64,000 nt of DNA from an uncultured Pseudomonadota bacterium (GTDB lineage Bacteria > Myxococcota_A > UBA796 > GCA-2862545). Where the stretch lies: positions 186,001 through 250,000 of the forward strand of contig CAJXTB010000003.1 of the NCBI GenBank assembly GCA_913061235.1. The letters are read 5' to 3'. Shown here in pieces: positions 1 to 64,000 of this stretch. Position numbers and translations under genes: made by a program. Numbering within the stretch: position 1 is the first letter of the stretch; every line of letters begins with the position of its first letter. The notes under the pieces are model-generated. The model had not been told where the DNA came from. It did not search any database and worked only from the letters and a program-made list of their open reading frames with translations.

Positions 1-24
1 CCCCACCGAACCACGGAGCACAGC

Positions 25-267
25 ATGCGCATCGAACTTGCAATCCTCGCCGCCCTCGGAACCATGGCCTGTAGCGCCCAAGCCGACGGCCTGTCGCCAT
101 CCGTCGAAGATGCGACCAACATCTCCGTCGAGCTGGAAAGCGTGCCCACCATTCAGGACATCGCGTCCAAGCCCACCTCTGACATGGACCCGGCGCTGCT
201 CGTTGAGCTGACAGTGGACGACGACCCGTTCCACGGTGACCCATGCCCCCCATGTGGACGCGGCTAA
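25..267 (+). CDS. Small lipoprotein of unknown function
   Basis: An 80-residue protein starts at an ATG preceded by a purine-rich CGGAG. Its N-terminus is a short hydrophobic signal ending in the lipobox-like LGTMAC, so the mature protein would start at Cys16 followed by Ser and probably be lipid-anchored. The remainder is acidic and Pro-rich and ends in a Cys-Pro-Pro-Cys motif (CPPCGRG), a possible disulfide or metal site. I do not recognise a family. Its TAA stop overlaps the stop of the convergent lipid-kinase gene by four bases (264-267). It lies at the window edge, so any upstream partner is not visible. Confidence 0.6.
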   Translation: MRIELAILAALGTMACSAQADGLSPSVEDATNISVELESVPTIQDIASKPTSDMDPALLVELTVDDDPFHGDPCPPCGRG

Positions 268-1157
268 GGCATTAATGTTTGGGGAATGGCCGGCAGTGCG
301 AGACGGACCGCGCCTGGGACGACGCCGACGTTCCACTGCGCAGCCTGACTCACAGCGCCATCTAGACTTCCCGCGATGGGCGCCGCCGACGCGACCACGA
401 CCTGGGACGTTCTCCAGGTGACCAACCCGGAGACCTGCTCCGTACCGCCCATCCATCGAGATACAAACTGCGACATCAGCTGGGGCACTCCGGCTGCTGG
501 AATGACCAAGATGTCGAGCAGACCATCGTTCAGCTTTGCCGTTGGCGCCACGGGCATGCCGCCCCCCGCAGAGCGACCGTTGCACACGCACACGCCCAGT
601 GCCTCCCCCTGCCAGACCCCAGCATCCGACACAATGTGCACCGAGATGGGGTCCCACTCAGCAATCGCGCGAATCCCATGCAGCGGGTAGGCAATCCCGC
701 CGAGAGCGTCCTTCAGAGGCCGAGGTACACTCTCACTCAGACGTGCGGCGAAACCCAGCGTGAGCATGTTTGCAAAGCGTCGGCCGTTCACCGTACCAAC
801 GTCTACCGGTAGACCCAGGGCACCCGCCGCAGCGCGCACCGTGTCGGCCAGCGGAAGGCCTTCCAGCTCGACGGCCCGCGCGAAGTCATTCGCCGTTCCT
901 GCGGGCACAACACCCAACTCACAAGTCCTCTGACTGCGCGCAAGACCGTTGAGAACGGCATTGACAGTGCCGTCTCCCCCAACCGCGACCACCCTGGTGG
1001 CACCCGACTCAGCGGCTCGGAAAGCGGCGTCTTCGGCTTGCTGCGACGACGAAACGGTCACGGCCCGATGCTCGTCACCACCGTCGCACATCTCCGCACC
1101 AAGAGCACGCTCAAAATCTGCCTGTCGAGCCCCGACCGAAACAATCCACTGCACCAT
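264..1157 (-). CDS. YegS/DgkB-type lipid kinase
   Basis: This 297-residue protein belongs to the diacylglycerol-kinase catalytic superfamily (YegS, BmrU, DgkB), whose members phosphorylate lipids such as diacylglycerol, phosphatidylglycerol or sphingoid bases using ATP. The nucleotide-binding signature GGDGT is at about residues 60-64. It is followed by the second conserved segment PAGTANDFAR (about 85-94), and the C-terminal half has the usual beta-rich substrate domain with NGR and GGGM motifs. The length is normal for the family. Which lipid it uses cannot be read from the sequence. It is transcribed divergently from the MscS gene across a 440-base AT-richer region. Confidence 0.88.
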   Translation of the reverse strand: MVQWIVSVGARQADFERALGAEMCDGGDEHRAVTVSSSQQAEDAAFRAAESGATRVVAVGGDGTVNAVLNGLARSQRTCELGVVPAGTANDFARAVELEGLPLADTVRAAAGALGLPVDVGTVNGRRFANMLTLGFAARLSESVPRPLKDALGGIAYPLHGIRAIAEWDPISVHIVSDAGVWQGEALGVCVCNGRSAGGGMPVAPTAKLNDGLLDILVIPAAGVPQLMSQFVSRWMGGTEQVSGLVTWRTSQVVVASAAPIAGSLDGAVSQAAQWNVGVVPGAVRLALPAIPQTLMP

Positions 1158-1320
1158 GGCTCTGTCCTTGTTCTACAGGTCAACCGAGCCCTTCGGCCGC
1201 AAGGGTCCGTATCGGCAACCCGGTCGAACGGCTCGCACGACTGTCATGTCGCGTTCACGTCGCCATGCAAAGACGACTCGACATCACCATATCCAAGATT
1301 TAAGTGTGAAATATCCCATC

Positions 1321-1388
1321 CAAATAGATATTTGTTTCGCTCATACTTGCCTGTTTAATTTGACACAGCCGGAACCACGCACTATATG
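1321..1388 (+). promoter_or_regulatory. Candidate sigma-70 promoter with upstream palindrome
   Basis: The 440-base gap 1158-1597 is clearly AT-richer than its surroundings between about 1280 and 1420. It contains TTGACA at 1360-1365, a 17-base spacer and TATATG at 1383-1388, a good match to a housekeeping promoter pointing at the mscS gene. Just upstream, at 1321-1334, lies a perfect 6-2-6 inverted repeat (CAAATA-GA-TATTTG) that could be an operator. The implied leader is about 200 bases long. This is a motif reading only; no start site is known. Confidence 0.5.
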
Positions 1389-1597
1389 CTCACCATCAAC
1401 GAAGAAACGAACTTGAGACGTTGAACGCGCACTTGGCAGTATTTCATGCCGAATCGCATCACTGAAACCGTCTCATTTCAATCCCGGTCCGAGCACCCTA
1501 CAACCACTCGGGCCTACAAGCCTCACGGTACCCCATCGATCCAGAGAATCCGCAAGACTTAGCCGCACCGACAACACAAGAACTACTCCAGACCCTC

Positions 1598-2500
1598 GTG
1601 AATAAGCTCACTGGCTGGCTCGAAGCCCTTGTCGCAAACCTTCCGAACCTCGTCATCGCCGCACTGTTGATGGTCGCTGCCTGGTTCGCCTCTCGCTGGC
1701 TAGCCCGCGCCATACAGGCCGGTATTCAGCGGGTCTCGAAGAATCGCCAGCTGGCAGACCTCGTGGGCTCCCTCGCTCGCGTCGCCATTCTCGGCTTGGC
1801 ACTGTTCGCTGCACTCGGCATCTTGCAGCTTGATAAGACCGTCACCTCGCTGCTCGCCGGCGTAGGTATTCTAGGTATCGCTCTTGGTTTTGCGGTTCAG
1901 GACCTTGTCGCAAACCTCATCTCTGGCTCGTTCATGGCCGTTCGAAGGCCTTTCCGGGTTGGCGACCTCATCGAGACCAACGACTTCACCGCTGTCGTGA
2001 AGACCGTGGACCTGCGCGCCACACACTTCACCTTGTTGACCGGTGAAGCACTGACCATCCCGAACAATCAGATCTTCAGCAACCCAATTATCAATCGAAC
2101 GCGCGTTCCGAAGCGCCGAATCGATCTCGCGATTGGTGTGGCATACGGAGACGACCTCAAGACTGCACGAGACGTCATGCTTGCGGCCCTAAGCGACCTT
2201 CCGGGTCAGACCTCCGATACCCCTGAGGTCTACTTCACCGGATTCGGCGGAAGCTCTGTCGATGCCGTTGCACGCTTCTGGGTCACGACAACCAGCCAAG
2301 CCAAGTGGATGCTCAGTCGCTCCGAAGCCATCATGGCTCTCAAGTCGGGCTTAGACGACGCCGGAATCACGATTCCGTTCCCAATCCGTACTCTCGACTT
2401 CGGTGTTGTCGGCGGCGAGCCCCTCGCCAAGCACCTCACCGACCTGCCACTCGTCCCCAGCGACCCACGCGACGAGTCTGTACCCGCTGCTGCCAAGTAG
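1598..2500 (+). CDS. MscS-family mechanosensitive channel
   Basis: This is a 300-residue small-conductance mechanosensitive channel homologue of the inner membrane. It would form a heptameric pore that releases solutes on hypo-osmotic shock. Several hydrophobic helices fill residues 10-110. The pore-lining TM3 and start of the beta domain are recognisable as LGIALGFAVQDLVANLISG followed by RRPFRVGDLIE. The soluble cytoplasmic domain carries the usual IPN motif (TIPNNQIF). The GTG at 1598 is the first standard start in frame but has no clear Shine-Dalgarno. The frame stays open back to 1466 and encodes coding-like sequence (residues reading PENPQDLAAPTTQELLQTL) just before it, so the true N-terminus may be longer. 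Confidence 0.88.
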   Translation: MNKLTGWLEALVANLPNLVIAALLMVAAWFASRWLARAIQAGIQRVSKNRQLADLVGSLARVAILGLALFAALGILQLDKTVTSLLAGVGILGIALGFAVQDLVANLISGSFMAVRRPFRVGDLIETNDFTAVVKTVDLRATHFTLLTGEALTIPNNQIFSNPIINRTRVPKRRIDLAIGVAYGDDLKTARDVMLAALSDLPGQTSDTPEVYFTGFGGSSVDAVARFWVTTTSQAKWMLSRSEAIMALKSGLDDAGITIPFPIRTLDFGVVGGEPLAKHLTDLPLVPSDPRDESVPAAAK

Positions 2501-2588
2501 CGAATCCGCTCCCCTTCAGGGAGCCCACGACCGGCGGATTCAACCGCCACACTCACGGGCCAACGAGCCCACAAACCAAGGAGTTTCT

Positions 2589-3263
2589 TTGTTTACTAAG
2601 ACCTTTACTATCGCCTGTGCCCTTCTCATCTCGACTACCGCATTTGCCGGCCCACGCACTCAGCTCGTCAAGCAACTACCCACGGACTCTCACGCCGAAG
2701 CGCTGCAGTTCGAGTCCGAAATCTTCCGCCTGCAAGGTGCTCTGGCGACAAAGCACGCCCAGATGGACTGGGCCCGCGACTACAAGCACGTCAGCGAGAC
2801 GGAAATCTTCGCCATCGAGACCCTGACCGAGGCCGTCGTCACCGAAAATGAGCACTCTGAAGGTGTCACTATTCGCTACGAACGCGACACCAGTCTTGAG
2901 CACTTGGGAGACGTTGAAGTCGATGCCCGCGTTGCCGACGAATACCTCGACGTGCTCGACGAGCAGCGAGACGCGCTCCAGGCCCGACTTGAGCTCGCTG
3001 AAGCGCGACGGGACCTGTTCTTAGCCAAAGAGATTGCCGAACATGTGAAGTCCGACTTCAACGTTGAGCGGTTCGAGCGCCGAAAGATGGACGCCATCGA
3101 GCACTACATGGACGCCTTCACGGAGGTGACCCAGGCCGAGACCGCCTACCGCAAGGCCGGCGGCAACTACAACGTAGACCCGCTGATCACCCTTGAGGAC
3201 CAGTACGAGCTGGAACAAGGCACAGACGACTGGGACGAAGAGCGCACCCTGACGCTTCAGTAG
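2589..3263 (+). CDS. Exported alpha-helical protein of unknown function
   Basis: I place the start at the TTG at 2589 because AAGGAG (2578-2583) lies five bases upstream and the resulting N-terminus is a clean signal peptide (FTKTFTIACALLISTTAFAG). A longer in-frame reading would overlap the mscS gene. The mature part of the 224-residue product is highly charged, rich in Glu, Arg, Ala and Leu, and probably forms long helices or coiled coil across about residues 35-190, ending in an acidic tail. It is probably periplasmic. No family is recognised. It lies 88 bases behind mscS on the same strand and could be cotranscribed. Confidence 0.7.
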   Translation: MFTKTFTIACALLISTTAFAGPRTQLVKQLPTDSHAEALQFESEIFRLQGALATKHAQMDWARDYKHVSETEIFAIETLTEAVVTENEHSEGVTIRYERDTSLEHLGDVEVDARVADEYLDVLDEQRDALQARLELAEARRDLFLAKEIAEHVKSDFNVERFERRKMDAIEHYMDAFTEVTQAETAYRKAGGNYNVDPLITLEDQYELEQGTDDWDEERTLTLQ

Positions 3264-3320
3264 TCAATCCGTCCGTTCCCCAGTGAAAAGCCCCACACAC
3301 GGGCCCCTGACGCTAAACTA

Positions 3321-3376
3321 ATTCGCCAACATAGCGAATCTCCGAAGCCCGCTATGCCCTGTGCAAGCGGGCTTCG
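3321..3376 (+). promoter_or_regulatory. Two adjacent stem-loops upstream of the DUF692 gene
   Basis: Two inverted repeats sit back to back. ATTCGC (3321-3326) pairs with GCGAAT (3334-3339) around a seven-base loop. CGAAGCCCGCT (3343-3353) pairs perfectly with AGCGGGCTTCG (3366-3376) around a twelve-base loop. The second hairpin is stable but is not followed by a T tract, so a classical intrinsic terminator is not certain. It ends 19 bases before the ATG at 3396. It may terminate the preceding gene or act in the leader of the next. Confidence 0.5.
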
Positions 3377-3395
3377 CGCGTTGTAGGGTGTCACC

Positions 3396-4235
3396 ATGAG
3401 CACCCCACACGCCGCCATCAGCTGGATGGACGACCCCTCCTATGTGCAGACCGTGCTTCCGTTGCTCGATGCCGGCGTGATTGACGCCGTTGAGTGGTCC
3501 TTCGACACCCAGTGGCACCCGACGCCAGCAAGCGCGGCCATCTTGAGCGCCTTCGGTCAGCAAGACCGACTGTACGGTCATGGCGTGCTGCTCTCCCTGC
3601 TCTCAGGGGTGTGGACACAACGCCAAGAGACCTGGATGCAGCGCTTGGCGGCCGAGGTTCAGACCCGCGACTACGTGCATGTCAGCGAACACATCGGCTT
3701 CATGACAGCCGGCAAATGGATAGACGGCGCCCCGCTTCCCATGCCCCTTCGCGACGATGTCATTGCGGTCGGCGTTGACCGCTTGACCCGCCTGGCCGAA
3801 GTGAGTGGAAAGCCGGTTGGGCTTGAGAATCTCGCCATGGCGCTCGGCCCCCAAGACGTCCACCACGAAGCCGAGCTGATGCAGCGCTTGCTGGAGCCGG
3901 TCGACGGATTCATGATCTTGGACCTGCACAACCTGTGGTGCCGCGCGGTCAACTACGGCGTCGACCTCACCCAGCTCTTGCGCAGCTACCCCCTCGACCG
4001 CGTGCGCGAGCTGCACATCTCAGGCGGCTCCTGGGACGGGCGCTTCCGCCGCGACACCCATGACGGCACCGTGCCTGACGATGTCTGGGCAGCACTGCCG
4101 ACCGCCCTCACCCTGTGTCCAGACGTCCAGCTCGTCGTACTCGAGCAAGAACCCAACAGCCTACGCAGTCCCGAAGCACAAGCCGCTTACCGAGACGACT
4201 TCACCACCCTGCGTCAGGTGCTCTATGCGGGATGA
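3396..4235 (+). CDS. DUF692 / MNIO-family iron oxidase
   Basis: The 279-residue protein has the TIM-barrel signature of DUF692, the multinuclear non-heme iron-dependent oxidative enzymes (MbnB, TglH, ChrH, BufB). These enzymes oxidise or rearrange cysteine or other residues in peptide substrates. Visible metal-ligand segments are GHGV (His62), SEHIGF (Glu98-His99), ENLA (Glu144-Asn145), LDLHN (Asp176, His178), ELHISGG (His207), DTHDG (Asp220, His222) and LEQEPN (Glu250/Glu252), so the active site looks complete. It overlaps the next small gene by 11 bases, implying translational coupling. No DUF2063-type partner (BufC-like) is adjacent. The substrate is unknown; the downstream 63-residue protein is one candidate partner. 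Confidence 0.85.
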   Translation: MSTPHAAISWMDDPSYVQTVLPLLDAGVIDAVEWSFDTQWHPTPASAAILSAFGQQDRLYGHGVLLSLLSGVWTQRQETWMQRLAAEVQTRDYVHVSEHIGFMTAGKWIDGAPLPMPLRDDVIAVGVDRLTRLAEVSGKPVGLENLAMALGPQDVHHEAELMQRLLEPVDGFMILDLHNLWCRAVNYGVDLTQLLRSYPLDRVRELHISGGSWDGRFRRDTHDGTVPDDVWAALPTALTLCPDVQLVVLEQEPNSLRSPEAQAAYRDDFTTLRQVLYAG

Positions 4236-4416
4236 CGCCACCCTCGATGCCCTACAGCAAGCACTGTTGACGGCGCTGACCACAGACTCAGACGTTCGCC
4301 AGGCGACTCGCACCCTCGACCCAGAGTGGACCGAACAGATGCAGGACGAGGCCATCGTCATTGCAGCCAAGCTCGCGAAGCGCTGGTGTCGCACAGAGAG
4401 CGAAGACCGCGGTTAA
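4225..4416 (+). CDS. 63-residue protein coupled to the DUF692 gene
   Basis: The ATG at 4225 lies inside the last codons of the DUF692 gene, which stops at 4235, so translation is probably coupled. The product is a small, mostly helical protein rich in Ala, Leu and Gln. It has a DPEW motif in the middle and a basic stretch with a single cysteine (KRWCRTE) near the C-terminus. Position and size would fit a substrate peptide, a leader-binding partner or a split-off C-terminal segment of the DUF692 enzyme. The regular amphipathic composition makes me favour a helical accessory segment over a classical precursor peptide. No family is recognised. Confidence 0.65.
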   Translation: MRDDATLDALQQALLTALTTDSDVRQATRTLDPEWTEQMQDEAIVIAAKLAKRWCRTESEDRG

Positions 4417-4463
4417 GCGGACAGTCTGCCCCTCTGGTGCGACCGCCGTCTCGTGGAGCCTTC

Positions 4464-5747
4464 ATGCGCATTCTGTACGTGTCACCACACTTTCCACCAG
4501 ACATCTCCGCACTTTCGGCACGGGTCCATGACCTGACCACACGCTGGGTCGCCGCTGGTCACGAGGTTCATGTCTTGTGCGCAATGCCGTGTCACCCCAC
4601 CGGCGTTCTGCCCAAGGCCTACCGACGTAAGCTTGCCGTCAATGAAGTGGTCGACGGCGTTCATGTCCACCGTCGCTGGGTCTACGCCACGCCCAACAGC
4701 GGCAGCAAGCGCCGCTCCCTCAAGTACGCATCGTTTGCAACATCCATCGTTGCGTCCGCTGCCACGCTGCCAGATGTCGACGTCGTCATCTCGACCAGCC
4801 CCCAGTTCTTCTCGGGAATCGCGGGCTCCCTGCTCGCCTACATCAAGCGTCTGCCGCTCATTGTTGAGATTCGCGACCTGTGGCCGCTCAGCATCACCGA
4901 CATGGGCATGATGGAGACCGGCTCACATGCAGTAAAGCGCCTCGAAGCCCTCGAGGAGATGCTCTACAAGTCCGCCGATACAGTCGTGGTTGTCTCAGAG
5001 CCGTTTCGCCAGCACATCGCAGAGCGAACCCCGGGTACGACCGTCGACGACATTGCGGTGGTCACCAACGGTGTCGACGTCGAGCGGTTCCACCCGGACA
5101 ATGACGGCCAAGCCCTGCGCGACCAGCTCGGGGTCACCGGGACACTGGCTGTCTACGCTGGTACCCACGGACTCGCGATGGGCCTGACAACCGTGGTCGA
5201 AGCCGCCCGACTCGCCCCCGAAGTCACCGTGGCCTTCATTGGTGAAGGCGCTGCGAAAGCCGATGTGATCATGGCTGCCAAGGGCGTGCCGAATGTTCAC
5301 TTCCTTCCGGGCCAGCAGCGCGACGCCATGCCCGCCATCTACGCTGCCGCGGACGTCTGCTTGGTCCCCCTGCGAGACCTCGAGGTCTTCCAGACAGTCA
5401 TCCCGTCAAAGATGTTTGAGATCTGGGCAACCGGAAAGCCGATTATTCTCGGTGTTCGCGGACACGCAGCCGCCATGACCCAAGCGAGTGGCGGCGGAAT
5501 CGTGGTCACTCCCGAAGACCCCGCCGAGCTCGCAGCCGCCCTGAAGCGCATTGCTGCGGACCCGAAAGCCGCAAGCGCCATGGGCATGTCCGGACGCGCC
5601 CATGTCATGACCGACTACAATCGAGACGTGCTTGCGGACCGCTACCTAGACATCATGGCCGACACCATTCGCACCGCCGACATCTCTCGTCGCCCGCGCT
5701 GGTTGTCGCTGGTTCGGCGCGTCGTTCAAGCGCTCGCTACCGCGTAA
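4464..5747 (+). CDS. GT4-family glycosyltransferase (WbuB-like)
   Basis: The start at 4464 is supported by GTGGAG six bases upstream and by the typical N-terminus RILYVSPHFPPD. The 427-residue protein is a GT-B-fold, retaining glycosyltransferase of family 4. The N-terminal acceptor domain has HEVHVLCAMPCHPTG and EIRDLWP. The C-terminal donor domain has TNGVDVERF, the YAGTHG loop and PSKMFEIWATGKP, the nucleotide-sugar-binding segment. This pattern resembles WbuB/Wbo enzymes that build surface polysaccharides. Three bases separate it from the next gene, a polytopic membrane protein, so the two form an operon probably acting on an envelope glycan or glycolipid. Donor and acceptor are unknown. 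Confidence 0.85.
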   Translation: MRILYVSPHFPPDISALSARVHDLTTRWVAAGHEVHVLCAMPCHPTGVLPKAYRRKLAVNEVVDGVHVHRRWVYATPNSGSKRRSLKYASFATSIVASAATLPDVDVVISTSPQFFSGIAGSLLAYIKRLPLIVEIRDLWPLSITDMGMMETGSHAVKRLEALEEMLYKSADTVVVVSEPFRQHIAERTPGTTVDDIAVVTNGVDVERFHPDNDGQALRDQLGVTGTLAVYAGTHGLAMGLTTVVEAARLAPEVTVAFIGEGAAKADVIMAAKGVPNVHFLPGQQRDAMPAIYAAADVCLVPLRDLEVFQTVIPSKMFEIWATGKPIILGVRGHAAAMTQASGGGIVVTPEDPAELAAALKRIAADPKAASAMGMSGRAHVMTDYNRDVLADRYLDIMADTIRTADISRRPRWLSLVRRVVQALATA

Positions 5748-5750
5748 GGC

Positions 5751-7517
5751 ATGTCCGACGCCCTGACGAAACGGCGCCGCTGGTTGGCCCATCCTCGCAC
5801 TCTGTGGGCAGCCGTCGTGCTCGGCATTGTGTGCATGCTGGTGTCCATTGACACCGGTCTGTCCGCAGACGACTTTCTGCTGAAGTACGGCTTCCTTGGC
5901 GGTACCGAGCTTCCGTGGGCCCCGCTTGTCGGCTCAGGACTGCCGGGTCCCGGAGACACCACACAAGTCGTCGCCGCACGAGACCTCGGTCTGTTGCCGT
6001 GGACCGCGTCGACCGACTTTTCCTTCGCATTCCTGCGCCCGCTGTCCCTGCTCACACACCGCATCGACTTCGCCCTGTGGCCTGACCAACCGTGGCTGAT
6101 GCACCTACACAGTGTGGCCTGGTTCGGACTGTTTCTCGCCGCAGCCGCAGCCTTCATACGACGGGTAGAAGGCCCTACATGGGTCGCTGGCCTTGCCGTT
6201 GTCATTCTGGCGCTCGATGACGCCCACGGTCCGACCATTGGCTGGATTGCCAATCGCAACCTGGTCATGGCCGCAGCCTTCGGATTCAGCGCACTGCTCG
6301 CACATGACCGAGCAGCTCGCGACGGTGGCTCCCGCTGGTTCGCTCCGGTCCTGTTTGTCTTGGCATTGGCCAGTAACGAAGGCGCTCTCGGACTGCTCCC
6401 GCTGTGGCTCGGCTACACGCTGTGGTGTGACCGCAGACCCGAGCGCTGGCGGGACTTGGCAGCAGTGAGCGGCCTGGGACTGGCGTGGCTTGGCTTGTGG
6501 ATAGGGCTCGGCTTCGGTGTACACAACTCCGGCGTTTATGCGGACATTGGCGCGGACCCCGTGGGTTCCATTCTCCAGTTACTCACAAACTTTCCGGTCC
6601 TAGCCACGAGCCTAAGCATCGGTATGTGGTCGGAGCTGTTCAGCTTCGCCGACGAAGACGTCCGCGCCATCTGGGTCGTCACCGCGTGGGTCATATTCGT
6701 CGCCACGCTCATCGTCGGCATCCGCCTCGCTCGCCGAGACCCACGAACAGCCATGTGGCTCCTGGGCGCCCTCGGTGCCTTGTTGCCGGTCACTGCCAGC
6801 TTCCCGAGCGACCGCCTGTTGCTGATGGCGAGTGTTCCCGGCGCCGTCCTTCTCGCCAAGTTCGTTCAACACCTCCGAGACGACCGCCGGGCCTGGCGCT
6901 TGGCGGCGGTGGTAGCGACCGCCGTACTTGTGCGTCATGTCGGCCTCAATCTCGTCCTGTCACCGCTCCGCGCGCGCACCATGGAAGCGCCGCAAGACCT
7001 GGTGGACCGAAGCACAACAAGCCTGGACCTGGACCAAGCCGCCGGACACATTGTGGTGTTGATCAACCCCCCGTCAGACGCCATGGCGGCCTACGGCTTG
7101 GTGCTTCAGTCGGTCCAACATGCCGCTCTGCCAGACGCGATTCACAGTCTGTACAGCGGGCTGGAAGCGGTGACCGTCGAACGCGTCAATACCACCACCC
7201 TACGCATCACTCCAGACGGTCCGTGGATGGCCCATGCCAGCGAACGACTGTCGCGAAACCCCGCTACCCAGCCATTCTCCGTGGGTGACACCGTCCGCGC
7301 ACCGGGCGTGACCTACCACATTGACGCGGTCACCCCAGATGGCCGTCCGGCAGGCATTCATGTGGTGTTCGACGCGCCCCTAGAAGACCCGCGCTACCAA
7401 TTTCACGCCTGGGATGTCATCGACTTCCGGCCGTTCCCCATTCCGAGTGTGGGCGATGCATCGCAACTGCCAGCGACCGACGGAGCCGCCGCCTATTTTG
7501 GTGTAGCGCCAGAGTAA
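5751..7517 (+). CDS. Polytopic membrane protein, GT-C glycosyltransferase-like
   Basis: The 588-residue protein has a first transmembrane helix at about residues 17-35, directly followed by an exported loop with an acidic pair (SADDFLL, Asp40-Asp41). It then has roughly eight to ten more hydrophobic helices up to residue 400 and a soluble C-terminal domain of about 180 residues. An acidic motif in the first periplasmic loop, multiple helices and a C-terminal exported domain are typical of GT-C lipid-linked-sugar transferases (GT39/ArnT-like). I cannot confirm the family by eye. Its coupling to the GT4 gene supports a role in surface glycan assembly. Confidence 0.6.
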   Translation: MSDALTKRRRWLAHPRTLWAAVVLGIVCMLVSIDTGLSADDFLLKYGFLGGTELPWAPLVGSGLPGPGDTTQVVAARDLGLLPWTASTDFSFAFLRPLSLLTHRIDFALWPDQPWLMHLHSVAWFGLFLAAAAAFIRRVEGPTWVAGLAVVILALDDAHGPTIGWIANRNLVMAAAFGFSALLAHDRAARDGGSRWFAPVLFVLALASNEGALGLLPLWLGYTLWCDRRPERWRDLAAVSGLGLAWLGLWIGLGFGVHNSGVYADIGADPVGSILQLLTNFPVLATSLSIGMWSELFSFADEDVRAIWVVTAWVIFVATLIVGIRLARRDPRTAMWLLGALGALLPVTASFPSDRLLLMASVPGAVLLAKFVQHLRDDRRAWRLAAVVATAVLVRHVGLNLVLSPLRARTMEAPQDLVDRSTTSLDLDQAAGHIVVLINPPSDAMAAYGLVLQSVQHAALPDAIHSLYSGLEAVTVERVNTTTLRITPDGPWMAHASERLSRNPATQPFSVGDTVRAPGVTYHIDAVTPDGRPAGIHVVFDAPLEDPRYQFHAWDVIDFRPFPIPSVGDASQLPATDGAAAYFGVAPE

Positions 7518-7639
7518 GTGCGACGAAAACCCAGCAGACACCGTCCCTGGGTCTCAGATGTTGGAAAGCTCAACACAACCCAAACACAATCGCCGACCGT
7601 ACGCGGTAAGCAGGTCGCCTAAACACGTTTGGGGACCTC

Positions 7640-9859
7640 ATGACCGACCGTAACAACCCTGCTGATTGGCCCAAAGCCGGACCGATTGACCTGGCTATCC
7701 ACGACCTTCCGCATGCCTCATCGGACATGGAGTGGTGGTACATTCACGCGCACGTCACGCTGGTGGATGGCCGCGATGTCAGCCTGTTCTCAAGCTTTTT
7801 CCGGCAACGCGACCGCTCGGAAGCGCGCGGCGTGGACCGCCACGGCCACACCGTGTTGTGGGGAATCACAGATGTCGAAGGCCGCCGCTACTTGCCGCAG
7901 ATCCTGGCAGACGTTCAGTCTCCCGAGATTGCCATTGAGCGCCTGAACGCCAGCAAAGAAGAACGCGACCCACACATCCGCGACAGCCTTCTCGAGCTGC
8001 TCGAGACCGGCGTGCTGCCTCACCCGGACCGCAAAGCCCGCGCCGAAGCTCACGTCCCGACCGACCGTTTGGACTTGCGCTACGACGACAACGTCTTCAC
8101 CAAGCTCGATGACGGCCGCTACCGCATGGTCCTGAGCGGAGACGACGGAGAGCTCGGCTGCGACGTCATCATCACCCCTCGCAAGGGCCCGATTCTGCAC
8201 GGCGACAACGGCGTGGTTCGCGGAGTCAGCGGTGGAGACATGTTCTACTACTTCTTCCCCCGCTGCGACATTGAAGGCACCGTTCGCATGGACGGTAAGG
8301 ACGTCGAGATTGCCAGCGGAAACGCCTGGTATGACCACGAGTTCGGCATTGCTGGCGAAAGCGGACGCACCGTCGCGTGGAACTGGATGGGTATCCAACT
8401 AGACGACGGCCGCGAGCTGACCGCCTACGAGCTCATCTACACAGACGACCTGACGAGTGCTGGCGGCTGGTGTGTGCTCATCGACACCGAAGGAAAGCAG
8501 CACGTCTATGACGACTTCTCCTTCGCATCGAGCGACCCGTGGACCAGCCCGACTACGCTCATTGAGTACCCACGCCAGTGGGTCTTGACCGTTCCAGAAG
8601 CGGGCATCTCACTCAACGCGCACACCGCGATTGACCACCAGGAGCTGATCACCATGATCAGCGAGCCATCGTTCTACGAAGGCCGCATCACGCTCGAAGG
8701 CACCCAGAACGGCGTCGCGATTAGCGGTACTGGCTACCTGGAGCGCAGCGGATTCGAGCACAACCGCACCATCGGCGAGCACCTTGTGCGCGTGGGCAAG
8801 ACCACTCGTAAGATCGTGGCAGACCTCGTCCCCCGTCGTCCGACCCAGAGCGAGCTGGTTCGCATGGTCAGCGGCGAAGACGACCGCGGCCTGCTGGACG
8901 GAATCGATCTCGACCTCGTCGGCTCCCTGGCCCTCGACCCGGTCCGCGACATCATCGACCGTGGCGGCAAGGCCTGGCGCAGCTACTCTGTTCTGCTGTG
9001 CCGCGAGCTGTGGAAAGACGACCGCCGTGAGCCCAAGGGCATTCACAACTGGTTGGCCCTGCCCGAGCTTCTACACGCCGGCTCGCTCATCATCGACGAC
9101 ATCCAAGATGGCTCCAATGTGCGCCGTGGAAGTCCCGCCGTTCACCTGGAATACGGCATTCCGCTCGGCATCAACGCCGGCAACCTCGCCTACTTCTTGG
9201 GTGAGACCGTCGCTCAGGAATCCGACGCTCCAGACTCCGCGAAGCTCAAGATCTACGCCTGCTACTTCGAGGCCGTTCGCGCGGGTCACTTGGGCCAAGC
9301 GCTCGACCTCGCGGGCCCCGGCAAGCTGGTCGATGACGCTGTCGAGACCGGCGACCCCACCGCTCTGCTCGCTCACTTGGACTTGGTCTACAAGCTCAAG
9401 ACCGCCGTGCCCTCGCAGTCCGCTGCACGCATTGGTGGCGTGCTCGCAGAAGCACCAGAGGAGTGGATTCGTGGCCTAGAGAGCTACTTCTTGGAGCTAG
9501 GCATCGCCTTCCAGATGGTAGACGACGCCCTAGACATGCAAGGCTTCGAAGACAACCGCAAGGTTCGCGGAGGCGACCTGCTCGAGTCCAAGTGGACCTG
9601 GCCATCGGCCCTGGCGCTCAGCCGCTTGGACCTCGAAGACCGTCGCAAGCTGAGAGCCGGTATCGACAACCCGACACAAGAGGTCGTCGAAGAGCTGCTC
9701 GTCATGATTGGTGAGACCGGCGCCATTGAGGACACCAAGACCAAGGCACACAGCATGAGCAATGCTGCGTGGGCGACCGTTCGCCCCAACCTTCGCGATA
9801 GCCACGCTGTTGTGAGGCTGCGCGCCCTGTCTCGGTATCTCCTTGAGCGTAGGCGGTAA
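7640..9859 (+). CDS. CrtC/AttH-like hydratase domain fused to GGPP synthase
   Basis: The 739-residue protein joins two domains. Residues 1 to about 390 match the lipocalin-like AttH/CrtC (carotenoid 1,2-hydratase) family: SSDMEWWYIHAHV near the N-terminus, a YYFFPRCDIEGT segment, NAWYDHEFG and AYELIY. Residues from about 400 to the end are an all-trans prenyl diphosphate synthase of the GGPP type, with both aspartate-rich motifs intact: DDIQD at 486-490 and DDALD at 628-632. The second domain would condense IPP with allylic diphosphates in the cytoplasm. The first would hydrate a carotenoid or other prenyl chain, or serve as a lipid-binding module. There is no internal stop or frameshift, and GGGGA lies upstream of the ATG. 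Confidence 0.88.
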   Translation: MTDRNNPADWPKAGPIDLAIHDLPHASSDMEWWYIHAHVTLVDGRDVSLFSSFFRQRDRSEARGVDRHGHTVLWGITDVEGRRYLPQILADVQSPEIAIERLNASKEERDPHIRDSLLELLETGVLPHPDRKARAEAHVPTDRLDLRYDDNVFTKLDDGRYRMVLSGDDGELGCDVIITPRKGPILHGDNGVVRGVSGGDMFYYFFPRCDIEGTVRMDGKDVEIASGNAWYDHEFGIAGESGRTVAWNWMGIQLDDGRELTAYELIYTDDLTSAGGWCVLIDTEGKQHVYDDFSFASSDPWTSPTTLIEYPRQWVLTVPEAGISLNAHTAIDHQELITMISEPSFYEGRITLEGTQNGVAISGTGYLERSGFEHNRTIGEHLVRVGKTTRKIVADLVPRRPTQSELVRMVSGEDDRGLLDGIDLDLVGSLALDPVRDIIDRGGKAWRSYSVLLCRELWKDDRREPKGIHNWLALPELLHAGSLIIDDIQDGSNVRRGSPAVHLEYGIPLGINAGNLAYFLGETVAQESDAPDSAKLKIYACYFEAVRAGHLGQALDLAGPGKLVDDAVETGDPTALLAHLDLVYKLKTAVPSQSAARIGGVLAEAPEEWIRGLESYFLELGIAFQMVDDALDMQGFEDNRKVRGGDLLESKWTWPSALALSRLDLEDRRKLRAGIDNPTQEVVEELLVMIGETGAIEDTKTKAHSMSNAAWATVRPNLRDSHAVVRLRALSRYLLERRR

Positions 9860-9896
9860 GCTTCGCGTACGATGCGGCGCAAACCCCAGGGGATTC

Positions 9897-12533
9897 ATGC
9901 GCCTATCGTCATCACTACTGTTGTCCGTTGCCCTCATTGCCTGCCGAGGCCCAGCCGGGGCTCCCGGTAGCAATGGTGAAGATGGCGTTGAGGGCCCCGC
10001 CGGGACCAACGCGCTCATTGAGCTGACGGAAGAAGCCCCCGGTGAGAACTGCTCAGACGGTGGCGTCGCGGTGACCTCGGGAACCGACCTGAACGGCAAC
10101 GGAGAGCTCGACGAAGACGAGGTCAGCGACGTCTACTACGTGTGCGACGGCCAAGGCTCCGAGCCTCCCCAGACTGTCCGCGTTGATGACGAACCCGCCG
10201 GCGACAACTGTGCCAATGGCGGTGTTGCTGTGCACTCCGGCGCCGATCTCGACCGCGATGGCCTGCTGTCTGACGACGAGATCGAAGAGACGTCCTACGT
10301 CTGCGAGCCCGACGCCCCGGCTGCAGTCCTTGTCGATGTGGAGACCGTCACCACCTCTGACGACTGTCCAGGTGGCGGCATCATCATCCATGCCGGCACC
10401 GACACAGATGCGGACGGCGTCCTAGGTCTCGAAGAGCGAGACCAGAGCACACCGGTCTGCGATGGCACGGACGGCAGCGACGTACTGGTCGAGACCTCAT
10501 CCGCACAGGAGTGCCCTGCCGGTGGCGTGGTCTTCCGCGCTGGCATCGACACCGACGACAACGGAATCCTGAACGACGACGAAGCCACCGTGGAGTCGAC
10601 CGTCTGCAATGGCGAAGACGCTATCCAGCCGATCGTAGACGTTGTGGATGCCGGAGATGACTGCGAGACCGGCGGCACCACCATCCGAACCGGACTCGAC
10701 GAAGACAACAACGGCACCCTGTCCGACGACGAAGTCGACAGCACCACATTCATCTGCGACGCCCCACCACCGGTCGTGGTTCGCGTAGATGAGCTCGACG
10801 CCGGCGACGCCTGCCCTGCCGGTGGCACCGCGGTCTCCACCGGACCCGACACAGACGGCGACGGCATCCTAGGCACGGGCGAAGAAGACAACACCATCAA
10901 CGTCTGCGCCGGCGAGACCCCACCCACAAGCCTGGTCGAGCAAGACGACGTGTCACCAGGCGGAGAGTGCGACAACGGCGGCATCGTCGTGCACTCAGGC
11001 CTCGACCTCGACGACAGCGGCACTCTCGACGACGGCGAACGAACCGGAACGCGCTTCGTGTGCAACGGCATCAATGGAGAGAACGGTCAGGACGGCGAAA
11101 ACGGGCAGGACGGCGAAAACGGGCAGGACGGTGAAAACGGGCTCAACGGCAGCACAGCACTCGTCCGCCTAGACCCCGAAGCACCCGGTTCCAACTGCCT
11201 GTACGGCGGAACGGCCATTCACTCCGGTCTAGACGTGGACAGCTCCGGAATGCTCGAGAGCGGCGAAGAGCAGTTCACCGAGTACGTGTGTGAGTCGCTG
11301 TTCTCGGGCCCAACTCCCAAGACCTTCACCGTTCGTGGGCTCACCAATATCCAGCACACGGCCATCAACGGAGACAACACCCCCTTCTCCACCGTCCCCG
11401 ACATGCGGCTCGAGTTCACTCTCGATGACGACTACGTGGTCATGGTGCAGTGGGACATCAATGTGGTCGCCGAAGGCACCAACGCCTGGGTCGCAACGCG
11501 CATCACGATCGACGGCGAAGCACTGCCCACGGCAACACACGTGCAGCCCAGCACCGTGGGAGAAGACGACCACATGCATGCCTTCCGCCTCATTGAGCTC
11601 GGGGCCGGTACCCACGTCATCGAAGGCGAATGGGGAGCCGGCCTGGGCGTGATGTCCAGCCCAGCTGCCAGCTCAGCGGACGTGTGGGGACGCCAACTGT
11701 CCGTTCTCGCCGTACCCGCCGCCTGGGAGCCCACGTACGGCTTCGCTAGCGGCGAGTCGAGCGCCTGTCACGACAGCTCGGGCTCAACGTGGACCCCCAT
11801 CCCCGACCTTGAGCTCACGGCGTCCTTGGCCGAGCCCTCCATCGTCTTTAGCCAGATGGACATGAACGTTGTGGGCGGTGCAGACCACTGGGTCTCAACG
11901 CGCCTGAACGTCTCCGACTCCCCCGATTCCTCCGGCACCCATGTCCAGCCGAGCACAAGCGGTGAAGACGACCACATGTCGCTGTTCCGAATCGACCGCC
12001 TCGACGCCGGCGACCACGCCATTGCTGCCGAGTGGGGCTACGGCGGCGGACAGATGTGCAACCCCATCAACGCGTCCAATCCTGTGTGGACCCGCGCGGT
12101 TGGCTACCTCGCGATTCCTGAGTCCACAGGTATTCAGTACGGGTACGCGGCTCCAAGTACCAACGTCAGCCGCAGCGCTGCAGCTCGCTGGGACACCATG
12201 CCGGACCTCAGCATCGACCTTGAGCTCACCGACGCCCCATGGTTCGCCACCTTCAGCACCATGGCGTTCGACTTCACCGGCGTCAGTGGCGCATGGGTAG
12301 GCGCACGCCTCACGCAGAACGGCCTTCCGAGTATGACGACCCACGCACAACCCCTCGGAAGTGGCGGAGAAGACGACATTCTCTCGGTTCACACTATGAA
12401 CTACGTACCGGCTGGGTACACCCCCATTCGTGGCCAGTGGGGACAAGGTGGCGGCACCGTGATTCAGAACGGTGCTGACCCCTACCGCAGTCGCCGGCTG
12501 GGCGTGCTGTCGCTGCCAGTCGCCCCCCGCTAA
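9897..12533 (+). CDS. Repeat lipoprotein with eight EF-loop-like Cys repeats
   Basis: The start at 9897 follows AGGGGA and gives a lipoprotein signal ending in ALIAC (Cys16). The mature 860-residue surface protein begins with a short collagen-like Gly-X-Y stretch. Seven repeats of about 48 residues follow, then a second collagen-like NGENGQD run, then an eighth copy. Each repeat contains two cysteines, a GG(V/I) motif and an acidic calcium-loop-like DxDxDGxL...DDE, similar to the DUF7151 domain of myxobacterial proteins. The C-terminal third contains three copies of a separate module marked by THVQPS, GEDDHM and EWG (the third copy is THAQPL/GEDDI/QWG). A calcium-dependent adhesive or structural surface role is inferred only. 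Confidence 0.8.
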   Translation: MRLSSSLLLSVALIACRGPAGAPGSNGEDGVEGPAGTNALIELTEEAPGENCSDGGVAVTSGTDLNGNGELDEDEVSDVYYVCDGQGSEPPQTVRVDDEPAGDNCANGGVAVHSGADLDRDGLLSDDEIEETSYVCEPDAPAAVLVDVETVTTSDDCPGGGIIIHAGTDTDADGVLGLEERDQSTPVCDGTDGSDVLVETSSAQECPAGGVVFRAGIDTDDNGILNDDEATVESTVCNGEDAIQPIVDVVDAGDDCETGGTTIRTGLDEDNNGTLSDDEVDSTTFICDAPPPVVVRVDELDAGDACPAGGTAVSTGPDTDGDGILGTGEEDNTINVCAGETPPTSLVEQDDVSPGGECDNGGIVVHSGLDLDDSGTLDDGERTGTRFVCNGINGENGQDGENGQDGENGQDGENGLNGSTALVRLDPEAPGSNCLYGGTAIHSGLDVDSSGMLESGEEQFTEYVCESLFSGPTPKTFTVRGLTNIQHTAINGDNTPFSTVPDMRLEFTLDDDYVVMVQWDINVVAEGTNAWVATRITIDGEALPTATHVQPSTVGEDDHMHAFRLIELGAGTHVIEGEWGAGLGVMSSPAASSADVWGRQLSVLAVPAAWEPTYGFASGESSACHDSSGSTWTPIPDLELTASLAEPSIVFSQMDMNVVGGADHWVSTRLNVSDSPDSSGTHVQPSTSGEDDHMSLFRIDRLDAGDHAIAAEWGYGGGQMCNPINASNPVWTRAVGYLAIPESTGIQYGYAAPSTNVSRSAAARWDTMPDLSIDLELTDAPWFATFSTMAFDFTGVSGAWVGARLTQNGLPSMTTHAQPLGSGGEDDILSVHTMNYVPAGYTPIRGQWGQGGGTVIQNGADPYRSRRLGVLSLPVAPR
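11079..11150 (+). repeat. 18-base in-frame tandem repeat (four copies)
   Basis: Four near-identical 18-base units of the form GAAAACGGGCAGGACGGC encode the collagen-like hexapeptide ENGQDG. The fourth copy has drifted to ENGLNG. The repeat lies between the seventh and eighth cysteine repeats and is a likely site of copy-number change by slippage. Confidence 0.85.
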
Positions 12534-12542
12534 GCTGCTTGC

Positions 12543-13697
12543 TTAGGCCGAACGAACCCGCTCCAACACGGCATCGATATACTCGATGTCGTGGTACAGC
12601 CCAAAGCCGAAGCGCAGTCGGTCTCCGCGAGCGTCGACCACCAAGCCGGCATTCAGCAGACGCGCCTTGAGTTCGGTCGCGTCTTCCCGACGGAAGGTTA
12701 GGAAGTTCCCGCGTCGCTGGGCGTCCTGCACAACAAGCTGCTCCGAAACGAGGCCCAGCGGCGCACCCTCCAAGCCCTGTAGAAAGTGGTCCTGTAGGTC
12801 TAGGGACCGCTTGTGCAGTGCCGCAACATCCAGCGATTCGTCCTGAAGCATCTGCTGGACCGCGTTGAATCGGTAGATGCATGAGGGGTCAAACGTAGCG
12901 CCCCAGAACCGGTTGCCGTCTTTTGCGTAGCCAACCAACCCTGCAGCTTCCGCTTCAAGATCATTGAACGCGGCAAACCAGCCGGTGTCGACAGGCCGCT
13001 CGACGAGTCCAGCAGGGGCATGCATGAAGCAGAAGCCTTCGCCGCTCATGGCGTATTTGTAGCCGCCAGACAGGTAAAATACGCGGTCAGCGACCGCTTG
13101 CAGGTGCGTTGGAACCGCCATGAACCCGTGGTAGCCGTCGACCGCAACGACTGCTCGAGCCGGGGCACGCTGCAAGATGCGAAAGACCTCATCAAACCTG
13201 TAGCCCGAGTCAAAGAACACATGACTGGCGTAGACGAGGTCGTGGCCGTCGCGCTGAACTGCCTCCTCAAAGCGGTCATCCAAGGTGGCAAACGGCTCTG
13301 TCGGGACCTGCTCCCAGATCGCAAGACCGGCCTCCACCCAGCGCTGAACCTGACGGGTAAAACTATGGAACTCGGAGCCGGTGGACAAGATGCGAATCGG
13401 TCGGTTCTCAATGCCACTGACCAGCCGAACCAACAGCTCGTGAACATTCGGCGCCAAGCAAAAGCCATCTGCCGGTACGCCGCCGAGAAGCGATGCGAGG
13501 GACTCGCGGGCTTGTGCCCACTCTGTCCCCAGCACCGAAGCCCACTTCGTGTCAGCGCGTTCAGCCGCTTCATCCCACGCGCGCATGTGCGCCGCTCGAC
13601 TCACGTCCGGCCACAAGTGGTGGCTGTGAGCCGCCGCGTGAAGCCGCTCCCCATGAGCGTTCAGGGAGTGGGCGAACTGATGGCGAAACGAGCGCAT
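12543..13697 (-). CDS. PLP-dependent aminotransferase class V (kynureninase-like)
   Basis: This 384-residue fold-type I PLP enzyme starts at an ATG preceded by GGAGG. The Schiff-base lysine is expected at Lys214 in YLSGGYKYAMSGEG, and the aspartate/His pair that contacts the pyridine ring is in AVDGYHG (about 186-191). The layout and the N-terminal HSHHLWPD resemble kynureninase and related class V aminotransferases or desulfurases, but there is no cysteine in the position expected for a cysteine desulfurase. The substrate is unknown. No tryptophan-catabolism gene is nearby. It is convergent with the repeat-lipoprotein gene, with nine bases between stop codons. Confidence 0.82.
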   Translation of the reverse strand: MRSFRHQFAHSLNAHGERLHAAAHSHHLWPDVSRAAHMRAWDEAAERADTKWASVLGTEWAQARESLASLLGGVPADGFCLAPNVHELLVRLVSGIENRPIRILSTGSEFHSFTRQVQRWVEAGLAIWEQVPTEPFATLDDRFEEAVQRDGHDLVYASHVFFDSGYRFDEVFRILQRAPARAVVAVDGYHGFMAVPTHLQAVADRVFYLSGGYKYAMSGEGFCFMHAPAGLVERPVDTGWFAAFNDLEAEAAGLVGYAKDGNRFWGATFDPSCIYRFNAVQQMLQDESLDVAALHKRSLDLQDHFLQGLEGAPLGLVSEQLVVQDAQRRGNFLTFRREDATELKARLLNAGLVVDARGDRLRFGFGLYHDIEYIDAVLERVRSA

Positions 13698-14033
13698 ACG
13701 ACCTCCGGGCGCTCCGTTCTATCGCATCTGGCCAACAGGCCACGGCAACGCCCCGATACACTTGCACCGGCCCACCTCTCGTCAGACTGACAGATCCAAC
13801 ACCGCCAGCGATGGCCCGTGACCGAGCAAAGCATTGCATCAACCCGAGGTTGTTCCCGCACGTCGCCAACTATGCCCATCAGGTCCACAGAATGGCCCCC
13901 CAAGCGGGCATGGAACCATCACGACCGAGAAACCCGCTGCAGCGCGACATCACGATTGACCTTCCCTCTCGCACATTTTCCGGCTACTCTTTTTAGGTCG
14001 GCGTCTCCTCTGCCGACACACATAGAGGTGACC
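13698..14033. other. Intergenic region with small leader hairpin
   Basis: This 336-base gap separates two divergent genes. I see no convincing reading frame and no close consensus promoter. Near its right end GTCGGC (13997-14002) pairs with GCCGAC (14012-14017) around nine bases. AGAGGTG, the ribosome binding site of the following gene, lies just before the ATG at 14034. Confidence 0.4.
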
Positions 14034-15569
14034 ATGTCCAAGAAGCGTGCCGCTAAGGCTCCCGGAAAGACCGCCACGGAAGAAGCTGGAGCCGCGCAAG
14101 CTGCTCCCGAAGCATCCACCGACAACTCATTCATGGCCTCCATGCTCGGTGCGAAAGACCAGCAGGAACTGCAAGATGAGAAGGCAGCAACCACTCTGGC
14201 CTACAAGGTTGTCCGCCAGATGCAGTCGGACGGTGGCACCCTTAGAGAAGCGGACCCACGCTCTGGCTACATGCCTCCCGCCCTCGCCGCGGCCTTCAAC
14301 GCGGTCACCGGCCAAGACATGAGCGAGACCCCTATGTGGACCGCTGGGGTCGACAAAGAGGCCGATGAGCTCGGCGCTCTGGCATTCGCCAAAGACGAAG
14401 AAGTCTACATGCCCACTGCGTCGTGGAAGCCCACAGACATGGCATTTGAGCTGACACTGGCCGAAGAGTTCGCCCACGTCCTGCTCAACCACGTGCCTGT
14501 CGGGGGTCCCGTACGTCAGAACCACGGCGTCGTTGCCGAGATTGGCTTCATGAAGCGCGGGTCGAGTGGCCCGGGTGTTCGCGACCTACAGAACGCCCTC
14601 GTCAACGCCGGCTTCATGTCCGCACGCGACATGGCGACTGGCCCCGGCATCTTCGGTCGTCGTACCCACTCCGCAGTCGTCGCCTTCCAGGCAGCGAATG
14701 GCCTCGCTGTTGACGGCATTGTTGGCGCCGGCACACGCGGAAAGCTGCTGTCCGTCCTCATGGGGATGCACGATACCGGCGAAGAGCGTTCCTCCAGCGC
14801 ACACGGCAACGCGGACGTCTCGTTCACCGGTCGTCCCGCTCAGCGCAACGGTGACGAGGGTGTCCTCGTCAAGTCGCTCCAGCGCGCGCTGAATGCAAAG
14901 GGCGCCAAGCTCACTATCGACGGTGACTTTGGAAACAAGACCGCGAACGCGGTGCGTGCCTTCCAGTCTGCCAACAATCTCAAGGTGGACGGCATTGCCG
15001 GCGAAGGTACGGCAGCCGCGCTCGCCAACTCGTCCTCCAAGGACATCCCGGCAAACGCGACCGGGAACGCAACCCGCACGAGCAATGTAGAGGTCGACGT
15101 CGACGACGGTGACCCGCGCAACATCCTGGGCGACAGCCGAATCAGCCCCAAGATGCGCACCGTGGCCATCGCCACCATCAAGGACCTCCAGTCGCAGGGC
15201 CTTAAGCCGTACGTCATCAGTGGCTTCCGCAGCTTCGAGCAGCAGGACGAGATCTACAAGCAAGGCCGCACCAAGCCAGGCAACAAGGTCACATGGGTCA
15301 AGGGTGGAGGCTCATGGCACAACTATGGACTGGCAGTCGACATCGCCTTCTGGGACCGCTCGCACCGCACCGTCACTTGGGACGCCCCCAACAAAGACTG
15401 GTCAGCCATTGGTGCCGCCGGCTTGCGCAACGGATTCACCCGCTGGCTCGGGCCGCAGGGCGACCGTCCGCACCTTGAGTACCATCCGAAGGTCGGCAAT
15501 AGCGCAAGTGACATGCGGAACACTCACTCACGCGGTGGCTTGTCAGCCGTGTGGAATGCGGCAACGTAG
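14034..15569 (+). CDS. DUF4157-like / peptidoglycan-binding / M15 peptidase
   Basis: The 511-residue protein has no signal peptide and starts with a Lys/Ala-rich disordered tail. Residues about 85-160 resemble DUF4157, the domain common on contractile-injection-system cargo, but the HExxH zinc motif reads EEFAH (Glu144 replaces the first His). Two peptidoglycan_binding_1 repeats follow (about 180-250 and 265-325; GPGVRDLQNAL and GVLVKSLQRAL). Residues 360-511 form a VanY/M15-type LD- or DD-peptidase with the complete zinc triad His429-x6-Asp436 and His480. It probably cleaves peptidoglycan stem peptides. Lack of a signal peptide implies delivery by lysis or an injection machine, or a self-lysis role. 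Confidence 0.82.
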   Translation: MSKKRAAKAPGKTATEEAGAAQAAPEASTDNSFMASMLGAKDQQELQDEKAATTLAYKVVRQMQSDGGTLREADPRSGYMPPALAAAFNAVTGQDMSETPMWTAGVDKEADELGALAFAKDEEVYMPTASWKPTDMAFELTLAEEFAHVLLNHVPVGGPVRQNHGVVAEIGFMKRGSSGPGVRDLQNALVNAGFMSARDMATGPGIFGRRTHSAVVAFQAANGLAVDGIVGAGTRGKLLSVLMGMHDTGEERSSSAHGNADVSFTGRPAQRNGDEGVLVKSLQRALNAKGAKLTIDGDFGNKTANAVRAFQSANNLKVDGIAGEGTAAALANSSSKDIPANATGNATRTSNVEVDVDDGDPRNILGDSRISPKMRTVAIATIKDLQSQGLKPYVISGFRSFEQQDEIYKQGRTKPGNKVTWVKGGGSWHNYGLAVDIAFWDRSHRTVTWDAPNKDWSAIGAAGLRNGFTRWLGPQGDRPHLEYHPKVGNSASDMRNTHSRGGLSAVWNAAT

Positions 15570-15603
15570 GCTCGGCGTAGGCTGATCTAGACTTGGACGC
15601 CCA

Positions 15604-16407
15604 ATGCGATTGTTGACACTACTGCTCGGGTTGAGCGCGTGTAGCTCCTCTGTCCCACAGGTTGCTGAACCTGCGCCTGTGGCAGCGGACGGACCGGTCA
15701 TTCCTCAAGCCGATGACGTTCGCGTCGCCTTCTTTGACACCCACTTCCACAACGACACGTGGTTCGCGGTCCCCGTGGCCTGTGTCACCCAAGAAGGGTC
15801 CGTCCTGGGCAACGAAGCCTGCGCACCAAAACTGACAGGTCAGGCCGCTACCTTGCCACCAGGACGCACGGTGCTTGGCGGCGTGACTACCGTGACCTGC
15901 GAGGCGACCGGTGCACGCGCCATGGCCGTCGTGGCGCCCATCGACGAGCCCCTCAGCTGGCAAGCAACGTGGGGCTACCTTGGCCAAGGCTTGCCATCTG
16001 GCTGGCACCTCGCGAGCCGTTCTCGCGCGGACGACGCCTTGCTGGAGCCGGCAATGAGCGCACTTGCGGGAAGCGGATGGCCTCTGTCGTCAGACGCCTC
16101 AGGCGTCCAGCTCGACGAGCGACTGGACCTCGAGGGTACCCGAGTGCTCGAAGCATTCGCCCCTTCCGATGACCCGGAAAAGCCCGGACACTCAGCACTG
16201 TTCCTGGCAGGCAGCGATATTCTGCCGCTCCCCACAGCGGGCTTGTCGCTCAACGGTCGTGTGCGAACGCCTGGCGCGTTTCCGGTCCGCAACAACGGCC
16301 ACATTCTCGTCCTGACCAGCGAGTGGATGGGAGGGTCAGGCGTTCACGCCGTACATCTCAGCGAAGACGGCCCCATCACGATTGGTGAGTGGGCCTGCGG
16401 GACCTAG
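15604..16407 (+). CDS. Lipoprotein of unknown function
   Basis: The 267-residue protein has a typical lipoprotein signal ending in GLSAC (Cys13, followed by Ser). The mature part contains a FFDTHFHNDTWF segment and several paired cysteines but no family I can name. Four bases (16404-16407, CTAG) are shared with the end of the convergent reductase gene, where both genes stop with TAG on opposite strands. The gap to the preceding peptidase gene is only 34 bases, so the two may be cotranscribed. Confidence 0.65.
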   Translation: MRLLTLLLGLSACSSSVPQVAEPAPVAADGPVIPQADDVRVAFFDTHFHNDTWFAVPVACVTQEGSVLGNEACAPKLTGQAATLPPGRTVLGGVTTVTCEATGARAMAVVAPIDEPLSWQATWGYLGQGLPSGWHLASRSRADDALLEPAMSALAGSGWPLSSDASGVQLDERLDLEGTRVLEAFAPSDDPEKPGHSALFLAGSDILPLPTAGLSLNGRVRTPGAFPVRNNGHILVLTSEWMGGSGVHAVHLSEDGPITIGEWACGT

Positions 16408-17930
16408 GAAGCTTTTGGCGCTGCCGCAGGCTGAGCCTCTGGCTCCGGGCTCTTCGGTGCCGACGTCACCCGCGACAAACGAAGCGACGACTGGAACACA
16501 TGCGGCTTCATGATGGACGAGCCGAGCAGCATGCGGACACAGTCCTGGAGCGCCTCAGTCACCGATGGATGCGGGTGAAGCAGCTCGGCGAGGTCTCGCA
16601 CCCCTCGCCCGTGGCAGATCATGAGGGACACCGCTTCAATCGCCGTCGATGCATGAGCGCCCACTACGCGAATGCCCAGAATGCGCATCTCGTCGTCATC
16701 TGTGACCAGAAGCTTGATGAAGCCATTGGTGCTGCGCATGGCGATACAGCGATTCACAAGGTCGTACCCGTACACGGCCACCCGGTACGACTGACCACTC
16801 TTCTGCGCCATGATCTCGTTCATCCCCACGCCCGCAACTTCCGGGTCTAGGAACATAATGGTGCTGATATTTTCGTACGAAAGCAGCTTACAGTGGTCCA
16901 GATAAAGACAATCCACCGCGTGGCGTCCCTCCACCTCACCAATATTCACGAGTGCGATGTCTAGGGTGACGTCTCCCACCGCGTGAATGTGCGGCACGTT
17001 GGTCGCAGTACCCGAGCAGGTGATGTGACCCCGGTCTGTGAACTCCACACCGGCTGCGGCCAAGTTCAGACCGCCGGTGTTCGGGACTCGGCCCACTGAG
17101 ATGAGCGCCTTGGCCACGGAGATAGTCTCCAAGCCACCGGTCGGATGGCGAATCGTGTACTCTACACGGTCCCCCACTCGGGTCAGGCTCTGAAGGTGGG
17201 CACCATGGTGAATGGTCACCCCTTTGGCCTCCATCTGGGTCGCGCAGACACCGGCTACGTCAGGGTCTTCAAAGGGCAGAATGCGGTCGGCTCGGTCGAT
17301 GATGTAGACCTTGGTCTGGCCGAAGTTTGAGAAGATAGTCGCGAACTCACATCCGATGACCCCCGCTCCAACAATCACCAAGCTGTCCGGAAACGCGTTG
17401 ATGCGCAGAATGTGGTCGCTGGTCAGGATGGCCTCGCCATCCACCGTCACATTCGGCAATGCCCGCGGCTTGCTGCCCGTGGCTACAATGATGGCATCTG
17501 CGGTGACAGTGCGCCCTTGCCCCGCTTCGGTACCCGTGACTCGAAGGGTGTGGGCATCCACAAACTCGGCGCTGCCGTGAACGTGGTCAATACGACCCGC
17601 GTGGTCGCCATAAGGCTGCCCCAGGGCCGTCAGCTGCTTGTGGAGTTGGCCCACCTTTTCGCGAATCGCGTTGCGCACACACAGGGCGACCTGATCGAAC
17701 GCCACGTGGACATTCTCCGCCTCAAAGCCACGGTCGCGGCGGGTGGCGCTCAGATAATCCTTGCTCAATTCCCACAGCGTCTTGGACGCCAGCGCGCCGT
17801 CATGAACCCCGGCTCCACCCAGCTCAGCACGCTCGATCAGAGCCACTCGCTTGCCGAGGTCCCACGCGCGAACTGCCGCCGCATAGCCAGCAGGGCCCGC
17901 TCCAATCACTGCCAAATCGTAATGCGCCAC
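16404..17930 (-). CDS. Pyridine nucleotide-disulfide oxidoreductase lacking redox Cys
   Basis: I use the GTG at 17930, preceded by GAGGGGG. An in-frame extension to 18029 would run into the divergent kinase gene. The 508-residue flavoprotein has the FAD-binding GAGPAGY near the N-terminus, a central NAD(P)-binding GAGVIGCE, the C-terminal FAD segment HAVGDV and the dimer-interface HPHPSVTE. It resembles soluble transhydrogenase and dihydrolipoamide dehydrogenase. However, where those have a Cys-x4-Cys pair this protein reads GGAGVHDGALASK, so positions 41 and 46 are Gly and Ala. It cannot use an active-site disulfide; an NAD(P)H-dependent transhydrogenase or quinone-type reduction is more likely. 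A Pro/Ala-rich tail ends the protein. Confidence 0.82.
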   Translation of the reverse strand: MAHYDLAVIGAGPAGYAAAVRAWDLGKRVALIERAELGGAGVHDGALASKTLWELSKDYLSATRRDRGFEAENVHVAFDQVALCVRNAIREKVGQLHKQLTALGQPYGDHAGRIDHVHGSAEFVDAHTLRVTGTEAGQGRTVTADAIIVATGSKPRALPNVTVDGEAILTSDHILRINAFPDSLVIVGAGVIGCEFATIFSNFGQTKVYIIDRADRILPFEDPDVAGVCATQMEAKGVTIHHGAHLQSLTRVGDRVEYTIRHPTGGLETISVAKALISVGRVPNTGGLNLAAAGVEFTDRGHITCSGTATNVPHIHAVGDVTLDIALVNIGEVEGRHAVDCLYLDHCKLLSYENISTIMFLDPEVAGVGMNEIMAQKSGQSYRVAVYGYDLVNRCIAMRSTNGFIKLLVTDDDEMRILGIRVVGAHASTAIEAVSLMICHGRGVRDLAELLHPHPSVTEALQDCVRMLLGSSIMKPHVFQSSLRLSRVTSAPKSPEPEAQPAAAPKAS

Positions 17931-17965
17931 AAGGCCCCCTCGACCCCCATTGTACTCATTGGCTT

Positions 17966-19189
17966 GTGGAGGCGGTGGGCCTGTATCCGACTCGCGTGGA
18001 CACTCGACCACAGACCCAGACCCATTCATCGGTTCCGGGCAGCGACAGATTGAACAGTCCGACTGTGGGCGCAGTCGATCTCACTGGATATGCCACGGTC
18101 ACTTACCGTTGGAGCCCCAAAATACGCGTCCCACAGCGACTAATACCTCTCATCGATCTCGGCGTTGTCGACGAGGTTGTACGGCCCCTCATGAGCGGAA
18201 AAGAGGCCGAGGTCTTTTTGGTGCGCAAAGGCGAAGAGCTTCGTGTAGCCAAAATCTACAAGGAAGCCTCCCGACGCAGCTTTAAGCACCGTGCCGAGTA
18301 CACGGAAGGCCGCAAGGTCCGCAATACGCGACAAGCCCGTGCCATGGCCAAGAGCAGTCGCTACGGCCGCGAAGAGACGGAAGCTGCCTGGCGGACTGCA
18401 GAAGTAGATGCGATCTATAAGCTTCAGGCCGCAGATGTGAAGGTGCCCCAGCCGTTCGACTATGTCGAAGGGGTCTTGGTCATGGAGCTCGTGCGCGGAG
18501 AAGACGGTCATCCCGCCCCTCGCCTCGTAGACATTGAGCTGGGCGCAGATGAAGCGCTGGACATGTTTCACGTGCTGCTGCGGGAGGTCGTCAAGATGCT
18601 CTGTGCTGGCATTGTGCACGGCGACTTGTCGGACTTCAACGTCCTTCTAGGCCCAGATGGCCCCGTCATCATCGACTTCCCACAGGCGGTCGACCCGGCA
18701 CAAAATAACAACGCCCAGAAGCTGTTGGTTCGCGACGTTCGCAACCTGACCAGCTTCTTCAGCCGCTACACCCGCAAGCTCCGCGGCACCCGCTACGGTG
18801 ATGAGATGTGGGCGTTGTACGCGAGCAACAAGCTCACGCCAGAGACCAAGCTCACCGGCAAGTTCAAGGGCGCCACCCACAAGGCCGACACCGGGTCGCT
18901 TCTGGAAGAAATCGCCAGCATCGAACGGGAAGTCCGCAAGCGTCGTGAGGCACTGGGGCTATCCATGCCCGCCCCGGCCAAAGACCCCGAGCCACTGCGT
19001 CTGTCCAATGGCCGCGTCATTAAGCCGCTCAAGCCCGGTGAGCCGCTGCCAAAGCGCGGCAAGAAGCAGCCGCCAAGGCAACAAGCACAGAGCAGCGACA
19101 CCTCGAAGAAGCGTCGCCGCCGTCGCAAGCAGCCGGTCGCCGAGACCACCTACGACCCTCTCGACGACTTTCTACTCATCGGTGATTGA
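17966..19189 (+). CDS. RIO-type atypical serine kinase
   Basis: This 407-residue member of the RIO1/RIO family is an atypical protein kinase or ATPase. The conserved core begins near RVPQRLIPLIDLGVVDEVV, followed by the nucleotide-binding LMSGKEAEVFLV and AKIYKE, the catalytic loop IVHGDLSDFNVLL and the metal-binding IIDFPQAVD. This matches bacterial RIO1-like proteins. The C-terminus carries a basic patch (KKRRRRRK) suggestive of RNA or ribosome contact, then an acidic end. The true start is uncertain: GTG at 17966 is 36 bases from the divergent reductase start, and later TTG or GTG codons before the core are possible. Confidence 0.85.
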   Translation: MEAVGLYPTRVDTRPQTQTHSSVPGSDRLNSPTVGAVDLTGYATVTYRWSPKIRVPQRLIPLIDLGVVDEVVRPLMSGKEAEVFLVRKGEELRVAKIYKEASRRSFKHRAEYTEGRKVRNTRQARAMAKSSRYGREETEAAWRTAEVDAIYKLQAADVKVPQPFDYVEGVLVMELVRGEDGHPAPRLVDIELGADEALDMFHVLLREVVKMLCAGIVHGDLSDFNVLLGPDGPVIIDFPQAVDPAQNNNAQKLLVRDVRNLTSFFSRYTRKLRGTRYGDEMWALYASNKLTPETKLTGKFKGATHKADTGSLLEEIASIEREVRKRREALGLSMPAPAKDPEPLRLSNGRVIKPLKPGEPLPKRGKKQPPRQQAQSSDTSKKRRRRRKQPVAETTYDPLDDFLLIGD

Positions 19190-19200
19190 GGACCGTTCCT

Positions 19201-19452
19201 CTAGAAGATGAGTGCTGTGACCACTACGTGAGTGTGGTTGGAGCCGCTTCCCATCGCCGGCTGTGTCTCCTCACCGTCGATCGAGAAGATGGCCTCGTCC
19301 CAGCCTTCTGGCGTTGCCTGGCGACGGGTCGTTGCGTGAATAGCACTGGCGAGCGGAATGCGAATTTCCCAGGCGCCTCCCCCAATCTCAGCTACGGTCG
19401 CGTCCGTCATCGGGACAAATCTATTGCGATGCACCACTTCAAGTTTGGCCAC
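19201..19452 (-). CDS. Small conserved-looking protein behind the esterase gene
   Basis: The 83-residue protein starts three bases after the stop of the upstream esterase on the same strand, so it is probably the second gene of that operon. It has no signal peptide or membrane helix. Its N-terminal half is beta-like (AKLEVVHRNRFVPM) and the C-terminal half is Gly/Ser/His-rich with a hydrophobic end. I do not recognise it. Confidence 0.55.
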   Translation of the reverse strand: MAKLEVVHRNRFVPMTDATVAEIGGGAWEIRIPLASAIHATTRRQATPEGWDEAIFSIDGEETQPAMGSGSNHTHVVVTALIF

Positions 19453-19455
19453 AGT

Positions 19456-20175
19456 CTACTCTCCTACGCACGTTGGCAGCAGGCCTTGTAGCTCGCGGAA
19501 CCATGCTTGGCGCACAGGCGATGGAATGCGGTGTTGCACGCCGACAAATGCCTGAAGAGAGACGTCTTCACCCGCTGCAGTCAAGGCATCGACGGCGGCA
19601 CGGGTGGCCTCAAACGGTACCACCGTGTCGGCATCTCCATGTAGCGCACGCGTCGGCGCCCAAGGGGAGGTCGCCACGCCGTCTAGCACCATACCGGACA
19701 CAGGTACGGCCCCTGCAATGTCATCCGGGTGACGCCCAGCCAGGGCAAAAGACAGCATGCCCCCCTGTGAAAACCCAGTCACCACCGGCTTTCCGCAGAC
19801 CGAGTCGTCGTTGCCAAGCTGTTCGAGCAAGGGTTGTAGGGCATCGGCTGCCGCAGAGACGTCCCCAGCGAGAGCACTCCAGTCCCCACTGCTCACACGA
19901 CGGGTCCACCACGCGTGGCCGTCGTCTCCCCACGGCTCCGGCGCCTGAACCGCAACCACACGCACCGGACCGGACAAGCCATCTAGGGCGTGGATAAAAT
20001 CTTCCGCTCTATCGCCCAGTCCATGCAGTGCGACCACCGTAGGGAGTCGGGCGCCAACACTCGTTCCTCCGCGTTCGGACACAACAACCGCGTGCGTAGA
20101 CACCGGAGCTGGCGTCGGAACAGCCACTACCGGCCCCCGACATGCCAACAGGAGTACTCCCCAAACCATGTTCAC
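19456..20175 (-). CDS. Phospholipase/carboxylesterase-family lipoprotein
   Basis: The 239-residue protein is an alpha/beta hydrolase of the phospholipase/carboxylesterase (YpfH/EstB-like) group. The N-terminal signal ends in LLLAC (Cys12), so it is probably anchored to a membrane facing the periplasm or outside. The oxyanion region is ALHGLGD, the nucleophile is Ser136 in GFSQGG, the acid is probably Asp183 in HGDADTVVP and the base His215 in VQHRIP. The triad is complete. It would hydrolyse short or medium ester or acyl substrates. The small gene at 19201-19452 follows directly. Confidence 0.83.
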   Translation of the reverse strand: MNMVWGVLLLACRGPVVAVPTPAPVSTHAVVVSERGGTSVGARLPTVVALHGLGDRAEDFIHALDGLSGPVRVVAVQAPEPWGDDGHAWWTRRVSSGDWSALAGDVSAAADALQPLLEQLGNDDSVCGKPVVTGFSQGGMLSFALAGRHPDDIAGAVPVSGMVLDGVATSPWAPTRALHGDADTVVPFEATRAAVDALTAAGEDVSLQAFVGVQHRIPSPVRQAWFRELQGLLPTCVGE

Positions 20176-20218
20176 TCCCGAAGAACTGGGCTATCGTGCG
20201 GCCCGTCTCGGAGACCCT

Positions 20219-20833
20219 ATGCGCATCCTGCCCTTCCTGCTGCTCGCCGCGTGCACCTCATCCAACCCAGATGACACCATAAACGACGGAACAGACGGAA
20301 CCGAGGGGTCCGAGGTCGCCTCGTGTGACGTCATCGACTGCGATGACCCGGCCTGTGCAGATGAAGGCGAGTGCGTCTTTTCAAGCGCCATGTCGCAAGA
20401 CACCTCGTTCGTACTCATTGGGCGTGAGATCGAGTGCAGCACCGTCTTTGGCCCCTTCCCCTACGACGTGCCGAACTGTGCCACCCGCTTCAGCGTCAAT
20501 ATGACCGAGCGCACGACCGGTGACCTGTGTACGGCCTGCGACATCACCTACGAAGGCACGCTCACCTACAGCGAAGACACCTGTAGCGAGCTCATTGGCA
20601 CCTCCGCACCCACTTCAAGCCAGTGGGGATTTGTCCACGTGAGCAGCACCGAACGTGAGCTGTGGACGAACGACACCGGTAGTTGGGTACTGTCCGAGAC
20701 CCTCACCGGCGCAAACGGGGTGTTCACCTTCGATACCACCGAAGCGGTCAACCAAGACCCGCCGGACTGCGACAATGGCGTGCAGTACGTCGGGGACATC
20801 ACCGTCTCGATTGCCTTCGAAGACCCAGAGTAG
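20219..20833 (+). CDS. Cys-rich lipoprotein of unknown function
   Basis: The start at 20219 is preceded by CGGAG and yields the signal MRILPFLLLAAC with an LAAC lipobox. An in-frame start further upstream would only add non-signal sequence and overlap the divergent esterase gene. The mature 190 residues begin with an Asp/Thr/Gly/Glu-rich linker, then a cluster of paired cysteines (DCDDPACADEGEC) and a beta-rich body. This architecture is common among myxobacterial lipoproteins. No family is recognised. It ends three bases before the convergent VIT/VWA gene. Confidence 0.7.
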   Translation: MRILPFLLLAACTSSNPDDTINDGTDGTEGSEVASCDVIDCDDPACADEGECVFSSAMSQDTSFVLIGREIECSTVFGPFPYDVPNCATRFSVNMTERTTGDLCTACDITYEGTLTYSEDTCSELIGTSAPTSSQWGFVHVSSTERELWTNDTGSWVLSETLTGANGVFTFDTTEAVNQDPPDCDNGVQYVGDITVSIAFEDPE

Positions 20834-20836
20834 CGT

Positions 20837-23800
20837 CTAGCCCGCGTAGGTGCCCAGCTCGACCCAGGCGCCATCCGCTTGCACAACGAAGGGCTGGTCT
20901 TCGATGGTCAGCTTACCCTGGCCATCGTGGCGGATGACGTGCAGGGTGCCCATTCCAAAGCCCATTGGCCCCTGGCTGTAGTAGTGCGCTTGGATGCGGT
21001 ACGGACCGTGGGCCTTCCCGTTGATAGCGAAGCACTCGGGTCCAAAGCCAGTGGTGACATCGGCGAACAGGGAGCCGCCTGAGCGAAGCACCTTGTCGCC
21101 GTAGTAGGCGTGGTTGCCCTGCGGGTCGTACACGTGCAGGTCGACGTCATTGGCGTCTGTCTCCCACGTGATGACAAAGCGTACCGAGCTGTCCGTCGGC
21201 AATGTGGCGCCAACGGCCGTCAGCCGTGTAGTGACGTCGTCACGAACACTGGCGTCTGCGGCAATCCACGCGGCGGCAACCAAGCCAATGTCTTCGCGAA
21301 CCACAACGTCTACACCCGCGAATCGCCCACCCGGGTAGGCCCGTTGAATGGCTGCTTCAAGCGTCTCAAAGGCGTGCTCGAAGTCTCCGCCACGGACCTG
21401 TGCCCATGCGAGCTGGCGATGGCTTGACGGGTGGTCAGGCCGTTGTTCCAGGGCCTCTTCGTAGGTATCGACAGCGAGGTCGTGGGCCACATCACCCAGG
21501 GCGTCCAGACGCTCTCCTGCCATGCGGCGCATGTCCGCGCGGCTCGGGAAGAGGTCGATGATGGAGCCATAGACACGGGCGGCCTTGGCGTTGTCGTCGT
21601 TCGCTTCCAGGGCTTCCCCCAGGGCGAGCAGTCCCAGGACATCTCCGGGATTCTGGGCAACGAAAGCATGGGATGACGACAAGGCACGGGCCACATTTCC
21701 GTCCGCGACCGCCGACTGAACGGCGAGAAGAAAGCTTCCTCCGGGGCTGGCGCCAACAAGGGCGGCAGCCTGTGGGGCCGCTGGCTCTGCCATGATCTCA
21801 TCCGCTGAGTCATCCATGAGCCCACCAATGACGGAGAGTTCTTCGCTATCTTCCGCCGCCATGGAAACGGGTCGACGCGACATTGCTGGCGGCGCTGGAC
21901 TCGGTGCGGACCGGGTGTTGCCTCCTCTACCGGACCGACGTCCGCGCTCATCGCTATCCCGAGCCGGCATGGCCCGCTGGACTTCAGACGAGACGGACTC
22001 GGTCCTAGAGACCCGGTCCATCGCACCGGAGTCCGCACCGCTGACGTCAACGGGCATCGGCATCTCCATCGATTGCTCCTGCTCCCCGCCGAGATCTCCG
22101 AAGCCGTCTGGCGGCATCTCATCCACGCGCGTCTCTTCCATTGGCCGGGCCCACTGAACTATCGGGGCCGTCCGACCGGCACGCGTCACCGAAGTGATGC
22201 TGCCGTCTTCTACGACCAAGACATCCGCCAGTGCGTTGCGGTCAATGCCGAATCGTGCGTAGTCCGCCTCCGTCTCCAACACGAGAAGCGACGTGCTGTC
22301 CGTCAGAACCCGGTGCTCGACAGACAAGGTAGTGACCTGGTTTCGGTAGGCCTCGGCAACGTCCATGTCATCGCTAGCGTCCGCCATGTGGAGCAGCCGC
22401 TGCATACGAGCTTGCACCCATTCACGCTCCAACAGCGGGCCCTGAACCTCGGCCATTGGAATGGCTCCAACCGAGGCTCCGGCGAGGTGTACGTCGAGCT
22501 GACCCTCGACCTTGGCAAAGACGGTACGGGCGTCACCGGGCTGCACGCCTTCCAGTACTTCTGGCCACACCCACTCCGCGCCAGGTACCGAGACCACAAG
22601 GTCCACAACATCTAGTTGAAGGCGACGAGCCACTTCTGACGCGCCCGTGTCTGCGTCCAATACGGTGCCAGACTGCGGCAAGACGGTTGCCAAGGTGCGA
22701 AGAATTTCCACATCGCGGATGCCGCCGACACCGAGAATATCGAGCCGTTGAACACCGCGATTCCCGAGATTTCGCAGCTCTTTCGACAGCTCCCGTGTCT
22801 CGTCATCTCCAGCGGTGACCACGCCATCGGTCACGAGCAAGACCCGCTCATGGTCCTGAACGGACCGCATGGCGCTGGCCAAGTCGGAGGCCCCAAAGGC
22901 GCCCCGGTCCAAAATCGCTTGGGCATGGACCGCGCCAAAGTCACGCGCCCTGCCCTCAAAGACCACCTGACGAGTCTGGTCAAACGCCACGACTCGCAGT
23001 GGAAAGTTCGCTGTGCGGGCGAGTTCTGCAATGGCCGACTGGACCACCTCAACATCGCTCGTGAGTCCAAGGGCGCGACTAGCACTGGTATCGATCAGCA
23101 CCGTCATGCTGCCAATGTCTACAGCTTCGGCGCGCAGGTTCGGCAGAACGCGAGCCATGGCCAAGTCGCCGTGCTGCACCCCCAGCTGAGCCCGGGGTCC
23201 GCCAGTCGCCACAACCACATCCCCTTCTGGGGCGGTGCGCTCACGGTGAAACTGGATGGACTCTTTGGCACGCCCGACCGTCTCAATGGACACATCCACA
23301 TCGAACGTGTCCAGGGTGGGCAGCCCAGCAGTCGGCAGCCGGTACAAGCCGTCGGCACTTGTGATCTCTTGGCTGTACGCGATGATCAGCTCTTTGTCGG
23401 CACCAGCGGGAATGGGAAAGACGCGGGCACGGAACTGATTGCCACCATCGGACTCGAGCAGAGCCGGGTCCTGACGACGATGCAGGAAGTCTTCGTAGGC
23501 CCGTCGCGCGAGCTGCTGTTCGACCACTTCGCCTTCTTGCCACTGCCCTTCAATGTTCATGGCGAACCGAGAGATGGCGGCGCCGTCAGGAAGGGTAATC
23601 TCAAAGCGACCTTCACGGACTCGCTGCTCGGGGTTGTTGAAGACCAGGTGAAGCTCGGTGTACGCCAGCGGCCCCTGAACCACCGCCTTCGCACTCATGG
23701 AACGCAGGCGCAGACCGGTTCCGTCAGACGCCGTCAGCTTCATGGCCGGCTGAACCACCTCGGGGGCATCGAACACCCACTCGCCAAAGTCTACAGCTGC

Positions 23801-23887
23801 GATTCCGTCGTCATCTGGCGAGTCCGCCAGGGCGACGGTGGCTGGAAGGAGAAGAGCGACGAGGGCGACGAATGAGGTGCGAAACAT
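20837..23887 (-). CDS. VIT / von Willebrand A / DUF2135 exported protein
   Basis: The 1016-residue protein starts with a signal peptide (residues 1-21). A VIT domain follows (about 40-185; FNNPEQRVREGRFEITLP, QQLARRAYEDF), then a von Willebrand A domain with the metal-binding DTSAS near residue 262. A long linker holds Glu/Met/Ser-rich disordered sequence, then comes a TPR-like helical region (about 740-860). The C-terminus is a DUF2135/YfaP-type beta domain (ITWETDANDVDLHVYDP). VIT-VWA proteins mediate protein-protein adhesion in the envelope. The AGGAG preceding the ATG lies next to a leader inverted repeat. It is the third gene of a row with the peptide-binding lipoprotein and flhA. Confidence 0.88.
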   Translation of the reverse strand: MFRTSFVALVALLLPATVALADSPDDDGIAAVDFGEWVFDAPEVVQPAMKLTASDGTGLRLRSMSAKAVVQGPLAYTELHLVFNNPEQRVREGRFEITLPDGAAISRFAMNIEGQWQEGEVVEQQLARRAYEDFLHRRQDPALLESDGGNQFRARVFPIPAGADKELIIAYSQEITSADGLYRLPTAGLPTLDTFDVDVSIETVGRAKESIQFHRERTAPEGDVVVATGGPRAQLGVQHGDLAMARVLPNLRAEAVDIGSMTVLIDTSASRALGLTSDVEVVQSAIAELARTANFPLRVVAFDQTRQVVFEGRARDFGAVHAQAILDRGAFGASDLASAMRSVQDHERVLLVTDGVVTAGDDETRELSKELRNLGNRGVQRLDILGVGGIRDVEILRTLATVLPQSGTVLDADTGASEVARRLQLDVVDLVVSVPGAEWVWPEVLEGVQPGDARTVFAKVEGQLDVHLAGASVGAIPMAEVQGPLLEREWVQARMQRLLHMADASDDMDVAEAYRNQVTTLSVEHRVLTDSTSLLVLETEADYARFGIDRNALADVLVVEDGSITSVTRAGRTAPIVQWARPMEETRVDEMPPDGFGDLGGEQEQSMEMPMPVDVSGADSGAMDRVSRTESVSSEVQRAMPARDSDERGRRSGRGGNTRSAPSPAPPAMSRRPVSMAAEDSEELSVIGGLMDDSADEIMAEPAAPQAAALVGASPGGSFLLAVQSAVADGNVARALSSSHAFVAQNPGDVLGLLALGEALEANDDNAKAARVYGSIIDLFPSRADMRRMAGERLDALGDVAHDLAVDTYEEALEQRPDHPSSHRQLAWAQVRGGDFEHAFETLEAAIQRAYPGGRFAGVDVVVREDIGLVAAAWIAADASVRDDVTTRLTAVGATLPTDSSVRFVITWETDANDVDLHVYDPQGNHAYYGDKVLRSGGSLFADVTTGFGPECFAINGKAHGPYRIQAHYYSQGPMGFGMGTLHVIRHDGQGKLTIEDQPFVVQADGAWVELGTYAG

Positions 23888-23928
23888 GAGGGCTCCTGGG
23901 CGATTGCTCTGGGAACGACACAGCCCTC
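23888..23928 (-). promoter_or_regulatory. Leader inverted repeat bordering the VIT/VWA start codon
   Basis: On the minus strand GAGGGCT (23928-23922) can pair with AGCCCTC (23894-23888), the seven bases directly before the ATG. The right arm overlaps the end of the AGGAG ribosome binding site. If formed, the 27-base-loop hairpin would hide the translation start. The pairing is perfect but the loop is large, so its importance is uncertain. Confidence 0.3.
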
Positions 23929-23991
23929 AGGTGCTTACACACCCGAGCCGTCTTTTCTAAAAACCAGTCCAGGCCACGGTTTGGGCTGCCG

Positions 23992-25662
23992 CTACTCCCG
24001 GCGTCGCCACTCGTGTAGGTCGTCGTATGGCGAGATCAGGTTGACGTTATCACCTGGGTCAAAACGGTCGTTTACGGCCACGATTTCGTCGTTCCACCAT
24101 AGAAACGTGTACGGCTGGTCACTGTAGATGACCTGTTGCAGTTCGCGCCAGATCGGGGCTTGGACTTCTGGTAGAGACGCCGCACTGCCTCGCCTGAGGA
24201 GGTCGTCAACGACCGGATTGCTGTACCCAGTAAAGTTGTAGTCGTACCTGGCAGGCCGACACTCTGGTCCAGACCCATCACAGGTGACGTCGGAGTGCCA
24301 CAGGAACTCGGGGTCCACAAATAGGCTTGGCGACCAGCCGGAAATGGCCGCATCGTAGTCGCGCAGACGGAGACGCTCAAAGAACGCTCCCGAGGGTTGA
24401 ACAGCCACATCCACGTGAATGCCGATGAGGCCTAGATCGCGTGCAATCGCCGCCAACGTTGCCGCACGGCGCGGATTGCCGGTCACGGTCACAAGCTCAA
24501 ATGAGAACGGAAGGCCACCGCGGTCGAGCGTTCCGTCACCGTCGGTGTCCGTCCATCCGGCTTCTGCCAACACTGTGAGCGCTCGCTGGGGGTCGTGTGG
24601 GAGTAGCTGGACATCCGGGTTGTGCAGGTCACACAAGTCGGGCGAGATGGTGCTCGTTGCCCGTGTTGCGTAGGGCGTGCCATCCACACTCGTCAGCTCG
24701 GAAGCAATAATCGCGTCAATGTCGATGGCTAAGGTCAATGCTTGCCGAACGCGAGCGTCTGCGAACAGGGGCCGTTCGGTGTTCCAAGCCACGTAGTCGA
24801 TGGACTGCGAGCTGCGCCGGTACAGCGTGATCTCAGGATGGGCCTGGGCGAGCGTGTTGGCATCCTCGAACTTCACCTGCGTCATGACGTGTACGTCGCC
24901 AGTCTCCAAGGCCTCAAGTCGCGCGCCATAGTCGGGCAAGATTCTGAACTCGACACCGTCCAGTGTTGGACGCCACGTGTCGGGCCCTGTGAACTGCGGG
25001 TTCGGCGTGAGGGTGAAGCCAACGTTGGGTACGTGGTCGGACATCGCCCACGGGCCAGACGCTAACGGCGGCAAGACCCCAGCGTACTGAAGCACTGTGG
25101 GGCGGTCCATCTTCCCAAGGAGGTGAGCGGGAAGAATGCCCAAAGACGTCGCTTGGTCGAGCTGCAAGGCCCTGTTGTACGGCTCTGTAAACCGCCACCG
25201 TAGATGCGTATCGTCAATGACACGCGGCCCTTCCCCCGGGCTCATCCGCATGACCTCGCCTTCATGTGGGCTCTGTAGACTCGGATCCGCTGCAAGTTGG
25301 TAGGTCAGGGCAACATCTTCGGCCGTCACTCGGTCGCCGTCCGAGAAAGAGATGTCACTGCGTAGGGTCATGGACAGCACCGTGCCCCCCTCCGACCAGG
25401 CCCAATCGGTCACGAGCGCAGGCCGACTCTCGATTCGACAGTCGAAATCAAAGTCCAGCATTGGAAACGTGGTCGCTTCAATAATCGTCTCATCAAGGGC
25501 CGAATCCGTTGCCACAGACATGACGCTGTACAGATCATACCCGACCGCAATGACAAGCGGATCATAGGAAGACGCGGCCGGTGGGGTCTGTGGTTCTGCT
25601 GTGGGTTGGGTCCATCCACAGCTCGCAAACAAGCCTGCAAGGCCAATCAACATACGGGCCAT
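23992..25662 (-). CDS. Oligopeptide-type ABC substrate-binding lipoprotein
   Basis: The 556-residue protein belongs to the SBP_bac_5 (OppA/DppA) family, which binds peptides, nickel or sugars for an ABC importer. The start is supported by GGAGG. The signal ends in GLFASC (Cys15). Typical segments are LRSDISFSDGDRVTAEDVALTYQ, FTEPYNRAL, TERPLFADARVRQALTLAID and DYDAAISGW, matching the family consensus for the hinge and ligand-binding lobe. No permease or ATPase gene lies beside it, so it either serves a transporter encoded elsewhere or has been recruited to another role. Confidence 0.88.
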   Translation of the reverse strand: MARMLIGLAGLFASCGWTQPTAEPQTPPAASSYDPLVIAVGYDLYSVMSVATDSALDETIIEATTFPMLDFDFDCRIESRPALVTDWAWSEGGTVLSMTLRSDISFSDGDRVTAEDVALTYQLAADPSLQSPHEGEVMRMSPGEGPRVIDDTHLRWRFTEPYNRALQLDQATSLGILPAHLLGKMDRPTVLQYAGVLPPLASGPWAMSDHVPNVGFTLTPNPQFTGPDTWRPTLDGVEFRILPDYGARLEALETGDVHVMTQVKFEDANTLAQAHPEITLYRRSSQSIDYVAWNTERPLFADARVRQALTLAIDIDAIIASELTSVDGTPYATRATSTISPDLCDLHNPDVQLLPHDPQRALTVLAEAGWTDTDGDGTLDRGGLPFSFELVTVTGNPRRAATLAAIARDLGLIGIHVDVAVQPSGAFFERLRLRDYDAAISGWSPSLFVDPEFLWHSDVTCDGSGPECRPARYDYNFTGYSNPVVDDLLRRGSAASLPEVQAPIWRELQQVIYSDQPYTFLWWNDEIVAVNDRFDPGDNVNLISPYDDLHEWRRRE

Positions 25663-25741
25663 CGCTTGCCTCCAGGGAGTGGACGACTACCACGCTGGCA
25701 GCTGCTCTCGCTCGTAAGACAGCCGGACATCGCCCCGAGCT

Positions 25742-27820
25742 CTACGCACTGCCTTCGGTCGCCGTGGCCTGTAGCTCGACTTTGCCAATGCACGCCAGCT
25801 TCACTGTGGGCAACAACTCTCCACTAGATACCACCGCAATTCGCGGAACCACGCGCTCTAGGAGACGACGCAGCGGACCACGGGCCAGCGGCGGCGCCAA
25901 CAGAATCGGTTGTGGACCCGATGCGGTCTTGCTGAGCTCTTCGACCGTCTGAGTCAAAATTCGCAGAACGGCCGGCTGAAGAGCCAGTGTTGGCAGGGAG
26001 CCTTCGCGACTCTGAAGACCACGGAGAATGGCAGACTCGGTGTCTTGGCCCAGGCCAATGAAGTGCAGCACACCGCCGTCATCCGAGAATCGGCGGGTGA
26101 TCTGACGCGCGAGACGCTGGCGAACAAACTCGGTGAGAACATCGGCATCACGGGACTTCGCCGCATTGTCGGCCAAGGCTTCGAGCACCGTCTGGGCGTC
26201 GCGAACGCTCAGCCCTTCACGGATGAGATTGCGGAAGACCTTGAGCACGGTGTGACGTGGAAGAGGGTCCGGAATGAGCTCATCAACAAGCTTCTCATCC
26301 ACCTCGCGCAGCCGCTCAAGCACGTTGTTGAGCTGGTTTCCGTCGTACAGCTCGTGCGCGTGCGCATGCATCAGCTCGACAAAATGAGTGGTCAATACGG
26401 TCGGAACATCCACGACCGTGTAGCCCTTGGCTTGGGCCTTGAGCACTTCGCCGTCTGGAATCCAGAAGGCTTTCAGACCATAGACCGGGTCGACTGTTTC
26501 AATGCCGCGAATGACGCCCGTCGCTGTTCCGGGGTCCAAGGCCAGATGTTTGCGGGCGCGAACTCGGGCCCGACCCACCTCTTCACCACGTACCCGCACA
26601 ACGTATTCACCACTCTCCAGTGCCAGGTCGTCGGTCAGATGTACGCTTGGAAGCACTACACCCAGGTCTTTGGCGAACTGGTTGCGAATCTTCTGGATGC
26701 GCTCACCCAGGGCACCCGCAGCACTCTCGTCGACCAAATACAGAAGGTCGAGCCCCACTTCGATGGTCAGAGGGTCAACCGTCAACAGATCAGAAGGTCC
26801 AAGCGGCACTTCCTCAGCGTGTACTTCTGCCTGTTGCTCGGCTTCGCGAGTGTCGCTGCCCCAGCGCCGGTAGGCCAGGTAGCCAACAATGACCGCAGCC
26901 GTCATAAATGGAATCCGCAAGCCAGGAATGAGGCCGAAGCACCCCAGTCCAAACGCGGACATCGCCAACACGCGCGGCTTCGCAAAGAGCTGGCCAAGGA
27001 CCTGGTCGTCGAGTGAGCTGTCGTCGCCATCAGCCACTCGGGTAACGAGCACACCAGCGGCAGTAGAGATGACGAGGGCTGGAACCTGCCCAACAAGACC
27101 GTCCCCAATGGTGAGGATGGTGTAGACCTTGGCAGCTTCCATCGCCGGCATGCCGTTCTGCACAATGCCAATGAACATGCCGCCGAGCACGTTGACCACG
27201 GTGATGATGATGCCCGCAATGGCGTCGCCGCGGATGAACTTACTGGCACCGTCCATGGCGCCGTAGAACTCGGCTTCCTGTGAGACTTCACGGCGCCGCT
27301 TCTTCGCTTGCGACTCATCGATAAGGCCGGCGTTGAGCTCCGCATCAATGGCCATCTGCTTACCGGGCATCGCGTCCAAGGTGAACCGAGCGGCGACTTC
27401 TGCCACGCGACCCGAGCCCTTGGTGATGACCACAAAGTTGATGACCACAAGGATGGCAAAGACCACCAAGCCAACCGCAAAGTTGCCCCCCACAACAAAC
27501 TGTCCGAAGGCCTCAATCACCCGCCCAGCAGCGTGGCTTCCGTCATGGCCATGCAGCAGAATCAACCGCGTACTCGCCACATTGAGGGACAGACGGAAGA
27601 CAGTAGATGCCAGGAGCAGAGTCGGGAAACTAGTGAACTGAACCGTCTTCTGGACCGTCAACGTGGTCAGAAAGAACATCAGGGACATGCCCACGGACAC
27701 TACCAATAGGGCGTCCATGACGGGCGGTGGCAGCGGTGCGAGCAGAATGACCAGCACAGCAAATACCGAGCCCGCCATTGCAAGTTCGCCGTGTCGGTCA
27801 ATTTTCTGCCACCAGGACAC
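25742..27820 (-). CDS. flhA: FlhA-family export gate protein
   Basis: I choose the GTG at 27820, seven bases after GGAGG; the adjacent GTG at 27823 is the alternative. The 692-residue protein is the FlhA/SctV export-gate subunit: about eight transmembrane helices in the first 320 residues and a soluble cytoplasmic domain after a linker at about 330-350. The signature FTLDAMPGKQMAIDAELNAGLI, and FYGAMDGASKFIRGDAIAGII in place of the LYGAMDGAMKF form of SctV, point to the flagellar FlhA branch. In a flagellum or injectisome it forms a nonameric ring that energises export. No other export gene is visible in this window, so it is isolated. Confidence 0.85.
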   Translation of the reverse strand: MSWWQKIDRHGELAMAGSVFAVLVILLAPLPPPVMDALLVVSVGMSLMFFLTTLTVQKTVQFTSFPTLLLASTVFRLSLNVASTRLILLHGHDGSHAAGRVIEAFGQFVVGGNFAVGLVVFAILVVINFVVITKGSGRVAEVAARFTLDAMPGKQMAIDAELNAGLIDESQAKKRRREVSQEAEFYGAMDGASKFIRGDAIAGIIITVVNVLGGMFIGIVQNGMPAMEAAKVYTILTIGDGLVGQVPALVISTAAGVLVTRVADGDDSSLDDQVLGQLFAKPRVLAMSAFGLGCFGLIPGLRIPFMTAAVIVGYLAYRRWGSDTREAEQQAEVHAEEVPLGPSDLLTVDPLTIEVGLDLLYLVDESAAGALGERIQKIRNQFAKDLGVVLPSVHLTDDLALESGEYVVRVRGEEVGRARVRARKHLALDPGTATGVIRGIETVDPVYGLKAFWIPDGEVLKAQAKGYTVVDVPTVLTTHFVELMHAHAHELYDGNQLNNVLERLREVDEKLVDELIPDPLPRHTVLKVFRNLIREGLSVRDAQTVLEALADNAAKSRDADVLTEFVRQRLARQITRRFSDDGGVLHFIGLGQDTESAILRGLQSREGSLPTLALQPAVLRILTQTVEELSKTASGPQPILLAPPLARGPLRRLLERVVPRIAVVSSGELLPTVKLACIGKVELQATATEGSA

Positions 27821-27940
27821 CACGGTGCCTCCAATGGGGCCCAGTCGGTCACACCCGCTAGATCTTGAGAGGGAAAGTTTGATGGATGCAGGGCTCAAGT
27901 GGACGGCCCTACGAACCGAAACACCTGGCAGAGGACATCC

Positions 27941-29389
27941 ATGACCCCTTCCCAAGATACCGAGCGCGAACTGTTCGCAGTCTCCGAGTCCGGCGGCTCA
28001 GACGTAAAGATGCTCGCAGAGCAGATGAGCCAGGTGCGTGGCTTGCCTGAGACCGTGCTCCGGTACACCCAACAGTTCTACAAGCGCATTGGCGACGGAC
28101 TCACCGACCCTACCCGGGCTGCGGTCATCCTTGGACCGCGTGTGGTCGGCCACATTGCCATTCAGCACAGAATCGCTTCTGGCCTGGACAGCGCGCGACT
28201 CCCCAACGGCGTGGGCCAACGTCTGTGGTCCGACTGCATTCACCGTGCAGTCGCGGCACGTCTAATGGCATGCCGAACCAAAGCAGCCCATCCAGACCTC
28301 GCGTTCACCGCAGGCCTGGCCCTCGAGTGGGGTGTCGGCCCGATGCTCCTCGAGCACGGACAGCACCTGCGCTGGCTTGCCCAAGTCCGCAACAACATCG
28401 GCACCGCCCGACTCGACGCGGAACGCGAGTACTACGGCGAAACCCACATGCAGGCGTTCGACAAACAGGCCACCGAGTGGGGCCTGCCGCCATGGCTCAT
28501 CGCTATCGTCCACCTTCACAAAGAGCCGGTGAGCGCCAGTACTCCCGCTGAGACCGCGGGTCTACAGCGCATCTGTGGCTGGGCAGACGACCTCGGCGAA
28601 GCCATCAATGCACCCGCCGCTGGCCCAGAGCTCGAGCGCGTCGTCAGCTCAGCCGCCAGTCTTGGCGTGCACCCAGACGACGCCTGGCGCATCATCAAAC
28701 AGACCCTGTCCATGACCCCGGCAATCGCTGAGTTGCTGGATGTCGATGTCAGCGCCCAGCCGACCGTCGATGATCTACGGGCACGAACAGGCGACTACCG
28801 CTCGCTTCACGGTGGAGAATGGGCAGCATTGGTACAAGTCGAGAATGAGCGCCTTCGCGCCGAGCTGGACGAGGCCCATGCAGCGCTGGCGCGCGCAGGC
28901 CGTGAAGACCCCATCACCCGACTACCAACGCACAGAGCATTCCTTGATCTTGCCGACAAGACGGTCGAGCGGAGCGGCGACGACAGTACCCACTCCATGG
29001 TGGTTGTGGACATCGACAACTTCAACGAGATCAACGAACGCCACGGCTTCGCGATTGGCGACCGATTGCTCGCCACAGTCGCCGCGCGCCTACGGGGCGT
29101 GACGGCTCCGGGCAATGTCTACGGTCGTGTCGGCGGCAACGCCTTCGCCATCTTCATTCCAGGCGAAGCACGCATGGGCCAGGTCATTGCCGAGCGCGCC
29201 CGGGCGTGTATCGAAGGGATGCATATGGATATTGGACGCTCGCGTATTGAAGTCACCGCAACCGTTGTTGGCGTGGCCCAGAAGGACCCGACCACACCTG
29301 AAACCGTCCGAGACCTGCTCACCCGCGCATTTCGCGAGCAAAAGTCCGCCGTGGGCAAGATTCGCAACCGCGTGATGTGGTGCCGCTAG
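27941..29389 (+). CDS. HDOD-domain protein with degenerate GGDEF domain
   Basis: The 482-residue cytoplasmic protein starts at an ATG after AGAGG. The first ~230 residues look like an HDOD domain (LPETVLRYTQQFYKRIGDG, HRAVAARLMA, AFTAGLALEWGVGPM), a non-hydrolytic relative of HD phosphohydrolases used in signalling. A short coiled coil (about 290-320) leads to a GGDEF domain with VVVDIDNFNEINERHGFAIGD. The catalytic signature is RVGGNAF instead of GGDEF, so cyclic-di-GMP synthesis is probably lost and a sensory or scaffold function remains. It is transcribed divergently from flhA, which may indicate a functional link. Confidence 0.8.
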   Translation: MTPSQDTERELFAVSESGGSDVKMLAEQMSQVRGLPETVLRYTQQFYKRIGDGLTDPTRAAVILGPRVVGHIAIQHRIASGLDSARLPNGVGQRLWSDCIHRAVAARLMACRTKAAHPDLAFTAGLALEWGVGPMLLEHGQHLRWLAQVRNNIGTARLDAEREYYGETHMQAFDKQATEWGLPPWLIAIVHLHKEPVSASTPAETAGLQRICGWADDLGEAINAPAAGPELERVVSSAASLGVHPDDAWRIIKQTLSMTPAIAELLDVDVSAQPTVDDLRARTGDYRSLHGGEWAALVQVENERLRAELDEAHAALARAGREDPITRLPTHRAFLDLADKTVERSGDDSTHSMVVVDIDNFNEINERHGFAIGDRLLATVAARLRGVTAPGNVYGRVGGNAFAIFIPGEARMGQVIAERARACIEGMHMDIGRSRIEVTATVVGVAQKDPTTPETVRDLLTRAFREQKSAVGKIRNRVMWCR

Positions 29390-29424
29390 GCCGCTGACCG
29401 AGACGCGTCCTTAGGGCCAGTCCC

Positions 29425-30114
29425 TTAGCTAGCAAGCCCGGCCAGTCCCGCAGTCCCGGCTTTCGCGTCAATGACCACGACCTTGCCGCCCGCGCCCATG
29501 TCGCTGAGCATCTGAAGACGAAGAAGTTCGTGGGCAATCGGCTGATCTTTCAGAATCTTGCCAACCTCTGCGAGCTGCTTGGCGACCTCTAGCTGGTTCT
29601 TCGCCTTGTCCAAGTTGGCCTGATTCTCACGCTTGACGGCCTCTTCGCGCATCATCAGCTTCTTCAGATCTTCGGACAGCGAAGGGTCGCCAACCGCAAT
29701 CTGGAAGTCCCCTAGCCCCCAGCCGTTCTTCTTCGACAGCGCCATCAGCTCTTCTTCAGCACTCTTGCTGATGTCGTTCTTGTACTGAGCGAGCTGGTCA
29801 ATCGAGTAGCTATTGGCCGCGCCACTGACCACGGAGATGACGCTCACTCGCAGTGTGGCGAACGGGTTTTGCGTGTTGACGAGTGCGCCTTCAATGTCGA
29901 CGACACGTCCCGAGAAACCGACTTTGACCTGTGTTGGTGTGCCGCCCTGGGTGATGACGTCCACATCCACTTCTTCGGTGTGTAGAGCGGTCGAGACCTG
30001 ACGTACGCGCTCCCAGGGCATCACGAAGTGAAACCCTGGGCCCAGAGTACGGCCGGGCTTACCCACGCTAAAGATGAGTCCACGGAACGGCGCGTTGATG
30101 ATGGTGAAAAACAT
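29425..30114 (-). CDS. SPFH/band-7 domain protein
   Basis: The start at 30114 has GGAGG six bases upstream; a longer reading to 30180 lacks one. The 229-residue protein opens with a weakly hydrophobic segment (FFTIINAPFRGLIFSVGKPG) and contains a compact SPFH (stomatin/prohibitin/flotillin) domain, with PGFHFVMPW and EEVDVDVITQGGTP. A helical, Glu/Lys-rich coiled-coil region (about 150-200) and a Gly/Ala-rich C-terminus follow. Such proteins oligomerise on membranes and organise microdomains or protease complexes. No NfeD-type partner gene is adjacent. Confidence 0.82.
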   Translation of the reverse strand: MFFTIINAPFRGLIFSVGKPGRTLGPGFHFVMPWERVRQVSTALHTEEVDVDVITQGGTPTQVKVGFSGRVVDIEGALVNTQNPFATLRVSVISVVSGAANSYSIDQLAQYKNDISKSAEEELMALSKKNGWGLGDFQIAVGDPSLSEDLKKLMMREEAVKRENQANLDKAKNQLEVAKQLAEVGKILKDQPIAHELLRLQMLSDMGAGGKVVVIDAKAGTAGLAGLAS

Positions 30115-30225
30115 AGGAGACCTCCAAGGTGCCCCCAGTGTACAGTTCGCGAGCGGTTGGCGCAGGGTAGAGACTGACACTCAGTGGACGGTGCGCTATG
30201 CTCGGCCCCGCTTTGGGGGATGAGC

Positions 30226-32385
30226 ATGTTCAATCGTTTGCTTTGTATGTCTTTGGTGTTGTCGATTGCCTGCAAGCGGGACACGCTTCCCGTGGACACC
30301 GATACGAACACAGACGTCGACCAGGACACTGCCTTCGACGTCGGAACGGACCTGGACACAGACCCTGATACCGATCCGGACACAGACCCCGATACCGATC
30401 CAGACACCGACGCCCTGGTAGACGCCGACCTCGATGGATTCACCAACGACGTTGACTGTGACGACACCAACGCAGACATCAACCCAGACGCCGACGAGAT
30501 CTGCAACGGCCTGGACGACAACTGCGACGACATCACCGACACAGATGCCATCGACTTCGTCACCGGCTGGGCAGATGCGGACGAAGACGGCTTTGGCGAC
30601 CTGCTCACAGAGCTAAGCGCCTGCGAACTGCCGGATGGGTACGTCGACAACAGCGGCGACTGCGACGATGAGACCTTTGAGGTCAACCCAGACGCCGACG
30701 AAGTCTGCAACGGCATCGACGACAACTGCGATGAGGTGGCAGACACCGACGCTATCGATCAACCCACGGGCTGGTCAGATGCCGACCGCGACGGATTCGG
30801 CGACCCCGCCGGCGCGCTGACCCAGTGCAACCTTCCCCGCGACTACGTGTTCAATGCCCTGGACTGCGGCCCGGATGACCTCAACGTCAACCCCGATGCC
30901 ACCGAGGTCTGCAACGACATTGACGACAACTGTAGCGGCAGCATTGATGACGTCGACGACCTGCCCACCTACTACGCCGACTTCGACCGCGATGGCTACG
31001 GAGACCCAGACGCCAGCACCATGAGCTGCATCCAACCTCGCGGATTCGTGGACCAAGCTGGAGACTGCAACCCCGACGACGGCGCCATCAATCCAGGCGC
31101 CACCGAGGTCTGCAACAGCATTGACGACAACTGCAACGACATCGTGGACACCGACACCCCGTTAAGCGAGCTGCCAACCTGGTACCGAGACGCCGACCGT
31201 GACCTGTTTGGAGACCCCAACGACTCGGCTACCGCCTGTGTGCCACCGGGCCTTGACTACGTTCAGGACGACACCGACTGCGGACCGGAAGACGCGGACG
31301 TGAATCCCCGAGCCAGCGAAGTCTGCAACGGCATTGACGACAACTGCGACCGGGTAGTCGACACCGACGCTATCGACCGCCCCACCTGGTACGTAGACCG
31401 CGACCGCGACGGCTTTGGCGACCCTGCTACCGGCGTTGAAGTATGTATTCCACCAGGTCTCGACTACGTCGAAGACGACAGCGACTGTGGCCCGAGCGAC
31501 AACTCCGTCAACCCAGACGCCCCAGAGCAGTGCGACGAGATTGACCACGACTGTAGTGGCGAGCCGAACGACAACGAAGCGATTGGCGCTGCTGCTGAGT
31601 GCGCTGTCGCGGACTGCTGGGATGCCCAAGACCTGGGTCTAGCTTCCGGTCCAACCTGGGTATTCTGGGGACAGCGCTCGCCATTCGAAGTCTACTGTGA
31701 GCAAGAGATTGACGGTGGTGGCTGGGGACTTGTGTTCAAGAACCACGGCGGCGCAGTCCCAGGCGAGCGCAGCAACGCGGCCCTCTTGGAAGGCGACTAC
31801 ACCGGCACCATGGTCTCTCCACACAGCGAAGAGCTCATCAGCGACATCAACTCCACACTGTGGAGCCGCGTCCGTGCCGAGGGCGGACTGCAGTTCCTCA
31901 AGATGGGCACCCTGTACACACCCGAAGGCGAGATTGAAGCCGAGACCAACATCCGGGTGTACTTCAGCGCCAACACTTGGGACGACATCTTCGCCGCACC
32001 TACGGGACAAGCCTGCACGGAAGTCGACGAAGACCAGCCGTTCGTTGTCAGCGTCGACGGAACATTCCTCGGCTCGACAACCTTCATCAACAGTTACCAA
32101 GCGGGCCGCGCGACCTTCGGTCTTGCCAACAGTGGCCATGGTTCGGACGACTCATGCGGCCAAGGTGTCGACAACCTCATCAACGACCCCACTCCTAATG
32201 GAGACGTCTTGCCTCGGCTCGACGGCGGAAGCAGCATGAACGGCATCCGTCACCTCTTCAGCTACGTACACACCGCACGCAACGGTCGCGACCACAGCCG
32301 CTGCCAGTTCGCTTGTTGGGACGCTGAAAGCCAAGGTGGCTACTACGACGGCTTCACCTGGGGCGTTCGCGCTCCTCGTCGCTAG
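30226..32385 (+). CDS. MopE-repeat lipoprotein with fibrinogen-like C-terminus
   Basis: The ATG at 30226 is placed seven bases after GGGGG and gives a signal ending in VLSIAC. The 719-residue lipoprotein has a Thr/Asp linker (repeated DPDTDPDT), then six copies of the MopE-type metal-binding module recognisable as CNGIDDNCD with preceding DCDD and NPDA motifs. The C-terminal ~240 residues resemble a fibrinogen-related domain (FEVYCEQEIDGGGWGLVFK, and a closing CQFACWD). MopE modules bind copper or calcium; fibrinogen-like domains bind glycans or acetylated groups. A surface-exposed adhesin or ligand-binding role is inferred. A related C-terminal domain occurs in the last gene of this window. 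Confidence 0.82.
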   Translation: MFNRLLCMSLVLSIACKRDTLPVDTDTNTDVDQDTAFDVGTDLDTDPDTDPDTDPDTDPDTDALVDADLDGFTNDVDCDDTNADINPDADEICNGLDDNCDDITDTDAIDFVTGWADADEDGFGDLLTELSACELPDGYVDNSGDCDDETFEVNPDADEVCNGIDDNCDEVADTDAIDQPTGWSDADRDGFGDPAGALTQCNLPRDYVFNALDCGPDDLNVNPDATEVCNDIDDNCSGSIDDVDDLPTYYADFDRDGYGDPDASTMSCIQPRGFVDQAGDCNPDDGAINPGATEVCNSIDDNCNDIVDTDTPLSELPTWYRDADRDLFGDPNDSATACVPPGLDYVQDDTDCGPEDADVNPRASEVCNGIDDNCDRVVDTDAIDRPTWYVDRDRDGFGDPATGVEVCIPPGLDYVEDDSDCGPSDNSVNPDAPEQCDEIDHDCSGEPNDNEAIGAAAECAVADCWDAQDLGLASGPTWVFWGQRSPFEVYCEQEIDGGGWGLVFKNHGGAVPGERSNAALLEGDYTGTMVSPHSEELISDINSTLWSRVRAEGGLQFLKMGTLYTPEGEIEAETNIRVYFSANTWDDIFAAPTGQACTEVDEDQPFVVSVDGTFLGSTTFINSYQAGRATFGLANSGHGSDDSCGQGVDNLINDPTPNGDVLPRLDGGSSMNGIRHLFSYVHTARNGRDHSRCQFACWDAESQGGYYDGFTWGVRAPRR
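30355..30411 (+). repeat. 24-base tandem repeat in linker
   Basis: Two full 24-base copies and a partial third of a GACACAGACCC(T/C)GATACCGATCC(G/A) unit encode the acidic DTDPDTDP linker of the MopE-repeat lipoprotein. The repeat lies directly behind its signal sequence and is a potential slippage site. Confidence 0.75.
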
Positions 32386-32391
32386 TCCGCC

Positions 32392-33594
32392 ATGGGCCCC
32401 CTCGTCATTGGCATGGTCGGACTTCCGGCACGCGGCAAGACCTTTGTCGCGAGCCAGATGTCCCGGTACTTGGCGTGGCAAGGGGTTCGCGCGCAGATCT
32501 TCAACGTCGGCAACCGCCGGCGTGCATTGTTCGGCGCCAAAGTTCCCCACGGGTTCTTTGACCCCAGCAATCCAAACGGCATGGCGTCACGTCGAGAAGC
32601 TGCGCAAGCCACAATGGACGAGGTCCTGGCTTTCTTCGCAGACGGCGGTGAGGTGGCGTTCTATGACGCGACCAACACGACCCACTCGCGCCGTAGCTGG
32701 GTCCGCGAGGTCTGCAGCCAAAACGGGATTCAAGTCGCCTTTGTCGAGCTCTCTTGCGACGACAACGACATCATTGAGCGCAATATCCGCCAGACTAAGC
32801 TGTTCTCGCCCGACTACACCGGGGTGCAAGCAGACGAAGCAGTGGCCGATTTTCGACGACGCATTGACCACTACAGCACCGTCTACGAGCCCCTAGGCGA
32901 CGGTGACCCGGCATGGGTGCGACTGGTAGACGCAGGTCGTCAGTTCATTCTCACCGACCCCGAACGGGTGATTCCGCGACGGCTCACCGACTACCTGGCG
33001 AACCTCTCGGCCGTTCCACGCACCATCTGGGTCACCCGTCATGGCCAGTCCGAGTTCAACACCTCTGGCCAGCTCGGCGGCGACTCTCCCCTGTCCCCCG
33101 CCGGTCAGCGCTACGCACACTCGTTGGGAGAGTTCTTCCGCCCTCGCCCTGTGTCCCGCGTGTGGAGCAGCACGCTTCGCCGCGCCCGCCAGACAGCCAG
33201 CGCACTCGGCACCACCCACAGTCCGAGACGCGCCCTCGACGAAATCGATGCCGGCGTCTGTGACGGGCTGACCTACGCTGAAATTGCCGCACGTCGGCCC
33301 AACGAGTTCGCCGCACGCCAAGCGGACAAGCTCGGCTACCGCTACCCAGGCGGCGAGTCCTACGCAGACGTCATCGAGCGCCTAGACCCCATGGTTCTAG
33401 ACCTCGAACGCACCCGAGGACCGGTCCTGCTAGTCGCACACCAAGCCATCATTCGCTCGCTACTAGGCTACTTCTTAGACATCCCACGTGAAGAAATCCC
33501 ACACGTCGACGTCCCGCTGCACACCGTGATTGCACTGCACCCACATGGGCCCGGCTACCGCGAAGAGCGCTTCCCGCTAGACCCAAGGCTGTAA
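32392..33594 (+). CDS. Bifunctional 6-phosphofructo-2-kinase / fructose-2,6-bisphosphatase
   Basis: The 400-residue protein combines both domains of the eukaryotic PFKFB enzyme, which makes and removes the glycolytic regulator fructose 2,6-bisphosphate. The kinase half shows the P-loop GLPARGKT (residues 10-17), FNVGNRRR, FYDATNTT and KLFSPDY. The phosphatase half is a histidine phosphatase with TRHGQSEFN, GGDSPLSPAG, EIDAGVCDGLTYAEI, YRYPGGESY and LLVAHQA. All motifs that define the family are present and in the eukaryotic order. It starts six bases after the stop of the preceding lipoprotein gene. Confidence 0.88.
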   Translation: MGPLVIGMVGLPARGKTFVASQMSRYLAWQGVRAQIFNVGNRRRALFGAKVPHGFFDPSNPNGMASRREAAQATMDEVLAFFADGGEVAFYDATNTTHSRRSWVREVCSQNGIQVAFVELSCDDNDIIERNIRQTKLFSPDYTGVQADEAVADFRRRIDHYSTVYEPLGDGDPAWVRLVDAGRQFILTDPERVIPRRLTDYLANLSAVPRTIWVTRHGQSEFNTSGQLGGDSPLSPAGQRYAHSLGEFFRPRPVSRVWSSTLRRARQTASALGTTHSPRRALDEIDAGVCDGLTYAEIAARRPNEFAARQADKLGYRYPGGESYADVIERLDPMVLDLERTRGPVLLVAHQAIIRSLLGYFLDIPREEIPHVDVPLHTVIALHPHGPGYREERFPLDPRL

Positions 33595-33653
33595 GCCTAC
33601 ACTCTTCGCAACGCAGTGAGCCTCACCAGAGCATTCACTGGTTCGAACCGCCG

Positions 33654-34124
33654 CTACGCGTCCGCTGCCAGCGGCTTTGGCATGCAAAAGTAGCCCCAGG
33701 CATCGCCAACCACGCCCAAGTAGTCGGTGGTAAACAGGCCAATGGTACCCGGTGTGAGAGGACGGGAGACCACGTCATCCGAGTGGGTATCACTCAGCAC
33801 AATCTCCAGTTCCTCACCGTCCAACAACAACTCTCTGCCCTGTGTCGCTGTGGTATCGGCCACATAGAGCCACACGGTACGCCGCCCCATGGACGCTACC
33901 AACGTTGCCTCGTTCGACGGCGACGCCCGCCACATAATGGGCACGTGCGCACAGACGCTGCGCATCGTCTTGACTTGATGTTCTCGAAATCCACGGCCAT
34001 TCGGTGGATTGACGGTTCCCGGATGCGGAACCGCTCGCATGGCACTGACCGGGGGCGTCAGTGACACCTCGTCCTGAGCATAGGCAAACGAGGAAAGGGC
34101 AGACAACAATGCAATCGATATCAA
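33654..34124 (-). CDS. Exported protein of unknown function
   Basis: The TTG start at 34124 lies five bases after GGAG and yields a signal peptide with cleavage near FAYAQD (about residue 16). The mature 140 residues are mainly beta-predicted with two cysteines (SVCAHVP, GYFCMP) and no recognised family. It is convergent with the PFK-2/FBPase-2 gene. The palindrome GGTTCGAACC lies in the short gap between them. Confidence 0.6.
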   Translation of the reverse strand: MISIALLSALSSFAYAQDEVSLTPPVSAMRAVPHPGTVNPPNGRGFREHQVKTMRSVCAHVPIMWRASPSNEATLVASMGRRTVWLYVADTTATQGRELLLDGEELEIVLSDTHSDDVVSRPLTPGTIGLFTTDYLGVVGDAWGYFCMPKPLAADA

Positions 34125-34235
34125 ACAGGCTCCAATAGCGGGATTACCGCAGTTTCACCTCTTTGTACGAACGACCGCCCCAAAGCATTGCATAGATTGC
34201 TAGTAAACTACCGCCGATGCTCCAGCTCCGCAGAG

Positions 34236-36581
34236 CTACCGGCGACGCCGACGATGTGGCGGGACAAGAGCCAATGCCACGGCCTCTTCTTGGTCTCGCT
34301 TACACCCGAGCAGACTCGCCAACCCATCCGGCAGGCCTGCGTTCTTGCGTTGGTGCTTGCGAATCAACGCAGACACCTTCTCAGCCACATCGACCCGAAC
34401 GGCACGCGGCCCGGCTACCCAGAACCCAAGACGCAGCCACTCAGTGGGCTTGCGTTCCCCTACCGGCAGCGACATCGCCTGAGCATGCGGGGGGTCGGGC
34501 AGCGGCCGCACACCTCTGGCCACCGCGTCGAGCCAGTTGCGCTGTTCGACGTAGAGAGGCTTGAGGCGGGAGGCGACGTAGACGGCCAGGCGTCCAATGC
34601 GAACGTCCCGACGAGACAGCGCCTTCTTGTCCTCGGGTGTCAGCTCACGCACCCACTCCTCTACATTGTTCCGCTTCACCGTCAGCAGATGTCGTTCGAG
34701 TTGGTACAGCAGCGCGCGAGCCGCAGTCGACAGCTCCTTGCTCGGAGTCACCGGCTCCAGCAGTCCAGCGACCGCTTCTTGGCCAACGCGAGCCAGACGT
34801 GCAGAGAGCTGCCCACGCAGAGCCACCGGCAAGTCCACCGTGCGGGCCAGCCTCAGTCGCGGCGAGCGCCAGTCATCTCCGGCCTCAAATCGCCCGACCA
34901 CGCGGTCGTCCCACAACAGAGCGTGTTCGGCTGACAACCCAAACTCGCTGTCCGCCGCAGTCGAACAGGCGGTGGCCAAGGCTGCGATTCGTGAGATGAC
35001 CTCTGCGCGAACCTCGCCAGTGAGCTTCACTCCGGTCATTGGTGTGTACGACAGGCCGCGCACAACCCCAACAATCTCCTCGTCCACCACGACCGCGTCG
35101 TTATCTAGGCGAACGAAACCGGACAGGTCCGCCAAGCGCAGCCGTAGACGACGCTCCACAAACCGCCGCGTGAGCGCGTCGTGTACCGCATCCGAGAGGC
35201 GCTCTTCAATCTCACGCGTCTTTGCCTGCCATGCTGGGCCGTCGGCAAACCAGCCACGACGCTGCGACAAGTAGCTCCAGGTGCGCACCCAAGCGATTCG
35301 CGTCATCAGCGCATCGAGGTCGCCATTGACGTTGTTCAGCCGGTCAATGCGGGCCTCAACCCACCGGTCTGCAAGCCTGCCGTGGTCGACCAACTGCACG
35401 TAGATGCGCCCCATCAGCTCCGCATGACTATCGGTCAGGGTCTTGCGGAAATCCGGTACCTGCGCCACCTGCCAGAGAAGCTCAATGCGCTGTGGTGACG
35501 TTGCGCGCAGTGCAATGGCGTCTTGGCTGGCGAGCTGTTGGAGCAGCTGGTGGTCATCTGCATCCCGCATGCGGCGCAAGTACGGGCGACGCGTCGGAAG
35601 CTGGAGCGACGCTAAGAGTCCATCGAGCGAGTCTAGGTCCAAGTCAGACGCACGCCACCACACCTCATCCACGGGACGGAAGCTGTGGTTCTCAATCGCC
35701 TCAATCACCGATCCGGACAGCGGCTCGGTCTCGGTGAGTGTGGAGAAGGTGCCATCTCGGGTAAATCGCCCAGCGCGACCCGCAATCTGAGCGAGCTCCG
35801 CCGGGCTCAACTCTCGCTGAGAGCGGCCATCCCACTTGCGGGTGGCGCTGAAGGCCACATGGTCCACGTCTAAGTTCAGGCCCATACCAATGGCATCTGT
35901 GGCCACGATGTACGGCACCTCACCCGACTGGTACATGGCGACTTGCGCGTTGCGAGCGCGTGGAGACAGGGCGCCCAACACCACCGCGGCCCCGCCATGC
36001 CGGGCCTTGAGGCGCTCAGCCAGCTCGTAGACACGCGCGACACTGAAGCCAATCACCGCCGACCGCTTGGGCAGGCTGGTCAACTTTCGGGGCTCCACGT
36101 GGTTGAGTGCCGACAACCGTGTCTGAGAGCTGATCTGAATCGACGGAACCATCTCCTCCAGCAGCGGCGCCATGGTGTCCGAGCCGAGGAACATGGTGTG
36201 CCGCAGACCCCGAGCGTTGAGGATGCGGTCGGTAAACACATGCCCGCGCGTTCGATGCGCGGCCAGCTGCACCTCATCGACAACCACAATGTCCGTGGCA
36301 CGGTCCAGCGGCATGGCTTCGACGGTACAGGCAAAGTAGCGAGCTCCCGGCGGAACGCGCTTTTCCTCACCAGTCACCAGAGCCACGACGTCATCGCCCT
36401 TCTCAGCCCGCAGTCGGTCGTAGACCTCGCGAGCGAGAAGCCGCAGCGGCAGACCAATCATGCCTGAGCGCGAGCCGCTGATGGCTTGCAGCGCTCTGTG
36501 GGTCTTACCGGTGTTGGTTGGACCCAGGACCGCGGTGACCGCAGAGCCCTCGAGGTCCAACGCGCGCAGAATCGGCCGCAC
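34236..36581 (-). CDS. SUV3-like DExH-box RNA helicase
   Basis: The 781-residue protein resembles SUPV3L1/SUV3, the mitochondrial RNA-degradosome helicase. GTG is the start, with AGGAGG five bases upstream. Motif I is GPTNTGKT (residues 20-27) and motif II is VVVDEVQL (near residue 101). Motif V/VI shows ATDAIGMGLNLD and QIAGRAGRF. The C-terminal ~400 residues are helical and correspond to the SUV3-specific region. Such enzymes unwind RNA or RNA-DNA in the 3'-5' direction together with an exoribonuclease. It is the second gene of an operon with the DUF1279 gene, 18 bases downstream of it. Confidence 0.85.
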   Translation of the reverse strand: MRPILRALDLEGSAVTAVLGPTNTGKTHRALQAISGSRSGMIGLPLRLLAREVYDRLRAEKGDDVVALVTGEEKRVPPGARYFACTVEAMPLDRATDIVVVDEVQLAAHRTRGHVFTDRILNARGLRHTMFLGSDTMAPLLEEMVPSIQISSQTRLSALNHVEPRKLTSLPKRSAVIGFSVARVYELAERLKARHGGAAVVLGALSPRARNAQVAMYQSGEVPYIVATDAIGMGLNLDVDHVAFSATRKWDGRSQRELSPAELAQIAGRAGRFTRDGTFSTLTETEPLSGSVIEAIENHSFRPVDEVWWRASDLDLDSLDGLLASLQLPTRRPYLRRMRDADDHQLLQQLASQDAIALRATSPQRIELLWQVAQVPDFRKTLTDSHAELMGRIYVQLVDHGRLADRWVEARIDRLNNVNGDLDALMTRIAWVRTWSYLSQRRGWFADGPAWQAKTREIEERLSDAVHDALTRRFVERRLRLRLADLSGFVRLDNDAVVVDEEIVGVVRGLSYTPMTGVKLTGEVRAEVISRIAALATACSTAADSEFGLSAEHALLWDDRVVGRFEAGDDWRSPRLRLARTVDLPVALRGQLSARLARVGQEAVAGLLEPVTPSKELSTAARALLYQLERHLLTVKRNNVEEWVRELTPEDKKALSRRDVRIGRLAVYVASRLKPLYVEQRNWLDAVARGVRPLPDPPHAQAMSLPVGERKPTEWLRLGFWVAGPRAVRVDVAEKVSALIRKHQRKNAGLPDGLASLLGCKRDQEEAVALALVPPHRRRRR

Positions 36582-36599
36582 ACGTACCTCCTGGGCGCA

Positions 36600-36971
36600 T
36601 CAGGCCGGGTTGGTGGGTGGGTTCGGGGTGTCGCTCGCTTCCGGCGGTGTCCGCAGACGGCCCACAAGCGGCACAAGCAGGGCGGTGAGTGCAAAGCGAA
36701 TGGGCTTGGTGGCTTGCAGTCCCACACAAGCGACTGCGCCCTGCCCTGACTGTGCGGCGCGCTCTGGCGATGTACAGCCTTGGTCAACGGCAAAGTCCGT
36801 GACCGGGGTCACATCTACGCCAGCCCCAATCGCGAAATAGAAGCAAAAGAAGGTCAATACCGACAAGGTCAGCCAGACCACGAGCACAACAGGCCCGTAT
36901 TGGTCGAGCAGTGCGGACATGCGTTCTTTGAGGGGCAGCTTCGGGGCCGGAGCCGTCGGTGTTTCAGACAT
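36600..36971 (-). CDS. DUF1279/FAM210-like single-helix membrane protein
   Basis: The 123-residue protein starts at the ATG at 36971. Residues about 10-55 read like DUF1279 (the domain of mitochondrial FAM210 proteins): LKERMSALLDQYGPVVLVVW then a membrane helix and GVDVTPV. A second hydrophobic segment lies near residue 95 (FALTALLVPLVG). It probably sits in the inner membrane. The nearby SUV3-like helicase, another gene best known from mitochondria, follows 18 bases later. Function is unknown. Confidence 0.7.
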   Translation of the reverse strand: MSETPTAPAPKLPLKERMSALLDQYGPVVLVVWLTLSVLTFFCFYFAIGAGVDVTPVTDFAVDQGCTSPERAAQSGQGAVACVGLQATKPIRFALTALLVPLVGRLRTPPEASDTPNPPTNPA

Positions 36972-37062
36972 GCCGGCCCTGTATCGCGGCGTTTGCCGGA
37001 TGCCTGGCATGAGACACATGTCGACGGGGTTACCTGGGCCCACTGCCCCCAAAGGTCCGCCC

Positions 37063-38898
37063 ATGCTCGTCCTACTCTCGCTCGCCCATGCCGCTACCTT
37101 GGCCATTCTGCCGCTCGACCCCGGCGGCGAGACCGAAGCGCATCCGGGCCTTGGACGCGCCCTGTCCAGCATGATGACCACGGACATGGCGGGCTTGGAC
37201 GGGCTGACCCTTGTGGAGCGGGACCGCCTCGATGCTGTCCTGGCAGAAGTGGAGCTGGGAGAGTCGGGCTACCTAGACCCAGCAACCGCCCAGGTGGCAG
37301 GGCGAGGTCTGGGAGCTGAACACGTACTTGTGGGTACGTGGACCGTCATCGACGCATCGCTTCGCATCGATGCACGCATTCTCACGGTGCAGAGTGGCGA
37401 AGTAGTGGGCGCTGCGAGCGCATCGGGAGCCACGGCAGACTTTGTTGCACTCGAGAAGGACGTCGTAGCTGACCTACTCGGCGACCTGTCCATTGAGCTT
37501 GGCGCCGCTGCCACACGGCGCATCATGGTGCAGACCCCCACCGAAGTCTTCGACGCCTTAGCTGCCTATGGCGCAGGTCTTCAGGCCCAAGCCAACGGCG
37601 ATGTTGAACAAGCCCGCACCCAGTTCTCACGTGCTGTGTCCTCCGACCCCGCCTTCGCTGAGGCGCGCGACTCGCTCAGCCAGCTCTCGGCCGCCCTGCA
37701 GACCGCCGCCCAGACACGCGTCGCATCGCAACAGACCGCCGAGCAAGACCTGTACGACCGGGTCATGGCAGCGACGGAGAGTGCATCAACCTCCAATCCG
37801 AGCGACGAAGACATGGCCCAGCTTGCTTTACGCTGGTTCGTCCAACACAAGCGCGGTGAACACTGCGCAAGGTACGAGAGCATGCGAGCCGTTGCAGAGT
37901 CTGTGAACTGGGATGTGACCAACCTCCCCTCTACGTTCAATAGTGCTGCACTACTCGCCTTTGAGCTGGGCCTAGACACTCCACGCCGGCCAGGACAAGA
38001 CTTTTCCGAGAGCCCGGAACTCAGCAACGCCACCACTGTGGCCTCGGACGCCCAACGGTTCTTCCTTGGCTACGACGCGACAGACCCGGGGTACGCACTC
38101 AGCCAGTCGATGACGTCGTCCATGATGCGCTGCCTGCCACAAGAGACCTGGATGAGCACGCTGAAGGAGTGGGAGTCCAATGTCGCTGGGACCGGTGTGG
38201 CCGAGGAACGAACCGACCGACAATACTCTGGCATCACCGCACCTATGCGCATGACCATGATGCGAGCCTACCTCCTCGCGCGGCAAGGTCAGATGACGGA
38301 GTCCATGGCGGCAGAGCTGCTCGTCATGGCACAGACGCCTGGGTTTTCGGACGATGACCGACAGTGGGTCACCTACCATACCGAGCGGGTCGTCAAAGAC
38401 GGAGAACGCGGCGTAGAGCTGGTCATCTTCGGACAAGGCATGGACCCACAGGTCTCCATTGGTATCGGACGGGCCATCGTCGCCGAAGACCGCGAACGAG
38501 TCAGCGCTGACGGAGACTGCGCCTCCCCCATGCGCGTTGCCACACGAATCCTCGGCGACCTCTTCGAAGACCTTGATTCACCACAGTCGCCACTCGAGCA
38601 GGCCAAGACCGAGGCGAACATCCACCGCATGGTCACCGTCCCGCTAGACATCGGCTGTGTCCAGGGTGTTCCGGCCCGCTTTCCCACCACAGCGTCCCTC
38701 GTGGCCCATGTGGATTCGGTACGACCGCAGCTCATCCCACAGGTGGGCGACGTCAACTGCCGTGAGAAGCTAGCCGACCTCGACCAGCAGATCTCTGGCC
38801 TGGTCGAGGGATACGAGGACCTCTCGCGTCCAGGACTGGTCTACGCCTACACCCACGGCCTGTACATGGAAGGCTGCTTCGGCTTCGTCGCGCACTGA
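37063..38898 (+). CDS. Exported CsgG/TolB-like protein with TPR-like region
   Basis: I place the start at 37063, where MLVLLSLAHAATL forms a short signal peptide; upstream in-frame residues would overlap the divergent membrane-protein gene. Residues about 13-170 resemble the CsgG/FlgO domain of outer-membrane assembly proteins (LAILPLDPGG, LVERDRLDAVLAEVELGESGYLD, GAEHVLVGTW). A TPR-like helical segment follows (AYGAGLQAQANGDVEQARTQFSRA), then a ~350-residue helical C-terminal part with scattered cysteines and no recognised family. A periplasmic or outer-membrane assembly role is inferred. Confidence 0.75.
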   Translation: MLVLLSLAHAATLAILPLDPGGETEAHPGLGRALSSMMTTDMAGLDGLTLVERDRLDAVLAEVELGESGYLDPATAQVAGRGLGAEHVLVGTWTVIDASLRIDARILTVQSGEVVGAASASGATADFVALEKDVVADLLGDLSIELGAAATRRIMVQTPTEVFDALAAYGAGLQAQANGDVEQARTQFSRAVSSDPAFAEARDSLSQLSAALQTAAQTRVASQQTAEQDLYDRVMAATESASTSNPSDEDMAQLALRWFVQHKRGEHCARYESMRAVAESVNWDVTNLPSTFNSAALLAFELGLDTPRRPGQDFSESPELSNATTVASDAQRFFLGYDATDPGYALSQSMTSSMMRCLPQETWMSTLKEWESNVAGTGVAEERTDRQYSGITAPMRMTMMRAYLLARQGQMTESMAAELLVMAQTPGFSDDDRQWVTYHTERVVKDGERGVELVIFGQGMDPQVSIGIGRAIVAEDRERVSADGDCASPMRVATRILGDLFEDLDSPQSPLEQAKTEANIHRMVTVPLDIGCVQGVPARFPTTASLVAHVDSVRPQLIPQVGDVNCREKLADLDQQISGLVEGYEDLSRPGLVYAYTHGLYMEGCFGFVAH

Positions 38899-38905
38899 AC
38901 GCGTC

Positions 38906-40381
38906 TTACAAGCCGGGCAGCGTTGCTGAACCCGCCAGGTAGATGATTCGCTCTTCCGGCATCACCTGGTGCGAGTTGGACGGGTTGATGACTTCCTTTC
39001 CGTGATGCAGCACGCCAATGACCAGGATTCCGTAGCGAGCGTGTAGGTCAGCGGCGATCTCGCCAAAGGCCCGTGGCTCCACGAACTCATCGGGCAGGTT
39101 GCTCACATACAGGTTCTGGTCGTTGGTCAGCGCCACCTGACTCATGACGTGCCCAGTTCCGGGCTGGAATACGGCGTGAGCGAGCAAGCTGAAGCCGAGG
39201 CGCGTGCTCTCAATCACTTCGTCAGCACCCGCAGCCCGTGCATGCTCCACGTTCTCGTGGTCAAGAATCTCAGCCACGATGTACAGCGGCCGCTTGCGCT
39301 TGACATCCACACCCCGACGCAGCGAGCGGCGCAAGGTGAACACGGTCAGAACGGTACTCGCGTCCGCATGCTGCGGAGTGTCTGAGCGGCTACCCACAAT
39401 AACGACGGTGCGAGCGTGGCTAATGCGGGCCTTCTCCACCTCCGACTCCTTGGTCGGGTCGCCAGAGATCCAGGTCACACTGGCTGTAAGAGATGGGGGG
39501 CGCTCTCCAGGAGCAAATACGACGATGCGCGTATCGTCGCCTTCAACCTCGCTGTTGAGTGCATGAATGAGCTGATTAGCGGACTCGTCGTAGCCGCAGA
39601 CCACCACGTGGTCGATGTACCCGGACATACGAAACTGCTCCTCGCGAATGGACAACACAGCGCCCAACAGGGTTTGGCCCACCACACCGGCAAACAGCGC
39701 CAGGGTGAACATGCCGCCGACCATCAACGTGCCACCGATAATGCGGCCAAGCAGGTCATTTGGGGCGTAGTCGCCGTAGCCAACCGTAGTCAGCGTCACA
39801 AGTGACCACCACAGGCCGTCGGAGAGTGTCCTGACGGTGGCATCGGGGTCGTCTTTGTCCACCAGCCAGATGGACAAGCCGCCTAGAAACACAATGGTTG
39901 CCAGCCAGCCGAACGACATGGAGTACAGCAGCCGGTTGTCCTCAAAGGACTTCGCCAGACTGCTGAACGGGTTGCTGTACTTGAAGAACCGCGTCGTGCG
40001 CACAAGGCGAAGCAGACGCAGAGCACGTAGCCCGCGCAGCAGTGGAACAATCGCGAGCACGGTGAACAGATCAATGAGGTTCATTGGGCGCATCGCAAAG
40101 CGAATGCGACCCATGATGTGCTCTCGAATGCGCCAGCTGGCGTTCCGCTTGTAAAACGCAAGCGCCGGAGGCCGGAACGTGAGAATCCGCAGGACAATCT
40201 CAATCGCAAAGACGACCAAAATGGCACGGTCTAAGCGTAGCTCTCGCTCACCCGCTCCAACGGAGACCTCGGCAACAAACAAGCCAATCGAGACCACAAT
40301 CAAGACGGTAATGACCGCCTCTACAACACGGTAGCTGCGGCTATCAGCGTCATGAAAGGTGCGATGGAGGGCGTCAAACAA
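38906..40381 (-). CDS. Voltage-gated-type potassium channel with RCK/TrkA domain
   Basis: The 491-residue protein has a six-helix Kv-like fold. The S4-like helix has repeated arginines (LRALRLLRLVRTTRFF, about 117-133), and the pore selectivity filter is TLTTVGYGDYAP (residues 197-207). The cytosolic C-terminal half is an RCK/TrkA-N Rossmann domain starting near residue 258 (HVVVCGYDESANQLI). It would form a tetrameric K+ channel gated by voltage and by a ligand or nucleotide bound to the RCK domain. A TTG codon is the assigned start; the Shine-Dalgarno is weak. It is convergent with the CsgG-like gene, seven bases apart. Confidence 0.9.
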   Translation of the reverse strand: MFDALHRTFHDADSRSYRVVEAVITVLIVVSIGLFVAEVSVGAGERELRLDRAILVVFAIEIVLRILTFRPPALAFYKRNASWRIREHIMGRIRFAMRPMNLIDLFTVLAIVPLLRGLRALRLLRLVRTTRFFKYSNPFSSLAKSFEDNRLLYSMSFGWLATIVFLGGLSIWLVDKDDPDATVRTLSDGLWWSLVTLTTVGYGDYAPNDLLGRIIGGTLMVGGMFTLALFAGVVGQTLLGAVLSIREEQFRMSGYIDHVVVCGYDESANQLIHALNSEVEGDDTRIVVFAPGERPPSLTASVTWISGDPTKESEVEKARISHARTVVIVGSRSDTPQHADASTVLTVFTLRRSLRRGVDVKRKRPLYIVAEILDHENVEHARAAGADEVIESTRLGFSLLAHAVFQPGTGHVMSQVALTNDQNLYVSNLPDEFVEPRAFGEIAADLHARYGILVIGVLHHGKEVINPSNSHQVMPEERIIYLAGSATLPGL

Positions 40382-40415
40382 GCAAAGACCCTGGGCTGTG
40401 GTGGAAGCACGCTGA

Positions 40416-40799
40416 ATGCAGGCGACGGGCCCACCGAACGGGGCAAAATACGTTCATCCGCATTACCCGGTCTTAGTGTACGACACCGACGACAACCGCG
40501 CAGACCGCACGAATATCTTGGCCCTCGCATCCGTCGCCTCGGGGACCGTCGCTATGGGGCTCCAGCCGCTCGGGTGCTGCCTGCCCGTCGCCGCTCCGCT
40601 GGTGGTCTTCGCCATAGGCTGTGTGGGCCTGGCGCTTGGAGTCGCTGGATATCGGCAGTCTGAGCTATCGAATCTGAATGGATTCACACCGGCAGTCGTC
40701 GGTATTACCCTTGGCGCTATGAATGCGTTCATGGCGCTCTTTTGGTGTGCTGGGTCGTCGTTGGTGGGCATGTTTGCCTTGATAGGAGCTGTGTCGTGA
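40416..40799 (+). CDS. Small membrane protein (DUF4190-like)
   Basis: The 127-residue protein has a ~25-residue polar N-terminus, then two or three hydrophobic helices with Gly/Ala-rich packing (ASVASGTVAMG, AIGCVGLALGVAG, ALFWCAGSSLVG). This pattern resembles the DUF4190 group of small membrane proteins, though I cannot confirm membership. It is divergent from the potassium channel with only 34 bases between starts. Its TGA stop overlaps the GTG of a 34-codon frame, which in turn overlaps the next gene. Confidence 0.65.
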   Translation: MQATGPPNGAKYVHPHYPVLVYDTDDNRADRTNILALASVASGTVAMGLQPLGCCLPVAAPLVVFAIGCVGLALGVAGYRQSELSNLNGFTPAVVGITLGAMNAFMALFWCAGSSLVGMFALIGAVS

Positions 40800-40900
40800 C
40801 CGACAAAGACAGCACAACAGCCACCCGATTGGGAATCCTGGTACACAACCAGTTGTCCATGCTACCCAATCCCTCTGAATTTCCTGGAGTCCTCGCGTGA
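40796..40900 (+). CDS. 34-residue overlapping frame between two genes
   Basis: A frame of 34 codons starts at a GTG within GTGA, which also contains the stop of the upstream membrane-protein gene. It ends in another GTGA that contains the start of the downstream gene. Such overlaps at both ends are typical of translational coupling. The peptide is short, without membrane or signal features. It may be a genuine small protein or simply a coupling frame. Confidence 0.35.
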   Translation: MTDKDSTTATRLGILVHNQLSMLPNPSEFPGVLA

Positions 40901-41568
40901 TCGCTACCCTGCTTGCACTCGCTCTGACCGCGTCTGCCCAAGACCCGGACACCGCGAATCGGCGTGAAGCCGTCCAAAACAGCAGCGTCCCAGACTGGAG
41001 CGTTCAGACGTACACCGCGCCCAACACGGGCCTCGAAATCCTGTGCGCCAAGCAGGTAGGCGGTGGAAACGATTGCTTGACCATCCACCTGGCCGCCGCT
41101 GCATCTGCTGGTGCCATGTTCCGGTACAAGGAATCCCCTGGCTGGTTCGGTGAAGTGCGTGCCGCGGGCGAGTTCCGCTATGGCTTGTTGTCCAACGGCT
41201 ACGGTCTCGAGGCCCGAGTCGGTAGTTTCTGGGGCATCGACCGTGACCGCTACCGGTTGACCATGGGGCCAGATGTCATCGGCAACATCTACCAGGGCCA
41301 GGACTATCTGCTGCGTCCAGGTGTGGGCCTTGGATGGGTGATGACGGGAGTTGTGAAGCCCTGGGAAAACTTCTGGGTCATTGGCACCGTCCAGCCTGCA
41401 GTCTTCTTCGCGCGCACCCGAAAAGTAGATGCGCTCGCCGTGATTGATGAGCTCGTCTACAAGATCGGAGCCCAGTACCAAGGCGGCCCCGTCATTGGTG
41501 CCGGGTACACGTGGCGCTACAACGCCGGCGGTATCCAGCAGGGCTTCTACGTAGGCGGCAGCTTCTAA
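40897..41568 (+). CDS. Exported beta-barrel-like protein
   Basis: The GTG start at 40897 is preceded by TGGAG and gives a signal peptide (IATLLALALTASAQ). The mature 208 residues are Gly/Tyr/Phe-rich with alternating patterns (GFYVGGSF, GAGYTWRYNAGG, GVGLGWVMTG), and the last residue is Phe, as in many outer-membrane beta barrels. It probably sits in the outer membrane. Two Cys residues (ILCAKQ, NDCLTI) lie near the start of the mature part. No family is named with confidence. Confidence 0.7.
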   Translation: MIATLLALALTASAQDPDTANRREAVQNSSVPDWSVQTYTAPNTGLEILCAKQVGGGNDCLTIHLAAAASAGAMFRYKESPGWFGEVRAAGEFRYGLLSNGYGLEARVGSFWGIDRDRYRLTMGPDVIGNIYQGQDYLLRPGVGLGWVMTGVVKPWENFWVIGTVQPAVFFARTRKVDALAVIDELVYKIGAQYQGGPVIGAGYTWRYNAGGIQQGFYVGGSF

Positions 41569-41607
41569 GAGCGCACACGCGACACTCCCATACGCTATGG
41601 TGCTGGG

Positions 41608-42324
41608 ATGAGTCACACCCTCCAGTCCGTTCTCGATGCCGTCTCTCACACCGCTAGCCAGGGCACCCTGCCGGTTGTGGTGTTCGACCTAGACAGCACG
41701 TTGTTCTCCACACGACCGCGAAACCTGCGCATCTTGCGCGAGTTCGCAGCTACCGTGCCGGAGCACAAAGTCCTCCAGACTATCGTCCCGACCCTCGTCC
41801 CTGACGACTTCGCCTGGGACGTGACCCTGCCCTTGACCCAGCGCGGCCTAAACGACGCTGCCCTGTTCAAGGACCTGGCAGCCTACTGGTTCGAGCGCTT
41901 CTTCACCGACGAATACGTGCTCGCGGACACCCCCACCCTAGGCTCGGTGGCGTACGCACAAGCTGTGCACGACCGCGGCGGCTTCGTCTACTACCTGACC
42001 GGCCGAGATGTTCACGGCATGGCCCAGGGCACAGTCGCAGCACTCACCAACCACCGCTTCCCGTTCTGGTGCGGCCGCACCTCACTCCACCTCAAGCCGT
42101 CCTTCGACACCGACGACACCGAATACAAGCGCGAGGCCCTTGCGGACATTCGCAGCCATCGGGGCAATGTTGTCGCCACCTTCGAGAATGAGCCAAAGAA
42201 CGCCAACATGTTCCGTGCCGCATTCCCGCAAGGCGCGCACTTTCTGCTACAGACCGAGCACAGCCCAGACCCCGAGACGCCGCACGCGGACATCGTCGAG
42301 ATCCCGGACTTTCGCCTCGGCTAG
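41608..42324 (+). CDS. HAD-superfamily phosphatase
   Basis: The 238-residue protein has the HAD nucleophile motif VVFDLDSTLF (Asp27, Asp29), motif II YYLTGRD and motif IV-like TFENEPKNANMF. An insertion between residues 40 and 100 forms the cap. It lacks a signal peptide, so it is a cytoplasmic phosphohydrolase. The substrate is unknown; small phosphorylated metabolites are usual for the family. It is 39 bases behind the beta-barrel gene. Confidence 0.8.
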   Translation: MSHTLQSVLDAVSHTASQGTLPVVVFDLDSTLFSTRPRNLRILREFAATVPEHKVLQTIVPTLVPDDFAWDVTLPLTQRGLNDAALFKDLAAYWFERFFTDEYVLADTPTLGSVAYAQAVHDRGGFVYYLTGRDVHGMAQGTVAALTNHRFPFWCGRTSLHLKPSFDTDDTEYKREALADIRSHRGNVVATFENEPKNANMFRAAFPQGAHFLLQTEHSPDPETPHADIVEIPDFRLG

Positions 42325-42444
42325 CCGCAATGAGCCGGGTGCAGAGCCCCGATAGACGTCAAGCTCATGTTGATAGAGGGCCGATGCGTGAACCTGCGGT
42401 CGCGTACACAGTCAGTGCAAGGACACCCCTTTCAGGAGCGAGTC

Positions 42445-43404
42445 ATGCAGCTGATTCTTCTCACGATGGCGCTCACCTCCACAACGGCAATGGCCGGGGA
42501 GCCCACGGACTTCGCAGTGACGCAACGAACGCCGCTGCTCGACGGCAGACTCACCGTCGAGGTGCCAGCCCCCATGGTCAGTGCACCGCGCACACCCAGC
42601 CTAATGGGGGCCACACACTCAGACGTCTCCGAGACACGTCTAGTCTTGGACGACGGCGACGTTCGTGTGGTTCTCATGGCGACCGAATTGTTCTCACTGG
42701 GCCTCGACAGATTCGAGCAGACAGTCAGCGAATGGTCCGTAGGGCGCCCCGAAGGTTCAGCGACCGTGTTGGACGACTCCCACCAGCCACTGACCGCCGC
42801 CCTGTGGACACCGGCCGCATTGGATTGGGACCGAGAGGCGGTGTGCGTGCGGCGCCTCCTCATCCAGGACCAAGACGGCCTACTGATGCAGGTAGATGTC
42901 TACGTGAGCCCTCCGGCGGAAGCGAACGAGACCCTCTGGACGGAGTTTGTCGCGGGGCTGGTGGACAGCATCGAGCTCGGTGAACGCACCTTCGACATGG
43001 CCGATTCCGTCGTTCGCTTCGACTACGACAGCCCGCGCTGGAACCTGCCCGCAGGGTACGGCGTGTCGGTCTCAACCGGCGCGGACTTCCAAGTGGTCAG
43101 AGCCCGCAAGCTACTCCCTTTTGGGGAGGTGCTGTCAGTCGGCGTGTACGTCGGTGGCCACCCATCGTCGTTTATGGTCGACGGCGACTCCACGAACGTC
43201 ACAACGCTCGCCGAACGCACCATATTGGGCCAAGATACCCAGTGGGCCGTGTGGCAGACGACCCGACGGTTCAATGCCGAGACCCTCGTGCACGACCCGG
43301 CCACTGGGATGTACACCCACATGTTCGTAGACGCACCCAGCGACGCCCGTCGAACCGAAGGCATGCGCATTTTCCGCGGCTTGGCCGTCCAAGGCCGCCC
43401 CTAA
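42445..43404 (+). CDS. Exported protein of unknown function
   Basis: The start at 42445 follows AGGAG and gives a signal peptide with likely cleavage at TAMAG (about residue 18). The mature ~300 residues are beta-rich. Two halves look related in style, each with a DFxV-type strand and a Tyr/Val-rich segment (QVDVYVSPP, LSVGVYVGG), but I cannot call a repeat. Probably periplasmic. No family is recognised. Confidence 0.65.
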   Translation: MQLILLTMALTSTTAMAGEPTDFAVTQRTPLLDGRLTVEVPAPMVSAPRTPSLMGATHSDVSETRLVLDDGDVRVVLMATELFSLGLDRFEQTVSEWSVGRPEGSATVLDDSHQPLTAALWTPAALDWDREAVCVRRLLIQDQDGLLMQVDVYVSPPAEANETLWTEFVAGLVDSIELGERTFDMADSVVRFDYDSPRWNLPAGYGVSVSTGADFQVVRARKLLPFGEVLSVGVYVGGHPSSFMVDGDSTNVTTLAERTILGQDTQWAVWQTTRRFNAETLVHDPATGMYTHMFVDAPSDARRTEGMRIFRGLAVQGRP

Positions 43405-43426
43405 CCGCCGTCATCTCGACGCTCGA

Positions 43427-45265
43427 CTAGCTCTCGATAGCGCCGAGAATACTGGACTCGCCAAGCACCGTTCCACGCCCGTCCTTGCTGATGACGAGCA
43501 CACACGGAACACCGCTGGAATCCAGGGTATCCGGTGCAAAACGTACGTCGCTCACGACCTCATAGGGCACTGGCAGGATGGCCGGGTCACCGCCGACACG
43601 GCAGCGGAACACAGTGGGGCCGTCTGGCGTGTGATTGGCCCAAGCCACCCACACTTCCTGCCCGACCGTCACAATGTCCAGCGCGGTCACCAATGTGATG
43701 GGCGCAAGCTTGGTCTCGAAAGGGACGCCGCGCTTGACGAGCATAGACGCCATCAATGCACCAGGAACCCGCTTCGTCGGAGCCACGGCCCAAACGGCGC
43801 ACACCGCGTCATCTACGGGGGCAGCCACACCCTTCATACCTGGGAACCCGTCTGGGCTTCCCAGCGGACGCGACGAACCGTTCCGGTCGACCGTCATCCA
43901 GACATCTCCCTTGCACGCGAGAACCGGAAGGTGACGTCCCAAGAAGCCGCGTGCGGTGGCGACTCGCTCGGAGTGCACCGGTGTCAGCGCTTCGTCGTCC
44001 AATCGCTGAACAACTAGGGTCGGTCCGCGACGAGCCATGCCTGTGATCAGCACCGACTTCCCGTCACTACGGACGATTGGAACCAGTGCAGGCGTGTAGC
44101 CGAGGGGGAAGTTGCGGCTGTTGCGCGTGACCCCGTCCGGGCCAATCTCAATCGCCAGACACACACATCCGCCAGGGCGGTCTTGCAGAACAATGAGCTC
44201 GAATCCGTCGCCCTTTGGAACGACGGCCTTGGCCACAATGCTGTCAGCGCCCATGGGCAAGATGCCCTTCTTGACCTCACCTGTGCACAAGACCCAGCGC
44301 AGAGACCGCTCTGCTTCCGAGTCAGCGTTCTCCCAGAACAACAACACCTTCTCGCCGTTCGCAGCGGTGCTGACATCGTCCAAGATCAAGGGGGCATCTG
44401 CGTCTGCAGTTGAGCCCACCGCAGCGACTTGAGCCAGTTGTTCCTCGCTAAGACCCAACGCTGCGGGGTCCACGCCGCTCAGGTCCACGTCCAGCAGCTG
44501 CAGGTCGGTAAAGTCGACGTCTTCCAGCACCGCATTGGCCAACACCGCACCAGTCAGGATGGCACCGGTCAGGATGGCTCCTTCCAAGTTGGCACCCGTC
44601 AAATCGGCACCCGACAAGTCCGCGCCCGTCAGGTCCGCGCCTGCCAAGTTCGCCTCGTCCAGTCGGGCCGCGACCAAGGAGGTACGCACCAAGATGGCGC
44701 CTTGGAATCGTGCGCGTGAGCCGAGCAAACCATCCAGCCTGGCATCGGTAAAGTCTGCACCCGTAGCGTTGCTATCGGTGAAGTCGGCTTGTCCAAGGTC
44801 CGCTTTGGTGAAGTTCGCCTTGTGCATCGACGCTTCGGACAGGTCTGCCATAGGCCACACACACTCAGTGGCATCGACCTCGGACAGCTTGGCTTTTGCG
44901 AAGCGTACACCCGCTCCCTTGGTGCCCTTCAGGTAGGCCTCTGAGAAGTTGGCTTGGCTGAACTCGGCGTCTTCTAGGGTGGCAGACTCAAGCCATGCTT
45001 CCGCGAACTTAGAGCGTTGGCCCAGGACATCCGTCAGGTCCATCTCGCTGCCGTCAATCCCGGTGAATCGTGCGCGAAACAGGGAGGCTCCGACCATCTT
45101 GGTGCCGGAGAGGTCCGCCTTCTCGATGTTGGCACCATTCAGGTCAACGCGAGACAGGTCCAAGCCCGGCAAATCGGCAGCAAAGAACTCTAGGCGGGTA
45201 CGCTCGCCGCGAGTGGTGTTGAAGGTGTCGACGTCGCCAGCTTGCAGCAGTTCAAGGAGTCCCAT
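43427..45265 (-). CDS. Pentapeptide-repeat protein with beta-propeller-like C-terminus
   Basis: The 612-residue protein lacks a signal peptide. Residues about 30-245 are built of pentapeptide repeats of the A(D/N)LXX type (ADLTGADLSGADLTG, LTGAILTGAVLANA), forming a right-handed quadrilateral helix. After a linker near residue 280, about 330 residues of beta-rich sequence carry recurring VxWVxW/VLxV patterns suggesting a propeller. Pentapeptide proteins include DNA mimics such as MfpA/QnrA, but also structural proteins. The C-terminal extension is unusual for DNA mimics. It is the last gene of the hydrolase-fpr row. Confidence 0.78.
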   Translation of the reverse strand: MGLLELLQAGDVDTFNTTRGERTRLEFFAADLPGLDLSRVDLNGANIEKADLSGTKMVGASLFRARFTGIDGSEMDLTDVLGQRSKFAEAWLESATLEDAEFSQANFSEAYLKGTKGAGVRFAKAKLSEVDATECVWPMADLSEASMHKANFTKADLGQADFTDSNATGADFTDARLDGLLGSRARFQGAILVRTSLVAARLDEANLAGADLTGADLSGADLTGANLEGAILTGAILTGAVLANAVLEDVDFTDLQLLDVDLSGVDPAALGLSEEQLAQVAAVGSTADADAPLILDDVSTAANGEKVLLFWENADSEAERSLRWVLCTGEVKKGILPMGADSIVAKAVVPKGDGFELIVLQDRPGGCVCLAIEIGPDGVTRNSRNFPLGYTPALVPIVRSDGKSVLITGMARRGPTLVVQRLDDEALTPVHSERVATARGFLGRHLPVLACKGDVWMTVDRNGSSRPLGSPDGFPGMKGVAAPVDDAVCAVWAVAPTKRVPGALMASMLVKRGVPFETKLAPITLVTALDIVTVGQEVWVAWANHTPDGPTVFRCRVGGDPAILPVPYEVVSDVRFAPDTLDSSGVPCVLVISKDGRGTVLGESSILGAIES

Positions 45266-45332
45266 GACGGTTTCCGGGGCAGAGTGAAGGGCCCGCGCTG
45301 TACCGCAACAGGCGCTCTGCGTCGACCGGTCA

Positions 45333-46133
45333 TCAGCCCGCGAAGGCCTTCTCCCACACGTACTCACCGTGTACGCGCTTCGTACCCGCGCTTAGTCCCT
45401 TGGCGGCCATCAGGGCTTGAAGGTCGCGAAGCATCTCAAGACTGCCGCAGATCATCACCCGGTCGGTCGCCGGATTTAGCGGCGGAACACCCAGATCGGT
45501 GAACAGCTTTCCGCTCTCAATGAGCGTGGTGATGCGGCCGGTATACGGCGCATCTTCCCGTGTGGCGCAGCTATACAAGCGAAGCTTTTCAGACGCTTCT
45601 TCGCCCACTAGTGGACACTCGTGGGCGGCCTTCACCCGGTCAATGCCGTACTGGAGGTCTTGGACCTGACGGCAGGTGTGAGTGAGGATGACGTCGTCGA
45701 AGGCGTCATACGTATCTTCATCACGAATCAGCGACATGAATGGTGCAATGCCGGTTCCCGTACTGAGCATGTACAGACGACGCCCCTGCGCAGCTTCTTC
45801 CGGCGAAGGCTCGCGAATGTGCTCCAGCGTCAGTGTGCCAACCGCTTTCTCGGCCATCAACACCGTGTCGCCGACCTGGATGTGCTGAAGACGCGAGGTC
45901 AGGGCACCGTCTTGCATGATGATGCTGTAGAACTCAAGCTCATCGTCCCAGATGGGACTGCAGATGGAGTAGGCGCGCATGATGGGCTGACCGTCGTCTC
46001 CGGGCAAGCCAATCATCACGAACTGACCTGCTTTGAACTGGAATTCCTCCGGCCGCTCAATGCGAAAGCGAAAGTACGTCGGCGTGTAGTGCGTGACATG
46101 GGTGACGGTGAGCGTGTACGCGGGCTTGGCCAT
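45333..46133 (-). CDS. fpr: Ferredoxin/flavodoxin-NADP+ reductase
   Basis: The 266-residue protein matches bacterial Fpr. The FAD-binding motif is RAYSICSP, the NADP(H) segment is YMLSTGTGIAPFMSLI, followed by THTCRQVQDLQY and VMICGSLEMLRDL; the C-terminus GEYVWEKAFAG fits the Fpr tail that stacks on the flavin. It shuttles electrons between NADPH and ferredoxin or flavodoxin, for example in oxidative-stress repair. The start at 46133 begins the Fpr-like KPAYTLTV. It lies between the upstream hydrolase and the pentapeptide gene, on the same strand. Confidence 0.92.
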   Translation of the reverse strand: MAKPAYTLTVTHVTHYTPTYFRFRIERPEEFQFKAGQFVMIGLPGDDGQPIMRAYSICSPIWDDELEFYSIIMQDGALTSRLQHIQVGDTVLMAEKAVGTLTLEHIREPSPEEAAQGRRLYMLSTGTGIAPFMSLIRDEDTYDAFDDVILTHTCRQVQDLQYGIDRVKAAHECPLVGEEASEKLRLYSCATREDAPYTGRITTLIESGKLFTDLGVPPLNPATDRVMICGSLEMLRDLQALMAAKGLSAGTKRVHGEYVWEKAFAG

Positions 46134-46180
46134 TAGGACTCCGGAAGGCGCCGCGCTTAACAAGGCCGACCCCTCTCCGC

Positions 46181-47461
46181 CTACTCGGTCACGCTGTCCA
46201 TAAACGGGATGAGCACGTCGTAAAGCCGGTCCGGACATTGGAAGACGGGTCGATGTCCACACGCAGGCTCTAGATGTTCGACAACCTGAGCCTGTGGTAG
46301 CGCGTCCACGATGAATGACCGATGCACACGCGATGCATCTCCGTCTCCGTACCAGACGAGGACAGGTACTGTGAGCGCCTGCATGGCGGGTCGCAAGTCA
46401 AACCCTTCCAGGTCTTCTGTCACCAGTGCCAACACATCACTGTGGCAAGTGCCGGCCATATGGTGTGGTCTAAACTTGGTGATGTTGGCGTACTCATGCC
46501 CGACTTCCCGGACCCAAGGCTGACAGCTAGGCGCCATCCGCCGACGCATGCGCGCAATTTGGGTAGTGGTGTGGGTGTAGACGAGCGCCGGGTCCTGTCG
46601 ACCCCATTGCTGGTGGCGGATGGCTTGCGAACCAACAACCAGCACGCCCAGAACATTGTCCGGGTAGCGGGCCGCATAGTCGAAGGCCACCGGTCCGCCC
46701 CAGTCGTATCCGAGCACCGCAACTTGCTGCGCTCCCGACCACTGTCGCACGGCGTCCAGATCGACAGCTTGGGCGTGTAAGGAGTAGTCGTCGTCCGTCG
46801 GACCGGCCGACAAGCCCACGCCCCGCTGGTCGTACAGCACAACGGTCCAGCCGCTGTCTGCCAAGACCTCCTGCACTTGGAAGTGGTCATGGGACTTTCC
46901 AGGCCCATCGTTGACCACAATCACCACGGGCGCGTCTGGGCCTGCAATCGCGCGTCGGGCAAAGATCTCTGGACCGTCCTCGCGCTCAATGAAAGCGGTC
47001 TCAATGCGGGCCGTCGACCAATCCGACGTGTGCTGTGCGAGCGCGGACTGGCGGACAGCCTGCAGTGCCTGCGCTTCCTGCTGTGGTCGAAGCGCGCGCT
47101 GCTCCACACGCCAGTCTGCCGCCAGCGCGCGAGAACGCTCTTCGCACGACCGCTTCTCCTCAAACGTAGCGGTCACTCGGGCGTTTCGGCCGCGCTCTGC
47201 CTCGTAGGCCCGCGTCTCACCATCCTCAAACACCTCGACAGTAAACGGCTGTGCATCCTGAGTGCGCAACGCACGTCCCCAAGACGCTCGTACCGACTCA
47301 TCCGTTGGGTCCCCTGGCCCTACGATCAAGGTGCCGACGGTAACGTCGCTGTTTCGAGGCGCCGCCGTCACACAGGAACCATACGGCCGCGACCGCACCT
47401 CATACGGAGCACTCTTAACGGCGCCACATCCGGAGAGCAGCAGTAGGACAACGGTCAGCAT
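46181..47461 (-). CDS. Alpha/beta-hydrolase lipoprotein with Asp at nucleophile position
   Basis: The 426-residue lipoprotein signal ends in LLLSGC (Cys12). About 150 residues of unassigned sequence, including a Glu/Arg/Gln-rich helix (100-145), precede an alpha/beta hydrolase domain that resembles prolyl iminopeptidases at VLYDQRGVGLS. The nucleophile elbow reads GYDWGG (Asp253) instead of GxSxGG, the form used by haloalkane dehalogenases and epoxide hydrolases. The HGGPG-like oxyanion segment is altered to NDGPG. The catalytic acid and base could be in GDGD and CGHRP near residues 385-410. It therefore could be an epoxide hydrolase or dehalogenase rather than a peptidase. It lies 47 bases upstream of fpr. 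Confidence 0.78.
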   Translation of the reverse strand: MLTVVLLLLSGCGAVKSAPYEVRSRPYGSCVTAAPRNSDVTVGTLIVGPGDPTDESVRASWGRALRTQDAQPFTVEVFEDGETRAYEAERGRNARVTATFEEKRSCEERSRALAADWRVEQRALRPQQEAQALQAVRQSALAQHTSDWSTARIETAFIEREDGPEIFARRAIAGPDAPVVIVVNDGPGKSHDHFQVQEVLADSGWTVVLYDQRGVGLSAGPTDDDYSLHAQAVDLDAVRQWSGAQQVAVLGYDWGGPVAFDYAARYPDNVLGVLVVGSQAIRHQQWGRQDPALVYTHTTTQIARMRRRMAPSCQPWVREVGHEYANITKFRPHHMAGTCHSDVLALVTEDLEGFDLRPAMQALTVPVLVWYGDGDASRVHRSFIVDALPQAQVVEHLEPACGHRPVFQCPDRLYDVLIPFMDSVTE

Positions 47462-47691
47462 ACGGCGTGCCTATCAGACTCCAAGGCCGCTAGCCTCTGC
47501 CGAATTGTGTAGCTTTTCCTACATAATCGGCATTAACAACGCCTCACTTCCCAGCACACAGCCCTCGCCGCGAACGCATGTGGACACGTCTACATCATTG
47601 GGTCGAACAACGCGCGCTGGTGGCTACGTCATCTGCACCCGATCCCCCTGTCACCGAGACATTGAAGCCCGATTCAGTTCGCACCGAGTGC

Positions 47692-47715
47692 CCGATAGTG
47701 GCCCGCCACTGTCGG
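47692..47715. promoter_or_regulatory. 24-base near-perfect palindrome upstream of the PDH operon
   Basis: CCGATAGTGGC (47692-47702) is followed by CC and GCCACTGTCGG (47705-47715), a palindrome with one G-T mismatch. CACCG and CGGTG further out extend the symmetry. It lies about 105 bases before pdhA in the 359-base gap 47462-47820, which otherwise shows no open reading frame and no strong promoter consensus. It could be a repressor operator or an RNA hairpin. It does not match the known PdhR operator. Confidence 0.4.
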
Positions 47716-47820
47716 ATAGGTGCCCGGTGCTTGCAGGCTTCACAGTGACGTGATGTCTCCTCACATGCTCGTACACCGCCTGTGTGGTAGGACAGCCCCC
47801 CCTACGGAATTGGAGTCGCC

Positions 47821-48825
47821 ATGGCCGACAAGGTTGAGGTCCCCGAGGTCGAGATCACCAAGGAGCAACTGCTCGGGTGGTATCGCCAAATGGTCCGCAT
47901 TCGCCGTGTAGAAGAGCTCGCCGCCAAGGCGTACACGCTGCGCAAAATCAAGGGCTTCTGCCACTTGTACATTGGTCAAGAAGCCATCGCAGTCGGTTCA
48001 CATGCCGCTGTAGATGCCAAAGATGACCTGATCAGCGCCTACCGTATTCACGGTCAGGTTCTGGCACGCGGTGGCACGGCTCGCGAAGTCATGGCTGAGC
48101 TGTTCGGCAAGCAAGCTGGCATCACCAAGGGCATCGGCGGGTCCATGCATATGGCCAGCAAGAAGCTGCACTTCTGGGGTGGCTACGGCATTGTTGGCGG
48201 GCATGTGCCTCTCGGTCTGGGCTCTGCGTTCGCGCACCGCTACAACGAGTCTGGCCAGATCTCGCTGACCTTCTTCGGTGACGGCGCCGCCCAACAGGGC
48301 GCTGTCTACGAGTCGCTGCACATGGCCCAGCTATGGAAGCTGCCAGCCGTGTTCTTCTGCGAGAACAACTACTACGCCATGGGCACGAGCCTGGACCGCC
48401 AGTCGTACCTGACGGACATGAGCCGTCGCGGTGATGGCGTCGGCATGACGCGCTGGCAGTTCAACGCATTCGACGTTGTGGACGTGTACAAGAACGTCAA
48501 GGCTGCCGCCGACTACGCCCGTTCGGGCAAGGGTCCGGTCATTCTCGAAGGCGTCACCTACCGCTACCGCGGCCACTCTATGAGTGACCCCGCCAAGTAC
48601 CGAGCCGAAGGTGAGCTCGAAGAGAAGAAGCAGAAGTCTGACGGCATCGAGCTAGCCGCCGACCGCCTGCGTGACGACTTCGGCGTCAGTGATGCCGACT
48701 TGGCCAAGATCAAAGTGGAGATCGACGAAGAGGCACAGGATGCCTACGACTTCGCCGACAACGCCCCCGAACCCGACGAAGACGCCCTGTACGACTACGT
48801 CTACGCCCCAGCGGAGGTGGAGTAA
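47821..48825 (+). CDS. pdhA: Pyruvate dehydrogenase E1 component, alpha subunit
   Basis: The 334-residue protein is the TPP-binding alpha subunit of the E1 decarboxylase. The start follows GGAG. The TPP/Mg motif reads GDGAAQQGAVYESLHMAQLW then ENNYYAMGTS. The phosphorylation-loop-like YRYRGHSMSDPAKYR is present. With the beta subunit it converts pyruvate and lipoyl-E2 to acetyl-E2 and CO2. The next gene starts right after the stop codon, so E1alpha and E1beta are coupled. The C-terminal ~25 residues are very acidic. Confidence 0.92.
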   Translation: MADKVEVPEVEITKEQLLGWYRQMVRIRRVEELAAKAYTLRKIKGFCHLYIGQEAIAVGSHAAVDAKDDLISAYRIHGQVLARGGTAREVMAELFGKQAGITKGIGGSMHMASKKLHFWGGYGIVGGHVPLGLGSAFAHRYNESGQISLTFFGDGAAQQGAVYESLHMAQLWKLPAVFFCENNYYAMGTSLDRQSYLTDMSRRGDGVGMTRWQFNAFDVVDVYKNVKAAADYARSGKGPVILEGVTYRYRGHSMSDPAKYRAEGELEEKKQKSDGIELAADRLRDDFGVSDADLAKIKVEIDEEAQDAYDFADNAPEPDEDALYDYVYAPAEVE

Positions 48826-49803
48826 ATGGCCACACTTCAACTACGAGAAGCGCTCCGACGCGCCATGAACGAAGAGATGCGCCGCGACGAGCGTGTGTTC
48901 CTGATGGGCGAAGAAGTCGCCTACTACGACGGTGCCTACAAGGTCTCCCAGGGCATGCTCAAAGAGTTCGGTGACAAGCGCATCATTGACACCCCCATCG
49001 CCGAGAACGGATTCGTGGGCTTGGGTGTCGGCGCGGCAATGGCTGGTCTGCGTCCCATCATCGAAGTGATGACCTGGAACTTCAGCCTCGTCGCCTACGA
49101 CCAGATCATCAATGGCGCGGCGAAAGTCTTCCAGATGACCGGTGGTGAGTACTCGGTCCCCATGGTCATTCGTGGACCCAATGGTGCCGCCGAGAACTTG
49201 GGGTCACAGCACAGCCAAGCGCTCGAGTCCATCTTCGCTCACTTCCCCGGTCTGCACGTGGTCAGCACGTGCGACCCTGCTGATTCCTACGGCCTGCTCA
49301 AGACGGCGATTCGGGACCCGAACCCGGTCATCTTCATGGAGAGCGAGCTGATGTACGGCTACAAGGGCGAAGTGCCTGATGAAGAGTACCTAATCCCCTT
49401 CGGAAAGGCGAAAATCGTCCGTGAAGGCACTGACGTCACGCTGGTCAGCTGGAACAAGCAGATTCTCAACTGCGAGCGCGCAGCCGATGAGCTGAAGAAA
49501 GAAGGCATCAGCGCCCAGGTGCTGGACCTCCGCACCATCCGTCCCCTGGACGAACAAGCGCTCTTTGACGCCATTGGCAAGACCCACCGCATGGTCGTTG
49601 TGCAAGAGGGCTTCCCCTTTGCCGGCGTTGGCGCAGAAATCGTGGCCCGCGTCACCGAAGGCGCCTTCGATGCGCTGGACGCTCCCATCTTGCGCATCAC
49701 CAACCGCGACATCAACCAACCGTACGCCACCAACCTCGAACAGCTCGTCATGCCATCGGTGCGCCGCATCGTTGAAGCCGCACGCGCCGTCGTGAATCGC
49801 TAG
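48826..49803 (+). CDS. pdhB: Pyruvate dehydrogenase E1 component, beta subunit
   Basis: The 325-residue protein is the E1 beta subunit, partner of PdhA. It contains the family-typical GEEVAYYDGAYKVS, ENGFVG, PIIEVMTWNFSLVAYDQI and EGFPFAGVGAEIVAR. Its ATG directly follows the TAA of pdhA, with GGAGGTGGAG in the last codons of pdhA acting as ribosome binding site. It forms the alpha2beta2 E1 decarboxylase. Confidence 0.92.
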   Translation: MATLQLREALRRAMNEEMRRDERVFLMGEEVAYYDGAYKVSQGMLKEFGDKRIIDTPIAENGFVGLGVGAAMAGLRPIIEVMTWNFSLVAYDQIINGAAKVFQMTGGEYSVPMVIRGPNGAAENLGSQHSQALESIFAHFPGLHVVSTCDPADSYGLLKTAIRDPNPVIFMESELMYGYKGEVPDEEYLIPFGKAKIVREGTDVTLVSWNKQILNCERAADELKKEGISAQVLDLRTIRPLDEQALFDAIGKTHRMVVVQEGFPFAGVGAEIVARVTEGAFDALDAPILRITNRDINQPYATNLEQLVMPSVRRIVEAARAVVNR

Positions 49804-49812
49804 GAGTCCAAC

Positions 49813-51168
49813 ATGGCTAGTTTCTACGAAATGCCAGCGATTTCGCCCACGATGGAGCTTGGCATCCTGATTGAGTGGAAGGTCAAAGAAGGCGACAGCG
49901 TCTCTCCACAGACCGTCGTTGCCGAGATTGGTACCGACAAAGCCAACATGGAAGCAGAAGTCTTCGATGATGGCGTGATTCTCAAGCTTCTTGTTGAAGA
50001 AGACGACGAGATTCCGCCTGGCTACCCCATCCTCATCTGGGGCAAGAGCAAAGATGAAGACATCTCTGGTCTCATTGCCCAATTTGAAGAAATGAAGGCC
50101 AACGCTGGTGGAGCCGCTACGGCAACACCCGCAGAGGCCTCCGCTGCTCCTGCCGCCGCTGCTCCTGCCGCCGCTGCTCCTGCACCAGCCCCCGTCGCAG
50201 CCCCCGCGCCTGCCACGACCACCGGCTCCCTCGAACGCGAGTGGAACGGCAAGACCTTGCCGAACTACTTCTACGAGCCGCTGATGGACGCACGCTTGGT
50301 CGGTTCTTCACCTGCCAAGACCGCCGGACGCGTCGTCGCATCGCCGCTCGCAAAGGCAGTCGCCAAAGACAAGGGCATTGACCTGGCCAGCCTCACCGGC
50401 TCTGGCCCAGATGGCCGCATCGTTCGGGCAGACGTCGACAACGCAAAGCCAGCCGCTCCCGCCGGGACTGCGGTGGCCGCCCGTGAAGACGTCGTCGTCA
50501 AGAACACGCCCATGCGCAAGACCATCGCCAAGCGCCTGCTCGAGAGCACTCAAAACACGCCGGTCTTCTACCTGACCGCCGAGTTGGACGTCGGAAACTT
50601 GGTCGCCTTCCGCGCCCAGCTGAAGAACGCTCTGGACCAGAAGGTCAGCTACAACGACCTCATCATCGCCGCTGTCGGTCGTGCTCTACGGGCCGTTCCA
50701 GAAGCCAACGCTTCGTGGTCCGACAAGACCATCACCCGTCACGGACGGGTAGATGTGGGCATGGCTGTTGCAGTCGATGGCGGTCTCATCACCCCCGTTA
50801 TCCGCAACGCAGACAGCAAGCCTGTTGACCAAATCGCGCGTGAGACGCGTGAATTAGCCGGCCGTGCACGTGACCAGAAGCTCGCCCCGGACGAGTACAC
50901 CGGTGGCACATTCAGCGTGTCCAACCTAGGCATGATGGACATCAAGCAGTTCACCGCCATCATCAATCCACCGGAAGCGGGAATCCTGGCCATTGGCGCC
51001 ATGAACCAACGTCCGGTCGTGGTCGATGGTCAGCTGGCCGTTGGCTGGCGCTTGGACGTGACCATGAGCTGTGACCACCGCGTCCTTGATGGCGCTGTGG
51101 GTGCCCGATTCCTTCAGGCGTTCCGTCGGTACATCGAAAACCCAGTGCTTCTGGCAACGGGGGCCTGA
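49813..51168 (+). CDS. pdhC: Dihydrolipoamide acetyltransferase (E2) of pyruvate dehydrogenase
   Basis: The 451-residue E2 has one N-terminal lipoyl domain with the lipoylated lysine expected at Lys43 (GTDKANME). An Ala/Pro-rich swinging linker follows (about 100-135), then a peripheral-subunit-binding domain (about 175-215; SPLAKAVAKDKGIDL, GRIVRADV) and the catalytic acyltransferase domain ending in MSCDHRVLDGAVGARF, which contains the active-site His. It carries acetyl groups from E1 to CoA and forms the complex core. The start follows AGGAG. It is the third gene of the operon. Confidence 0.93.
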   Translation: MASFYEMPAISPTMELGILIEWKVKEGDSVSPQTVVAEIGTDKANMEAEVFDDGVILKLLVEEDDEIPPGYPILIWGKSKDEDISGLIAQFEEMKANAGGAATATPAEASAAPAAAAPAAAAPAPAPVAAPAPATTTGSLEREWNGKTLPNYFYEPLMDARLVGSSPAKTAGRVVASPLAKAVAKDKGIDLASLTGSGPDGRIVRADVDNAKPAAPAGTAVAAREDVVVKNTPMRKTIAKRLLESTQNTPVFYLTAELDVGNLVAFRAQLKNALDQKVSYNDLIIAAVGRALRAVPEANASWSDKTITRHGRVDVGMAVAVDGGLITPVIRNADSKPVDQIARETRELAGRARDQKLAPDEYTGGTFSVSNLGMMDIKQFTAIINPPEAGILAIGAMNQRPVVVDGQLAVGWRLDVTMSCDHRVLDGAVGARFLQAFRRYIENPVLLATGA

Positions 51169-51221
51169 TTCTCCCTGCAGTAGAGCGTGCGCGTCGGCGG
51201 GTCGTCTGGCATCGAGCAGTC

Positions 51222-52370
51222 ATGCTGGTGCGATTCTTCACCGCCGCTGTCGCGCTCTTTCTGTTTGCGACAGTCGGGTTGTTTGGTCAGTTCGCCGGCC
51301 TAGGCCTCTCTGTACGCCTAGCGCTGGTCAGCACAGCGGTGGTCATTGCCCTACTCGCCCGACTCGAGCGACCGAGTCGGAAGATGCCCGGGTTGGACCC
51401 ACGACGTGCCACTCCGCTACGAAGGTCGGCGGTATGGATTTCCTGGTTTACCCTGATCTTCATGCTCGCCATTCGGGTCCCACCTGGCCTAGTGATGGTG
51501 GCAGCGCTGCTGCCAATTTTGGGGGTGCACCTCAACACCAGCCAGGGTTCATTGACGCCTGTCGCGCGTAGAACGGCCCTTCTAGCTCCACTTCTCGGCC
51601 ACTTCGGGCTAATGACCGCGGTAATGGGCGCCTTCGGACACGCGCCATGGTGGGCCGCCGCTCTTGGCCTCTGGCTGGCCGGCGTCATCGCTATTGCCCG
51701 CTTGTCCCTGACCGCGTGGGTGGTCGCACAATCCCGTGCAAGCCACCATGAACGGGTGCTGACGTGGCTGCGCAGCTGGGCCGGCGGACTGGTGGACCAC
51801 GCCACACAGTGCCACTGCCTCGTCCTCGCGAATGAGCTGGACCACGCGCGTCACCTCCAGTCTCGTCTTCAACCGTACCTGTCCCAGTCGGTTCGCTACG
51901 CAGCTGCCTTCGCCGCAGTACAGGCAGCCAGTGGCACCGACAGCCGGGATGCCTTCGCCTGGATTACGCATCGCTTCCCCAGCCAGCCACACGGCCCGCT
52001 GGGCCTATCCGACACCCTGCTCGCAGCCGGTGAACCGGCCGAGGATTGGGCCGAGCTCGCACAGGACCTCGCACGGTCATCCCTGTGGTCTCGCAGGCTG
52101 CTGCCCATCGCGGATGCCAACCAAGCCCGCGCCTACGCTGCATCACAGGACCCTCGGGCGCTCGACGTGTTGGCCCACACACTCCAGGCCCACCAAGACG
52201 ACGACGAGGCCAATGATGCCGCCGTTTTGCACCGCTTAGTCCTTGCTGCCGAAGCATGTGACCACCCCGAAACCACAAGACTTCGGGCTCAAGCGAACGA
52301 ATCGGACCCCAACGGTTTTATAGGCCAAACCATCCGAACAGGCGCACTGCCCGCGCCCATCTGGCCGTAG
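51222..52370 (+). CDS. Membrane protein of unknown function
   Basis: The 382-residue protein has four or five hydrophobic helices in the first ~185 residues (LFATVGLFGQFAGLGL, WISWFTLIFMLAIRV, WWAAALGLWLAGVIAIA) and a cytosolic or periplasmic helical C-terminal domain rich in Ala and Arg (about 190-382). I see no named family. It follows the E2 gene by 53 bases and may share its transcript, although the ribosome binding site is weak. Confidence 0.6.
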   Translation: MLVRFFTAAVALFLFATVGLFGQFAGLGLSVRLALVSTAVVIALLARLERPSRKMPGLDPRRATPLRRSAVWISWFTLIFMLAIRVPPGLVMVAALLPILGVHLNTSQGSLTPVARRTALLAPLLGHFGLMTAVMGAFGHAPWWAAALGLWLAGVIAIARLSLTAWVVAQSRASHHERVLTWLRSWAGGLVDHATQCHCLVLANELDHARHLQSRLQPYLSQSVRYAAAFAAVQAASGTDSRDAFAWITHRFPSQPHGPLGLSDTLLAAGEPAEDWAELAQDLARSSLWSRRLLPIADANQARAYAASQDPRALDVLAHTLQAHQDDDEANDAAVLHRLVLAAEACDHPETTRLRAQANESDPNGFIGQTIRTGALPAPIWP

Positions 52371-52373
52371 AGG

Positions 52374-52397
52374 AACGACCGTTCGTCGTTTAGTTTT
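52374..52397 (+). terminator. Possible intrinsic terminator
   Basis: AACGAC (52374-52379) pairs with GTCGTT (52385-52390) around a five-base loop, followed by TAGTTTT. It lies four bases after the stop of the membrane-protein gene. The stem is short, so confidence is moderate. Confidence 0.4.
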
Positions 52398-52486
52398 GGT
52401 TACCCACTCGCGCTGGGACACCCCGTTCTCAAAAGTGGAACAAACCAAACAGCCCGTCAGGTCTACGTCCAGGTGGAGGTAACAAC

Positions 52487-53368
52487 ATGACTCGCTTTCT
52501 CTTGGCCGCTTCGCTTCTCGCTCTCGCTGCGTGTGACTCGGACTCAACCGAACCTGAAGACGTAGACACAGGTACCGACACCGACGACATGATGGACGCA
52601 CAGACCGTCCCCTTGTCTGTGTCGTTCACCAATCTCGCCCCTCTCGGTGCACAACTACGCTACGAAGGCTGGTTAATCGTCGACGAAACCCCAGTAAGTA
52701 CGGGGGTCTTCAACGCCGAAACCGGTGTCAGCAACTACACCTTCGACGTCGCATCTCATGACGCAGACGCCGCCACCGCATTCGTGCTCACCCTTGAGCC
52801 GACAGACGACCCCGACCCTGCCCCAGCAGCAACAAAGCTACTCGGCGGGGCGTTCACAGACGGTACAGCCGACCTCACCGTTGCCCATCCCGCAGCGTTG
52901 AACGACGCATTCGACGATATCGGCGGAGACTTCATCTTGGCCACGCCTACGTCAGCGGCAACCGATGATGAGACCCAAGGCATCTGGTGGCTCGACCCCA
53001 GCGGTCCAAGCGCCACCCTCGACCTTCCAGAACTGCCGGATGGCTGGGTCTACGAAGGCTGGGTCGCCGGTCCGGACGGACCGGTCTCTACAGGGACCTT
53101 CAGCGTTGTGGATGAAGCCGACGATGACGGTCCAGGCGCAACCGCGGGCGACCAAGATGCGCCCCCCTTCCCAGGTCAGGACTTCATCAGTCCCGCAGTG
53201 GACTTAGTAGGCCTGACCGCTGTCATCAGCATTGAGCCACAGCCCGACGATGGCCCAGCCCCGTTCGCACTCAAGCCACTGGTCGGCCCCATCGACTCCG
53301 GCCCCCACTCCTTGCAGCCCATGGACTCAAACCTCGACAGCTTCGTCACCGGAACGGCCACCTTCTAA
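52487..53368 (+). CDS. Lipoprotein with two RskA-like (anti-sigma-like) repeats
   Basis: The start follows GTGGAGG. The signal ends in LALAAC (Cys16), and a short Asp/Glu/Thr-rich linker follows. The mature protein has two similar ~115-residue halves: YEGWLIVDETPVSTGVF with FVLTLEPTDD and TKLLGG, and YEGWVAGPDGPVSTGTF with ISIEPQPDD and KPLVG. These resemble the C-terminal domain of RskA-type anti-sigma factors, here on a lipoprotein with no N-terminal sigma-binding part. An exported binding role is more likely than true anti-sigma activity. I rate the family assignment as tentative. Confidence 0.65.
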   Translation: MTRFLLAASLLALAACDSDSTEPEDVDTGTDTDDMMDAQTVPLSVSFTNLAPLGAQLRYEGWLIVDETPVSTGVFNAETGVSNYTFDVASHDADAATAFVLTLEPTDDPDPAPAATKLLGGAFTDGTADLTVAHPAALNDAFDDIGGDFILATPTSAATDDETQGIWWLDPSGPSATLDLPELPDGWVYEGWVAGPDGPVSTGTFSVVDEADDDGPGATAGDQDAPPFPGQDFISPAVDLVGLTAVISIEPQPDDGPAPFALKPLVGPIDSGPHSLQPMDSNLDSFVTGTATF

Positions 53369-53392
53369 GCAAAGCGCAGTCCGAGCCATACG

Positions 53393-53419
53393 GCGGCTTC
53401 CCTTCTCCGGGGGAGCCGC
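53393..53419 (+). terminator. Possible intrinsic terminator
   Basis: GCGGCTTCCC (53393-53402) pairs with GGGGAGCCGC (53410-53419, one G-T wobble) around a seven-base loop, followed by TCGTTTGCGTT. It lies between the RskA-like lipoprotein gene and the PEBP-family gene. The T tract is weak. Confidence 0.5.
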
Positions 53420-53454
53420 TCGTTTGCGTTACAGCGCCACAAATCGGAGTCCCT

Positions 53455-54105
53455 ATGCGTCTATCGCTGCTCGCCTTCTTCCTCACCGCCTGCACCGCTG
53501 ATGACCCGGTAGACACCGACCTTGGTACGGATGTCGGCAGCGATACCGAGGTGGATACGGATTCCGATACCGACAACGACAGCGACTCGGAAGCCGACAC
53601 AGAGGCCCCCGGCTTTCGATTGTGGTCCCCGGACTTTGTGAGCAGCGCTGGCGACCCCAACGCAGCCGAGTGCGACTTTATTCTGCCGCCAGAGTTCTCG
53701 TGTCGCGGCAGCAATCCGGAGCTCGCTTGGGAAGGCGCTCCCGATGACACAACCCACTTCATCTTGGTCTTCGACGACCCCTCAACGGGCAACTTCCCCC
53801 ACTGGGCCATGTACGACATCCCCGGCGACCTGACCGGCCTCGGAGCCGCCATCAGCGGAGATGGCATCACGAACACACCACCCGGTGACGCCGTCGAGCT
53901 CATCAACGGCTTCGACTGGGAAGGCTACCTCGGCTCGTGTCCAGGTCGCCCAAGCCAGTACCGCTGGCGCTTGTTCGCCATGGACGGCCCGCTCGATGCA
54001 GCCCCTACAGGCACTGTACGCCAGCAGTTCACTTCACTGGGTGACACAGGGGAAGGCGACGCACTGGCGGTCGCGACGCTGTGCCACTTGTTCACCCCCG
54101 AGTAG
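53455..54105 (+). CDS. PEBP/YbhB-family lipoprotein
   Basis: The 216-residue protein has a lipobox FLTAC (Cys13), a ~35-residue Asp/Thr/Ser linker (TDTDSDTDNDSD) and a phosphatidylethanolamine-binding-protein domain of the bacterial YbhB/YbcL type. Family marks are GSNPELAWEGAP, THFILVFDDP, FPHWAMYDIP, and GSCPG...YRWRLFAMD, which form the ligand-binding pocket. YbhB/YbcL proteins are usually periplasmic or cytoplasmic and of unclear function; here the protein is anchored at a membrane. Confidence 0.83.
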   Translation: MRLSLLAFFLTACTADDPVDTDLGTDVGSDTEVDTDSDTDNDSDSEADTEAPGFRLWSPDFVSSAGDPNAAECDFILPPEFSCRGSNPELAWEGAPDDTTHFILVFDDPSTGNFPHWAMYDIPGDLTGLGAAISGDGITNTPPGDAVELINGFDWEGYLGSCPGRPSQYRWRLFAMDGPLDAAPTGTVRQQFTSLGDTGEGDALAVATLCHLFTPE

Positions 54106-54259
54106 CGCACGCAAGGCGAGTGAACGCCGACTCCTGCGTCCGTGGACATCTGGGCCCCGAGTAACCAACCCACTTCTAGACATCGTGACGTGATATTGAT
54201 TGGCACTGTCGCGCTGCTGCGGTGGGGATTATTCGCCATTCTCGTACTTGGAGGACGTC

Positions 54260-54907
54260 TTGAAGCAGCACTGGTTAAGGTTGCTGGTCGTCCTCATGCC
54301 GCTGCCTGGTTGTTCAACTACGAGCATCTTCATCACCTGCCCCACTGTGCAGAGCGAACGAACCGGTGCCCGCGCGGCACTGGAGTTGTTGGACGACGCC
54401 AGTGCGCAAGAGTGGCTGGATGACGTCGCTGATGACTTGGTCTGGGACATCCAATGGTTCGATGTCAGGGGCGCCCCAACCACGGACGAGGTTCGGCTCA
54501 CTCTCGAGCGACGCGGCCGACCGTTCATTGAGCGGCGCCAGCGGGTGGGCCCCGAGCTGCCGGAGCCGGTCACCTGCTTAGAGGAACCGTTCGTTCGAAT
54601 GGACATCGTCGCGACGGTGACCACGAGCAGCGGCGCACAAGGGAGTGGCCGCGGTGGAATCCTGTTGCCAGGGCCGGACCTTGCCAGCGCACAGCTGTGG
54701 GCAGAGGTTCCTCTCTCCGGCACCGATTGGCTTGTGATGGAGTCAATCGGCGCAGGGTGCGTTGGTGAACCGTTCGCAAGCTTCGGATTCGAAGGCAGCA
54801 GCGGCTTAGTTCAACCCAATGGGCACTTGAGTGTGCGACACGACAACTGTGTCGGTACCTACGGTAGCTGGTCGTCGCTGGCTTCAACGCCAGAAGACAC
54901 CCCGTAG
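54260..54907 (+). CDS. Lipoprotein of unknown function
   Basis: The TTG start at 54260 is set by GGAGG at 54250-54254 with a five-base spacer. It gives a signal ending in MPLPGC. The mature ~200 residues contain a DVADDLVWDIQWFDVRG segment and three pairs of cysteines spread through a beta-rich body. No family is recognised. A strong terminator follows. The 154-base gap upstream (54106-54259) shows no gene. Confidence 0.6.
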   Translation: MKQHWLRLLVVLMPLPGCSTTSIFITCPTVQSERTGARAALELLDDASAQEWLDDVADDLVWDIQWFDVRGAPTTDEVRLTLERRGRPFIERRQRVGPELPEPVTCLEEPFVRMDIVATVTTSSGAQGSGRGGILLPGPDLASAQLWAEVPLSGTDWLVMESIGAGCVGEPFASFGFEGSSGLVQPNGHLSVRHDNCVGTYGSWSSLASTPEDTP

Positions 54908-54928
54908 TCCACGGCTCCAGAACAAAGA

Positions 54929-54961
54929 AAAGGCGCCGCCCCAGTATGGAGCGGCGCCTTT
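54929..54961. terminator. Bidirectional intrinsic terminator between convergent genes
   Basis: AAAGGCGCCGC (54929-54939) pairs perfectly with GCGGCGCCTTT (54951-54961) around an eleven-base loop, with A runs before the stem. It lies between the lipoprotein gene ending at 54907 and the MYXO-CTERM gene ending at 54984 on the other strand. It is the clearest terminator in the window. Confidence 0.8.
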
Positions 54962-54983
54962 CGCGTTGAACACGTCCGAGCGA

Positions 54984-56741
54984 CTACCGCCGACGGCGTC
55001 CTAGACCCACGAGCAGCAGTCCGAGGCCACCGAGCAAGCCCCAGCCAGTGGTCGGTCCAGTGGAGCAGCCGCAGCCACCAATCTCGGCCACGCCAGTGTC
55101 TCCACCTGGGCCAACCGGACCATCAGGCCCTTCGCACAGGCCAGTGCCTACGTTGCAGATGCCGGCGTCGTCGAAGAAGCAGTCGTTGTCGTCGCGACAG
55201 CGCGGAATGCAGGCCATTCCTTCGTCGAGGGTCGCGCAGGTGTAGCCGAAGCGGCAGCCAATGCCGTCGCCGCACTGAAGCAGGCAGTACTCGCTGTCCC
55301 CAAGGTCGGCGCACACACCATCTGCAGTGCACTCGTTGGCTTCTCCGCTGCACGGCTGGTCGTCGCCGCAGTAGCCATCGATGAAGCGTGCAGGGTCAGG
55401 GTCCCCAAGGCAGGTCCACTGTGCGTCGCACTCGTCGTCGCCATCGCAGGGCTCACCGAGCAAGGCCAGGCCGTTGTCGCAGTCGTCATCGCGCAGGTCG
55501 TCGTCGTCGTCACAGTCGTCATCTACGCCGTTGCCGCAGATCTCAGTCTGGGGAACGACCTCGCCCACACAGTCCGAGAAGGTGCCGTTGACGCAGGTCC
55601 GGGTTCCGCCAGTGCAGGGTCCGATACCTTCGGTGACGGCTTCGCCGGTGTAGCAAGAGATGGTCTCGCTGCCTTCACACGACCCACCCACGCACTCAGC
55701 AAACTCGTCCCACTCGCAAGCATTGGTACAGGTCCGGGTGCGCTCGGCACCGCCGTCACAGGCTTCGGTCTCAGTGGCACCCTGGGCACACTCGCCTTGG
55801 TTTAGGCAGGCTTCACCGGTCTCCCACATGCCAAAGCTGGTGCACGTCCGCTCCTGACCACCACAGTTTCCGCAGGGCAGAACCTCGCTCTCACCGGGCG
55901 TACACTCGGTCTCAATCGGAGTCTCTACAACGTTGACGTCATAGAAGTTGGGGTTGGCGGCATCACGCGGGGTCACCACAAACGCCGCGGCACCGAGTGG
56001 AAGCGCCGGCACAGTGATGCGCGTGCGGTCTGCCAAATCCGATGACGTGAACGGAACGGCCGCCCCGGCAGCATCCACAACGCGACCGTCCAACCGGCCA
56101 ACACCGGTCCGGTGCAGGATGTCGAACTGAACACTGGAGATCTGCGTCAGCGACCGGGACAAGTAGTCTTCGTCCACGCTGACAAGATTGTTGGTCCGGC
56201 CTGAAGGAATGGCGGTAGCTGTGGCTCCATCATCATTCTCCTCGCTGCCATCATCCTCGGTCTCAGCGGCATCAATGACGCTCGTCGAGGGGCGGTCGTA
56301 GCGACAGAAGGTGCCACACTCGTCCTTTTCTACCAGTGCTTCGGCGTACAGCTCCACTTCGTCACCGGCGCCCGTTCCGTCGGCCTCGATGAGTCCGCTA
56401 CAGTCCCAGGTACGAATGAAGCGGCCGCCCTGGATGTCCGTGGCGGTGTTGATGGTGATGACACCGGAGTAGAAGATCTCCTCATCACCGACAACGTCGT
56501 CTTCGTAGACCCAGACCTCGACGGTGTCGCCGTTGGTCCAGCCTTCATCGTTGTCGTCTACGTTGATGTTGACCGAGCAAAAGCTGACTGAGTCCGGAAT
56601 GATGACTTGATCGAGCACCGTAAGCTCAATGCGAGCGTCATCATCCGTGTCACTCTCTGTGACGGCGTTGGGCACGGCCTGAGCGGCACTGACCATGAAA
56701 AAAGAAGCGGCGAGTGCCGACCAAAAACGCGTGTGAGCCAA
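54984..56741 (-). CDS. Cys-rich secreted protein with MYXO-CTERM anchor
   Basis: The TTG start at 56741 follows GGAGG by five bases and opens a signal peptide (HTRFWSALAASFFMVSAAQA). About 270 residues of beta-type N-terminal domain come next, then about 260 Cys-rich residues with MopE-like acidic elements (ICGNGVDDDCDDDDDLRDDDC), EGF/kringle-like spacing and GEPCDGDDECDAQW. The C-terminus is a MYXO-CTERM sorting tripartite signal: a GGCGCS motif, a hydrophobic helix and a terminal RRRR cluster (residues about 552-585). Such proteins are exported and processed by a myxosortase, and end up on the surface. Confidence 0.87.
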   Translation of the reverse strand: MAHTRFWSALAASFFMVSAAQAVPNAVTESDTDDDARIELTVLDQVIIPDSVSFCSVNINVDDNDEGWTNGDTVEVWVYEDDVVGDEEIFYSGVITINTATDIQGGRFIRTWDCSGLIEADGTGAGDEVELYAEALVEKDECGTFCRYDRPSTSVIDAAETEDDGSEENDDGATATAIPSGRTNNLVSVDEDYLSRSLTQISSVQFDILHRTGVGRLDGRVVDAAGAAVPFTSSDLADRTRITVPALPLGAAAFVVTPRDAANPNFYDVNVVETPIETECTPGESEVLPCGNCGGQERTCTSFGMWETGEACLNQGECAQGATETEACDGGAERTRTCTNACEWDEFAECVGGSCEGSETISCYTGEAVTEGIGPCTGGTRTCVNGTFSDCVGEVVPQTEICGNGVDDDCDDDDDLRDDDCDNGLALLGEPCDGDDECDAQWTCLGDPDPARFIDGYCGDDQPCSGEANECTADGVCADLGDSEYCLLQCGDGIGCRFGYTCATLDEGMACIPRCRDDNDCFFDDAGICNVGTGLCEGPDGPVGPGGDTGVAEIGGCGCSTGPTTGWGLLGGLGLLLVGLGRRRR

Positions 56742-56863
56742 GGACTCCTCCAATACTGCAAGGTCCGCACGATACCCCGCAACCCCCCACGTAGGCGACT
56801 GTCGCTTTCCGGTTGCGTTGGTCAATCATGAGATACAGCGCCTGCCTAGCGATGGAGAGCGAC

Positions 56864-58246
56864 ATGGCAGAGTGCGACGTTTTGGTGATTGGTGCAGGTC
56901 CAGGCGGATACCCGGCGGCGATTCGCGCCGCCCAGCTCGGGCTGAACGTCATCTGTGTCGAGAAAGAACTACTCGGCGGAGTGTGCCTGAACTGGGGCTG
57001 CATTCCGAGCAAGGCGCTGCTCAAGACAGCAGAGTTCGCCTACAATGTGCAAGAAGCCAGCGAGTGGGGACTGTCCATTCCTGAGCACAGCATCGACATG
57101 GCCGCCGTGGTCAAGCGCAGCCGCAAGGTCAGCAAGAAGTTTGAGCGCGGTGTTGGCGGTCTGTTCAAGAAGTACGGCGTGACCTCCATGTTCGGCACTG
57201 CCACATTGGTTGGGAACGGCCAGGTCAGCGTAGTCGGAAAAGACGGCACCGAGACTGTGACCGCCAAGCACATCATTGTGGCGACTGGCGCACGTGCGCG
57301 TACCTTCCCAGGCATTGAAGCCGATGGTGAGCGAATCCTCACGTACCGCGAAGCCATTGTCGCAGACGACAAGCCCAACAGCGCAGTCATTGTGGGCTCC
57401 GGTGCCATTGGTATGGAGTTCGCCTACTTCTGGCGTGGCATGGGTGTGGACGTGACCGTAGTGGAAGGCCTCAACGAGATCCTGCCTCTCGAAGACCCAG
57501 ACTGCGCCGCAGAAGCGCGCAAGCAGCTGGCCAAGAAGGGCATTGCCTTCAAGCTCGGTCAGTTCGTAGACTCGGTTGGACGAGACGGCGACAGCTGCAT
57601 CACCACCCTCAAAGACGGCACTGTACTCAAGAGCGACAAGGTGCTGCTCGCCCTTGGCATCGTGCCCAATGTCGAGGGCATTGGCCTCGAAGCCGTTGGC
57701 GTGAAGACCGGCCGCGGTGGTATTGAGGTCGACGCCTCACACCAGACCAACATTGCCGGCATCTACGCCATTGGTGACGTCTGCAGCAGCGGTCCAGCCC
57801 TGGCTCATACCGCCATGCGCCAGGCCCACGTGGCTGTGGAGCGCATCGCGGGTCTGCACGTGCCAGACGTCAACTACGGCGCCATGCCGAGCTGTACCTA
57901 CTGCCAGCCACAGGTCGCGAGTGTCGGCCTGACGGTTGCCCAAGCAACAGAACAGGGACTCGAGTTTGATGTTGGCCTCTTCCCCTTCCAGGCCAACGGA
58001 AAAGCCGTCGGTGCACGCCATGGAGAAGGCTTCACCAAGGTGCTGGTCGGCAAAGAGTACGGCGAGATTCTCGGAGCTCACATTGTGGGCGCCGGTGCAA
58101 CGGAGATGATTGCTGAGTTCGTTCTGGCCATGACCAGCGAGAGCACCGCAACGCTCATTGCCGAGACTGTCCACGCGCACCCGACGTACTCTGAGGTCGC
58201 TCTAGAAGCCGTCGCGAACGCCCTGGGAATCAGCGTTCACATCTGA
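56864..58246 (+). CDS. lpdA: Dihydrolipoamide dehydrogenase (E3)
   Basis: I place the start at 56864, just after GGAGAG; earlier ATG codons would only add residues not found in E3 proteins. The 460-residue flavoenzyme reoxidises the dihydrolipoyl group of E2 using FAD and NAD+. FAD-binding GAGPGGY, the redox pair Cys41-Cys46 (GGVCLNWGCIPSK), NAD-binding GSGAIGMEF, YAIGDV and the catalytic HAHPTYSE are all intact. It probably serves the PDH complex whose E1/E2 genes end at 51168. Confidence 0.93.
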   Translation: MAECDVLVIGAGPGGYPAAIRAAQLGLNVICVEKELLGGVCLNWGCIPSKALLKTAEFAYNVQEASEWGLSIPEHSIDMAAVVKRSRKVSKKFERGVGGLFKKYGVTSMFGTATLVGNGQVSVVGKDGTETVTAKHIIVATGARARTFPGIEADGERILTYREAIVADDKPNSAVIVGSGAIGMEFAYFWRGMGVDVTVVEGLNEILPLEDPDCAAEARKQLAKKGIAFKLGQFVDSVGRDGDSCITTLKDGTVLKSDKVLLALGIVPNVEGIGLEAVGVKTGRGGIEVDASHQTNIAGIYAIGDVCSSGPALAHTAMRQAHVAVERIAGLHVPDVNYGAMPSCTYCQPQVASVGLTVAQATEQGLEFDVGLFPFQANGKAVGARHGEGFTKVLVGKEYGEILGAHIVGAGATEMIAEFVLAMTSESTATLIAETVHAHPTYSEVALEAVANALGISVHI

Positions 58247-58296
58247 CAGCCGCGTTCATGATTGAATAACTCTGTACGCCAGACGTAAGGCCGCAC

Positions 58297-59421
58297 ATGC
58301 TCATCCTCGCTTCCTTCGCTCTCGCCTTGCCCCCTGTGGATTCACCGTTGCGCCTGACCGGGAGCGGCGCTTCGGATGCCGCCGTCGTCATTGGCATCGA
58401 AGACTACGCCTTTCTGCCAGATGTGCCCTACGCCGAGCGCGATGCGTGGGCCGTCTCAGAGACGTTGAGTGCGTCTATCGGGGTGCCTCGTGGGCGCGTC
58501 AATGTGCTGACAGACAACCCGAGCCGCGAGCAGATGCTGTCCGCGGTCACGGAAGCTGCCGAGTCGGTGGGCACAGGCGGCACGGTCTGGGTCTACTTTG
58601 CCGGTCATGGAGCCGCAGACCCAGCCAGTGGCGAGCGTGTGCTGCTCGGCGTCGATGCGCAAGCCGAGCGCGACGCTTTCGCCAGCCGTGGTGTCACTGT
58701 TGAAGCACTCGAAGGTGCGGCGTCGGAAGGAGGAGCGGACGTCTTCTTAATCATCGACGCCTGTTTTACCGGAAAAGGGCGAGACGGCGACGCTCTGGTG
58801 CCCGGAGCACGCATGGTGATTCCAACCTCCTGGTCCACGCCATCGGGTGTCACCGAGTGGTCCGCGACCCAGCCCAGCCAATGGGCTTCTCCCCTGGAAG
58901 ACGCCGAGCACGGCGCGTTTACCTATGCTGTTCTCGGCGCAATGCGTGGATGGGCAGATGGCTACACCGACGGCGAACCCGACGGTGAGGTCACCACAGA
59001 CGAAGCCCACGCCTATGTGCAGCGCACCTTGCGCGACCTCGGCGTGCGCAACCAGCAGCCAAGCTTCACCGGTTTGGACCGTCTGCTCGTGAGCGGTCGC
59101 CTTGAGGCCGCTCCCGACCTGCGTCCCGTCGCACGAGTACCGATCAACCGGCCTCCCCCCGTCGAATACGGCCCGCGCGTACGCGACATGCGGGTCATTA
59201 TTGGCGGTGGCGCCCTCGCCGGTGTGGGGCTCATCACCGCAATCGGTAGTTTTGCCGCCGTCAGCGCCAATCCAGACGCCTCACCCCAGACCGTCCAGAC
59301 CATGAAGACGGTCAACGCAATTGGCCTGGTCACCTTCGGAGCTGGAGCTGCGGTGGGTGGCGTCGCCGCTATTGTCCCAACCCGCCAAGGCGCCGTTCTC
59401 AAAGTTGGAGGTACGTTCTGA
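58297..59421 (+). CDS. Exported caspase-like (C14) protease with C-terminal membrane helices
   Basis: The 374-residue protein begins with a short hydrophobic signal (MLILASFALALPP). A caspase-fold peptidase domain covers about residues 28-265, with the catalytic His104 in VYFAGHGAAD and Cys156 in IIDACFTGKG. Two hydrophobic segments near the C-terminus (IIGGGALAGVGLITAIG and AIGLVTFGAGAAVGG) suggest it is anchored. Caspase-like proteins of bacteria cleave after basic or acidic residues; the specificity here is unknown. Its stop overlaps the next start in TGATG, with GGAGG in the last codons. Confidence 0.83.
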   Translation: MLILASFALALPPVDSPLRLTGSGASDAAVVIGIEDYAFLPDVPYAERDAWAVSETLSASIGVPRGRVNVLTDNPSREQMLSAVTEAAESVGTGGTVWVYFAGHGAADPASGERVLLGVDAQAERDAFASRGVTVEALEGAASEGGADVFLIIDACFTGKGRDGDALVPGARMVIPTSWSTPSGVTEWSATQPSQWASPLEDAEHGAFTYAVLGAMRGWADGYTDGEPDGEVTTDEAHAYVQRTLRDLGVRNQQPSFTGLDRLLVSGRLEAAPDLRPVARVPINRPPPVEYGPRVRDMRVIIGGGALAGVGLITAIGSFAAVSANPDASPQTVQTMKTVNAIGLVTFGAGAAVGGVAAIVPTRQGAVLKVGGTF

Positions 59422-60047
59422 TGCGTACGACTGCTCTTCCCGCACTTCTCTTCCTTCCTCTTGTGGGATGCCTCGCAGGTGCTACGGCGACCGGAGGCGG
59501 AGACCTCATCATCACCGAATATGGAGACTTCGGCGCTGGTGCCGGCGGCCCTACAACCTACGTTGAGATCGGTAATCCAACGGCAATGTCGGTCGATCTG
59601 TCCGAGTACAGCATAGGCATGCTTGAGACGAGTGGCTTCAACGACTTTGCTCCCTCAACGCCGCTCACCGGGCAGCTTGCCGCAGGGGAGGTGTTCGTTG
59701 TTGAGCTTGCTGGAGGCGACTTTGGCAGCCTGTTCGGACGGTCTCCGAGTCTACAGCTCGGTTCAGTCAACGACTTTGGCTCCACCCCAGATGCCATCTA
59801 TCTGTACCTAGCAGATGGCTCCGGCTTCAACGGAGCCTCCGAGAGCCGGAACGACGCGACGTTCCAAGATGTTGTCACCGAGACCGGAGGGCTCTCCCTG
59901 CGCAACACGCACATCTGCCGGCGCCAAGGCGTGCCTCGCGGTCGTGGCCGCTACGACCCATCTGAGTGGATTGAGACTGACGTATTCTTCTCAGACAGCG
60001 GCGAAGCGAACAGCATCGCCAGCGTGTTCTCTATGGATTGTCCCTAA
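59421..60047 (+). CDS. Lamin-tail-domain-like lipoprotein, first of a pair
   Basis: The 208-residue lipoprotein has a signal ending in PLVGC (Cys17) and an LTD-like (lamin tail, immunoglobulin fold) body: GGGDLIITEYGDFG, TYVEIGNPTAMSVDLSEYSIGM, then FVVELAG. LTD domains occur on secreted bacterial nucleases and phosphatases as adhesion modules; here the domain is alone. It starts inside the stop codon of the caspase-like gene (TGATG) and ends in TAATG, which contains the start of its neighbour. The C-terminus holds two Cys. Confidence 0.78.
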   Translation: MRTTALPALLFLPLVGCLAGATATGGGDLIITEYGDFGAGAGGPTTYVEIGNPTAMSVDLSEYSIGMLETSGFNDFAPSTPLTGQLAAGEVFVVELAGGDFGSLFGRSPSLQLGSVNDFGSTPDAIYLYLADGSGFNGASESRNDATFQDVVTETGGLSLRNTHICRRQGVPRGRGRYDPSEWIETDVFFSDSGEANSIASVFSMDCP

Positions 60048-60622
60048 TGCGACTGCTTCCATTATTGGCGCTCACCGGCTGTTTGTCCGGCGTCAACGTG
60101 CCTGGCAGCGGCGGCATCCTCATCACTGAAGCGACTAACCACAATGGAACGGAAGAACGCGAGGCTATGCGGTTCATCGAGCTGACGAATGTGGACCGTG
60201 AGAGCGTCCGCCTCGACAACTTCGCATTGGTGGTGGACAACGAGGCGGCGGTGCCACTTGACGGCTTTATCGACCCGGGCGAGAGCTGGTTGCTGGCGGT
60301 GGGGACCACGGAATTCGACAATGCCTTCATAGATATCGACACCCGAATCCATCCCAGCTTCAGCGCCAATATGACACGTGTAACCCTACTCTTTCGTGAT
60401 GGCGAAGGCACTGGGGGAACCCCCGTCTCGCAGGCAGACGGCACACTACAGGACCAGCTAGAGGTCATTGACGCTCCGTCGAGCGAATGGCATGCCTGTC
60501 GCTACCGCAGCATCGACGAAACCGACGGTCCGTTCGACGCCACTAGCTGGGTCATCCGAGACCTCTTCGGCGACGACACCTTCAATGGCTTCACGCCTGG
60601 AGAACACAGCGACTGCCAGTGA
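60047..60622 (+). CDS. Lamin-tail-domain-like lipoprotein, second of a pair
   Basis: The 191-residue lipoprotein starts inside the stop codon of the previous gene (TAATG). The signal ends in ALTGC (Cys12). The body shares the lamin-tail pattern GGILITEATNHNG then MRFIELTNVDRESVRLDNFAL and a GxSWLLAVG strand, and matches its neighbour in general plan. The two may form a complex or anchor the caspase-like enzyme at the surface. The C-terminus has two Cys. Confidence 0.78.
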   Translation: MRLLPLLALTGCLSGVNVPGSGGILITEATNHNGTEEREAMRFIELTNVDRESVRLDNFALVVDNEAAVPLDGFIDPGESWLLAVGTTEFDNAFIDIDTRIHPSFSANMTRVTLLFRDGEGTGGTPVSQADGTLQDQLEVIDAPSSEWHACRYRSIDETDGPFDATSWVIRDLFGDDTFNGFTPGEHSDCQ

Positions 60623-60710
60623 CGTGACCGCGCGAACCGTGCCCGGTCAACGAGTAACGCCCAAGCCAGCCGAGCTGGATGAGCGTCTTAGGCAGGTTGA
60701 AGTACCGTTT

Positions 60711-61652
60711 TCAGTTAGCCCCCGGGATGACGACGCGCGCGGCACAGCAGTACAACCGATAGTCATCGGTGTTGCCGCAGCTACCTTGATCACCACCAAA
60801 CTCTGGGAGTGACACCCGCGTGGCGAAGCGGCCGGCAGGACACACAGCAATTCCTGGGGCATCCACACAGCCCGTCCACGCGCATGTCCCGTAGGCGATG
60901 TTGTAGGTGCCTGGACTCGCAAGCTGACTTGTGGTCCGTCCGCCGACAGTACCCGCGTTGGTTGCAAATCCAGCGGTCGTTGCGGAGCCTGCCGTCGTTG
61001 CCGAGTCCGCGGAGCCAGCTGTGGTCGCGAAGTCAGCGGAACCGGCCGTGGTCGCTGTTCCCGAAGAGCCAGAGGTCGTCGCGAAGCCAGCGGAGGTCGC
61101 AGTATTTGCTGAACCCGCAGTCGTGGCACTACCTGCCGTCGTCGCAGAGTCGGCTGTCAGTGCGCGTTCCGCGAGAGTGGCCGAGTCCGCAAGCGTCGCA
61201 CGGTCCGCGACAGTGGCCGAGTCCGCAAGCGTCGCACGGTCCGCGAGGGTGGCCGAATCCGCAAGGAGAGCGCGGTCAGCCACAAGTGCCCGGTCCGCCC
61301 GCACGGCGTACACCGCTGAGGGCACGCTCCCTACAGGTTGTAGGGCGCCAAGTGCGCTGTCATCCACGGTGAGTCCGACCCACAGTTCATCACTGAGCAC
61401 GGTGTGGTCGAGCGGGTTGCCGGGGTCCCCCCCCAGTACGACTTGAAAGTACCCATCCGCGAGATCAATACCGGCGAACAGCTCGCTCCAGATCGGCGTG
61501 CCCCCCACCCTCGAATCGTACAGGCGAACCGCAACATCGTGCTGTCCGGTCACCGAACCTCCGGCTGGGTCCAATACCCGCCCTTGCTGAGTCATTTGGA
61601 CGGGCGTTGCCCAAGCTGTAGCCAACAATACCAACCAAGAAATTCCGAACAT
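60711..61652 (-). CDS. Exported tail-fibre-like protein with ADSAT repeats
   Basis: The ATG at 61652 is preceded by GGAGGTAGCG; the earlier ATG at 61664 overlaps the binding site. The 313-residue protein has a signal peptide (to ATAWA), then an N-terminal domain of the type GRVLDPAGGSVTGQHDVAVRLYDS found before repeat stalks, with VPSAVYAVRAD at its end. The stalk is low-complexity (ADSATLADRATL and TTAGSA units) for ~110 residues. The C-terminal ~70 residues contain six Cys and a terminal beta domain (LYCCAARVVI). It resembles trimeric stalk proteins of bacteria and phages. Its function is unknown. Confidence 0.75.
   Translation of the reverse strand: MFGISWLVLLATAWATPVQMTQQGRVLDPAGGSVTGQHDVAVRLYDSRVGGTPIWSELFAGIDLADGYFQVVLGGDPGNPLDHTVLSDELWVGLTVDDSALGALQPVGSVPSAVYAVRADRALVADRALLADSATLADRATLADSATVADRATLADSATLAERALTADSATTAGSATTAGSANTATSAGFATTSGSSGTATTAGSADFATTAGSADSATTAGSATTAGFATNAGTVGGRTTSQLASPGTYNIAYGTCAWTGCVDAPGIAVCPAGRFATRVSLPEFGGDQGSCGNTDDYRLYCCAARVVIPGAN
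61177..61248 (-). repeat. 36-base tandem repeat in the stalk region
   Basis: Two almost identical 36-base units (61177-61212 and 61213-61248) followed by a diverged third encode the ADRATLADSAT-type stalk of the tail-fibre-like protein. Units this similar can change number by recombination. Confidence 0.75.
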
Positions 61653-61859
61653 CGCTACCTCCATGCCTACAAAATCTTACCATCCGTACCGAGATTCCAC
61701 ACACTCAGACTCACGACCCGCGCACGTTGCATCCTTCTGTGCAGATCGCGCCAGTTGGCGGGTGTGACGTTGTGGACGCGCCACTCGTGGGGCTTCACGA
61801 TTCGCTCCTGATCGGAGTTGTAGACCCATGCTAGGTTCCGCCCGACCTGGGGAGGACCA

Positions 61860-64000
61860 ATGCTTGCACTACTGGCACTGAGCACCGCGCTGGCGGGCGA
61901 GATCACATGGACGTTCGAAGCCCAAGCCACGGCAGCGGTGGCGGGTGAATACGCCAGCCAGATTCCGCCGGGGACTGTACTCACAGGCTTCATCACGTTT
62001 GACGAGCCCAGTGACACCAGCGGCACCTACCCAGACGCCGTCGTAGACGCCGAGTTTTCGGCCATCGGAGAGACCTGGACCCTCGACCAAGGGGGGGCAG
62101 TCAGCATCCGCAATGAGTCGTTCGATTCATTCACCACCGGATGGTCGTTCACAGGACCGAGCCTGGTCGGGTCCGGGGCAAGCACCCTGTCTCCGGCGAC
62201 CATCAACATCTTCCTCTCGGACACTCAGGGGGGGATGCTCGACTCGCTGGCCTTGCCGACGACCCCACCAGACCTCGCACAGGTCGACACCAACCAGTTC
62301 ATCGTCCGGTTTACCGACAACGCCGGCGGAACCACTCCGCAGGCGCTGTTCGAGATGACGTCCTGGGAGCTCGTCGATAGCTGCCCCGATTCACCCAAGA
62401 CCTCCCCTGGTGACTGTGGCTGCGACTACGACGATGTCGACGTGACCGGTGGTCTGGCGTGCGTGCACGTAGACGCCACAGTGGACCCGGGTGCCACGCT
62501 CGGCCCCAATGTTCAGATCGACGAGCGCGCCGTTGTAGGAACCGCCACTATTGGAGCCAACGGACGCGTCGGACGAGTCGCTCAGCTGGGTGACAACGCC
62601 GTACTCGGAGCCGACTGCATTGTGGCGCGGTCAGCGACTATCGGCAGCGACGTGACCCTCGGAAGCGGCTCCATTGTGCAGCGTTCCGCACACATTGAAC
62701 ATGACGTCACCACCGGCAACGACTTGTTCGTCGGCAATGGGGCCGTCATCGGAGCGTTCAGCACCCTTGGCGACAACGTGGTTGTGGGCGCCTTTGTCGC
62801 AACCGGAGACGTCGACCTACAAGACGGTGTGGTGCTCGCGCGCGAAGTGCAGGTTGGCGCTGGTAGCACCCTGGGAACCTTGTCTGTCCTCGGCCCAGAG
62901 GTCCAGCTTGGCGACGACGTCGAGTTGGGTGAGCGTGTTCGCATCCGCAAGGAATCCATGCTCGGTGACCGCGTGACGTTGGGTGCCCAGACCCGCGTAG
63001 GTCGCAACACCCTGTTCGGTGATGACTCTGGAACGCGGGAGAACGTAACCATCCGCGCCAACGTCCAGCTGGGTAGCTTCGCCCACCTACCCGCGGACTT
63101 GTTTGTGCCGCGCGACGAGAGCTTCCCCAACGACTACGACCACGACGATGACGGCGCTTTGTCTGTCGGAATGGGTGGGAACGACTGCAACGACCTGGAC
63201 GCACGGTTCATCGAGTTGTGCGAGATCGACGTCATCGATGTGGGCGGCACACGCTCGTGGGCAGACGGAAGCTACGCCCCCTCCTGCGACGGCTACCGCA
63301 ACCCCACCGGCATTGAGACGTACGCCGGGGATGTCGGCTCGGGCGTGTACAACATCGACCCCGACGCCGACGGCGCACCCTTCGAAGCCTACTGCGACAT
63401 GGCCACACCCACTGGATGGACGCTGGCGGCGGTCGTTGCATCCGGTTCGGGGTCCAACTGGACCTATGACTCCACATGGTGGACGGTCTCTGGGGCAGCC
63501 CAGCAGTCCGACCCAAGCCCGGGCGCGTCCGAAGCTCGGTATGAGGTGTTCGACGCCTCTCCGTACACCGCCATTCGCCTGGTAGACCCCGCCTCGGGCC
63601 GCGAGGTTCGCCTGACGGACACTGCTTCGAGCCTGGTCTCCCGCTTTGCGACCACCGCTGAACCCACCCTGTCCGACAACGGAAATGGCGGGCACACAGC
63701 GTCCGGCCGGACCACCCTCAGCCACACCCGGTACGACACCCAAGCGTTCAACTTCCTCGCCCTTCAAAACAGCTTGGACATCTGCGGGTCATCCCTGTCG
63801 CAGGACGTCGCAGGCTGGGTAGCCGGTGCAGGCATCGGCGTGAACACCAAGGGCCAGTATGACGCGAGCAACGGCCTCTTCGCCAGTGGCAAGGTTCGTC
63901 TGGGTCACTGGGTATCAGGCTCAAACTCGCACATCTGGGAGCAGACCGCAGACTGTGGCTTTGGACTCGGCGTTCAGACGAGTCGCGCGGGTTCATCCGC
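61860..64000 (+). CDS. Secreted hexapeptide beta-helix protein with fibrinogen-like end (partial)
   Basis: The frame is open from the ATG at 61860 (GGAGG four bases before) through the end of the window, at least 713 codons, so the stop is not seen. A signal peptide (LALLALSTALAG) is followed by a ~170-residue beta domain. A left-handed beta-helix of about 200 residues (about 201-405) comes next, with hexapeptide steps such as VGTATIG, LGDNAV and LGSGSIV, but on an exported protein instead of an acyltransferase. A short MopE-like acidic stretch (DYDHDDDGA...DCNDLD) precedes a fibrinogen-like region (EAYCDMATPTGWTLAAV, from about 480). A surface structure or adhesin is inferred. Confidence 0.78.
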   Translation, partial: MLALLALSTALAGEITWTFEAQATAAVAGEYASQIPPGTVLTGFITFDEPSDTSGTYPDAVVDAEFSAIGETWTLDQGGAVSIRNESFDSFTTGWSFTGPSLVGSGASTLSPATINIFLSDTQGGMLDSLALPTTPPDLAQVDTNQFIVRFTDNAGGTTPQALFEMTSWELVDSCPDSPKTSPGDCGCDYDDVDVTGGLACVHVDATVDPGATLGPNVQIDERAVVGTATIGANGRVGRVAQLGDNAVLGADCIVARSATIGSDVTLGSGSIVQRSAHIEHDVTTGNDLFVGNGAVIGAFSTLGDNVVVGAFVATGDVDLQDGVVLAREVQVGAGSTLGTLSVLGPEVQLGDDVELGERVRIRKESMLGDRVTLGAQTRVGRNTLFGDDSGTRENVTIRANVQLGSFAHLPADLFVPRDESFPNDYDHDDDGALSVGMGGNDCNDLDARFIELCEIDVIDVGGTRSWADGSYAPSCDGYRNPTGIETYAGDVGSGVYNIDPDADGAPFEAYCDMATPTGWTLAAVVASGSGSNWTYDSTWWTVSGAAQQSDPSPGASEARYEVFDASPYTAIRLVDPASGREVRLTDTASSLVSRFATTAEPTLSDNGNGGHTASGRTTLSHTRYDTQAFNFLALQNSLDICGSSLSQDVAGWVAGAGIGVNTKGQYDASNGLFASGKVRLGHWVSGSNSHIWEQTADCGFGLGVQTSRAGSS

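What the first reader, a model, noticed from the sequence alone, without database searches (positions are those of the whole stretch)
14034..15569. DUF4157-like, peptidoglycan-binding, M15 peptidase without signal peptide
The order of a DUF4157-like domain with a mutated zinc motif (EEFAH), two peptidoglycan-binding repeats and an intact M15 zinc triad (His429, Asp436, His480) suits a cargo toxin. DUF4157 is a common mark of contractile-injection-system cargo. No injection machine or immunity gene is visible here.
Basis: partly seen in the sequence, partly recalled or inferred. Interest (0 to 1): 0.6.

Follow-up and report, generated by a model that had tools for sequence, protein, structure and literature searches.

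The report
Likely eCIS-delivered peptidoglycan-cutting cargo protein
This bacterial gene encodes a cell-wall-cutting enzyme joined to the marker domain of proteins carried by phage-tail-like "syringes"; the same genome does encode such syringes, so it is probably one of several interchangeable cell-wall-cutting payloads, although delivery itself has not been shown.

Summary
In detail: a 511-aa signal-less protein (14034-15569) carries a hydrophilic N-tail, an eCIS_core/DUF4157 domain with EEFAH in place of HExxH, two PG_binding_1 repeats and an M15C peptidase with intact H429/D436/H480. Alone, its eCIS_core match is below Pfam's cut-off (17.9 vs 22 bits), but close relatives pass (39.4, 46.5 bits) and profile-profile comparison with this genome's ordinary eCIS_core proteins is strong (98.4%, E 1e-14). 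Relatives in the same order form a small modular family, eCIS_core + PGB x2 + M15 or NlpC/P60, with signs of module exchange; an NlpC/P60 paralogue sits elsewhere in this genome. All ten relatives compared keep HExxH. The gene lies far from any eCIS operon, and no immunity gene is conserved beside it. Best reading: a periplasm-acting, antibacterial eCIS cargo. The kind is known (eCIS-associated toxins; 68 predicted ones have peptidoglycan-binding domains). Loading, injection and toxicity are inferred.

The parts
14034..15569 (+). P0001, 511-aa signal-less eCIS_core + PGB x2 + M15C protein
14025..14030 (+). ribosome-binding site GAGGTG
   Evidence: sequence
14034..14162 (+). hydrophilic, low-complexity N-tail (aa 1-43), no Sec-type signal
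   Evidence: hydropathy; pLDDT under 50 for aa 1-43
14121..14150 (+). weak match (DNSFMASMLG, aa 30-39) to the GNxx-hydrophobic-xxxL motif of eCIS_core N-tails; not relied on
   Evidence: PWM p 0.12
14271..14483 (+). eCIS_core (DUF4157) domain, aa 80-150
14463..14477 (+). EEFAH in place of HExxH, aa 144-148
14547..14753 (+). PG_binding_1 repeat 1, about aa 172-240
14862..15023 (+). PG_binding_1 repeat 2, aa 277-330
15153..15506 (+). M15C (L-Ala-D-Glu endopeptidase-like) domain, aa 374-491, with H429, D436, D477, H480
15604..16407 (+). downstream lipoprotein gene (LSAC lipobox), considered as immunity gene; not conserved, so not supported

Best explanation
P0001 is an eCIS cargo protein that acts on peptidoglycan. 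Its hydrophilic N-tail and eCIS_core domain, the latter working as a recognition or docking module that no longer needs a zinc site, bring the enzyme from the cytosol to the tube or spike of the eCIS particle (inferred by analogy). On contraction it would be released into a target bacterium's periplasm, where two PG_binding_1 repeats hold it on the cell wall and the M15C domain cuts the stem peptide, most likely between L-Ala and D-Glu, weakening or lysing the cell (inferred from Ply500). It belongs to a small module-swapping set, confined to this order among the genomes searched, in which eCIS_core + PGB x2 is joined to M15 or NlpC/P60. Shown from sequence: domains, active-site residues, family, signs of module exchange, eCIS genes in the genome. 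Not shown: loading, injection, target, toxicity.
For: eCIS_core assignment via relatives over the cut-off and profile-profile comparison (98.4%, E 1e-14). eCIS operon in the genome and a second sheath/tube cluster; no T6SS sheath. No Sec-type signal although the substrate of M15C and PGB lies outside the cytosol. M15C active site intact. Same N-part with different hydrolases in relatives and in a paralogue in this genome; conflicting N- and C-domain trees. Published precedents: Cgo1/Cgo2 of AlgoCIS have a disordered tail + DUF4157 + differing C-termini and fill the tube (PMC8894135); DUF4157 is in 36% of known eCIS toxins versus 0.06% of other proteins, and 68 predicted ones have a PG-binding domain (PMC11297309); a DUF4157 cargo active only with a periplasmic tag (PMC12210884).
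Against: The gene is on another contig than the eCIS operons, whereas 88% of known eCIS toxins lie within ten genes of theirs (PMC11297309). P0001's own eCIS_core score is under the cut-off and its HExxH is lost. No conserved immunity gene. Some architecturally similar PGB hydrolases lack a detectable eCIS_core. eCIS is near-universal in the order, so co-occurrence gives no support.
Confidence: 0.6

Rival explanations
1. Penetration enzyme: the eCIS_core domain docks the hydrolase at the spike or baseplate, where it opens the target cell wall so that the tube and other cargo can pass, as tail-tip peptidoglycan hydrolases do for phages. It is then part of the machine, not a toxin.
For: DUF4157 proteins were co-purified with or shown to bind spike and tube-initiator proteins of Streptomyces CIS (PMC11126660; PMC13277306). 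PGB + hydrolase suits local wall opening. No conserved immunity gene.
Against: Several different hydrolases per genome, scattered away from the eCIS operons and present in only part of the eCIS-bearing genomes of the order, fit variable cargo better than a structural part.
Confidence: 0.13
2. Release enzyme: the protein is an endolysin-like enzyme that lyses the producing cell so that eCIS particles can leave.
For: Best PHROG matches are endolysins (phrog_2649, E 1e-54); no signal peptide, as in holin-dependent endolysins.
Against: No holin or phage genes around it; not linked to the eCIS operon; an eCIS_core domain is not needed for self-lysis; two or more different hydrolases in one genome.
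Confidence: 0.12
3. No link to eCIS today: a decayed former cargo, or a housekeeping wall enzyme that kept a degenerate eCIS_core domain and leaves the cell or acts by another route.
For: Degenerate zinc motif, housekeeping neighbours, a RIO-kinase gene nearby in both this genome and relative G023, a FHIPEP export-gate gene about 10 kb away, relatives without detectable eCIS_core.
Against: No Sec signal. The rest of the eCIS_core domain is still recognisable, the M15 active site is intact, and coding signal is strong. Published Cgo1 toxicity did not need the zinc motif (PMC8894135).
Confidence: 0.15

Closest known systems
eCIS-associated toxins (EATs) with DUF4157, including predicted ones with a peptidoglycan-binding domain (Danov 2024, PMC11297309; Geller 2021, PMC8213781)
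   Same: Hydrophilic N-terminus, N-terminal DUF4157, C-terminal enzymatic domain, eCIS in the genome
   Different: Not within ten genes of an eCIS operon; HExxH lost; the particular eCIS_core + PGB x2 + M15/NlpC set was not found described in the papers read
Cgo1/Cgo2 cargo of AlgoCIS (PMC8894135)
   Same: Disordered tail + DUF4157 + variable C-terminus
   Different: Different C-terminal domains; genes inside the eCIS cluster; loading proven there, not here
M15C endolysins Ply500 (2vo9) and LysB4 (6akv)
   Same: Catalytic domain with all Zn ligands and the acidic residue before the last His
   Different: No eCIS_core in these endolysins; phage genes there, no phage context here
T6SS peptidoglycan-hydrolase effectors
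   Same: Would work alike: periplasmic wall hydrolase sent by a contractile machine (general knowledge)
   Different: No T6SS sheath gene in this genome; no cognate immunity gene

Membership tests
eCIS_core / DUF4157 (PF13699) | Profile match over the gathering score | tested here: inconclusive
   P0001 17.9-21.4 bits against 22; relatives L052 39.4, L053 46.5, L054 22.6 pass; hhalign 98.4% E 1e-14
eCIS_core / DUF4157 (PF13699) | HExxH zinc motif | tested here: not met
   EEFAH at 144-148; all ten relatives compared keep HExxH
eCIS-associated toxin (EAT) | N-terminal DUF4157 with a C-terminal enzymatic domain and a hydrophilic, non-Sec N-terminus | tested here: met
eCIS-associated toxin (EAT) | eCIS machinery in the same genome | tested here: met
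eCIS-associated toxin (EAT) | Gene near the eCIS operon (typical, not obligatory) | tested here: not met
   Gene on contig C3; operons on C1 and C22
eCIS-associated toxin (EAT) | Loaded into particles; toxic to target | not testable with these tools
   Needs particle proteomics and a toxicity assay
M15C L-Ala-D-Glu endopeptidase | HxxxxxxD...H zinc triad and preceding acidic residue | tested here: met
   H429, D436, D477, H480 aligned with 2vo9 and 6akv
Phage endolysin (prophage gene) | Phage or holin genes around it | tested here: not met
   Housekeeping-type neighbours
T6SS effector | T6SS in the genome | tested here: not met
   No TssC/VipB match
Polymorphic toxin with immunity gene | Conserved cognate immunity gene next to the toxin | tested here: not met
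   Downstream lipoprotein has no homologue in 62 other genomes of the order; relatives have different neighbours

The most novel reading that the evidence does not exclude
Bacteria of this uncultured order load a dispersed, module-swapping arsenal of peptidoglycan hydrolases (M15, NlpC/P60 and, without a detectable eCIS_core, CHAP, L,D-transpeptidase or transglycosylase types) into their eCIS and use the particles against other bacteria, with sorting specified by a short N-terminal motif (GNxx-hydrophobic-xxxL) plus an eCIS_core domain that needs no zinc site.
Probability: 0.25. Interest if true: 0.75.

Novelty: new member of a known kind. Interest (0 to 1): 0.45.

Why it matters
The best-studied eCIS act on eukaryotic hosts. 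A set of wall-hydrolase cargo in a lineage where eCIS is near-universal would point to bacterial targets. A member with a naturally dead zinc motif is also a test case for what the widespread DUF4157 domain does: if it still loads, the domain is a docking module and not a protease.

Tried and rejected
Co-occurrence of the family with eCIS across the order: saturated, so not informative. Downstream lipoprotein as immunity gene: no homologue elsewhere in the order. T6SS delivery: no TssC. Prophage endolysin: no phage context. AU test on the N-terminal tree of all 11 rows did not reject the M15 members as one side of a branch (p 0.24); the conflict appears when the N- and C-domain trees of the five M15 members are compared, with only five sequences, one of them (L053) with a disrupted reading frame. 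GN motif: strong in 19 held-out eCIS_core tails (15, against 0.33 by shuffling), but P0001's own match is weak (p 0.12), the looser pattern tested on the family was partly chosen after seeing it, and only 1 of 9 plasmid DUF4157 proteins with annotated starts has it; it is not used as evidence for P0001. The AlphaFold model is poor overall (pLDDT 56.5 from four sequences) and says nothing firm about the eCIS_core fold.

Full report
Observation. The 511-aa reading frame at 14034-15569 starts behind a GAGGTG ribosome-binding site and has a strong coding signal. Pfam gives two PG_binding_1 repeats, an M15/VanY domain and, under the cut-off, eCIS_core at residues 80-150 (17.9 bits, cut-off 22).

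Is the eCIS_core domain real? Alone, P0001 is borderline. Its relatives settle it: L052 (46% identical overall) scores 39.4 bits, L053 46.5 and L054 22.6. Profile-profile comparison of the family's N-terminal domain with six ordinary eCIS_core proteins of the same genome gives probability 98.5%, E 1.5e-15; with only P0001, L052 and L053 it gives 98.4%, E 1e-14. All ten relatives compared keep HExxH; P0001 alone reads EEFAH (GAA GAG TTC GCC CAC), so the putative zinc site is lost in this member.

Catalytic domain. phmmer against the PDB finds Ply500 2vo9 (E 3e-18) and LysB4 6akv (E 4e-18); the HNYGxAVD and DxPHxE motifs align. Foldseek on the weak model also ranks 2vo9 and 6akv first. This points to M15C, an L-Ala-D-Glu endopeptidase, rather than a D-Ala-D-Ala carboxypeptidase.

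Machine. The genome (7.18 Mb, 72 contigs; window = C3:186001-250000) has an eCIS operon on C1: Tail_P2_I, Baseplate_J, gp25, GPD hub, CIS_tube+LysM, gp19 tube, two sheaths and Pvc16_N, and a second sheath/tube cluster on C22. Nine other eCIS_core matches are scattered over the genome. No T6SS sheath was found.

Family. Seven of the 63 genomes held of the order have eCIS_core + PGB x2 + hydrolase proteins; a search of 377 genomes of the phylum gave outside the order only one partial, repeat-only match at E 1e-40 or better. With M15: P0001, L052, L053, L054, L076. With NlpC/P60: L051 (paralogue in this genome, contig C19), L055, L056, L097, L098. L100 has the same N-domain with an unrelated C-terminus. 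Similar signal-less PGB proteins without a detectable eCIS_core carry NlpC/P60, CHAP, YkuD or transglycosylase domains. For the five M15 members, the N-domain tree groups P0001+L052+L053 (100/100) and the C-domain tree groups P0001+L054 (98/98); each dataset disfavours the other's grouping (AU p 0.0002 and 0.035; pairwise identities). This indicates module exchange, with the caveats of five sequences and one disrupted gene (L053); the tree of all N-domains by itself does not require it.

Context. P0001 stands alone: an oppositely oriented gene with a kynureninase-like C-terminal domain upstream, a lipoprotein gene 34 bp downstream, then a pyridine-nucleotide oxidoreductase. The lipoprotein has no homologue in 62 other genomes of the order and relatives have different neighbours, so no conserved immunity gene is seen; a fast-evolving one is not excluded.

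Mechanism. By analogy with Cgo1/Cgo2 of AlgoCIS (disordered tail, DUF4157, differing C-termini, located in the tube lumen; Cgo1's toxicity independent of the zinc motifs; PMC8894135) and with DUF4157 proteins associated with the spike in Streptomyces (PMC11126660; PMC13277306), the tail and eCIS_core domain most likely dock the enzyme to the particle, while the PGB repeats and the M15C domain act on the target's wall. A DUF4157 cargo active only when sent to the periplasm is on record (PMC12210884). Loading, target and toxicity remain inferred. The main weakness is the distance from the eCIS operons: 88% of known eCIS-associated toxins lie within ten genes of theirs (PMC11297309).

Novelty. 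eCIS-associated toxins with DUF4157 are known, and 68 predicted ones have a peptidoglycan-binding domain (PMC11297309), so this is a new member of a known kind. I did not find described an order-restricted eCIS_core-PGB2 set with exchanged hydrolases, or a member with a dead zinc motif; the held library lacks preprints and most subscription papers, and the published supplementary lists could not be read.

Side observation. Among 19 held-out eCIS_core N-tails of the order, 15 contain GNxx[VILMF]xxx[LIVM], against 0.33 expected on shuffling; 7 of 260 background proteins contain it, one of them (L058) itself a related PGB protein. Danov et al. state that no specific conserved sequence was detected in eCIS signal peptides. 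P0001's DNSFMASML is only a weak match, and of nine plasmid DUF4157 proteins from other phyla with annotated starts one has it. It deserves a proper test.

Noticed in passing
L117-L143 N-terminal tails; L065, L150, L157: Motif GNxx-hydrophobic-xxxL in 15 of 19 N-tails of ordinary eCIS_core proteins in the order (0.33 expected by shuffling), also seen in a Nostoc and a Streptomyces plasmid locus. Possible cargo-sorting tag; published work reports no conserved sequence.
   Followed up: partly
window 25742-27823 (-): FHIPEP-family (SctV/FlhA) type III export-gate gene, apparently without neighbouring T3SS or flagellar genes in the window.
   Followed up: no
window 32392-33594 (+): Fused 6-phosphofructo-2-kinase and histidine phosphatase domains, a eukaryote-like bifunctional layout.
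   Followed up: no
window 7640-9859 (+): CrtC/lipocalin domains fused to a polyprenyl synthetase in one 739-aa frame.
   Followed up: no
window 9897-12533 (+): Lipoprotein with eight DUF7151 repeats and a collagen-like stretch.
   Followed up: no
L066:9276-18546 (G000:C1:450-459k): Signal-less PGB + YkuD_2 (L,D-transpeptidase) protein, a 1439-aa protein without Pfam match and a small lipoprotein gene close by on the same strand; may be another cargo locus.
   Followed up: partly
L100:1435-3192 (G050:C628): Same N-terminal eCIS_core subtype as the NlpC/P60 members, fused to a C-terminus without a Pfam match and without PGB repeats.
   Followed up: no
window 18065-19189 and L069:12103-13305: A RIO-type kinase gene (64% identical) lies about 2.5 and 5 kb downstream of the hydrolase gene in this genome and in G023, hinting at an old shared position.
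   Followed up: partly
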